Assembly (NCBI GenBank): GCA_018692315.1
Contig: JABHKC010000234.1
Coordinates: forward strand, 1-34,587
Reading direction: 5' to 3'
From: Bacteroidota bacterium
GTDB lineage: Bacteria > Bacteroidota > Bacteroidia > Bacteroidales > JABHKC01
Length of the DNA stretch: 34,587 nt
This document shows, one piece after another, positions 1 to 34,587 of this stretch. Both the position numbers and the translations under genes were made by a program. The first letter of the stretch is position 1, and every line of letters begins with the position of its first letter. The notes beneath the pieces were generated by a model that had not been told where the DNA came from, did not search any database, and saw only the letters and a list, made by a program, of their open reading frames with translations.

Positions 1-32
1 AAGGCTATAAAACAAACAAATGGACAGGCTTA

Positions 33-656
33 TTAATTCAAGATTTTGTTTTGAAAAACTGGAAATTTAAAATTAGCAAAAGAACTGCTCAACTCTGGCT
101 GTCGAAAGTATTGTGATTCTTTTTCATGCGTTTGCCCTGCTAATTTTGCAAGTTCTGCATGAGAATATATTAAAGCTGCAGTACCGCTTCTTTCCGGTTC
201 TTTTCTTGGCACAGCCATTTTACTTTCAAAAAATGCCTGCGTAGCCTTGGCTCCAAAAACAAAAGCAATAATACCTACCCAATATTGGTCTATTCCAATA
301 TCATAAAAATCGTTTGCATCCCATCCTACTTTTAATAATAGTAAACAAATAACATTTGTCATCATAAATACTACAATCCGCATTGTACTTACTTCTTTAT
401 TTTGGTCTTTTAAGAGGGAAGGAAAAGCTAAGGAAACTCCAAGCATTATTATGAAAAATGTGATAGATACATTCTCCCCGTTTAAGAGTGCATTTCCGTT
501 TGTTGAAAAAACTAATTTGAAAAGCAAGTATAGTATTCCAATAAAAATTAAAGCAAAACCAACAAACTGTATAAAAGAAATTTTGTATTCTTGGTTTTCT
601 ATTAGCTTTCGATCTTTATAATGTTTTTTGAACCAGTTTGATATTTTTTCATTCAT
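33..656 (-). CDS. Hypothetical four-helix membrane protein
   Basis: I do not recognise this 207-residue protein. It has a basic, hydrophilic N-terminus (residues 1-25) and four hydrophobic stretches at about 28-50, 63-82, 91-110 and 125-143. A soluble tail of about 60 residues follows. The basic N-terminus suggests a cytoplasmic N-end and no cleavable signal peptide; the even helix count would also leave the tail in the cytoplasm. No catalytic motif is visible. The ATG start at 656 is backed by a well-formed promoter about 50 nt upstream (708-737). The downstream neighbour lies outside the window, so operon membership is unknown. Confidence 0.7.
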   Translation of the reverse strand: MNEKISNWFKKHYKDRKLIENQEYKISFIQFVGFALIFIGILYLLFKLVFSTNGNALLNGENVSITFFIIMLGVSLAFPSLLKDQNKEVSTMRIVVFMMTNVICLLLLKVGWDANDFYDIGIDQYWVGIIAFVFGAKATQAFFESKMAVPRKEPERSGTAALIYSHAELAKLAGQTHEKESQYFRQPELSSSFANFKFPVFQNKILN

Positions 657-707
657 AAGATTTAAACTATTTAAGATTAAATATAAATTAAAAAAACTAA
701 CTAATTA

Positions 708-737
708 CAAATATACGATTCCATAATTTATTGTCAA
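708..737 (-). promoter_or_regulatory. Bacteroidetes-type promoter of the membrane protein gene
   Basis: Read on the minus strand, TTG (735-737) is followed after exactly 19 nt by TATATTTG (708-715). This matches the phylum consensus (TTG/TTTG at -33, TAnnTTTG at -7). Transcription would start near 701 and leave a leader of about 45 nt before the ATG at 656. Confidence 0.55.
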
Positions 738-904
738 TATTTAGACTAAAATTATTATGAAATGCTGTGAAAAAAAATAGTAATATAATTATTTCTTGTA
801 CAGCAAAACATAAAACCAATATTTTTCTGTTAATTAATAAGCAAATATAAAAATATTTTCCGTAATACAATCAAAATTGTAATATTTTAAAATGTTTTCT
901 TCAA

Positions 905-920
905 AAATAACAGATTATCA
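905..920. repeat. 16-bp direct repeat, left copy
   Basis: AAATAACAGATTATCA occurs here and again at 2148-2163 in the same orientation. The two copies bracket the inverted-repeat element and the DUF433/DUF5615 pair. The flanking bases differ (A before and A after here; T and G at the other copy), so identity is limited to 16 bp. Confidence 0.5.
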
Positions 921-1019
921 AACTTTATAACGTTTTTTTGCTTAACTATGTTTAAATTCCAGTTGTGTTTGTAATCGGCATTTAGATCGTTTTTTGAAAA
1001 GTCAGTCCAGTAAATCTTT

Positions 1020-1189
1020 AGGGTTTGTAAATAAATAAACTATCCATTTGTACTTGTTCTTTTGTCCATTTTCTTCATTATAAAAGTATTAAATAAACTG
1101 TGGCTATTCGCAACTTTTATGCCTTAAAAATGAACAATCCCGATGTATCGGGACGTGCAACTTGAATCCTTTATTTATTTACAAACCCT
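1020..1189. mobile_element. 170-bp element with perfect 20-bp terminal inverted repeats (MITE-like)
   Basis: Positions 1020-1039 (AGGGTTTGTAAATAAATAAA) are the exact reverse complement of 1170-1189. They enclose 130 bp without a credible ORF. Inside, 1138-1153 is a perfect 7-bp hairpin (TCCCGAT, two-base loop GT, ATCGGGA). Size and architecture fit a miniature inverted-repeat element. A clear target-site duplication is not visible at the repeat edges. A six-base AGTCCA occurs on both sides (1004-1009 and 1191-1196), but the left copy lies 10 nt away from the repeat. Confidence 0.5.
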
Positions 1190-1190
1190 T

Positions 1191-1319
1191 AGTCCAAATA
1201 ACAGAGTTGTAGAAACAAATAAGTATCTTGCAATTTCACTACTTATTTCTGCTGGTTTTAAATCCACAAACAACGCAAGAAATCCAAGAGGTAAGGTCGT
1301 TAAATTTCTAATAAATTGA
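1191..1319 (+). pseudogene. Possible C-terminal remnant of an unidentified gene
   Basis: Directly right of the inverted-repeat element, one plus-strand frame stays open for 42 codons before a TGA at 1317-1319. Its composition looks protein-like, ending in the residues NNARNPRGKVVKFLIN. There is no start codon or promoter. The frame runs back into the element, so the fragment could be the tail of a gene cut by the insertion. I do not recognise the family. A 9-bp inverted repeat (1217-1225 with 1240-1248) lies within it. The rest of 657-1448 is AT-rich and shows nothing else I can support. Confidence 0.15.
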
Positions 1320-1448
1320 TAATATGAATATCAATGTTTTTACTGACTACTGGCAAATTTATTAATTCTTTTATCAATACTCTTTTGTGTTATCAAACAA
1401 TAGTTTTCAGATGATTATAATTTTAGTTCTAAATTTAAATAGCTTATT

Positions 1449-1799
1449 TTATGAAGTTTTCATCCTTAATCCTCTTTTAGTCAATACTGAAAAATTGCCC
1501 TTTAACTTTTCATAATGTTTTTCAATTATTTCTAATACAATTTCAATTCGTTCTTTTCGATTAATTTCATTTAAACGAATTAATAATATTCCAGTGTGTT
1601 CAAATCTTAACCGATATGTCAATTCTCCAAAATCCTTGTCTTCTGTAATTAATAAACTTCGGTTTGCTATAGCTATTTTTAATACTTCAGTGTCTTTTAT
1701 ACCGGAAAAGTCCTCCAATATCGACAAAACAATTATTCCATTTTGTCTCAATCTAATAATTATTCCAAAATCGACACTCTCATCTACAACAAGTTTCAT
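1449..1799 (-). CDS. DUF5615-family PIN-like protein (putative toxin)
   Basis: This 116-residue protein matches the DUF5615 PIN-like family in length and motif order. It has an acidic pair near the N-terminus (D6, E7), an aspartate within a GIKDTEVL segment (D36), and the family hallmark TEDKDFGEL (residues 52-60), followed by a hydrophobic strand ILLIRL. PIN-type proteins are usually metal-dependent RNases, and DUF5615 members are usually encoded just after a DUF433 antitoxin, as here: only 2 nt separate its ATG from the upstream stop. I infer the toxin half of a type II module. RNase activity is not shown by sequence alone. Confidence 0.8.
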   Translation of the reverse strand: MKLVVDESVDFGIIIRLRQNGIIVLSILEDFSGIKDTEVLKIAIANRSLLITEDKDFGELTYRLRFEHTGILLIRLNEINRKERIEIVLEIIEKHYEKLKGNFSVLTKRGLRMKTS

Positions 1800-1801
1800 T
1801 T

Positions 1802-2035
1802 TTATGAAGCTTTTGAAAATACAATCTCATTTTTTATCGAATCTGATGCAAACAATAGACAAGCAGCTATATCGTCTTTTGTTGTTTTAGGATATGCTTC
1901 AGTTAAATCTTGAATAGTATCGCCGGAGGCTAATTTCTCTAGAATTAAATCTACTGGAATCCTTGTATTGATTATTACCGGTTTTCCATACAATCTCTCA
2001 GGATTCGATTCTATATGTAATGTCCAGTCAATCAT
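1802..2035 (-). CDS. DUF433 domain protein (putative antitoxin)
   Basis: This 77-residue protein is essentially one DUF433 domain. It contains the family core GKPVIINTRIPVDLILEKLA (residues 17-36) and then an SGDTIQDL/YPKTTKDDI segment, which forms the helix-turn-helix-like part. DUF433 proteins are typically DNA-binding antitoxins that repress their own operon and neutralise the DUF5615 partner. The downstream DUF5615 gene starts 2 nt after its stop, so the two are co-transcribed. A TATTTTTG -7 element lies 36 nt upstream of the ATG (2071-2078 on the plus strand). Confidence 0.8.
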   Translation of the reverse strand: MIDWTLHIESNPERLYGKPVIINTRIPVDLILEKLASGDTIQDLTEAYPKTTKDDIAACLLFASDSIKNEIVFSKAS

Positions 2036-2070
2036 ATTTTTATTTTAAATTTCCTATTATTTCGCTAATA

Positions 2071-2078
2071 CAAAAATA
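2071..2078 (-). promoter_or_regulatory. -7 element of the DUF433/DUF5615 operon
   Basis: On the minus strand this reads TATTTTTG, a full match to TAnnTTTG, 36 nt before the ATG at 2035. The nearest upstream TTG is 22 nt away, slightly too far for the usual -33 spacing, so only the -7 box is well supported. Confidence 0.35.
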
Positions 2079-2147
2079 GGAATATTTTTCAAAATACATT
2101 CAATGTTCAACTAACTTCAATAATACAAGTATCATATTTGTTTAAAT

Positions 2148-2163
2148 AAATAACAGATTATCA
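2148..2163. repeat. 16-bp direct repeat, right copy
   Basis: This is the second copy of AAATAACAGATTATCA, 1243 bp from the first copy (905-920). It lies between the toxin-antitoxin promoter and the MFS gene. Confidence 0.5.
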
Positions 2164-2226
2164 GCATATAAAAATAGATATAAGTAAAATTTCAAAAGCA
2201 ATAAAAACAAACTCTAACACAAATCA

Positions 2227-2257
2227 TTTGCAGAAACATATAAATATCCTACTTTTA
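2227..2257 (+). promoter_or_regulatory. Promoter of the MFS transporter gene
   Basis: TTTG at 2227-2230 is followed after 19 nt by TACTTTTA at 2250-2257. This is one mismatch from TAnnTTTG, with canonical spacing. The predicted leader to the ATG at 2298 is about 35 nt. Confidence 0.4.
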
Positions 2258-2297
2258 GCCTCTTGAAAAAATGAATTTATTAACTTAATTTAAAAAT

Positions 2298-3719
2298 ATG
2301 AATAATATTACACAATCTCTTAGAGATTCGAAAGGTGCCAGATGGGGAGCACTTGCCGTTGTTTCGTTTACAATGATGACAGGTTATTACATTAATTATG
2401 TAATATCACCACTAAAACCTCTTCTCGAAGATCATTTTGGTTGGAATAGTGTTGACTTTGGCTTATGGAATAGTGCCTACGGTTGGTTTAATGTTTTTTT
2501 CCTAATGTTGATTTTTGGAGGAATTATATTAGATAAAATTGGTGTTAGATTTACTGGTATTGGTGCGGCTTTATTGATGATTGTGGGAACTATTTTACAA
2601 TATTTAGCAATTGATGGTATATTTCCAATGGAAGGTCTCTTCTTTGAAGGTTCTTTTTTAGAAATGAAATCTCAAATATTTTATGGAGCACTTGGCTTTG
2701 GAATTTTTGGTGTAGGAGTAGAAATTGCGGGTATTACTGTAAGTAAAATAATTGTAAAATGGTTTAAAGGAAAAGAACTTGCCCTTGCTATGGGGCTCGA
2801 AATGGCTACTGCACGTATGGGTACTGCTCTTGCTTTAGCACTTCCGTTACCAATGGCAACAATTTGGTTTGGAACAAAAGAACTTCCTGCACTTTCTGCT
2901 CCATTAATGTTAGGTATAGGTCTATTAGTTGCCGGATTTATTGCTTTTCTTTGGTATATATTTATGGATAAAAAATTAGAAGCATCAGAGGGGGTTTCTG
3001 ATGAAGTTAGCGAGGAGGACGAATTTAAAATAAGTGATATATTAACAATCCTTACAAATAAAGGATTTTGGCTAATTGCTCTTCTATGTGTTTTATTCTA
3101 TTCAGGAGTATTCCCATTTCTATATTATGCTACTGATTTAATGATTAATAAATATAACGTTGAGCCTGATTTTGCTGGTGCAATTCCGGGTCTTTTACCA
3201 TTTGGAACAATCTTATTAACACCATTTTTTGGTAATATTTACGATAGAAAAGGAAAAGGTGCTACAATTATGTTAATAGGTTCGGTTATGTTGTTAGTAG
3301 CCCATACTATCTTTTCAATACCGTTTATTGATAATTACATTGTAGCAATTGCACTTATTCTTTTCCTTGGAGTTACATTCTCGTTAGTGCCATCTGCAAT
3401 GTGGCCCTCTGTACCAAAAATTATTCCCGAAAAACAACTTGGAACAGCTTATGCTCTAATTTTTTGGGTTCAAAACTGGGGATTAATGGGTATTCCACTA
3501 TTGATAGGATATGTTTTAGATAAATATAATCCTGAAGTGATTGATGCAAGAAAACTGTTGGAAGAAGGTCAAGATGTTGTTGTGCCTCCTTATGATTATA
3601 CAGCCCCTATGATTGTTTTTGCAGCCACAGGTTTGTTGGCAATATTTGTAGCAATTGCTTTGAAAGCCGAAGACAAGAAAAAAGGATATGGTCTGGAGCT
3701 TCCTAATATTGAAAAATAG
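2298..3719 (+). CDS. Major facilitator superfamily transporter
   Basis: A 473-residue inner-membrane protein with about 12 hydrophobic segments in two halves, separated by an acidic cytoplasmic loop at about residues 228-245 (rich in E and D). The MFS signature loop between helices 2 and 3 is visible as GGIILDKIGVRF (residues 74-85). Its counterpart in the second half is GNIYDRKGKG. A long extracytoplasmic insertion around residues 108-125 and another near the C-terminus (about 415-435) are unusual but not disruptive. Substrate cannot be assigned. It is monocistronic: its own promoter precedes it and a bidirectional hairpin terminator follows (3742-3769). Confidence 0.85.
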   Translation: MNNITQSLRDSKGARWGALAVVSFTMMTGYYINYVISPLKPLLEDHFGWNSVDFGLWNSAYGWFNVFFLMLIFGGIILDKIGVRFTGIGAALLMIVGTILQYLAIDGIFPMEGLFFEGSFLEMKSQIFYGALGFGIFGVGVEIAGITVSKIIVKWFKGKELALAMGLEMATARMGTALALALPLPMATIWFGTKELPALSAPLMLGIGLLVAGFIAFLWYIFMDKKLEASEGVSDEVSEEDEFKISDILTILTNKGFWLIALLCVLFYSGVFPFLYYATDLMINKYNVEPDFAGAIPGLLPFGTILLTPFFGNIYDRKGKGATIMLIGSVMLLVAHTIFSIPFIDNYIVAIALILFLGVTFSLVPSAMWPSVPKIIPEKQLGTAYALIFWVQNWGLMGIPLLIGYVLDKYNPEVIDARKLLEEGQDVVVPPYDYTAPMIVFAATGLLAIFVAIALKAEDKKKGYGLELPNIEK

Positions 3720-3741
3720 AATTCTGAAACCATAAATAAAA

Positions 3742-3769
3742 AAAACCACAGCTCTTTAGTTGTGGTTTT
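3742..3769. terminator. Bidirectional intrinsic terminator between MFS gene and recX
   Basis: A 12-bp stem (3742-3753 with 3758-3769, one G-T pair) closes a four-base loop CTTT. On the minus strand it is followed by eight T residues, a strong terminator for recX. On the plus strand TTTTATTA follows, adequate for the MFS gene. Confidence 0.8.
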
Positions 3770-3812
3770 ATTATTTCTGGCAAACTCCAATATTTTTATT
3801 GAAACTAAATTT

Positions 3813-4277
3813 TTATTTTTGGTCAGGAATTACGAAATTGAAACAAATATCCTGTTCGTAGCCCCGGCTCATTCCAAATCTGATAAGTTTGTTTTTTCTT
3901 TCTGCCTCATTTTTGGCAGAAATACTTTTCGCTTTTTTTTCTAATTCCTTAAAAATAATTGTTAAATACTCATCTTTAGGAATTTTGTTCATAGCATGTG
4001 AAATATTTTCCTCGGAAATCCCTTTTTGTTTCAAGGCAAACATAATCTTTATCTTACCCCATTTCAATATTCTTAGTTTTTCGTTGGTGAAAGAAGAAAC
4101 AAATCGTTTTTCGTTTATAAAATCTTCATGAATTAAATCTTCAATAATTTCATCAGTTTCTTCTTCGCAAATTCCCCAGCTTTTTAATTTTATGCGAATA
4201 TCTTTTTTGCATTTTTCGGTTTTTGAACAAATGTTTTGTGCTTGTATTAAAGCTTGCTTTTTATCTTTTTTTTGCAT
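3813..4277 (-). CDS. recX: Regulatory protein RecX
   Basis: This 154-residue protein is within the usual RecX length. RecX is an all-helical protein built of repeated three-helix units that binds RecA filaments and modulates recombination and SOS activity in the cytoplasm. Visible hallmarks are the central DFINEKRFVSSFTNEKLR segment (about residues 52-69), the following KWGKIKIMFALKQKGIS segment (about 73-89), and a degenerate third helical unit. It starts 10 nt after the prmC stop, so the two genes form an operon. The neighbour pair prmC-recX is common in this phylum as far as I recall. The family assignment is firm. Confidence 0.85.
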   Translation of the reverse strand: MQKKDKKQALIQAQNICSKTEKCKKDIRIKLKSWGICEEETDEIIEDLIHEDFINEKRFVSSFTNEKLRILKWGKIKIMFALKQKGISEENISHAMNKIPKDEYLTIIFKELEKKAKSISAKNEAERKNKLIRFGMSRGYEQDICFNFVIPDQK

Positions 4278-4287
4278 GTTTTTCTTT

Positions 4288-5142
4288 TCAATTCAAAAGT
4301 TTGGCTCTAATCATTCTGAACTTATCGTTAATATCTTTTTTTATCAATATTTCACAAAAGCCTTTTTGTGAAAGCAATTCAGCTGTTTGTTCTGCCAGAT
4401 TTTCATTTATTTCCAAATATAAATTCCCATTTGTTGAAAGATGCTTTATTGCAAAATTTGCAATTGCTTCATAAAAAATCAATGGATCTTGATTGCTAAC
4501 AAAAAGTGCTTCGTATGGTTCAAAATTTAGAACATTTTTTGCCATTAGCGATTTTTCTTGCTCACGAACATACGGTGGATTGCTGACGATAATATCAAAT
4601 TTTGCAAATCTCTTGTTAGATTCAATATCTAAAATATTAAATTTAGTGAAGCTTATTTCAGCATTATTTGATTGTGCATTTTTTTTTGCAATTTCTAGTG
4701 CTTTTTTAGAAATATCTATAGCTAAAATTTTTACTTTTGGGAGGCTTTTTTTCAGAGAAATTGCAATGCATCCGCTACCGGTGCCAATATCAATAATTTT
4801 CGATGCTGTATTTTTAGAGTCATTTACAATCCAATCTACAAGCTCTTCGGTTTCGGGACGTGGAATTAAAACATCTTTATTTACAGAAAATGTTAAATCA
4901 TAAAATTCTGTTTTGCCGAAAATATATTGTAAGGGTTGATACTCTTTAAGCTTTAAAACTATTTTTTTAAGTCGATGAATTGAATTCTCACTAATTTGAA
5001 AGTCTTGCTGAATATGAATTTCAGGTTTCGATAGATTTTCTAATTCATTAAATATTAAATATATAAAGCTCTGTATCTCTTCTTTTGGATAAAAATCGGA
5101 CAATTCTGTGGTAGAAAAACTTATCGCTTCTTTTAAATTCAT
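4288..5142 (-). CDS. prmC: Peptide chain release factor N5-glutamine methyltransferase (PrmC/HemK)
   Basis: PrmC methylates the glutamine of the GGQ motif in class I release factors using S-adenosylmethionine, which speeds translation termination. The 284-residue protein has a helical N-terminal domain (1-85) that recognises the release factor. The Rossmann methyltransferase domain begins at the IPRPETEELVDW segment (about 93-104). SAM-binding motif I is DIGTGSGCIA (118-127), and the catalytic NPPY motif is at 188-191, followed by VREQE. Full length, with an ATG at 5142. It leads the operon with recX and is divergent from the ECF sigma gene, with about 120 bp shared between them. Confidence 0.93.
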   Translation of the reverse strand: MNLKEAISFSTTELSDFYPKEEIQSFIYLIFNELENLSKPEIHIQQDFQISENSIHRLKKIVLKLKEYQPLQYIFGKTEFYDLTFSVNKDVLIPRPETEELVDWIVNDSKNTASKIIDIGTGSGCIAISLKKSLPKVKILAIDISKKALEIAKKNAQSNNAEISFTKFNILDIESNKRFAKFDIIVSNPPYVREQEKSLMAKNVLNFEPYEALFVSNQDPLIFYEAIANFAIKHLSTNGNLYLEINENLAEQTAELLSQKGFCEILIKKDINDKFRMIRAKLLN

Positions 5143-5214
5143 ACTATTTTAGTTGAATGAAAATATCATAGAAAATACAAAATGACAAAATAGACAAAAA
5201 AATGAAAAATAATT

Positions 5215-5241
5215 TGTAACAAATAGTATTTTAGTTCCGTC
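5215..5241 (+). promoter_or_regulatory. ECF-type (probably autoregulated) promoter of the sigma factor operon
   Basis: TGTAAC at 5215-5220 is followed after 17 nt by CGTC at 5238-5241. This is the GTAAC/CGTC layout typical of promoters read by group IV (ECF) sigma factors and differs from the housekeeping TTG/TAnnTTTG boxes elsewhere in the window. It sits 24-50 nt upstream of the sigma factor ATG, so self-activation is the simplest inference. Confidence 0.55.
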
Positions 5242-5264
5242 ATAAATTAAATTTGAAATGTTAA

Positions 5265-5750
5265 ATGACAACTGAGGAGTATAATATTAGTGTTGAAAAT
5301 TTTTCTGATGGAGCTTACAGGTTCATTTTAAAAAATATTAGAGATCAAAATAAGGCTCAGGATATAGTTCAGGATACTTATGAAAAATTGTGGATAAATG
5401 TTTCTATTGTTGATTTTAAAAAAGTAAAATCCTACATTTTTTCAACTGCCTATCATACTATGATTGACCTAATCAGAAGGGAAAAACGAAAAGTTGATTT
5501 TGAAGAGGTAAATTTGCTTGACTATTCGCACAGCGAGCATTATAGCGATTTGAACGAAATTCTGAACGAAGCCATTGATAAACTTCCCGATATTCAAAAA
5601 TCGGTGGTTCTGTTACGCGACTATGAAGGATATTCTTACAAAGAAATAGCAGAAATTACAAATTTGAACGAATCGCAAGTGAAGGTGTATATTTTTAGAG
5701 CACGGAAATATTTGAAAAATTATATTGTTAGTACAGAAGTAGTTGTTTAG
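5265..5750 (+). CDS. RNA polymerase ECF (group IV) sigma factor
   Basis: This 161-residue protein has the two-domain ECF layout. Region 2 spans about residues 15-75, with NKAQDIVQDTYEKLW (29-43) as the core-binding helix and the basic IDLIRREKRK segment (67-76) at the -10 contact. Region 4 spans about 100-152, with LPDIQKSVVLLRDYEGYSYK and the recognition helix NLNESQVKVYIFRARKYLK. There is no sigma-1 or sigma-3 domain. It is the first gene of a two-gene operon: the next gene, which looks like a membrane anti-sigma factor, starts 12 nt after its stop. The ECF-type promoter upstream suggests positive autoregulation. The activating stress and the regulon are unknown. Confidence 0.9.
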   Translation: MTTEEYNISVENFSDGAYRFILKNIRDQNKAQDIVQDTYEKLWINVSIVDFKKVKSYIFSTAYHTMIDLIRREKRKVDFEEVNLLDYSHSEHYSDLNEILNEAIDKLPDIQKSVVLLRDYEGYSYKEIAEITNLNESQVKVYIFRARKYLKNYIVSTEVVV

Positions 5751-5762
5751 AAAAAAGCTGAG

Positions 5763-6962
5763 ATGAAAATAAATATTAATAATTATCAGGAGTATTTTAT
5801 AGATTATTTCGATGGGAATCTTGATTTTCTGCAAAATAAACAATTATTCAATTTTTTGGATAAACACCCAGATATAAAAACTGAATTTGAGCAATTCGAA
5901 GAAATAAAAATCAAGCCCGAAACTATAAAATTTCCTTTCAAGGAAAGTTTAAAAAAAAATATTGCAAGTCAATCTTCAATTAATGAATCAAATTTTGAAG
6001 ATTTTTGTATCGCAAAATTAGAAAATCAACTCACTGAAAAGCAATCAAAAGAATTTGAAGACTATATTTCTGAGAATCCTGAAAATCAAAAAACTTTCAA
6101 TTTATATTTAGAAACCAAAATAAAACCTGAACTAAATATTTTGTTCAACAAAAAATCATCTCTAAAGAAATTCAATCTTCAAGCAAAAAAACTTATTCCA
6201 TATTTTTCGATTGCTGCATCAATTATTATTGTCATTGGATTGTATTTTTATTCAAATAAATTTGTCGTAGAAGAAAATCCAAATTTTGCTGATAAAAATG
6301 ACACTTCTAAAATCCAAATTGAAATTGTTTCTGATAAAAACCAAAATGCAGAAATTGAAGGAAATATTGAATCGACAGAAGAGAAGCAAAAAAGTATAAT
6401 TCAAAAGCCAAAAATTCTAAATAAAACTGAAAATATAGCTGACAAAAATTGTCCTAAAACAGAAAGAATTAATAAAATTGATTCTAAAGAAGAAATTATT
6501 AATGGCGATTTGAAAAATAAATTTTCGGAAAATTTGGCTGAAGCAAGAATCGATTCTTTCAAATATATAGTTCCTGCAAAAACAAATTTTTCGAAAGATA
6601 CGCTCATAAAAAGAGACTTAAAACCTCAGACTGTAGATGGGACGAATAATATGAATCAAAAATATGAGAATATTACACAAAAAGAACCAATTGCTGCTGC
6701 AAGTAAAATGCCTCAGATTCAGGACGATGATTATGTTTCTGTCAAACAATTTTTTGTAAATATTTTGAAAAAGAAAATTTTCAAAGTGAATGAAAATGAG
6801 AGGGTAGATTTTTGGCATGTTGCTGATGCCGGATTGAACGGAATAAATAAAATTACAAAGTCGAAAATGAAATTGAAAGAAAAATCGAATGAAAATTCGT
6901 CAATTGTAGAATTTAGCTCCGAAAAATTTGCTTTTGCCATCCCTCTAAAAAAGGATAGGTAA
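5763..6962 (+). CDS. Putative membrane anti-sigma factor with duplicated N-terminal domain
   Basis: This 399-residue protein has one transmembrane helix (about 145-165), a cytoplasmic N-terminus and a long extracytoplasmic tail rich in Lys, Glu and Asn. The cytoplasmic part is a tandem duplication: residues 9-65 and 79-136 share the pattern acidic aromatic start, central helix, NP/HP turn, then IKPE and SLKK at the end (IKPE at 50-53 and 120-123; SLKK at 62-65 and 133-136). Such YFDGNL-type segments are typical of anti-sigma factors in Bacteroidota and lack the zinc-binding HxxxCxxC. Position directly after the ECF gene supports sequestration of the sigma factor at the membrane. The tail resembles no domain I recognise. 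Confidence 0.65.
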   Translation: MKININNYQEYFIDYFDGNLDFLQNKQLFNFLDKHPDIKTEFEQFEEIKIKPETIKFPFKESLKKNIASQSSINESNFEDFCIAKLENQLTEKQSKEFEDYISENPENQKTFNLYLETKIKPELNILFNKKSSLKKFNLQAKKLIPYFSIAASIIIVIGLYFYSNKFVVEENPNFADKNDTSKIQIEIVSDKNQNAEIEGNIESTEEKQKSIIQKPKILNKTENIADKNCPKTERINKIDSKEEIINGDLKNKFSENLAEARIDSFKYIVPAKTNFSKDTLIKRDLKPQTVDGTNNMNQKYENITQKEPIAAASKMPQIQDDDYVSVKQFFVNILKKKIFKVNENERVDFWHVADAGLNGINKITKSKMKLKEKSNENSSIVEFSSEKFAFAIPLKKDR

Positions 6963-7070
6963 GGAAGCAGTTTCCATGAAATCTTTTACCTCAGCTAAAA
7001 TATTGCATATTTGAATTGAAATTTCGCCGTTTTCTTATCCTTAAATCATTAAAATTTGATAGCAATTTTT

Positions 7071-7078
7071 TATCTTTG
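7071..7078 (+). promoter_or_regulatory. -7 element upstream of the small ORF and cls
   Basis: TATCTTTG matches TAnnTTTG exactly, 32 nt before the ATG of the small ORF at 7110 and 176 nt before cls. No TTG lies at the ideal -33 distance, so support is partial. The surrounding 6963-7109 stretch holds nothing else I can support. Confidence 0.35.
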
Positions 7079-7109
7079 TTGCTTTGGGTAATTATTTTAA
7101 TTGATAGTA

Positions 7110-7247
7110 ATGAAAGAATATGTTGTGCCATTTTGCGACTCCTGTCATGTGTTTTTTTTACACAAACTTGTCATGCTTTTTTCTAACAAGTTTTATAATG
7201 AATTGAACGATATCCTCAATCTAAAAATAAAATTTGCTATTAATTAA
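7110..7247 (+). CDS. Small 45-codon ORF with CxxC motif upstream of cls
   Basis: An ATG at 7110 opens a 45-residue frame ending in TAA at 7245-7247, 6 nt before the cls start. The product begins MKEYVVPFCDSCHVFF, with a CDSC motif (C9, C12), a short hydrophobic middle and a basic, Asn-rich end. It sits just after a -7 box and is spaced like an operon partner or a leader peptide. I do not recognise it. It could be a chance frame in the 5' leader of cls. Confidence 0.3.
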   Translation: MKEYVVPFCDSCHVFFLHKLVMLFSNKFYNELNDILNLKIKFAIN

Positions 7248-7253
7248 ACTTCA

Positions 7254-8723
7254 ATGAATATTTTCAATTGGTTCGGAATAGAAGGGATATTTTTCTGGAT
7301 TATTTATGTAGCCTACCTACTTTCAATAATTTTTACGATAACCATAATTATTCTCGAAAATCGGAATCCGGTTAAGACAATTTCATGGCTGTTGGTCTTG
7401 ATAGTATTGCCTTTCCTTGGCGTAATATTTTACTTATACTTTGGAAGAAACTTCCGTAAACAAAAATTCTTTAACCGCAAAGAAATCTCCGATATTGAAA
7501 GTTCAAGGATGTTAAATCCGGAGCAAATAGACGATTTGTCGAATATTGAATTTTTACAAAATGACGACATAAAAAGCAAAATCAATATTATCAAGCTTTT
7601 GGTTAACAATAACAAATCTTTGCTTACGGAACATAATGATATTGAGGTTCTGCAAAATGGGATTCAAACTTTTGATTCAATAATTTCTGAATTAGAAAAT
7701 GCAAAACATCATATCAATTTAGAATATTATATTATTGAAGAAGATAATATTGGCAATAAAATTAAAGATATTCTTATTCGTAAGGCAAAGCAAGGTGTAT
7801 TAATCAGGTTAATATATGATGATGTTGGTAGTTGGAGTTTGAGCAGCGATTATGTCGATGAACTATTGAATGCCGGAGTCGAAGTTTATGGATTTATGCC
7901 GGTTCGTTCATACATTTTTGCAAATAAAATAAACTATAGAAACCACCGCAAAATAATTGTTGTTGACGGAAAAGTAGGATTTGTGGGTGGGTTGAATATT
8001 GCAGATCGATATATTCAGGGAACAGAAGAAATTGGCTTTTGGCGAGATACGCATCTGCGACTTGAAGGCGATGCGGTGAATAGCTTGCAAGCAATATTTT
8101 TCATCGACTGGTATTTTGTAAGCCAGAAACTTGTGAATGATGAAATATATTTTCCAAAACATAATATATCAAAAAAGCATCTTGTTCAAATAGTTACAAG
8201 CGGTCCCGACTCCGATTGGGCAAGTATTATGCAAACATATTTTTCGGCGATAGCCACAGCTCAAAAATATGTCTATATTTCAACACCATATTTTCTTCCA
8301 AACGAAAGTATTCTTACTGCTTTGAAAACAATTTCGCTAAGCGGGATAGATGTTAGAATTATTATTCCTGAAAAAATTGATTCATTTCTGGTAAATTGGA
8401 GTTCGAAATCTTATGTCGCAGAATTGCTCGAAGCCGGAATAAATGTGTATTTCTACCGTAAAGGATTTTCTCATAGCAAGTTACTTATGGTTGATGATGT
8501 TATTTCATCAGTAGGAACTGCAAATATGGACATTAGAAGCTTCGATCAGAACTATGAAGTAAATGCAATTATTTACGATTTTGAAATCAACAATATTTTG
8601 AAAAAATCGTTTTTGGAAGATATTAAGAATAGCTACAAAGTTGATATTAACAAGTTTAATAAGCGACCAATCTTTGAGAAACTCAAAGAATCCGTTGCAC
8701 GATTGTTTAGTCCTTTGTTATAA
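7254..8723 (+). CDS. cls: Cardiolipin synthase (phospholipase D superfamily)
   Basis: Cls condenses two phosphatidylglycerol molecules (or phosphatidylglycerol with another phospholipid) to cardiolipin and glycerol at the inner membrane. The 489-residue length is standard. Two N-terminal transmembrane helices (about 11-34 and 43-63) are followed by two phospholipase D domains. Each carries an HxKxxxxD motif: the first is HRKIIVVD at about residue 230, followed by GGLNIADRY; the second is HSKLLMVD at about 406, followed by GTANMDIRSF. Both histidine nucleophiles and the downstream N/S residues are present, so it should be active. It is preceded by the small CxxC ORF and is convergent with the metal exporter gene. 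Confidence 0.92.
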   Translation: MNIFNWFGIEGIFFWIIYVAYLLSIIFTITIIILENRNPVKTISWLLVLIVLPFLGVIFYLYFGRNFRKQKFFNRKEISDIESSRMLNPEQIDDLSNIEFLQNDDIKSKINIIKLLVNNNKSLLTEHNDIEVLQNGIQTFDSIISELENAKHHINLEYYIIEEDNIGNKIKDILIRKAKQGVLIRLIYDDVGSWSLSSDYVDELLNAGVEVYGFMPVRSYIFANKINYRNHRKIIVVDGKVGFVGGLNIADRYIQGTEEIGFWRDTHLRLEGDAVNSLQAIFFIDWYFVSQKLVNDEIYFPKHNISKKHLVQIVTSGPDSDWASIMQTYFSAIATAQKYVYISTPYFLPNESILTALKTISLSGIDVRIIIPEKIDSFLVNWSSKSYVAELLEAGINVYFYRKGFSHSKLLMVDDVISSVGTANMDIRSFDQNYEVNAIIYDFEINNILKKSFLEDIKNSYKVDINKFNKRPIFEKLKESVARLFSPLL

Positions 8724-8741
8724 AAGTTTACTTAGTTTTCA

Positions 8742-9884
8742 CTATAAAATATATAGTCCAATTATTCCAGCTCCAAGTCCAACCAAAAGATTTATCAATT
8801 TCACCAAAACAAAACTCTTTTTAGATTCAGCAAAAAGAGGCAAAGCCCCGTGCCCGTCTTGAACTATAGAACTTGCCAGCAAGGTGCTAAACGGAATTGT
8901 CCCTTCGAAAAACAATGTTACAAAAACTAAATGCGGGCCAGATTCTGGAATCAGGCCAATCAGAACTGCAACCAAAAGAATTATTAGTTGATTATCTTTC
9001 AGCCAAATGTCAATGTCTAAATAGTTTATCAAAATATTTATAAAAACTAATGCACCGAATGTCCAAAGAAAAATCTTAATAAAGTGTTTTTTAATAATAT
9101 GTTCCCAAAGATGCGATTCGAGGAAATGATCGGGTACTGTAGCTGCAATAAAAAGAGCGCAAAGAGAAAGAACTAAGAATGTTATACTTATCCAATTCCA
9201 ATGTGTAAAAAGTTCGTTGTCGCCATGAAGCTCATGATGATGTTCTTCTATATCGTCTATTTCATGATCGTGGTCATGGTGAACAATTTCTGCTTGTGGT
9301 TCTTCATTGTGGATATGCCCAATTTTGCCAGATGAAAGAGCAAAAAGAAAAATAAATAATCCGAAAATAATTATTGCTCTGTGAAAACTAATGTTCTTAA
9401 ATTCTTTGAAAATATTAAATCTTTTCCGTCCATGGCAATCGTTTTCTTCTTTGTGAATTTTGAAGTGAAAAGTTTGATGAGAGAGTTTAGTTTTTGGTAC
9501 TTTGAATAAATTAATAATAAATCCACTAAGGATAGCAATTCCAAAAATAATTGCAGTAATTTTGATAGTTTCCTCAGGAATCATTGAGAACATAACAAAA
9601 GCCTCGTCGCCAGTAGTTGCAATCATAACCGTAACCAATGCTCCAAAACTAAAAATATTGTGAGTATATAGAGAAACTACAGTGTATGCACCCAGACAAC
9701 CAGGCGTAATTCCAAGTAAACCGGCGATAAGAAGTTGCGAAATTGGAGATTTTTTGAGTTTTTCGCTCCAAGCACCTTTCGATTGCACATTCAAATATTC
9801 TACAATCAGCATCATGATCATTACGAAAGTAACTATCATGATGGTATGATTAAATAGTTCAGTCAAAACACTTAATATTTGCAT
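8742..9884 (-). CDS. Putative heavy-metal/manganese exporter (ArsP_2-like, His-rich loop)
   Basis: A 380-residue polytopic membrane protein in two hydrophobic halves: residues 10-130 (GITPGCLGAYTVVSLYTH and ATTGDEAFVMFSMIP segments) and 170-380 (GLIPESGPHLVFVTLFFEG and SIVQDGHGALPLFAES segments). The paired Gly/Pro-rich motifs and length fit the family annotated as putative manganese transporter or ten-helix heavy-metal exporter. A soluble loop at about 188-222 is dense in His, Asp and Glu (HHDHDHEID, EEHHHELHGD) and would bind divalent metal. The substrate is inferred, not demonstrated. The gene is convergent with cls, whose stop lies 18 nt away. Confidence 0.75.
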   Translation of the reverse strand: MQILSVLTELFNHTIMIVTFVMIMMLIVEYLNVQSKGAWSEKLKKSPISQLLIAGLLGITPGCLGAYTVVSLYTHNIFSFGALVTVMIATTGDEAFVMFSMIPEETIKITAIIFGIAILSGFIINLFKVPKTKLSHQTFHFKIHKEENDCHGRKRFNIFKEFKNISFHRAIIIFGLFIFLFALSSGKIGHIHNEEPQAEIVHHDHDHEIDDIEEHHHELHGDNELFTHWNWISITFLVLSLCALFIAATVPDHFLESHLWEHIIKKHFIKIFLWTFGALVFINILINYLDIDIWLKDNQLIILLVAVLIGLIPESGPHLVFVTLFFEGTIPFSTLLASSIVQDGHGALPLFAESKKSFVLVKLINLLVGLGAGIIGLYIL

Positions 9885-9969
9885 TTTATGGGATTTGTTT
9901 TAGTCGTTTGTTTTAGTAGTTCGAAACTTTTAGTTAGGAATTATCTAATAAAATTATCCAATTTCAAAT

Positions 9970-11043
9970 TTATTTTTTCCATAAATCTAAATACACAGGC
10001 AAATGGTCGCTATATCCATCGTGATATTTCGATCCAAAATATGTTCTATTTGGCTTTATCCCTGAATACTGATTGTCGGTTTCTAACAAATAGTCAGGAC
10101 TGAAAATTTTTGCATCTGTCTTTGAGCAATTAGTTTTCGATTCTTCTAATAAATTTCCTGAAACTATAAATTGGTCGAAATAGTTCCAAAAACCTTTATA
10201 TTTAAGAGTTCCTTGAGCATGTGATTCTTTATAGTGATAAAACAAATTATAGAGTTGCTTTTCTTGAATTGTATCTAAATTTGATTTTGCTTCCAAAATT
10301 TTAAGTAAACTTTTATTGTCGGGATCGTCGTTGAAATCGCCGGTAATAATAATATTTGCTTCTGCGTCTTCAGCAAAAATAGAATCTATAGTATGTTTTA
10401 GAACAGACGCAACAAACATACGTTTTGGTTCCGATTTTAGTTGGCCGCCCCAGCGCGATGGCCAATGATTAACAAAAATATGTAATATTTCTTTCTTATG
10501 AATTTTCCCTTTTACATATAAAATGTCGCGTGTTTTTCTTGAATTTTCTTCTGGGAAATTTATTTCAATTGCATCGTAACTTATTGGTGAAAATTTGTTT
10601 TCGCGGTAGAGTAGGGCTACGTCAATCCCGCGTCCGTCTGGCGAATCTTTGTGGATAATTTTATATCCAACTTTTGAAAGAGGTGTTTTTTCGATAAGGT
10701 CTTCCAGAACTTTACGATTTTCAATTTCGCAAAGTCCAACAATTCCGGGAGCTTCCCAAGTGCCTACCGCTACTATTGTTTTATATATATTGTTAAGTTT
10801 TTTGTTGTACTTATTGAAATTCCAATGTTTTTTACCATCAGGTAAAAATTCACTGTCGTTTGTTAAAGAGTCATTGTAAATGTCAAATAGATTTTCAACA
10901 TTGTAGAACATGACTCTCAAATCTCCTCTTTCTGGAGTTTTTGCTGATTGATGTAGATTTGAAGCGTGTTTTTTACCTGTTTTGCAGGAAATAAAAATAA
11001 ACACGAAAATTATCGAAAAAGTAAAATGTAAGATATTTTTCAT
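9970..11043 (-). CDS. Endonuclease/exonuclease/phosphatase-family lipoprotein
   Basis: A 357-residue member of the DNase I-like EEP superfamily carrying an N-terminal lipoprotein signal (hydrophobic 5-17, lipobox ending at C20). The catalytic set is visible in order: MFYNVENLFD (N48, E50), LCEIENR (E106/E108), the NHWPSR histidine, TGDFNDDP, and the C-terminal GYSDHLPVY with its Asp-His pair. Family members hydrolyse phosphodiester bonds in nucleic acids, lipids or nucleotides, using Mg2+. The lipid anchor places this one outside the cytoplasmic membrane, suggesting nutrient scavenging. It starts 9 nt after the DsrE-like gene and is probably co-transcribed with it. Confidence 0.85.
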   Translation of the reverse strand: MKNILHFTFSIIFVFIFISCKTGKKHASNLHQSAKTPERGDLRVMFYNVENLFDIYNDSLTNDSEFLPDGKKHWNFNKYNKKLNNIYKTIVAVGTWEAPGIVGLCEIENRKVLEDLIEKTPLSKVGYKIIHKDSPDGRGIDVALLYRENKFSPISYDAIEINFPEENSRKTRDILYVKGKIHKKEILHIFVNHWPSRWGGQLKSEPKRMFVASVLKHTIDSIFAEDAEANIIITGDFNDDPDNKSLLKILEAKSNLDTIQEKQLYNLFYHYKESHAQGTLKYKGFWNYFDQFIVSGNLLEESKTNCSKTDAKIFSPDYLLETDNQYSGIKPNRTYFGSKYHDGYSDHLPVYLDLWKK

Positions 11044-11052
11044 TATTTCTTA

Positions 11053-11412
11053 TCAAAAGGTTAAAACTTTATCACAATCTGTTGTCCATTTTGCTAACTG
11101 TTTCATGTTGCTCAATTGTACACTGTCAATCAATTGTAGTTCATGGATTCCGCGAGCCTCAGAACAACCTCCGCAGAGTTTTATTTCTGCTCCTTTATGT
11201 AAAACAGATTTCATCAAGCGTTCGATATTATAAAATCCATTTGGAGTTTTTTGATTTGGCAAGCCACAAAAAACTGCATCAGCCAGCAAAAATACTTTTA
11301 TTTCGGTTTCCTCATGTTCGCTCAAAATTGTATTTGCCAATCGTAGAGCATTGTAGGCTTTTTCTGTTCCATAAGGAGCATCATTTATAATTATTAGAAT
11401 TTTTTCTTTCAT
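11053..11412 (-). CDS. DsrE/DsrF-like sulfur-relay family protein
   Basis: A small cytoplasmic protein of 119 residues with the DsrE fold pattern: strand ILIIINDAPYGTEKAYNALRLA at the N-terminus, strand IKVFLLADAVFCG (about 38-50), and the conserved cysteine segment LCGGCSEARGI (79-89, C80 and C83). DsrE-type proteins form homo- or hetero-oligomers and pass persulfide sulfur through a cysteine, or have unknown roles. Here no DsrF/H partners or dissimilatory sulfite reductase genes are nearby, so a stand-alone role is likely. It lies between the beta-helix lipoprotein (42 nt upstream) and the EEP lipoprotein (9 nt downstream). Confidence 0.75.
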   Translation of the reverse strand: MKEKILIIINDAPYGTEKAYNALRLANTILSEHEETEIKVFLLADAVFCGLPNQKTPNGFYNIERLMKSVLHKGAEIKLCGGCSEARGIHELQLIDSVQLSNMKQLAKWTTDCDKVLTF

Positions 11413-11454
11413 AAATAGGAATTAAAAATATATTCTTCAACTTTGAACTTTCAA

Positions 11455-12936
11455 CTACTCCACTCTCTCGAAAGCACCAATATCAGATGTAGAATTTTCA
11501 AGTCGTTTGTTTCCATTCAAATCAATCGGGAACATCAATGAAATGTTGATATTTGCTTGATCTTTAGCTGCCGAAAGTGTATCTAATTGATAATCGAAAG
11601 GGCTGATTGTAGAAATAAAATTTGGTTCTAAATTATATTTTATATTAATAAATGTTTCAGTATCAGTTGTATCAACTCCTGGTTCATACATTTTCATCAA
11701 ACAATGATCAAATTTATAATTAAAAATTCCTTCGTTAGGGAAGTAATCGAAACCAATTTCGTCCTCAATACTTCCATAAATAAGACAATTTCCAAAATAT
11801 GCTTCCTCCAAGTCTCTAATTTGAAAATTACCATAAACATCTTTATAATAATTGTTTAGCAAAAGAGCAGCTTGACTTGCACGGCTCGAATGAGTCCAAT
11901 AGTTTGCTATTGTACAATGATTGAACCTATATTTTCCACCAATTGACAATGCTACCGAATGCTGACCACAATTTGCAATTACACAATTATCTGCCTCAAT
12001 TACAGCTCCTTGTGCGAAAATGCCTATTGCATTCATATTTTCAATTTTCGTATTCGATATTTTCAGTGTTGGATTAGAGTTAAAAACCGTATCGACATGG
12101 AGGCCAATTATTGCATTTTTTATTATTGCATAATTTATTTCATTATTAATACTCCCGCCATAGAGCCAAATTCTGTCCCATTGTCCAGGCAGTTCATCAT
12201 AAAATTCTTCGAGCCTGTCGCCCTGAAAAACAACTTCATTTCCTAATTCTCCGTTTACTTTTAGAGAGCCTCCGGGCCACACTATGATTCCCGAATTATA
12301 ATGAAAATGAATTTGAGTTCCTGCTTCAATTGTAAATATGTCGTTCGCATCAATCCCGACATAACCATACACTACATGTGGTTTTTCGTTTGTCCAGACA
12401 GGATTTTCGTGGATAGTATGATATGGGAAATGAAAAGTATCTACTCCCGAAATAAACTGCATATAAGTATTTGCTGAATGAAAAAACGCATCTTGTCCCC
12501 AAGCCACCAAATTGATATCCTGAATATTTCCATTTGTGCTGAAAATGATGGAATCTGTTATTATCAGAGGAGAATTTTGATCGTTCGGATCTACTGTAAC
12601 TTCAATAAAAATGTACATGCTATCGTTTGCAGCGATTTCAATATTTTCGGTTTCGATTGTTTGGACTCCATTAATATTTAGTCTGAAATTTGAAATGTCT
12701 CCACCTGCCAAATATATTTCCGAAATTTGAATTGTTTTATTATGCTTATTTAAAACTCTTAACTGTTGGGTAGTTGAGCCAATAGTCGTAAAAACAGTAT
12801 CGAACAATACAGTATCCATTGAGAATGATAATTTTGCATCTGTGTCGGTTATAAAACTATCTTTTTGACAGGAAAAAAAGAAGGAAATCACGAGAGAAAG
12901 AAATATCAGAAATTTGAGATAATTGCTATAATTCAT
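11455..12936 (-). CDS. Surface lipoprotein with right-handed parallel beta-helix
   Basis: A 493-residue exported lipoprotein: hydrophobic N-terminus 7-21 and lipobox ending at C23 followed by QKD. Residues about 35-150 form a beta-rich Ig-like region. The region from about 190 to 440 has the irregular short-strand, Asn/Gly-rich pattern of a parallel beta-helix (segments such as KISNTKIENMNAIGIFAQGA and IEADNCVIANCGQHS). The C-terminal phrase DLNGNKRLENSTSDIGAFE is common in right-handed beta-helix proteins of this phylum. A carbohydrate-related or adhesive role is usual for such folds, but no catalytic residues can be assigned. It may be co-transcribed with icmF (55 nt upstream) and the DsrE gene. 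Confidence 0.75.
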   Translation of the reverse strand: MNYSNYLKFLIFLSLVISFFFSCQKDSFITDTDAKLSFSMDTVLFDTVFTTIGSTTQQLRVLNKHNKTIQISEIYLAGGDISNFRLNINGVQTIETENIEIAANDSMYIFIEVTVDPNDQNSPLIITDSIIFSTNGNIQDINLVAWGQDAFFHSANTYMQFISGVDTFHFPYHTIHENPVWTNEKPHVVYGYVGIDANDIFTIEAGTQIHFHYNSGIIVWPGGSLKVNGELGNEVVFQGDRLEEFYDELPGQWDRIWLYGGSINNEINYAIIKNAIIGLHVDTVFNSNPTLKISNTKIENMNAIGIFAQGAVIEADNCVIANCGQHSVALSIGGKYRFNHCTIANYWTHSSRASQAALLLNNYYKDVYGNFQIRDLEEAYFGNCLIYGSIEDEIGFDYFPNEGIFNYKFDHCLMKMYEPGVDTTDTETFINIKYNLEPNFISTISPFDYQLDTLSAAKDQANINISLMFPIDLNGNKRLENSTSDIGAFERVE

Positions 12937-12991
12937 AGTTTGTAATTAATATTTAATCCACTTAGTTATCGGGATATAACTCATAATCAAT

Positions 12992-15900
12992 CTACATATT
13001 TCGTCGATATTGTCCACCAACCTGAAATAATGCTTGGGTAATTTGTCCAATTGAACAATATTTTGAAGCTTCCATTAAACTTTCAAAAATATTTTGGTTT
13101 GACACAGCAGCTTCTTGTAGATTTTTAATTTGAGTTTTAGATTCTTTTTTATAGGTTTTATGCAGTTCATCAAGCATTTCTATTTGATATTCTTTTTCGG
13201 TTTCTGTGGCACGAATTACCTCACCCGGAATAATTGTAGGGGATCCTTTCGACGAAAGAAAAGTATTCACACCCATAATCGGAAGTTTTCCCGTATGTTT
13301 CAGAGTTTCATAATATAGCGATTCTTCTTGAATTTTGCTACGTTGGTACATAGTTTCCATTGCACCAAGTACTCCTCCTCGTTCGGTAATTCTGTCAAAT
13401 TCCATTAATACGGCTTCTTCAACTAAGTCAGTAAGTTCTTCGATTATGAACGAGCCCTGTAGTGGATTTTGATTTTTTGCCAAACCTAATTCGTGATTAA
13501 TTATCATTTGGATTGCCATAGCTCGCCGAACTGATTCTTCGGTTGGAGTTGTGATTGCTTCATCGTAGGCATTGGTATGCAGAGAGTTACAATTGTCGTA
13601 AATTGCATATAAGGCTTGCAAAGTTGTCCTGATATCATTAAAATCTATTTCCTGGGCATGTAGCGAGCGACCAGAAGTTTGAATATGATATTTTAGTTTT
13701 TGCGATCGGCTGTTTGCATTATACTTCAATTTCATTGCTTTAGACCAAATTAATCTTGCCACTCTGCCCAAGACTGAATATTCTGGATCGACACCGTTTG
13801 AGAAAAAGAACGATAGATTTGGAGCAAATTTGTTGATATCCATTCCGCGTGAAACGTAGTATTCTACGTATGTAAATCCATTTGTAAGAGTAAATGCAAG
13901 TTGCGAAATCGGATTTGCACCAGCTTCAGCAATATGATAGCCAGAAATTGATACTGAATAAAAGTTTCTTACATTATTATTAATAAAATATTCTTGCACA
14001 TCTCCCATTAATTTCAATGAAAAATCTGTAGAATAAATGCAAGTATTTTGAGCCTGATCTTCCTTCAAAATGTCGGCTTGAACTGTTCCTCGAACACGAC
14101 AAATTGTTTCAGCTTTAATTTTGCTGTATATTTCTGAAGGCAAAACCATATCACCTGTTACGCCAAGTAGAAACAATCCAATACCATCGTTTCCGTCCGG
14201 AATTTCTCCCTGATATTTTGGACGAATAGTTCCTTTTTCTTTATAAATATTTTCAATCTTCTTATCGATTTCGTCTGTTAGACCATTTTTACGAATATAA
14301 ATTTCGCATTGCTGATCTATTGCTGCATTCATAAAATATCCAACCATGGTAGGAGCAGGCCCGTTTATTGTCATAGAGACCGAAGTTTTAGGAGCTGCAA
14401 GATTGAAACCTGAATATAGTTTTTTTGCATCATCAAGGCAAGAAATTGATACACCGGAATTTCCTATTTTCCCATAAATATCAGGTCTTTTATGCGGATC
14501 TTCTCCATATAAAGTTACAGAATCGAAAGCTGTTGAAAGTCGTGCTGCAGGCAAACCTTTCGATACGTAGTGAAATCTGCGGTTTGTACGTTCAGGTCCT
14601 CCTTCGCCAGCAAACATTCTGGTAGGATCTTCACCTTCTCTTTTGAAAGGAAAAACTCCTGCAGCAAATGGAAATTCGCCAGGTACATTTTCTTTTAAGT
14701 TCCATTTCAGAATGTCGCCCCAGGCTTTATATTTTGGCAATGAAATTTTTGGAATTTGAAGATGAGATAAGGATTCGGTGTGTGTTTCAATTTTTAGTTC
14801 ATTATCTCTGACCTTAAAAATAAATTCTTTTTGCTTGTATTGTTGGGTTTTGTCTTCCCAATTTTCGATTATTTTTTTATTGTGTCCATCAAGATTCAGA
14901 CTTGTTTCTTCATATTTTTTGTTAAGCTCTGAAATCAAATTTTGTTTCGGTTCTTCATCTATTGAAAGAATCTGCTTTGACATTTGTAAGCTATAGAGTT
15001 TCTGTGCAATATTTGATTGATCTTCAACCCAATTGTTATAATTTCGAGCAGTTTCAGAAATTTCTGAAAGATATCTTGTTCGATGAGGAGGAATAATAAA
15101 TAGTTTCTCGGACATTTCATTCGATGGAGTCATCGATGATTTCAAGTCGATATTCGATTTTTCTTTAACTTTCTCAACTAAAGCTTTGTAGAGCTGATTA
15201 ACACCGGGATCGTTAAATTGAGATGCAATAGTTCCATAGACAGGCATTTCTTCGAAATCTACTTCGAACAACATCTGATTTCGTTGAAATTGCTTTTTTA
15301 CATCTCTGAGAGCATCGAGCCCACCTCGTTTGTCGAATTTGTTAAGTGCAATAATATCGGCAAAATCAAGCATGTCAATTTTTTCTAATTGAGTAGCTGC
15401 GCCATATTCCGGAGTCATAACATACATAGACAAATCGCTATGGTCAACTATTTCTGTGTCGGACTGGCCAATTCCGGAAGTTTCTAAAATAATCGTATCA
15501 AAACCAGCAGCTTTAACAATATTCACAGCATCGCGAACATATTTCGATAGGGCAAGATTCGATTGCCGTGTTGCAAGAGAACGCATATATACTCGTTCAT
15601 TGTTAATAGAATTCATTCTGATTCTATCTCCAAGCAAGGCTCCACCGGTTTTTCTTTTCGAGGGATCTACTGAAATAATTGCAATGGTTTTTTCAGGCAA
15701 GTCGCTCAAATATCTTCTTACTAACTCATCAATTAATGAGGATTTTCCTGAGCCGCCTGTTCCTGTTATGCCTATTACCGGAGTTTTTTTGTTTTCCGCA
15801 AGTTCATAAATCTCTGAAAGTAGTTTTGAAACTTCTTTAGGATAATTTTCGGCACTCGATATCAAACGGGAAATAGAATTTATATCTTTTTTAAGAATAC

Positions 15901-16369
15901 TTTCAAGTTTTATGCTTTGGTTTTTTCCTGTTGGGAAATCAGATTTTTCGAGCACATCGTTTATCATTCCCTGCAATCCCATTTTTCTGCCATCGTCGGG
16001 CGAGTAGATTCGTTCAATTCCGTAATTGTGCAATTGCTCCATTTCGTCTGGTAGAATTACACCGCCACCTCCACCAAATATTTTGATGTGTTCAATGCCT
16101 TTTTCAACCAATAAGTCTTGCATGTATTGAAAAAACTCAATATGTCCGCCTTGATATGAGGTAATTGCAATTGCCTGAACATCTTCTTGAGCAGCACAAT
16201 CTACAATTTCTTTTACTGACCGGTTGTGTCCAAGATGAATTACTTCAGCACCTGTTGATTGAATTACTCTTCGCATAACATTTATTGAGGCATCGTGTCC
16301 ATCGAATAGAGCTGCAGCAGTAACAATTCTAATATGATTTTTTGGTTGATATCTTTCTTTAGCAAGCAT
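12992..16369 (-). CDS. icmF: Fused isobutyryl-CoA mutase IcmF (B12-dependent, with G-protein chaperone)
   Basis: IcmF interconverts isobutyryl-CoA and n-butyryl-CoA (some homologues also isovaleryl/pivalyl-CoA) with adenosylcobalamin. The 1125 residues carry the diagnostic order. First comes a cobalamin-binding domain (about 12-145) with [10 protein letters not shown]25 being the lower axial ligand. Next is a MeaI-type GTPase chaperone (about 195-410) with Walker [10 protein letters not shown] (203-211) and NKFD (343-346). A linker follows, then the mutase TIM barrel from about 545. In the substrate loop [20 protein letters not shown], phenylalanines at 573/575 occupy the place where methylmalonyl-CoA mutase has tyrosine, favouring a non-carboxylated acyl-CoA. 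Full length and apparently intact. The cytoplasmic role would be branched- or straight-chain short acyl-CoA metabolism. Confidence 0.92.
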
Positions 16370-16461
16370 ATTTTAAGTTTTATTCTTTGTATTTTAAAGT
16401 GTTAATGAAAAACGGAAAATTGACTTAATCAGAGTTTAATATTTTATCATTTAGTATAAAT

Positions 16462-16491
16462 AAAAAAAACAACAGAATTCTCCGTTGTTTT
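16462..16491 (-). terminator. Intrinsic terminator of the uspA-like gene
   Basis: Read on the minus strand, an 8-bp stem AAAACAAC/GTTGTTTT (16484-16491 with 16466-16473, plus two inner pairs after one mismatch) is followed by a run of T residues at 16462-16469. It lies 43 nt past the UspA stop. Confidence 0.6.
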
Positions 16492-16533
16492 ATAAGTTTC
16501 GAATATTTAATATTCATTATATTGTTTTTGATT

Positions 16534-17391
16534 TTAGCCAAACCCTCCAGTTCTGTAAACGTCTGAACGAGGATTTACGCACATTACTGAAATCTTCATC
16601 GAATTGGAAATTACATATTGTTCAGTTGTTCCCACAATATAATCTTGAAGTCCAATATTTCGTGTTGTCATTATAAGAATTAGATTTGTATTTATCGTAT
16701 GTGCAAATTTGATAATTTCTTCAGCAAAATTTCCTTTCCCTTCGGCAGTGGTGATTTCGTATAATACATTTCTTTCCTTAAGGAATTTTTTCGCAAAATT
16801 TAGGTTTGCAGTAGTTCTTTTTTTCAAAAGTTCATCGGTAACATTAGGTGTGAAAATCTGTATTTTAGATTTAAAACTTTTTGCCATATAGTTTGCCCAA
16901 AGTAGTTTTTCTTTATTTTCTGTCCTAAAATCAACAGGAAAGACAATGTCGTTGTTGTCTCTATATTCGTATGGAGCTTGCACTACCATATATGGCACTT
17001 TTGAACCAACGATAACTTTTAAAGCTCTACTGCCTGTAATTTTTTGCATTCCGGTCATTCCGTGAGTTCCCATTATGACCATATTTGCATTCTCTTCTTC
17101 GGCAATTTTGTTTATGGTGTTAAAAATATTCCCTGATTGAACAATCACTTTGGGCTTTATTTTATGTTCACTAATAATCTTTGCAGAAACTTCATTGAGC
17201 TTTTGAGTAGCATTTTCAATTTCTTTTCTTTTTCTCGAGCTGCTTGAAAATACACTACCTTCGTCGATTATATGAACAATGGCAATATCATTTTCTAAAA
17301 TTCGTGAAATTGGTATGGCATGACTTAAAGCATATTCAGCAATTTGCGAAAAATCCCAAGGGACTACTATTGTGTCTTTCTTATGGTGCAT
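16534..17391 (-). CDS. Universal stress protein (UspA family), tandem Usp domains
   Basis: A 285-residue cytoplasmic protein of two Usp domains in tandem. Domain 1 (about 1-145) starts KKDTIVVPWDFSQIAEYAL and has the nucleotide-binding signature GTHGMTGMQKITGSRAL (GxxG then G-S). Domain 2 (about 150-285) is degenerate: the equivalent loop reads TTRNIGLQDYIVGTTEQYV. So probably only the first half binds ATP. I chose the ATG at 17391. A longer frame begins at a TTG (17418), but a TAATTTTG promoter box overlaps that TTG. The gene is divergent from the sensor cyclase, and both starts lie within about 90 bp. Confidence 0.85.
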   Translation of the reverse strand: MHHKKDTIVVPWDFSQIAEYALSHAIPISRILENDIAIVHIIDEGSVFSSSSRKRKEIENATQKLNEVSAKIISEHKIKPKVIVQSGNIFNTINKIAEEENANMVIMGTHGMTGMQKITGSRALKVIVGSKVPYMVVQAPYEYRDNNDIVFPVDFRTENKEKLLWANYMAKSFKSKIQIFTPNVTDELLKKRTTANLNFAKKFLKERNVLYEITTAEGKGNFAEEIIKFAHTINTNLILIMTTRNIGLQDYIVGTTEQYVISNSMKISVMCVNPRSDVYRTGGFG

Positions 17392-17415
17392 AACAACATT
17401 TTTACAATTAAAATT

Positions 17416-17423
17416 CAAAATTA
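17416..17423 (-). promoter_or_regulatory. -7 element of the uspA-like gene
   Basis: On the minus strand this is TAATTTTG, a full TAnnTTTG match, 25 nt before the ATG at 17391. No clear -33 TTG is present. It overlaps the alternative TTG codon at 17418, which argues against that upstream start. Confidence 0.35.
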
Positions 17424-17437
17424 AATAATAATTTATT

Positions 17438-17445
17438 TAATTTTG
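17438..17445 (+). promoter_or_regulatory. -7 element of the sensor adenylate cyclase gene
   Basis: TAATTTTG, 33 nt before the ATG at 17479 and back-to-back with the uspA -7 box on the other strand (17416-17423). No convincing -33 box is visible. It overlaps an alternative in-frame TTG at 17443, supporting the ATG. Confidence 0.35.
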
Positions 17446-17478
17446 AAAAAACATTTAATATTACAAAAAAAAATAATA

Positions 17479-20400
17479 ATGACAAAAACAATTTCCAAAA
17501 ATAGTCATTTATATAAACATTCCCTAATTATAATTATTATATTTTTGAGTATAAATTCTTGGTGTCAAACATATTATTCAGGAATACCTTATGTTAGAAA
17601 TTTTCTTCCGAAAGAATATGGCTACGAAAGTCAGAATTTTTCAATCTTACAGAACGAGCAAGGTGTTATGTATTTCGGCAATTTGAATGGAATTCTTGAA
17701 TACAATGGAACTAGTTGGAATATCATAAAAGTTGAAGGTTGGCCATTTTTAGATATCGACGAAAAAGGAACTATTTATGTAGCTTCGAACGATGAATTTG
17801 GTTTTCTTGCTGAAGATTGGAATGGCAAAACAAAGTTTACTTCAATTATTGAAAATCGAAATGATATTAGCTTTTCTGAAATATCAGATATTTATACAAT
17901 TGATGATGAGGTTCTTTTGAAGGATAATAATAAAATTTATTCATGGAATTCCAAAGAATTTCGCATAGTTAAAGAGACGGTTTATGATTCATTAGAGTTC
18001 AACAGAAATATTTCGATTCATAAAATTTATGACAAAGTATATATTCATTTATCTGATAGTGGATTATACAAATATGAAAATAGTAAACTGAGTTTGGTCG
18101 AAAATGGATCAATTTTCAAAAATAAAACAATTATCGATATTCTTCCATACGAGGAGAATCTTCTTGTATTCACAAAAGAAGATGGCTTTTTATTATACGA
18201 TTTTCAAAATATCAAGCCAATTTTTGCTGCAATAAATAATACCATAAAAAAGCTAAAATTTGTTACCGGAATAATGCTGTCGAACAATAATTATGCAATT
18301 GGCACCCGTTTAGGCGGAGTAGTTTTTCTCGATAGTCAAGGACATTTATTGAATATTCTAAATCAGGAAACCGGAATCAATGACGATCATGTTTATGATT
18401 TATATGTAGATACAGAAAATAGCCTTTGGGCTTGTTTAGGTAATGGAATTTGTAGAATTGAATATCCTTCGGCATTTTCGTATTATAACAAGAATCTGGG
18501 ATTGAAAGCAAGTGTTTCAGCAATTTCAGAATACAAAGGAAAGATGTATATAGGTACAAATAATGGTGTTTATTACATTAAAGAAGAATCTATTTTGAGT
18601 GGAAATATTTTTGAAAAAATAGGAATAATTAATGAAAAGTGTCATAAATTGCTCATTTTTAATGACAGTTTATATGCTTTCACCGAGCAAGGAATTTATA
18701 ATCTTGTAAATAATATTCCTGAAATACTTTATCCTATCGAGACAATTTCCTCTATTCAATCAAAACGAAATACTTCAGTATATTACTTAGTAGGAGTTTC
18801 AGGGCTTTTTGCTATGAAATATGAAAACAAGAAGTGGATTAGTCTGGGAAAATTGCAAAATCTGGATAAAAAAATAATTACGATTGCAGAAACTGCTGAT
18901 GGTTTAGTTTGGTTAGGAACAAATTATTCGGGATTGTATCGCATTAATTTCAGTAAAGGATTTGATAGAAATGCCGATATTCAGCAAATTAGAGAAGGAG
19001 AAAGCGGACTGCCAGAACAGTTTCGTTGGGTAGATGTGTATTCTACTAATAATGGGATTCTGTTTTCCACTTCAAAAGGAATTTATAGATACGATGAGGA
19101 AAACTATATATTTTATTCAGATACATTATTAGGAATTGATTTTTCAAATCATGACAGTTGGGTTTTTCCGATAATTGAAGACAATTATAATAATTTATGG
19201 TATAGCTCCGGGAAAAAAGACGAATTTGCAAAACAAACTACTCTTGCATTGTTTAACGGTAAAAATAAAAAATACACATTAGAAACTCAGCCTTTTATTC
19301 GATACAGCGATGTAACAGTTGAAGCAATTTACTATAAAGATAGCATTGTATGGTTTGGTGGTGACGATGGGCTTATCAGATTCAATTATAAAGAATTTTC
19401 TAAAAACGAGAACAATTTTACTTGTTTAATTTCAGAAGTTCATAATAATGATAATACCCTAAATTCATATTCTTCAAACTATAAAATTTCTGTTGGCATC
19501 GAACAGTTGCCAAACGATAGTTTAATCCCAAAACTTGATTATAAGCTTAGTAGTATTAGCTTTAAGTTCTCTACACCAGCTTATAAAAGTGAAAACTCTT
19601 TTTTATATCAGTACTATCTTGAGAACTATGACAAACAATGGTCCGATTGGTATAGGACAAAGAATAAAGAGTATTCTTATCTTCCTTCCGGAGAATATAT
19701 TTTTCATGTAAGATCGAAAGATTTGTATGGGAATTTCAGCAACGAAGCAAAATATGTTTTTAAGGTTAAAACTCCATTGTTTCTCACGAAAGTGGCATTT
19801 GTAATCTACGGAATAATAATAATATCCTTTATTCTAATGACAATAAAATGGAGATCGTACAATTTTGCTTTGGAGAAAAGCAAATTAGAACAAATAATTA
19901 TTAATCGTACCGAAGAATTACTTTCCGAAAAAGAAAAATCTGAAGAATTGATAATGAACATGTTACCAAAACAAATTGCCGACGAATTAAAATTAAGTGG
20001 AAAAGCAACTACAAAAAGATACAAACAGGCTACAGTTCTTTTTTCTGATATCGAAGGATTTACAGAAATTACAGAAAAAATGGAACCAAGAGAACTGATA
20101 GACGAGCTCGACAAGTTTTTTTACTATTTCGATAGCCTTGTTGAAAAACATAATATTGAAAAAATCAAAACCATTGGAGACGCATATATGTGTGCCGGCG
20201 GATTGCCTGTAAAGAATATAACCAATCCGGTTGAAGTGATTCTTGCAGCTTTAAATATTCAACAATATTTTTCTCAACTTAAATCGGAATCGAAAACACA
20301 CTTACACAAAGTATGGGATTTGAGAATAGGAATTCATACTGGCCCTGTAATTGCTGGCGTAATCGGGCACAAAAAACTTTCATACGATATTTGGGGCGAT

Positions 20401-21231
20401 ACAGTTAATACGGCAAGTCGTCTTGAATCTTCAGGCGAAACCGGTGAAATAAACATTTCAGGTACTACATACGAATTAGTTAAAGATTATTTTATTTGCG
20501 AATATCGTGGGAAATTGCCGGCAAAACATAAAGGAAATATCGACATGTATTTTGTGAAAGGAATAGTTCCTAATTTATCGATAGATAATTTGAAACTAAA
20601 ACCAAATAATGAATTTAATATTAAACTTGCCCATTTGAGAATTGAAGATTTGAAGGAAAAAATTATTCAGAAATTGGAAAAGGAATTGCCTGAAAAATTA
20701 TACTATCACAATGTTCAACATACAATTGATGTTTACACTCAAGTTGAAATAATTGCTAAAGCCGAAAATGTTTCGAACGAAGAATTGCTGCTGCTAAAAA
20801 CCGCAGCCCTACTTCACGATACAGGATTTACAATTAGTTACAACAACCACGAATTATTTGGTATCAGAATTGCCAACGAAATGCTGCCAAAATACTTTTA
20901 TTCACAAGACCAAATTGATAAAATTAATGATCTGATACTATCAACACGATTCCCGCCCAAACCAACCAACAAAATAGAAGAGATAATGTGTGATGCAGAC
21001 CTTGATTATCTTGGTAGAACGGATTTCATTCCAATTTCAAGAAATTTGTTTATGGAATTGTACGAAAAGAAAATTATAAAATCTATTGACGATTGGAATA
21101 ATACTCAAGTAAAATTTATTAAAAATCATCAATATTTTACTGAAACTGCAAAGAAAAACAGAGGTGTAAACAAATCCATTCAGCTCGATAATTTGACTCA
21201 GATGAAATTTCTAACATCTCTTTTTACATAA
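17479..21231 (+). CDS. Sensor adenylate cyclase: beta-propeller, Y_Y_Y, TM, class III cyclase, HD domain
   Basis: This 1250-residue membrane sensor has a signal peptide (hydrophobic about 15-28). A periplasmic two-component-regulator propeller spans about 40-690 (blades with phrases such as VWLGTNYSGLYRI and VWFGGDDGLIRF). A Y_Y_Y domain follows at about 710-767, then one TM helix (771-792) and a short coiled coil. The class III cyclase domain is at about 850-1030. Metal aspartates are D857 (FSDIEGFT) and D901 (TIGDAYM). K897 and D970 (SYDIWGD) are the adenine-selecting pair, and N977/R981 stabilise the transition state, so cAMP is the predicted product. The C-terminal region (about 1065-1200) is an HD domain: H1077, HD at 1113-1114 and D1172/D1174. 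The start is ATG 17479; a TTG at 17443 lies on a promoter box. A YgiQ-type gene follows after 26 nt. Confidence 0.88.
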   Translation: MTKTISKNSHLYKHSLIIIIIFLSINSWCQTYYSGIPYVRNFLPKEYGYESQNFSILQNEQGVMYFGNLNGILEYNGTSWNIIKVEGWPFLDIDEKGTIYVASNDEFGFLAEDWNGKTKFTSIIENRNDISFSEISDIYTIDDEVLLKDNNKIYSWNSKEFRIVKETVYDSLEFNRNISIHKIYDKVYIHLSDSGLYKYENSKLSLVENGSIFKNKTIIDILPYEENLLVFTKEDGFLLYDFQNIKPIFAAINNTIKKLKFVTGIMLSNNNYAIGTRLGGVVFLDSQGHLLNILNQETGINDDHVYDLYVDTENSLWACLGNGICRIEYPSAFSYYNKNLGLKASVSAISEYKGKMYIGTNNGVYYIKEESILSGNIFEKIGIINEKCHKLLIFNDSLYAFTEQGIYNLVNNIPEILYPIETISSIQSKRNTSVYYLVGVSGLFAMKYENKKWISLGKLQNLDKKIITIAETADGLVWLGTNYSGLYRINFSKGFDRNADIQQIREGESGLPEQFRWVDVYSTNNGILFSTSKGIYRYDEENYIFYSDTLLGIDFSNHDSWVFPIIEDNYNNLWYSSGKKDEFAKQTTLALFNGKNKKYTLETQPFIRYSDVTVEAIYYKDSIVWFGGDDGLIRFNYKEFSKNENNFTCLISEVHNNDNTLNSYSSNYKISVGIEQLPNDSLIPKLDYKLSSISFKFSTPAYKSENSFLYQYYLENYDKQWSDWYRTKNKEYSYLPSGEYIFHVRSKDLYGNFSNEAKYVFKVKTPLFLTKVAFVIYGIIIISFILMTIKWRSYNFALEKSKLEQIIINRTEELLSEKEKSEELIMNMLPKQIADELKLSGKATTKRYKQATVLFSDIEGFTEITEKMEPRELIDELDKFFYYFDSLVEKHNIEKIKTIGDAYMCAGGLPVKNITNPVEVILAALNIQQYFSQLKSESKTHLHKVWDLRIGIHTGPVIAGVIGHKKLSYDIWGDTVNTASRLESSGETGEINISGTTYELVKDYFICEYRGKLPAKHKGNIDMYFVKGIVPNLSIDNLKLKPNNEFNIKLAHLRIEDLKEKIIQKLEKELPEKLYYHNVQHTIDVYTQVEIIAKAENVSNEELLLLKTAALLHDTGFTISYNNHELFGIRIANEMLPKYFYSQDQIDKINDLILSTRFPPKPTNKIEEIMCDADLDYLGRTDFIPISRNLFMELYEKKIIKSIDDWNNTQVKFIKNHQYFTETAKKNRGVNKSIQLDNLTQMKFLTSLFT

Positions 21232-21257
21232 AATAGCATTAACTTTATTTTATAGTT

Positions 21258-23027
21258 TTGAAAAAAGAAACAAAAAAAAATAGCTGGCTCCCTTTGTCGA
21301 AAAAAGAGGCAGAACAAAGAGCTTGGAACGAACTTGATATTATCCTGTTTTCGGGAGATGCCTACATAGACCATCCTTCGTTTGGTGTTGGGCTAATTGG
21401 GAGAGTCTTAGAAAAGCAAGGATTTAAAGTTGCAATAGTTGCACAACCAAATTGGCAAGACGATCTAAGAGATTTTAAGAAATTTGGGAAACCAAGATTG
21501 TTTTTCGGTGTTAGCTCCGGAAACATGGACTCAATGGTAAATCATTATACAGCAAATTTACGACTTCGTTCAACCGATGCATATACTCCAAACAATAAAG
21601 CTGGCTTTCGCCCCGATCGGGCAACCACAGTTTATAGCCAGATTTTGCGAAAAATTTATCCTGACAGCCCAATTATTATTGGAGGTATCGAAGCATCTTT
21701 AAGGCGACTTACTCATTACGATTATTGGTCGAATAAACTGAGACCGAGCATTTTGGCAGAAAGCAATGCCGATTTGCTTGTTTATGGAATGGGCGAAAAA
21801 CCAATAAAAGAAATTGCAAAATTGCTGGATAAAGGAATAAAGATTTCTGAAATTAGAAATACTCAACAAACGGCTTTCCTTTCGGAAAAAGAAAATATTA
21901 TATCTGATAAAAGATGGGAAAATATAACTTTAAATTCTCACAAAGAATGTTTAAAAAGTAAATTAAGCTTTGCGAAGAATTTTAAAATTATTGAAATTGA
22001 ATCCAATAAATTATACTCGAATTCCAGACTGATTCAGCAAATTGATGAAAAAATGATTGTTGTCAATCCTGCATATTCCAACCTAACAGAAAAAGAACTT
22101 GACGAAATTTACCAACTCCCTTTCACAAGCTTGCCTCATCCGAAATACAACAAACGTGGTAAAATTCCGGCTTTTGAAATGATAAAATTTTCGGTTAATA
22201 GTCATCGTGGTTGTTTTGGGGGTTGTAGTTTCTGCACTATTTCTGCACATCAAGGGAAATTTATTTCAAGCAGGTCAGAAAAATCAATACTAAACGAAAT
22301 CGATATGATTGCAGAAATGCCGGAGTTCAAAGGGCATTTGTCAGATATAGGAGGCCCTTCGGCAAATATGTACAAAATGGCCGGAATAGATTTGTCTATT
22401 TGCGAAAAATGTAAGCGTCCATCTTGTATTTTTCCATCTATTTGTAATAATCTTGAAACAAATCACGAAAACTTGTTGAATATTTACAGAAAAGCTAAAA
22501 ATCACCCAAAAGTAAAAAAAGCAACTATCGGAAGCGGTATAAGATATGACCTGTTTTTTAATAAAGAAACCAAAAATTACACAAAATCAGCATATAATTA
22601 TTTGATTGAATTGATTAAAGAACATGTGTCGGGAAGGCTAAAAGTTGCACCCGAACACGTTTCCGATAAGGTGTTGAAAACAATGAGAAAGCCTTCGTTC
22701 AATTTGTTTCTAAAACTTAAAAAAACATTCGATGAAATAAATAAAAAGCATAATTTGAAGCAGCAAATTATTCCATATTTCATTTCAAGTCATCCAACAA
22801 GCGAAAGAAGCGATATGGCTTCATTAGCTTCAAAAACTAAAGAATTAAATTTTCAACTGGAGCAAGTTCAAGATTTTACACCTACACCAATGACTTTGGC
22901 TACTGTGATGTTTTATTCGGGCTACGACCCATATAGTTTGAAAAAAGTCTATACAGCCAAATCAAAATCTGAGAAACTTGCTCAACGCGACTATTTTTTT
23001 TGGTATAAAAAAGGCAGAAATAAATAG
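21258..23027 (+). CDS. YgiQ-family radical SAM protein
   Basis: A 589-residue iron-sulfur enzyme of the YgiQ family, whose reaction is unknown. The N-terminal half resembles a cobalamin-binding-like domain and starts with the family segment LDIILFSGDAYIDHPSFG. GGIEASLRRLTHYDYW follows at about 139-154. The radical SAM cluster motif is C319, C323, C326 (GCFGGCSFC). A second cysteine cluster (CEKCKRPSC, then C) lies downstream, as is normal for this family. The C-terminal region has RLKVAPEHVSDKVLK and QDFTPTPMTLATVMFYSG. The start is TTG at 21258, because no ATG or GTG precedes the conserved N-terminal segment. It is probably co-transcribed with the cyclase and is convergent with ribD. Confidence 0.88.
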   Translation: MKKETKKNSWLPLSKKEAEQRAWNELDIILFSGDAYIDHPSFGVGLIGRVLEKQGFKVAIVAQPNWQDDLRDFKKFGKPRLFFGVSSGNMDSMVNHYTANLRLRSTDAYTPNNKAGFRPDRATTVYSQILRKIYPDSPIIIGGIEASLRRLTHYDYWSNKLRPSILAESNADLLVYGMGEKPIKEIAKLLDKGIKISEIRNTQQTAFLSEKENIISDKRWENITLNSHKECLKSKLSFAKNFKIIEIESNKLYSNSRLIQQIDEKMIVVNPAYSNLTEKELDEIYQLPFTSLPHPKYNKRGKIPAFEMIKFSVNSHRGCFGGCSFCTISAHQGKFISSRSEKSILNEIDMIAEMPEFKGHLSDIGGPSANMYKMAGIDLSICEKCKRPSCIFPSICNNLETNHENLLNIYRKAKNHPKVKKATIGSGIRYDLFFNKETKNYTKSAYNYLIELIKEHVSGRLKVAPEHVSDKVLKTMRKPSFNLFLKLKKTFDEINKKHNLKQQIIPYFISSHPTSERSDMASLASKTKELNFQLEQVQDFTPTPMTLATVMFYSGYDPYSLKKVYTAKSKSEKLAQRDYFFWYKKGRNK

Positions 23028-23048
23028 TTCTCATAAGATATTTCAATT

Positions 23049-24110
23049 CTATAGAGAATTTTCAAATATCATTAGTTTCGATTCTTCTAAATTATCAATT
23101 GATATTACCTTTCCTTCAATTTCTGGAGCTTTTATTCCTTTATGAAAAAACTGATTTCCAATAAAAATCCGAGCTTCATCCCAAAGATTTTGTTGCACAA
23201 AAGAGTTTATTAGTTTAGAGCCTCCTTCTACAATAATGGACTGAATATTACGATTGTAAAGCTCGGAAAGTATTGTTCTAAGATTTTCAAAATCATCATC
23301 GATTTTTATATATTCCAAATTATTTTTCGATTCGTTTCCTTTTTTGCTAAAAATAATAGTAGCTTGATTTTGGTCGAAAACATTTGAAGATTTACTTAGT
23401 CTGTTTTGTTTGTCGAGAATCAGTCGCGTAGGGTTTTTTCCTGTCCAGCTTCTAATATTCAAATTAGGATTATCTTTTAAAATTGTTTCGGTTCCAGCCA
23501 TAATTGAGCTTTCTTCCGCACGCCATTTGTGTACCAATGTTCGAGAAATTTCATTAGTTATCCAGGCTGGTCGGGTATTTGTGATATTTTCTCTATCTAT
23601 GTCGATAAATCCATCTGTAGTTTTTGCAAATTTGATTATTACAAACGGTCGCTTTTTTTCATTAAAAATAAAAAATCTTCTATTTAAATTTCGACATTCA
23701 TCTTCCAGAATACCCACACAAGCATTTATTCCAGCATTTTTCAGTTTTGAAATTCCTTTACCACAAACTTTCGATGAACTATCAACACTTCCAATAACAA
23801 CATTCGGGATTTTATTTTCAATAATAAAATCGGCACAAGGCGGAGTTTTCCCAAAATGTGAGCATGGCTCAAGATTTACATAAATTGTTGATTCTGAAAG
23901 CAATGATTTATCTTTCACCGAATTTATTGCATTCACTTCGGCATGAGCTTCACCATAATTTTGATGATAGCCTTCGCCAATTATTTTATCTTTATAAACA
24001 ATAACAGAGCCCACCATAGGATTTGGAGCTATATTTCCAATTCCTAATTTAGCAAGCTGTAAACATCGCTTAATATATTTTTCGTGGTTTTTCAATAGTA
24101 AGTTATTCAA
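23049..24110 (-). CDS. ribD: Bifunctional riboflavin biosynthesis protein RibD
   Basis: RibD deaminates 2,5-diamino-6-ribosylamino-4-pyrimidinone 5'-phosphate and then reduces the ribose chain with NADPH, steps two and three of riboflavin synthesis. The N-terminal zinc deaminase domain (about 8-145) has HAEVNAI (H56, catalytic E58) and PCSHFGKTPPCADFI (C83, C92). The reductase domain occupies about 150-353, with KFAKTTDGFI, ITNEISRTLVHKWRAE and the IQSIIVEGGSKLINSF segment. Length 353 is standard. The start is TTG at 24110: there is no in-frame ATG before the conserved start of the domain, and a stop codon lies three codons upstream. The lipoprotein gene upstream ends 44 nt away. Confidence 0.92.
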   Translation of the reverse strand: MNNLLLKNHEKYIKRCLQLAKLGIGNIAPNPMVGSVIVYKDKIIGEGYHQNYGEAHAEVNAINSVKDKSLLSESTIYVNLEPCSHFGKTPPCADFIIENKIPNVVIGSVDSSSKVCGKGISKLKNAGINACVGILEDECRNLNRRFFIFNEKKRPFVIIKFAKTTDGFIDIDRENITNTRPAWITNEISRTLVHKWRAEESSIMAGTETILKDNPNLNIRSWTGKNPTRLILDKQNRLSKSSNVFDQNQATIIFSKKGNESKNNLEYIKIDDDFENLRTILSELYNRNIQSIIVEGGSKLINSFVQQNLWDEARIFIGNQFFHKGIKAPEIEGKVISIDNLEESKLMIFENSL

Positions 24111-24154
24111 GTCTGATCAGCGAAAACAGAATATTTCGTGAAAAGGAGGAATAT

Positions 24155-24433
24155 CTATCTTCTGCGAGGTTTTTTCACTCTTTTTGTTTTTTTTCCTTTT
24201 TTCCAGTGTCCCTTCACCCATAAATATTTCCCTGATCTCTTATCCCATTTATAGTATCCGTCAACCCAAACATAAGAAGGTCCTGGTTTTGGAACACTTG
24301 CCGGAACTAAAATTGTTGTAGGGCGTGGTGGCTTTTTTGATTGTTTATGTACGACAACTCGGCTCGTATAACACGAAATTAAAGTGAAAGCAAAAAATGA
24401 TAAGGCTATTAAAACAAGTTTACTTTTTTTCAT
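24155..24433 (-). CDS. Small WxxGxW-repeat lipoprotein
   Basis: A 92-residue lipoprotein: hydrophobic 6-19, lipobox LISC ending at C21. The mature part is strongly basic and Pro-rich and contains two WxxGxW-like motifs, YVWVDGYYKWD and YLWVKGHWKKG. It ends in a run of Lys and Arg. YxWGxW/WxxGxW lipoproteins are widespread small envelope proteins of unknown function. The basic tail may contact anionic surface polymers (inference). It precedes ribD on the same strand. Confidence 0.7.
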   Translation of the reverse strand: MKKSKLVLIALSFFAFTLISCYTSRVVVHKQSKKPPRPTTILVPASVPKPGPSYVWVDGYYKWDKRSGKYLWVKGHWKKGKKTKRVKKPRRR

Positions 24434-24491
24434 AATTCTAATTTAAAGTTTGATACAATAATAAATAAACATTTGGCAAATAGTTAGCTTA

Positions 24492-25382
24492 TTAAGCTTC
24501 TAATTGATTTATTTCTTTTTCTGATAGACCAGTTGCTTTTCTAATAATATTGATTTCCACACCAATATTTAGCATTTTTTTTGCAATTTCAATTTGTTCT
24601 CTTTTTCTTCCTTCTTCTCTTCCTTCCTCTCTTCCTTCCTCTCTTCCTTCTTCTCTTGCAGTATCTAAGGAGTTTTTAATATCTCTATAATACTTTAAAC
24701 TGTCTTCGTAATCTAAATATTCTTCATGTGTAAATTTTGCAATTTCGGCTATTTGGAATAATTGAAAAAATATTTTTTCTTTTAGTTTTTCAGGGATTCT
24801 GTCAAGTTTGTGAAGATTTTTAATAACATATAGCCACTTATCGAATCTGGTTTCTAATTCTTCTACAGATTTTTTAAACTTTGGCATTTCTAAATAGATG
24901 AAAGTCAATTTATCATAAAAAACTACTTTTGTTTCTTGCTCTGTAAGTTTTACATCATATCTGTATTTTTCCGGCTGATTCTCATCTTCATCGAAAACAA
25001 AATCAAGAATTGCAATTGTATAGACTTTTTCTAATTTGAAATCCCATCCGCTACCTTTTACAGCTTGCTCTTGAATAGGAAAAGTAGAATAATACAATGT
25101 CCTATCCTTAAAGAATTTCTGTTTTGTTTTTTGTAATTCAACAATAAATTTCTCCCCTCTTTCATTAGTGCAATATAGATCAAAAACTGCTTTTCTGTTT
25201 AATTCAGTGGCACCCAAATTCTCATTTTTGAGATAAGTTAGGGATGTGATTTTTCCTTGCTCTTCTTTTAATAATTCGTTTAAAAAATCGAGCAACAATT
25301 CTTTATTGATTTCTTCGCCAAAAAGCCTTTTAAAACCATAATCAGTAAAAGGATTAATATATTTCTCTCTAAATTCGTTCAT
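24492..25382 (-). CDS. Rpn-type PD-(D/E)XK nuclease (recombination-promoting nuclease/transposase family)
   Basis: A 296-residue protein of the PD-(D/E)XK nuclease family transposase group (Rpn/YhgA-like). The N-terminal segment YINPFTDYGFKRLFGEE (about 8-24) is diagnostic. The catalytic core is AVFDLYCTNERGEKFIVELQK, with D68 and the E82-x-Q84 variant of ExK. After the nuclease domain a helical region leads to four EEGR units (residues about 242-257) and a C-terminal helix-turn-helix-like end (GLSEKEINQLEA). Relatives promote RecA-independent recombination or act as phage defence; some are decaying mobile genes. No terminal repeats or partner transposase are visible here. A -7 promoter box lies just upstream. 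Confidence 0.85.
   Translation of the reverse strand: MNEFREKYINPFTDYGFKRLFGEEINKELLLDFLNELLKEEQGKITSLTYLKNENLGATELNRKAVFDLYCTNERGEKFIVELQKTKQKFFKDRTLYYSTFPIQEQAVKGSGWDFKLEKVYTIAILDFVFDEDENQPEKYRYDVKLTEQETKVVFYDKLTFIYLEMPKFKKSVEELETRFDKWLYVIKNLHKLDRIPEKLKEKIFFQLFQIAEIAKFTHEEYLDYEDSLKYYRDIKNSLDTAREEGREEGREEGREEGRKREQIEIAKKMLNIGVEINIIRKATGLSEKEINQLEA
24612..24659. repeat. Four 12-bp tandem repeats inside the Rpn nuclease gene
   Basis: Four consecutive 12-mers (plus strand TTCYTCTCTTSC) encode EEGR four times on the minus strand. The unit is a multiple of three, so copy-number change alters the length of the charged linker but never the frame. Confidence 0.8.
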
Positions 25383-25396
25383 CTTCTATTTTTCCA

Positions 25397-25404
25397 CAAA
25401 GTTA
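25397..25404 (-). promoter_or_regulatory. -7 element of the Rpn nuclease gene
   Basis: TAACTTTG on the minus strand, a full TAnnTTTG match, 15 nt before the ATG codon at 25382. The nearest TTG is 24 nt upstream, longer than usual. The implied leader is under 10 nt. Confidence 0.35.
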
Positions 25405-25504
25405 CTGTTTTTAGTTAGAAATCTCTTCCAAGAAAAATGAATTTTACTTTCAAATATTAAACTCACAAATGAAACAAATTAAATAATAAAACTAAACAAT
25501 TTGT

Positions 25505-25512
25505 TAATTTTG
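25505..25512 (+). promoter_or_regulatory. -7 element of the GIN lipoprotein/ychF operon
   Basis: TAATTTTG, 27 nt before the ATG at 25540, matches TAnnTTTG. No -33 TTG at canonical spacing, so support is partial. Confidence 0.35.
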
Positions 25513-25539
25513 CACTTTTATTAATATAAACAAGAAATA

Positions 25540-26253
25540 ATGAAAATTCGTATATTGTTGATTTCGATAACATTAGTAAGTTTATTTCTGCCCGGCTGTT
25601 TCATAAATTGCATTGTTGGCTCGGGCGATGTAGTTTCGGAAGAACGTAATGTTGAGGCGTTTAATAGTATTGATTTAAGTGGTACTGCAAATGTCTATAT
25701 TTCGAAAAACAGGAAAAACAAAGTCGAAATAAAAACAGACGATAATATATTACCGCTGGTTGAAACTTTCGTCAAAAATGGGAAATTATTTATTTCAAAT
25801 AAGAATTGTATAAGCAAAACTACAGTTTTCGATATTTACATTTCTATGGCTGAAATCGAAGAATTGAACGTTTCAGGTTCTGGTCAGATTCATTCGGAAG
25901 ATAAATTTAAAAGTAATGAAATTAAGTTAATTGTTAGTGGTTCGGGCGAAATTCTTATAGATATAAAAGCAAATTTTGTAAAATCAAGAATTTCCGGCTC
26001 TGGCGAAATTGAATTGAAAGGAAATACAGACAGACAAGATGTAAGGATAAGTGGGTCAGGAGAGTACAATTCATTCGATCTGTTTTCAAATATTGCAATT
26101 GTAGATGTTAGCGGTTCAGGAAATTGTGAAGTGAATGTTGAAAAGTCGCTTGAAGCAGAAGTTAGCGGAAGCGGAGATATTGAATATAAAGGCGAACCAA
26201 AGGAAGTGAATACCAAAGTTTCGGGTTCAGGTTCAATAAAAAAGCGAAATTAA
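25540..26253 (+). CDS. GIN-domain (DUF2807) lipoprotein
   Basis: A 237-residue exported lipoprotein: hydrophobic 4-18, lipobox LPGC ending at C20. After the signature GSGDVVSEERNVEAFNSIDL come about seven copies of a short repeat built around SGSG, spaced roughly 18-24 residues apart. This is the pattern of the head GIN/putative auto-transporter adhesin domain (DUF2807), a right-handed beta-helix with SGSG turns. Function in the family is unknown; a surface location is likely. The ychF start lies 14 nt after its stop, so the two are probably co-transcribed. Confidence 0.88.
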   Translation: MKIRILLISITLVSLFLPGCFINCIVGSGDVVSEERNVEAFNSIDLSGTANVYISKNRKNKVEIKTDDNILPLVETFVKNGKLFISNKNCISKTTVFDIYISMAEIEELNVSGSGQIHSEDKFKSNEIKLIVSGSGEILIDIKANFVKSRISGSGEIELKGNTDRQDVRISGSGEYNSFDLFSNIAIVDVSGSGNCEVNVEKSLEAEVSGSGDIEYKGEPKEVNTKVSGSGSIKKRN

Positions 26254-26267
26254 AAAGCGATAAGAAA

Positions 26268-27365
26268 ATGGCATTACAATGTGGAATAATCGGATTAACA
26301 AATTCAGGAAAAACAACACTATTTAATTGTATATCTGATAATAAAGCTGAATCTACAGCTTTTGCATTCAGTACAAATAAATCAAATATTGGAACAATAA
26401 AAGTTCCGGATAATCGACTGGCAGAATTAAATTCGCATCAGGAAACTCAAAAAATAATTCCAACAACAGTGGAAATTGTCGATGTTCCAGGTTTAACAAA
26501 AGGTTCGAATAAAGGCGAAGGAGTAGGAAATAAATTTTTGTCGGATATAAAAAACACCGATGCTTTGATTCATGTATTGCGCTGTTTCGATGATGAAAAT
26601 TTGCCACATATTGATGGTTCTGTTAATCCGATTCGAGATATGGAAACTATTGATTTAGAGCTGCAAATAAAAGATCTTGAGTCAGTAGAAAAGAAGATTG
26701 TAAGATTAGAAAAAATAGTAAAGTCAGGCGATAAAGATGCAAAAAAAGGAATTGAAGTTTTAAAAATTTACAAAGACCATCTTGAAAACTTTCAGCCTGC
26801 AAGGACTGCTCCCGTAGAAAAGTTGGATGCAAAACATATAGACGATTTGTTTCTTTTTTCTGCAAAACCAGTTTTTTATGTATGTAATGTTGACGAAGGT
26901 TCAGCAGTTTCGGGCAATAATTATGTTGAAGAAGTTAAGGAAGCTTTGAAGGAACATAATGCAGAAATTTTGACAATAGCCGCTGGTTTAGAGTCAGAAA
27001 TTGCTGAATTGGAAAGCCTTGAAGACAGACAAGAATTTCTTGAAGATGTTGGACTTAGCGAGCCTAGTGTAAATTCGCTAATTCGCTCTGCTTATAAAAT
27101 CTTAAATCTCGAAACATTTTTTACAGTTGGACCTAAAGAAATTAGAGCCTGGACTTTGAAAAAAGGGATGACTGCTCCACAAGCCGCCGGAGTAATTCAC
27201 AGCGATCTCGAACGAGGTTTTATTCGTGCAGAAGTTATGAAATACAATGATTTTGTAACTCTTGGTTCAGAAAATGCTTGCAAAGAAAAAGGAAAACTTT
27301 CTATTGAAGGGAAAAATTACATTGTCGAAGATGGTGATATTTTACATATTAGATTCAATGTATAA
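26268..27365 (+). CDS. ychF: YchF/Ola1-family ATPase
   Basis: A 365-residue P-loop protein of the Obg-related YchF family, which unusually prefers ATP and associates with ribosomes and the oxidative-stress response. Visible are the P-loop GLTNSGKTT (9-17), DVPGL as the G3 motif, and NVDE (207-210) replacing the GTP-specific NKxD, which explains ATP preference. A helical insertion is at about 130-190. The C-terminal TGS domain (about 280-365) has FFTVGPKEIRAWTLKKGMTA and DLERGFIRAEVM. In most homologues the P-loop reads NVGKST; here NSGKTT is a mild variant that keeps the Lys. The full family length is present. It ends at an AT-rich bidirectional terminator. Confidence 0.93.
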   Translation: MALQCGIIGLTNSGKTTLFNCISDNKAESTAFAFSTNKSNIGTIKVPDNRLAELNSHQETQKIIPTTVEIVDVPGLTKGSNKGEGVGNKFLSDIKNTDALIHVLRCFDDENLPHIDGSVNPIRDMETIDLELQIKDLESVEKKIVRLEKIVKSGDKDAKKGIEVLKIYKDHLENFQPARTAPVEKLDAKHIDDLFLFSAKPVFYVCNVDEGSAVSGNNYVEEVKEALKEHNAEILTIAAGLESEIAELESLEDRQEFLEDVGLSEPSVNSLIRSAYKILNLETFFTVGPKEIRAWTLKKGMTAPQAAGVIHSDLERGFIRAEVMKYNDFVTLGSENACKEKGKLSIEGKNYIVEDGDILHIRFNV

Positions 27366-27368
27366 GCT

Positions 27369-27413
27369 TTTTGATTGATTATTAAAACCTCAATATAAAA
27401 TAATCAATCAAAA
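27369..27413. terminator. AT-rich bidirectional hairpin between ychF and the symporter gene
   Basis: A perfect 15-bp stem, TTTTGATTGATTATT (27369-27383) with its reverse complement (27399-27413), encloses a 15-nt loop. It begins 4 nt after the ychF stop and ends 3 nt from the symporter stop codon, so it serves both convergent genes. The stem is A/T-rich, so it may work with another factor. Confidence 0.65.
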
Positions 27414-27415
27414 CA

Positions 27416-29320
27416 TCATTTGTATTTTTTTATCTCACCATTTTTTATTCTTCTAAAATAAGAATCAAGATCGCGTTTCACCTCAGGAGCAAGAATTATT
27501 AATCCTAAAATATTTGGGAAAGCCATACTTAGAATCATCATGTCTGAGAAATCAATTACAGCCCCTAAACTTGATGAAGCTCCTACAACTACAAAGCAAA
27601 GAAAGATTAATTGATATGTTGTTCTCATATATTTCCTGTCGCCGAAAGTTTTTTCGAAGAAACCACCAAACAGATAATTAAATCCTTTTTGTCCGTAATA
27701 GGACCAAGAAATCATTGTTGAAAAAGCAAAAAGGAAAATTGCCACCATCAAAACGTATGGAAACCATGAAAATACACTCCCAAAAGCCGCAGAAGTAAGT
27801 TGTGCTCCTTCAAGATTTTCCGGATTACTCAGAACAGGATTTTCAGGAGAATCGGTAAAAATTATGACAAGTGCTGTCATTGTACAAATCACAACAGTAT
27901 CGATAAATGGCTCTAAAAGTGCCACAATTCCTTCGCTTACTGGTTCTTCAGTTTTCACAGCCGAGTGGGCAATTGATGCAGAACCTACGCCAGCTTCATT
28001 AGAAAAAGCAGCTCGTTGAAATCCAACTATTAATACTCCAACTATTCCTCCTTTTAACGCATTAGGTGCAAACGCTCCATGAAAAATCATACTGAAAGCA
28101 TTTCCTGTTTCACTTATATTTAATACTATGATAATAAGCGATGTAGCAACATAAAGAATTGCCATTATAGGAACAATTTTTTCTGTAACTTTTGCAATAC
28201 TTTTTATACCTCCAATTATTACTATTCCAACCAAAATAGCCACGATAATTCCAAAATATGTTCCATATTCAGAAATCTCTGGAATCATGTTTGCAAATTG
28301 CGAAAATGCTTGATTGGCTTGAAACATATTGCCACCGCCAAATGAGCCGCCAATAACTAAAACTGCAAAAATTGCTGCTAAAACTTTCCCTAATCCACCC
28401 AGATTTTTTTTTGCTAAAGCTTTATTTAAATAATACATAGGACCACCTGAAACGCGTCCATCCTCGTCTATTGTGCGATATTTTACGCCGAGCGTAACTT
28501 CTACAAATTTTGAAGACATTCCGAGCAAGCCAGCAATTATCATCCACAATGTTGCACCTGGACCTCCAATGGAAATTGCAATGGCAACCCCAGCAATATT
28601 TCCAAGACCGACTGTTGCTGAAAGGGCAGTTGCAAGTGCCTGAAAATGAGAAACCTCGCCTTGGTCTTTTGGGTTGTCAAATTTTCCTTTTATTAAATCG
28701 ATTGCGTGACGGAATCCTCTGAAATTCACAAATTTCATTCTTATAGTGAAAAATATTGCACCAAGAACCAGCCAAATAACAATTATTGGAACTTTCATTT
28801 TTCTTGTATCGCCATTCGGATAAATAGCAATTTCTCCATTATCTTTATAAATTGTTGGATCATATAGATTTAACATTGCAAAAATGTCTGCCATTAACAC
28901 CTTATCTATATAAAAAACTATTGGTACGAACACCGAATTAATTATTTCGCCTGGAGATTCTGCATGAATTTCAAATTCTCCAATAATAGTGTCATTATTC
29001 GAGTCTGTAATTGTAAGAAAATATTCTTTTGACTCGGTCAATTCTTTTGAAATGTCAGAAAGAGTATCAGTTTCAGTATCCGACCATTTGTAATTATAGG
29101 GCGGAACACCTCCAGATACAAATGCTTGAGCTGCAGCATCGTTAATATCTTTTGATTCGTTTTTGAATTGAAATTCTAATTCAAGTGATTTGCTTGTTTT
29201 TTTTGAAATGGACGATGAGTGGTTGAGTTTATCATTTTCGAAAACAATATTCTCATTTTCTTGACAAAAAGCTTGTATCGAAAAAATAAAAATAAAAAAT
29301 CCGGTAATACAATATTTCAT
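27416..29320 (-). CDS. Sodium:alanine/glycine symporter (AGCS) with N-terminal SprB/PKD-like extension
   Basis: The C-terminal 450 residues are a typical alanine or glycine:cation symporter. Hallmarks are [46 protein letters not shown] and [10 protein letters not shown], plus about eleven membrane helices. It takes up small neutral amino acids with Na+. Ahead of this lie about 175 extra residues: a signal peptide (1-19) and an extracytoplasmic beta-sandwich-like stretch (about 45-120). That stretch contains [33 protein letters not shown] and TIIGEF, the pattern of SprB/PKD-type repeats. The length of 634 exceeds the usual 450-550 of the family because of this extension. The ATG at 29320 has a good promoter upstream. 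Confidence 0.88.
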
Positions 29321-29351
29321 ACTATTAAAGAATTAATTCTAATCAAGGAAA

Positions 29352-29380
29352 CAAAAATAGAAAATTGTTTTGTTTATCAA
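29352..29380 (-). promoter_or_regulatory. Promoter of the symporter gene
   Basis: On the minus strand TTG (29378-29380) is followed after 18 nt by TATTTTTG (29352-29359), a full TAnnTTTG. The start codon at 29320 lies 31 nt downstream. Confidence 0.45.
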
Positions 29381-29419
29381 TTCAATATTTTAAAATATAT
29401 ATTTACAGTTTGAATTTTA

Positions 29420-30412
29420 ATGAGATTGAGAATGATAAATAAGGAATATTTAATAGAGGCAATTAACAAATTCAGAGCTTGTAATATTGCAATAATTGGC
29501 GATTTGATGCTCGATAAGTATATTTTTGGTAAAGTTGATAGAATTTCACCAGAAGCGCCAATTCCAATCATTAAAGTTGAAGAAGAAAAATATGTTCCGG
29601 GTGGTGCTGCAAATGTAGCTGCAAATATTTCTACTTTAGGTGGTAATCCATTTCTTCATGGTATTTTGGGAAATGATACTGCTAAAAAGATTTTGTTGGA
29701 AAAAACAGAGAATCTTAATATCAATAATCATGGAATTATTGTGCAGGATTCTAAAACTACTATTCAAAAAATTCGGATTATTGCTCAAAACCAACAATTG
29801 CTAAGAATTGATTATGAAGATACAAACTACATTGATAGTTATACAAAAGGCCAATTTGTAAATAAGTTGAAGATGCATAAAAATATTTCTGTAATTTTGA
29901 TTTCTGATTATGCAAAAGGAACAATAACAAACGATTTAATGGAAAATATTAAAACTTTTGCTAAAGAAAACAATATTTTAATAATTGCCGATCCCAAACC
30001 ATTGCATAAAGCTTTTTACAAAGATGTATTTTTAATAACACCTAATAAGAAAGAGGCTGAAGAAATGTGTAATATGAAAATCCGGGACACAGGGGATGTT
30101 GAAAAATGCGGAAAACAATTGATGAATGAGTTAAAATGTAATGTAGTAATTACAAATGGCGAAAAAGGAATGTCAGTTTTTGAAAATGGGCAAGCTGTAG
30201 AACATATACCTACAAAAGCAAAAGAAGTTTTTGATGTATCGGGTGCCGGCGATACTGTGGTTTCTGCAATAGCCTTGGCTTTGTCTTCTGGAATATCGTT
30301 GAAAGAATCTGCATATCTGGCAAATTTAGCAGCCGGAATTAAAGTTGCCAAAGTAGGAACTGCTCCGGTTTGTAAAGAAGAGTTGATTAATTTAATTGAA
30401 ACTGGTTTATAA
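29420..30412 (+). CDS. rfaE1: D-glycero-beta-D-manno-heptose-7-phosphate kinase (RfaE domain I)
   Basis: This PfkB-family kinase phosphorylates D-glycero-D-manno-heptose 7-phosphate at position 1, on the way to ADP-heptose for lipopolysaccharide core. Diagnostic segments are GDLMLDKYIFGKVDRISPEA (27-46), VPGGAANVAANISTLGG, and the catalytic DVSGAGDTVVSA near residue 273. The 330 residues hold only the kinase; the adenylyltransferase half of HldE is absent and must be encoded elsewhere, as is usual in many non-enteric Gram-negatives. A second in-frame ATG at 29432 is an equally good start. It is divergent from the symporter and followed by a 435-bp gap. Confidence 0.9.
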   Translation: MRLRMINKEYLIEAINKFRACNIAIIGDLMLDKYIFGKVDRISPEAPIPIIKVEEEKYVPGGAANVAANISTLGGNPFLHGILGNDTAKKILLEKTENLNINNHGIIVQDSKTTIQKIRIIAQNQQLLRIDYEDTNYIDSYTKGQFVNKLKMHKNISVILISDYAKGTITNDLMENIKTFAKENNILIIADPKPLHKAFYKDVFLITPNKKEAEEMCNMKIRDTGDVEKCGKQLMNELKCNVVITNGEKGMSVFENGQAVEHIPTKAKEVFDVSGAGDTVVSAIALALSSGISLKESAYLANLAAGIKVAKVGTAPVCKEELINLIETGL

Positions 30413-30453
30413 AAATTGTTGAGTAGAATCTCATTTGTTGCTATTTATCATTA

Positions 30454-30574
30454 GGAAACCTCTAAAAATGCAAATTTCTTCGTTGTTTCGCAATTTTAAA
30501 ATCCTCATTTACAATAGTAAACTCCGGTTTTCAAATTTCTTACGCCTTGAAATTTACTATTTTTATAAGTCCCC
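30454..30574. repeat. 121-bp imperfect palindromic intergenic element
   Basis: The left end (30454-30478, from GGAAACCTC to AAATTTC) is the imperfect inverse of the right end (30549-30574, GAAATTT to CCCC). Both share TAAAAAT and AAATTTC at matching offsets. A second inner pair follows (AATTTTAAAATCC against the inverse of CCGGTTTTCAAATT), so the whole stretch could fold into one long imperfect hairpin. No real gene is seen: a 60-codon frame over it has no conserved features. The remaining 30575-30680 is AT-rich with nothing I can support. Confidence 0.5.
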
Positions 30575-30686
30575 ATTAATAGTAATCTTTTTTTGCCTAA
30601 TAGATTTCTTATTATGATTTAAATCAGTTTGTTACTATTCGATAGAGACTCATGTAAAATTACTTAACAAAAAAAAGTCAACAAAC

Positions 30687-30717
30687 TTGCTAACATTAAG
30701 AAAATTTGATTTCTTTG
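30687..30717 (+). promoter_or_regulatory. Promoter of the NusG/UpxY-like gene
   Basis: TTG at 30687-30689, 20 nt, then TTTCTTTG at 30710-30717, one mismatch from TAnnTTTG. It implies a long untranslated leader of about 120 nt before the ATG at 30848, which fits an antiterminator that may act on its own leader. Confidence 0.4.
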
Positions 30718-30847
30718 CAGGCTTGTTTTTTGGTGAATGAATTGAGGAAAATTTTATTGAGATTATAAGGAATACTTTTAAGCAGAACGAGAAAAATATG
30801 GTATTATTTGTTCTATTAAAAGTATTTTTTGAATATTGGAATTTTAT

Positions 30848-31360
30848 ATGACCACTATTTTAAATAGAGAATATAATTGGCATGCTATATATACGAAAGC
30901 CAGATCTGAAAAGAAGGCATTCGAAGCTTTGACTGAAGATGGTATAGATACATTTTTACCACTATCAAAAACGCTCCAACAATGGAAAGATAGAAAAAAA
31001 TGGGTCGAATTGCCACTATTTTCATCTTATATTTTTGTTAAAGTTTCAAATAAAGAGTATTATGAAGCTTTACAAAATCCATACTCGGTTTGTTATGTAA
31101 CCCTTGAAGGAAAAGCGGTTAATGTACCAGATTCAGATATTGAATCAATTAAATTTCTGATTGAAAAGAATTACAAGATTGATGTTACGAGCGAGAACTT
31201 TGGTATTGGTGAAAAAGTGATGGTGAAACAGGGGCAACTTGCAGGCATGCATGGCGAATTGCTTGAATTGAGAGGGAAACATAAGGTTTTACTGAGAATA
31301 GATGCAATTGGTCAATCTTTAGTTTTTGATGTTCCTATTGCACATTTGGTAAAAGAATAA
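30848..31360 (+). CDS. NusG-family transcription antiterminator (UpxY/RfaH-like)
   Basis: A 170-residue NusG paralogue. The NGN domain (about 8-93) has WHAIYTKARSEKKAFEALTE, FLPLSKTLQQWKDRKKW and LFSSYIFVKV. The KOW domain (about 118-168) has GEKVMVKQGQLAGMHGELLE and then LRIDAIGQSLVFDVP. Specialised NusG proteins of this type load onto RNA polymerase in the leader of a long operon, usually capsule or exopolysaccharide genes, and prevent early termination. Here no polysaccharide genes follow within the window. The ATG at 30848 is preferred over an in-frame TTG at 30836, since the NGN domain only starts after it. A long leader precedes the gene. Confidence 0.85.
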   Translation: MTTILNREYNWHAIYTKARSEKKAFEALTEDGIDTFLPLSKTLQQWKDRKKWVELPLFSSYIFVKVSNKEYYEALQNPYSVCYVTLEGKAVNVPDSDIESIKFLIEKNYKIDVTSENFGIGEKVMVKQGQLAGMHGELLELRGKHKVLLRIDAIGQSLVFDVPIAHLVKE

Positions 31361-31524
31361 GGAAACTGAATTTTTCATTTTTCTTATTTATTTAAAATAT
31401 AGATAGTTGCTAATTTAATATGTAACTGACGGGGCGAAGCTGTGTAAAAACACGAACAAAATTGATAGTTTCATCTTGCAAAATATTTTCCTAATTAATT
31501 GTTGATATACATTTTATATTCTAA

Positions 31525-31794
31525 ATGAATTCTCCAGAAATAAAAGCTTTTATACGCGAACACAGTTCACTTTTTTGGTATATTCCGGAGGATAAAAAGG
31601 AAGAAATAAGTAATGAGTTGCTTTTGGAGACAATATTAAATTATGGAACATTAGCTAACTGTTTACATTTAATCGAAATGTTTGGGAGAAATAATGCTTT
31701 AAGAGTGTTGCAAAACGCCAAAGGGAGAAAAAAAATGAACTATTATCCTGAAGTTTATAATTTCTTTAATATTTTTCTTTCAAAAAATGCATAA
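31525..31794 (+). CDS. DUF6922-like protein (putative antitoxin of AbiEii-type module)
   Basis: An 89-residue protein resembling the DUF6922 family in length and pattern: an N-terminal SSLFWYIPEDKKEEIS segment, then LLLETILNYGTLANCLHLIEMFG (about 33-55), and a C-terminal region ending in an aromatic-rich helix. Members are encoded immediately before AbiEii/AbiGii-type nucleotidyltransferases, and this gene overlaps such a gene by 8 nt, a sign of translational coupling. The role as antitoxin is inferred from this order. The 164-bp gap upstream (31361-31524) contains no clear promoter. Confidence 0.65.
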   Translation: MNSPEIKAFIREHSSLFWYIPEDKKEEISNELLLETILNYGTLANCLHLIEMFGRNNALRVLQNAKGRKKMNYYPEVYNFFNIFLSKNA

Positions 31795-32398
31795 AGAGAT
31801 TCTAAATAAAAATCAGATTGAATTGTTACCTTTAGTGAAGCAGTTTAAAAGAGAGTTTTATTTAGTTGGAGGAACTGCAATAGCTCTTCATTTGGGGCAT
31901 CGAAGATCAATTGATTATGATTTATTCAAATTAAAAAGACTTGTTTTAAATCGAATATTAAACAAAATTTCAGCAACTGAACATGTTTACACTGTTACAA
32001 GACGAGCAGAAGAACAACTAAATCTTATTATTAATAATGTAAAGTTTACTTTTTATAATTATCCTTATTCGGTAGAAGCAAATTGCCTATTTGAAGATGT
32101 AATTAAGATTCCAAATTTATTGAATTTGGCCGCTATGAAGGCATTTGCTTTAGGACGTCGTTCTAAATGGAAAGATTATATTGACCTTTACTATATCCTT
32201 AAAAACCATTATTCCATAAATCAAATTGTAGAAGTATCTAACAATATTTATGGACAACTGTTTTCCGAAAAACTTTTCAGAGCACAACTAAGTTATTTTG
32301 AAGATATTGACTATTCCGAACCAGTTGAATTTCTAATAAAAGAACCCTCAGGAAAAGAAATACAGGAATTTTTAATAGAAAAAGCAATAGAACTTTAA
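31787..32398 (+). CDS. AbiEii/AbiGii-type nucleotidyltransferase (putative toxin)
   Basis: A 203-residue cytoplasmic nucleotidyltransferase-fold protein. The key motif is YLVGGTAIALHLGHRRSIDY (25-44), giving the GG/T signature (28-30) and the D43-x-D45 metal pair. AAMKAFALGRRSKWKDYIDLY follows in the C-terminal helical half (about 124-144), the usual K..R..KD.DL second motif. Related AbiEii and MenT toxins add nucleotides to tRNA or other targets and stop growth, often in phage-infected cells. It overlaps the putative antitoxin gene by 8 nt, and 10 nt separate it from the coiled-coil gene downstream. Confidence 0.85.
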   Translation: MHKEILNKNQIELLPLVKQFKREFYLVGGTAIALHLGHRRSIDYDLFKLKRLVLNRILNKISATEHVYTVTRRAEEQLNLIINNVKFTFYNYPYSVEANCLFEDVIKIPNLLNLAAMKAFALGRRSKWKDYIDLYYILKNHYSINQIVEVSNNIYGQLFSEKLFRAQLSYFEDIDYSEPVEFLIKEPSGKEIQEFLIEKAIEL

Positions 32399-32408
32399 AA
32401 AAAAACTA

Positions 32409-33428
32409 ATGAGCGAAAAAAAGAAATTAAGTACAACAAATACCAAAGCTCAGATACTTAATGCTTACGATGAATTACTTTTGAAACTTGAGGAGAAATC
32501 GCAGGACAATCCAAAAGAAGTTCAGAAAAGAAAAGAGTCTGTGAAGATTGTTTCATCGGCTCAAAAAAATACTGAAGAAGGAATTGTAGATAATATTACA
32601 AAGATTAAAACGAGTTTTCTTGAATCTTTAGAGATAATTCAAGATAGCCTTTCATTAGAATATAAAAAGTTGGCAGAAATACAATCTGCAATTAAAATTG
32701 AGTCGCAAAAACTCGAAGATCTTTACGGATTAAGCACAAATGCAGACTCATTAGCTGCCATATTATTAGCACAAAAAGAAAGCCGTGAAAAGTTTGATAC
32801 AGAAATGAAAACTGCAAAAGAAACTTTTGAAAACGGAATGGCAGAAAATAAAGCTAAATGGACTAAAGAAAAAGCAGAGCAAGAAGCCCAGATTAAAGAA
32901 GAAAAAGAACAAATTCAGAAAACAAGGAAACGAGAGGAGGAAGAGTATAATTATAGTCTGCTGCAAGCACGAAAGAAAGAGACCGATGCTTACGAACTGA
33001 AAAAAAACAAACAAGAAGCTGATTTAAAAGAAAAGAAACTGGTTTTCGAGAAAGAATTTGTGGAAAGAGAAAAATCTATCATCGAAAATGAGAAGGAATT
33101 TAATGAACTGAAGAAAATCTCAGATAAATTCCCAAAAGAACTCGAAAAGTCTGTAAGTGAAGCAAAAGCAGAACTTGAGGCAAAATTAACTTCAGAATTT
33201 AATCATGCAAAAAATCTTCAGGCTAAAGAAACCGAAGGATTAATTAAGCTCAAAGAATTGGAAGTTGCTACTCTTCAGAGCAAAATAAAAGAAATGGAAG
33301 TTCAGCTTAAAGCTACCAACCAGAAAGCAGATACTTCGGAAAAATCAGTTAAAGATATAGCTCTAAAAGCAATTGAAAGCTCAACTAAGGTTCAAATTGT
33401 TGAGAAAGAGAAATTTATTAAAGAATAA
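32409..33428 (+). CDS. Coiled-coil protein of unknown function in the toxin operon
   Basis: A 339-residue protein without signal peptide or membrane helix. The N-terminal 110 residues are helical with mixed sequence (KIKTSFLESLEIIQDSLSLE, QKLEDLYGLSTNADSLAAIL). Residues about 120-310 are an almost uninterrupted coiled coil rich in Glu, Lys, Gln and Ala. The end (about 310-339) is again less charged. I do not recognise a family and see no catalytic motif. Its start lies 10 nt after the nucleotidyltransferase stop, so it belongs to the same transcript. It could be a structural partner of the toxin or an unrelated passenger. Confidence 0.75.
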   Translation: MSEKKKLSTTNTKAQILNAYDELLLKLEEKSQDNPKEVQKRKESVKIVSSAQKNTEEGIVDNITKIKTSFLESLEIIQDSLSLEYKKLAEIQSAIKIESQKLEDLYGLSTNADSLAAILLAQKESREKFDTEMKTAKETFENGMAENKAKWTKEKAEQEAQIKEEKEQIQKTRKREEEEYNYSLLQARKKETDAYELKKNKQEADLKEKKLVFEKEFVEREKSIIENEKEFNELKKISDKFPKELEKSVSEAKAELEAKLTSEFNHAKNLQAKETEGLIKLKELEVATLQSKIKEMEVQLKATNQKADTSEKSVKDIALKAIESSTKVQIVEKEKFIKE

Positions 33429-33485
33429 TAGATAGTACCATAAATAAAAATCCTGTCAGGCATTTAATAATTACTCTAATTGGTG

Positions 33486-33503
33486 TTACGCCAAATGGCG
33501 TAA
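33486..33503. repeat. Perfect 8-bp hairpin
   Basis: TTACGCCA, two-base loop AA, TGGCGTAA. It lies 58 nt after the coiled-coil gene and just before the 84-bp repeat array. No T-run follows, so it is a poor intrinsic terminator. Confidence 0.5.
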
Positions 33504-33506
33504 TCA

Positions 33507-33940
33507 GTGGACAAGAAATACTATCCACAAATTTCACGGATTAACACGAAAGAAGACAGAAAACAAAAATTAGTGTAAATTAGTGCAATTCGTGGACAAG
33601 AAACATCATTCACCAATTTCACGGATTAACACGAAAGAAGACAGAAAACAAAAATTAGTGTAAATTAGTGCAATTCGTGGACAAGAAACATCATTCACCA
33701 ATTTCACGGATTAACACGAAATAAATAGCAAACAAAAATTAGTGTACATCTGTGTAATTCGTGGACAAGAAATATCATCCACCAATTTCACGAATTAGCA
33801 CGAAAGAAATAGAAAACAAAAATTAGTGTAAATTAGTGCAATTCGTGGACAAGAAATACTATCCACAAATTTCACCAATTAACACGAAAGAAATAGAAAA
33901 CAAAAATTAGTGTAAATTAGTGCAATTCGTGGACAAGAAA
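33507..33940. repeat. Tandem array of about 84-bp palindromic repeats, left part (five units)
   Basis: The phrase GTGGACAAGAAA recurs at 33507, 33592, 33677, 33761, 33845 and 33929, giving periods of 85, 85, 84, 84 and 84 bp: five full units and the first 12 nt of a sixth. Each unit holds two 26-nt arms that are imperfect reverse complements (20 of 26 pairs in the unit whose arms are 33779-33804 and 33823-33848), an A-rich 18-nt loop and a 14-nt spacer. The arms are built from CAC-N-AATT-N words. The sixth unit is interrupted after GTGGACAAGAAA by the nuclease gene. No credible ORF lies in this block. Confidence 0.9.
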
Positions 33941-33944
33941 GGAT

Positions 33945-34319
33945 GTGGAGAAATTAATTTATAAAGAAGAAGCTTACAAGATTATCGGCTGTGCAATTGA
34001 AGTACACAAAGAATTAGGTTGTGGATTTTTGGAAGCAGTATATCAAGAAGCTTTGGAAATTGAATTTTATAAAAAACAGATTCCATTTGTACGCGAAAAG
34101 CGCCTCCTAATTAATTACAAAGGGATACAGCTAAAAAAGGAATATATTGCTGATTTTATTTGCTACAATCAAATTATTGTTGAAATCAAAGCTTTAACTA
34201 CACTAAAACCAGAACATCAGTCGCAAGTCTTGAATTATCTAAAAGCAACAGGGAATAAGCTTGGTCTTTTAATTAATTTCGGAAGTCAAAGCTTACAATA
34301 CAAACGGATGATTTATTAG
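33945..34319 (+). CDS. GxxExxY protein (PD-(D/E)XK nuclease-like)
   Basis: A 124-residue single-domain protein of the GxxExxY family. It has AIEVHKELGCGFLEAVYQEA (17-36), containing G27-x-x-E30-x-x-Y33, then YIADF with D70 and VEIKAL with E80-x-K82. QSQVLNYLK (Q94, Y98) completes a PD-(D/E)XK-type active site. The fold and residues indicate a metal-dependent nuclease; the biological role of the family is not established to my knowledge. The start is GTG at 33945. An ATG two bases earlier (33943) is in another frame and stops after four codons, and the coding frame has a stop at 33918. The gene sits inside the 84-bp repeat array, with 4 nt between the last repeat base and the start codon. Confidence 0.85.
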   Translation: MEKLIYKEEAYKIIGCAIEVHKELGCGFLEAVYQEALEIEFYKKQIPFVREKRLLINYKGIQLKKEYIADFICYNQIIVEIKALTTLKPEHQSQVLNYLKATGNKLGLLINFGSQSLQYKRMIY

Positions 34320-34360
34320 TTAATTATTTTTCAAATTGACTGTAAGAAAATAGTAAGAAT

Positions 34361-34587
34361 AATTAGTGTACATCTGTGTAATTCGTGGACAAGAAATATC
34401 ATCCACCAATTTCACGAATTAGCACGAAAGAAATAGAAAACAAAAATTAGTGTAAATCGGTGTAATTCGTGGACAAGAAATATCATCCACCAGTTTCACA
34501 GATTACACGAAAGAAGTAGCAAACAAAAATTAGTGTAAATCGGTGTAATTCGTGGACAAGAAATATCATCCACCAGTTTCACAGATT
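34361..34587. repeat. 84-bp palindromic repeat array, right part (runs off the window)
   Basis: Repeat sequence resumes at AATTAGTG (34361), 41 nt after the nuclease stop. The GTGGACAAG phrase recurs at 34385, 34469 and 34552 (periods 84 and 83). Positions 34361-34457 are identical over 97 nt to 33737-33833 in the left array. The last two units share their own variants (CCAGTTTCACAGATT and a one-base-shorter TACACG). The array continues beyond the end of the window. Confidence 0.88.

Follow-up and report, generated by a model that had tools for sequence, protein, structure and literature searches.

The window analysed here is a stretch of 34,587 nucleotides from a Bacteroidota bacterium of the order Bacteroidales (contig JABHKC010000234.1). 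At the locus under study, a long gene for a sensor with a cyclase and an HD domain lies next to a divergent stress-protein gene. The features, in window coordinates, are as follows.

16534..17391, minus strand: divergent neighbour, a tandem universal stress protein with two Usp domains
17392..17478, no strand: 87-bp intergenic region common to the stress-protein and sensor genes
17479..21231, plus strand: sensor-cyclase-HD gene, 1250 aa, with its ATG at 17479 and its stop ending at 21231
17479..17568, plus strand: probable signal peptide, aa 1-30, a hydrophobic run judged by eye
17626..19458, plus strand: periplasmic beta-propeller region, about aa 50-660, Reg_prop by Pfam, limits by eye
19582..19767, plus strand: Y_Y_Y domain, aa 702-763, by Pfam
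19780..19845, plus strand: transmembrane helix, about aa 768-789, from hydropathy, limits by eye
20011..20562, plus strand: predicted class III adenylate cyclase domain, aa 845-1028, with D857, K897, D901, D970, N977 and R981
20632..21228, plus strand: HD domain, class I phosphodiesterase-like, aa 1052-1250, with H1081, H1113, D1114, D1172 and Q1210

Sensor, cyclase and HD domain in one chain

The earlier note had described a transmembrane sensor with a cyclase and an HD domain in one chain, and this architecture was recovered: Reg_prop, Y_Y_Y, Guanylate_cyc and HD were all found by Pfam, together with one helix. Residues 768-786 form the most hydrophobic 19-residue stretch of the protein, and a probable coiled coil, seen by eye, follows the helix. 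The same order of propeller and Y_Y_Y sensor, cyclase and HD domain was found in five other loci (L003, L004, L005, L007 and L042), so that the fusion is due neither to chance nor to an assembly join. The remark that histidine kinases are the more usual owners of such a front found no support in a check of five close relatives of the sensor part, of which three ended in SpoIIE, two in a LuxR-type GerE domain and none in a kinase.

Guanylate_cyc (PF00211) matched residues 845-1028 with an E-value of 1.2e-53 and 181.9 bits, for a cut-off of 21.9. All six cyclase catalytic residues were present, namely the two metal aspartates (D857, D901), the lysine-aspartate pair which at the positions of K897 and D970 specifies adenine, and the asparagine and arginine of the transition state (N977, R981). 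The closest PDB matches were adenylate cyclases. An adenylate cyclase, as predicted earlier from K897 and D970, is therefore strongly supported by the sequence, with the adenine-type pair in place and the PF00211 score well over its cut-off. This protein carries the one class III cyclase found in its genome. An AF2 model spanning the cyclase and HD domains together was poor outside the HD domain (mean pLDDT 65.5), and for this reason no claim is based on it.

The product of the cyclase might instead be cGMP or, as in Pycsar, a cyclic pyrimidine nucleotide, which the HD domain would then remove. PADLOC PycC models matched (best E 1.1e-16), a similarity that may reflect shared cyclase ancestry only, and HD relatives fused to PycTM exist. 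However, the adenine-type K897/D970 pair, the adenylate cyclases at the top of the PDB matches and the absence of PycTM from the genome searched make this reading very unlikely. Membership of Pycsar was rejected, given the lack of PycTM in this genome and the adenine-type residues.

The HD domain and class I phosphodiesterases

The HD model (PF01966) matched residues 1080-1174 (E 1.4e-5, 25.8 bits for a cut-off of 22). Among 27 aligned relatives of the domain, H1081, H1113, D1114 and D1172 were invariant, H1077 was nearly so and D1174 was variable. The intact site listed in the earlier note (H1077, H1113, D1114, D1172 and D1174) was confirmed letter by letter, but its ligands needed correcting, as the invariant set includes H1081 and neither H1077 nor D1174. 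Both the match over cut-off and the H...HD...D ligands place the domain, at the sequence level, in the HD phosphohydrolase superfamily.

In this HD family, the motifs YHNxxHTxDV, HD, IxAT, CDADL and QxxF stand in class I phosphodiesterase order. Local profile comparison with class I phosphodiesterases gave a probability of 80 for the family. Six-sequence subsets reached 82, 88 and 93, and four other groups of bacterial HD domains gave 0.3-5; a first control set, which was a mixture, had given 19 and was then split by type. Smaller subsets of the family reached 38 (one sequence) and 89 (three sequences), with 0.8 and 4 for size-matched controls. In global comparison the family subsets spanned probabilities of 13 to 96, and the split controls were all below 0.1. 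Judged by these profiles, none of the other bacterial HD families in the sample appears as close as this one to the class I cyclic-nucleotide phosphodiesterases of eukaryotes. PDEase_I (PF00233) itself gave 17.0 bits on the window HD domain, under its cut-off of 24.8, which leaves the domain outside that Pfam family; among the 27 relatives, 16 showed the model with an E-value no higher than 1, the best being 0.0016. The second histidine of HDxxH, a class I phosphodiesterase motif, is absent from the window domain, which reads HDTGF at 1113-1117.

Q1210 and F1213 align with the phosphodiesterase QxxF, the conserved glutamine and Phe clamp close to the C-terminus, in the global profile alignment only, without superposed coordinates, and 25 of 27 relatives have glutamine at the Q1210 position. 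The motif may resemble the purine-binding glutamine of class I phosphodiesterases. The conserved glutamine is lacking in the phosphodiesterases of plant CAPE, and Marchantia CAPE hydrolyses cAMP according to two reports (PMC5159850, PMC8115329); since, moreover, a glutamine-free HD group also scored 80 locally (6 globally), the glutamine is not a strict marker.

A model of the HD domain contains the predicted catalytic-core fold of a class I phosphodiesterase, aligning with PDE10A (4dff) at Z 16.9 and 2.6 angstrom over 189 of 199 residues. YpgQ with ADP was tied with it (Z 16.7), and the top solved match, by sequence (E 2.6e-8) and by Z, was 2pq7, an HD hydrolase of unknown function. Because PDE10A is tied with these two hydrolases, the fold by itself is not decisive. 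PDE9A, the best class I match by sequence, was outranked by 2pq7, YedJ, a Cas10 and 2hek. YpgQ, an NTP pyrophosphatase (PMC8177086), matched the family by sequence at E 0.0049. The ranks of 2pq7 and YpgQ would fit an ordinary phosphohydrolase that acts on another nucleotide, for instance as a YpgQ-like pyrophosphatase, and serves the cyclase as a helper or clean-up partner. We consider this unlikely, as the family resembles class I phosphodiesterases in profile far more than the sampled ordinary HD families do, and as it is repeatedly linked to class III cyclases of more than one type; the HD copies that stand without a cyclase, described below, count in its favour.

Recurrence of the fusion and its neighbours

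Read from the sequences, this architecture with its intact catalytic residues recurs as a fusion and has a conserved stress-protein neighbour. An initial contig scan with the HD profile gave three loci, and a wider search of genomes was used instead, which yielded 51 other HD loci, each of at least 100 bits, in 59 related genomes. The HD domain was fused to a cyclase at 33 of the 51 loci (4 of the 33 with a degenerate or cut HD) and adjoined one at 6; the other 12 had no cyclase within the 3.5-12.5 kb of surrounding sequence, and 6 of these adjoined a stress-protein gene. Other cyclase types are paired with the HD domain elsewhere in the phylum (L125, which is GAF-PAS-cyclase-HD, L060, L065, L069, L073 and L079). 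At L067 a convergent cyclase gene lies next door, not fused to the HD domain, and at L070 no cyclase occurs within 6 kb. The profile found a single relative, L125, in a virus scan and two weak matches in a plasmid scan. No publication on the cyclase-HD fusion was found in the open-access library searched.

The best-scoring 29 HD loci besides the window, out of matches in 162 positive genomes, were divided by the glutamine residue itself. In short flanks, cyclase linkage was seen for 8 of 17 glutamine-type domains versus 0 of 12 others. With flanks of up to 6 kb, the figures were 11 of 17 versus 2 of 12 (P 0.02; the co-occurrence and adjacency statistics treat genomes as independent, each coming from a different family).

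The two active sites decay separately. The count covered 32 proteins, those cut at contig ends or missing one domain being excluded (L006, L009, L010, L011, L015, L031, L043-L047), and membrane or cytosolic forms were assigned by eye with a hydropathy check, in which L013 was low (1.46) and L024 high (1.79, start uncertain). Membrane forms retain the cyclase (residues kept in 11/12, HD ligands in 9/12), and cytosolic paralogues retain the HD domain (ligands kept in 20/20, cyclase residues in 6/20). The three membrane forms that lost HD ligands with an intact cyclase would suit an HD domain without turnover that controls the cyclase by binding cAMP or a different nucleotide, much like the degenerate EAL or GGDEF partners of c-di-GMP enzymes. 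However, neither the window protein nor any cytosolic form has lost one of the four metal ligands, which would be unexpected if binding alone mattered, and such a role seems improbable, more so than an ordinary hydrolase.

A universal-stress-protein gene lies near the HD domain at 20 of the 51 loci, where about 0.5 would be expected by chance; this neighbour did not figure in the earlier note. Co-transcription with the downstream radical SAM gene, which we take to be YgiQ-like, was considered and dropped, the gene being unmatched in the flanks of the relatives scanned. TAnnTTTG promoter-like sites in the intergenic region were set aside, their density being what chance would give (66 in the window versus 57 expected). 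The best PDB match of the window stress protein was the ATP-binding MJ0577. Equated by position and without a computed alignment, the proline of its IVVPWDF would stand where Rv1636 has Gly10. Gly10 contacts the cAMP ribose and is needed for full cAMP binding, as stated in PMC11107214. Binding of cAMP in the manner of Rv1636 is weakened as a proposal by this proline.

A putative cAMP circuit and known systems

Within its own genome, this is the one HD domain of the family. CpdA gave no match over cut-off there. PDEase_II gave none either, although its absence is weak evidence, because two control genomes gave a signal and no control exceeded the cut-off. The PF00233 search was uninformative, being silent in all 14 control genomes. 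The missing CpdA and class II phosphodiesterase weakly back the HD domain as the remover of cAMP. The canonical cAMP cassette of CRP-type receptors, used for comparison, was seen in 0 of the 10 CRP/FNR-like proteins of the genome, so that no classical cAMP receptor was found.

Removal of the cyclase's nucleotide by the HD domain is supported by the class I-like motif order, fold and profile score, by cyclase linkage and by the separate decay of the two sites, and the domain is likely a cAMP phosphodiesterase. The earlier proposal that one protein makes and removes a cyclic nucleotide therefore stands firmly for the adenylate cyclase, whose predicted activity is near certain; its HD half agrees with sequence and fold and fails the PDEase_I test. 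We lean towards a one-protein cAMP rheostat, in which the same chain makes and hydrolyses cAMP. A periplasmic ligand would act on the propeller and Y_Y_Y front, and the signal would cross the membrane through one helix and then the coiled coil, bringing together two class III cyclase domains, presumably as a homodimer, that convert ATP to cAMP. At the C-terminus the HD domain, as a scaled-down relative of the eukaryotic class I phosphodiesterases, would convert cAMP to AMP, possibly under sensor control, and the stress protein could be an effector or modulator. With cyclase and HD domain under one sensor, that sensor could both raise the signal and bring it down again.

A wider proposal, which we regard as speculative and rather doubtful, is that the family forms an undescribed bacterial branch of class I phosphodiesterases. 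Glutamine copies would clear purine cyclic nucleotides beside adenylate cyclases, and glutamine-free ones, several fused to PycTM, pyrimidine ones; the linked stress protein would be the cAMP effector in these Bacteroidales, from which a receptor of the classical CRP type may be missing.

If the rheostat reading is right, bacteria gain an HD-type cAMP phosphodiesterase, versus the class III to which bacterial cAMP phosphodiesterases are assigned in PMC8115329. It would also give Bacteroidota a cAMP circuit made up of sensor, cyclase, hydrolase and stress protein; for this phylum, a 2005 census of four genomes recorded no adenylate cyclases (PMC1183210). Mycobacterial Rv1636/MSMEG_3811 is a cAMP-binding Usp (PMC11107214), and the window stress protein, a possible cAMP effector, is of the same family. 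Finally, a prokaryotic relative would be at hand for the class I phosphodiesterases, which in humans are targets of drugs.

Among known systems, GGDEF-EAL proteins combine c-di-GMP synthase and hydrolase in one chain, with one site often degenerate in a given paralogue, but use a different messenger and different enzyme folds. The class III phosphodiesterase CpdA clears cAMP from bacterial cells, as is proposed here for the window HD domain, but is a stand-alone protein of metallophosphoesterase fold. The closest known protein is plant CAPE, the combined adenylyl cyclase with phosphodiesterase of Marchantia and other streptophytes, both domains of which were tested and whose phosphodiesterase is placed near PDE9 in PMC5159850 and PMC8115329. 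CAPE and the window protein each join, here from sequence alone, a class III cyclase and an HD-superfamily phosphodiesterase or phosphodiesterase-like domain in one membrane protein, and PDE9A is the top class I match of the window HD family. CAPE differs in being eukaryotic, with an N-terminal, true class I phosphodiesterase domain and no propeller sensor, whereas the window protein is bacterial, with a shorter HD domain that fails the class I model.

The sensor-cyclase-HD gene and the kinship of its HD domain

The gene, its domains and its annotated neighbours lie as follows.

12992 to 16369, minus strand: single chain of 1125 residues in which Pfam finds B12-binding, MeaB and mutase domains; IcmF-like fused mutase
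16534 to 17391, minus strand: tandem universal stress protein, divergent from the sensor gene, 87 bp apart
17479 (ATG) to 21231 (stop end), plus strand: open reading frame of the sensor-cyclase-HD gene, 1250 residues
residues 702 to 763 of its product: Y_Y_Y (Pfam)
residues 845 to 1028: class III cyclase (Pfam)
residues 1080 to 1174: HD (Pfam)
24495 to 25382, minus strand: PD-(D/E)XK family transposase (PF12784, Pfam)

Pfam also detected a two-component-type propeller (Reg_prop) in the window protein, the N-terminus of which resembles a signal peptide by eye; ahead of the cyclase domain, hydrophobicity peaks at residues 768–786. The cyclase domain carries D857, D901, K897, D970, N977 and R981, which we take to be the residue set of a self-sufficient adenylate cyclase, and adenylate cyclases rank first among its PDB relatives. 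The earlier note had proposed that one protein could both make and remove a cyclic nucleotide, and every residue that it named is present under its number. Of its HD ligands, H1113, D1114 and D1172 proved invariant across 27 relatives, but H1077 was only nearly so and D1174 was not. H1081 was invariant together with the first three, which gives a corrected ligand set.

A structure model of the HD domain alone was good (mean pLDDT 88.3). Its matches to 2pq7 (Z 17.4, 3.5 angstrom over 161), PDE10A (Z 16.9, 2.6 angstrom over 189) and YpgQ (Z 16.7, 3.1 angstrom over 178) are, for this model, tied. By profile, the first solved matches were 2pq7 (2.6e-8), YedJ (3.4e-5), a Cas10 (0.0032) and 2hek (0.0037), followed by PDE9A and YpgQ, both at 0.005. 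PDEase_I (Pfam) was listed in 16 of 27 members of the HD family, the window HD falling under the cut-off.

Profile alignment with three uncurated phosphodiesterase core sequences matched YHNxxH, HD, IxAT and CDADL of the family to their phosphodiesterase counterparts; QVxF was paired in global mode only. With all family members the local probability was 80, and three subsets of six sequences each, drawn at random, gave 82, 88 and 93; for control HD groups (the names are our own) it was 5 (YedJ-like, six sequences), 4 (COG4339-like, three sequences) and less than 1 (two others). HDs devoid of the QxxF glutamine (Q1210 in the window) scored 80 locally and 6 globally. The HD domain may work like a class I phosphodiesterase. 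It was not assigned to that class, because the second histidine of HDxxH is missing and the domain is about one third shorter than a class I core. PMC8177086 describes the glutamine switch. The glutamine should not be over-read, since, according to PMC8115329 and PMC5159850, plant CAPE phosphodiesterases lack it and the Marchantia enzyme prefers cAMP.

Recurrence of the module and opposite decay of its active sites

Among 59 other genomes of the order, one per family, 51 HD loci of at least 100 bits were counted. At 33 of them the HD lies in a cyclase chain or a contig-cut piece of one, and at six it is a separate gene adjoining a cyclase gene (G029:C10, G012:C165, G027:C98, G026:C15, G054:C65 and G045:C278); no cyclase was seen at the remaining 12, with 3.5–12.5 kb examined around each. 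The cyclase-HD fusion is a recurrent module, and propeller forms were found at full length in five loci (L003, L004, L005, L007, L042). Five near propeller/Y_Y_Y relatives without cyclase (L170–L174) end in a SpoIIE phosphatase (three) or a LuxR-type GerE (two), and therefore the sensor has been shuffled among outputs.

A tree of 32 sequences cleanly separated membrane-anchored from cytosolic clades (support 99/95). All six cyclase residues were intact in 11 of 12 membrane forms versus 6 of 20 cytosolic ones, and all four HD ligands in 9 of 12 versus 20 of 20. Judged by these residues, the two active sites decay in opposite directions in the two clades. Since each persists where the other decays, this suggests that cyclase and HD are each an enzyme in its own right. 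In most tabulated cytosolic proteins (e.g. L019, L022, L024, L027) W972 is replaced by lysine, and in several the first metal aspartate is gone, hinting that their cyclase domain serves as a nucleotide sensor.

Across the phylum, the HD profile found matches at E 0.001 or better in 162 of 296 genomes, many of them weak. Among the best 29 other loci of this survey, the glutamine at the Q1210 position was present in 17 and absent in 12. At 11 of the 17, versus 2 of the 12, a class III cyclase was either part of the HD chain (L065, L073) or encoded no more than 6 kb away. L060 lies downstream of two consecutive cyclase frames, the open frame of L069 directly adjoins a cyclase frame, and L125, from IMG/VR, reads GAF-PAS-cyclase-HD. 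Several glutamine-free HDs bear a C-terminal PycTM, the membrane effector domain of Pycsar, confirmed by Pfam in L080, L081, L085 and L088; no cyclase was found within 6 kb of these four. One branch of the HD tree (91/83) has the PycTM-fused copies on one side and every copy fused or adjacent to a cyclase on the other. In L064 (Pfam) and, by eye, in L069, a YitT-type membrane protein bearing DUF2179 is fused to the HD, and each of the two has a class III cyclase gene nearby.

The stress protein and the search for cAMP-related genes

At 20 of the 51 loci a stress-protein match was found no more than 5 kb from the HD; random placement of all these matches would give 0.52. In propeller forms the gene usually lies upstream in divergent orientation, and it also stands beside stand-alone HD genes (e.g. 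L046, L090, L091, L092). At G026:C15 (L094), cyclase, HD and stress-protein genes are consecutive on one strand, the last frame being split in two. Matches of at least 139 bits occurred in 33 of 37 HD-positive genomes versus 1 of 22 HD-negative ones, these genomes not being phylogenetically independent. None was detected in the surroundings of the 29 loci from the phylum survey, so the partnership may be confined to the order.

According to PMC11107214, mycobacterial Rv1636, of the same superfamily, binds cAMP via Gly10 and Gly113. The best PDB match of the window stress protein is ATP-binding MJ0577. Equating the two proteins by position, not by a computed alignment, we take Gly10 of Rv1636 to correspond to a proline in the window stress protein. 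The second half of the latter has a weak PADLOC CARF match (E 1.8e-4). Between the two genes, TAnnTTTG boxes stand back-to-back (17416–17423, minus; 17438–17445, plus); such boxes occur in the window at chance density.

The source genome is a 4.98-Mb draft, 99.6% complete, of which the window is one entire contig of 34,587 bases. One class III cyclase and one HD-family member were found in it, and no PycTM. No CpdA exceeded the cut-off (best 15.2 bits versus 225). PDEase_II was not detected, a weak absence, as its cut-off was reached in no control genome either, and PDEase_I likewise matched neither the source nor any control genome. There were ten cNMP-binding matches of CRP/FNR type (L032–L041), and in all ten the classical cAMP phosphate-binding cassette, taken as that of E. 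coli CRP, was absent by eye.

Proposed working and known counterparts

Starting from the anatomy, which is the observed part, the protein probably works as follows. A ligand on the propeller would alter how the coiled coil and the two cyclase domains pair, cAMP would rise, and a constantly acting HD would then bring it down, giving a sharp local signal. Alternatively, the same sensor could control the HD in the opposite sense. The stress protein is the best-placed candidate effector or modulator.

No paper on a bacterial cyclase-HD fusion was found in one open-access library, and PMC8115329 assigns bacterial phosphodiesterases to class III. The joining of a cyclase to a class I phosphodiesterase is already known from the CAPE proteins of streptophytes, in which, according to PMC5159850, both activities were measured.
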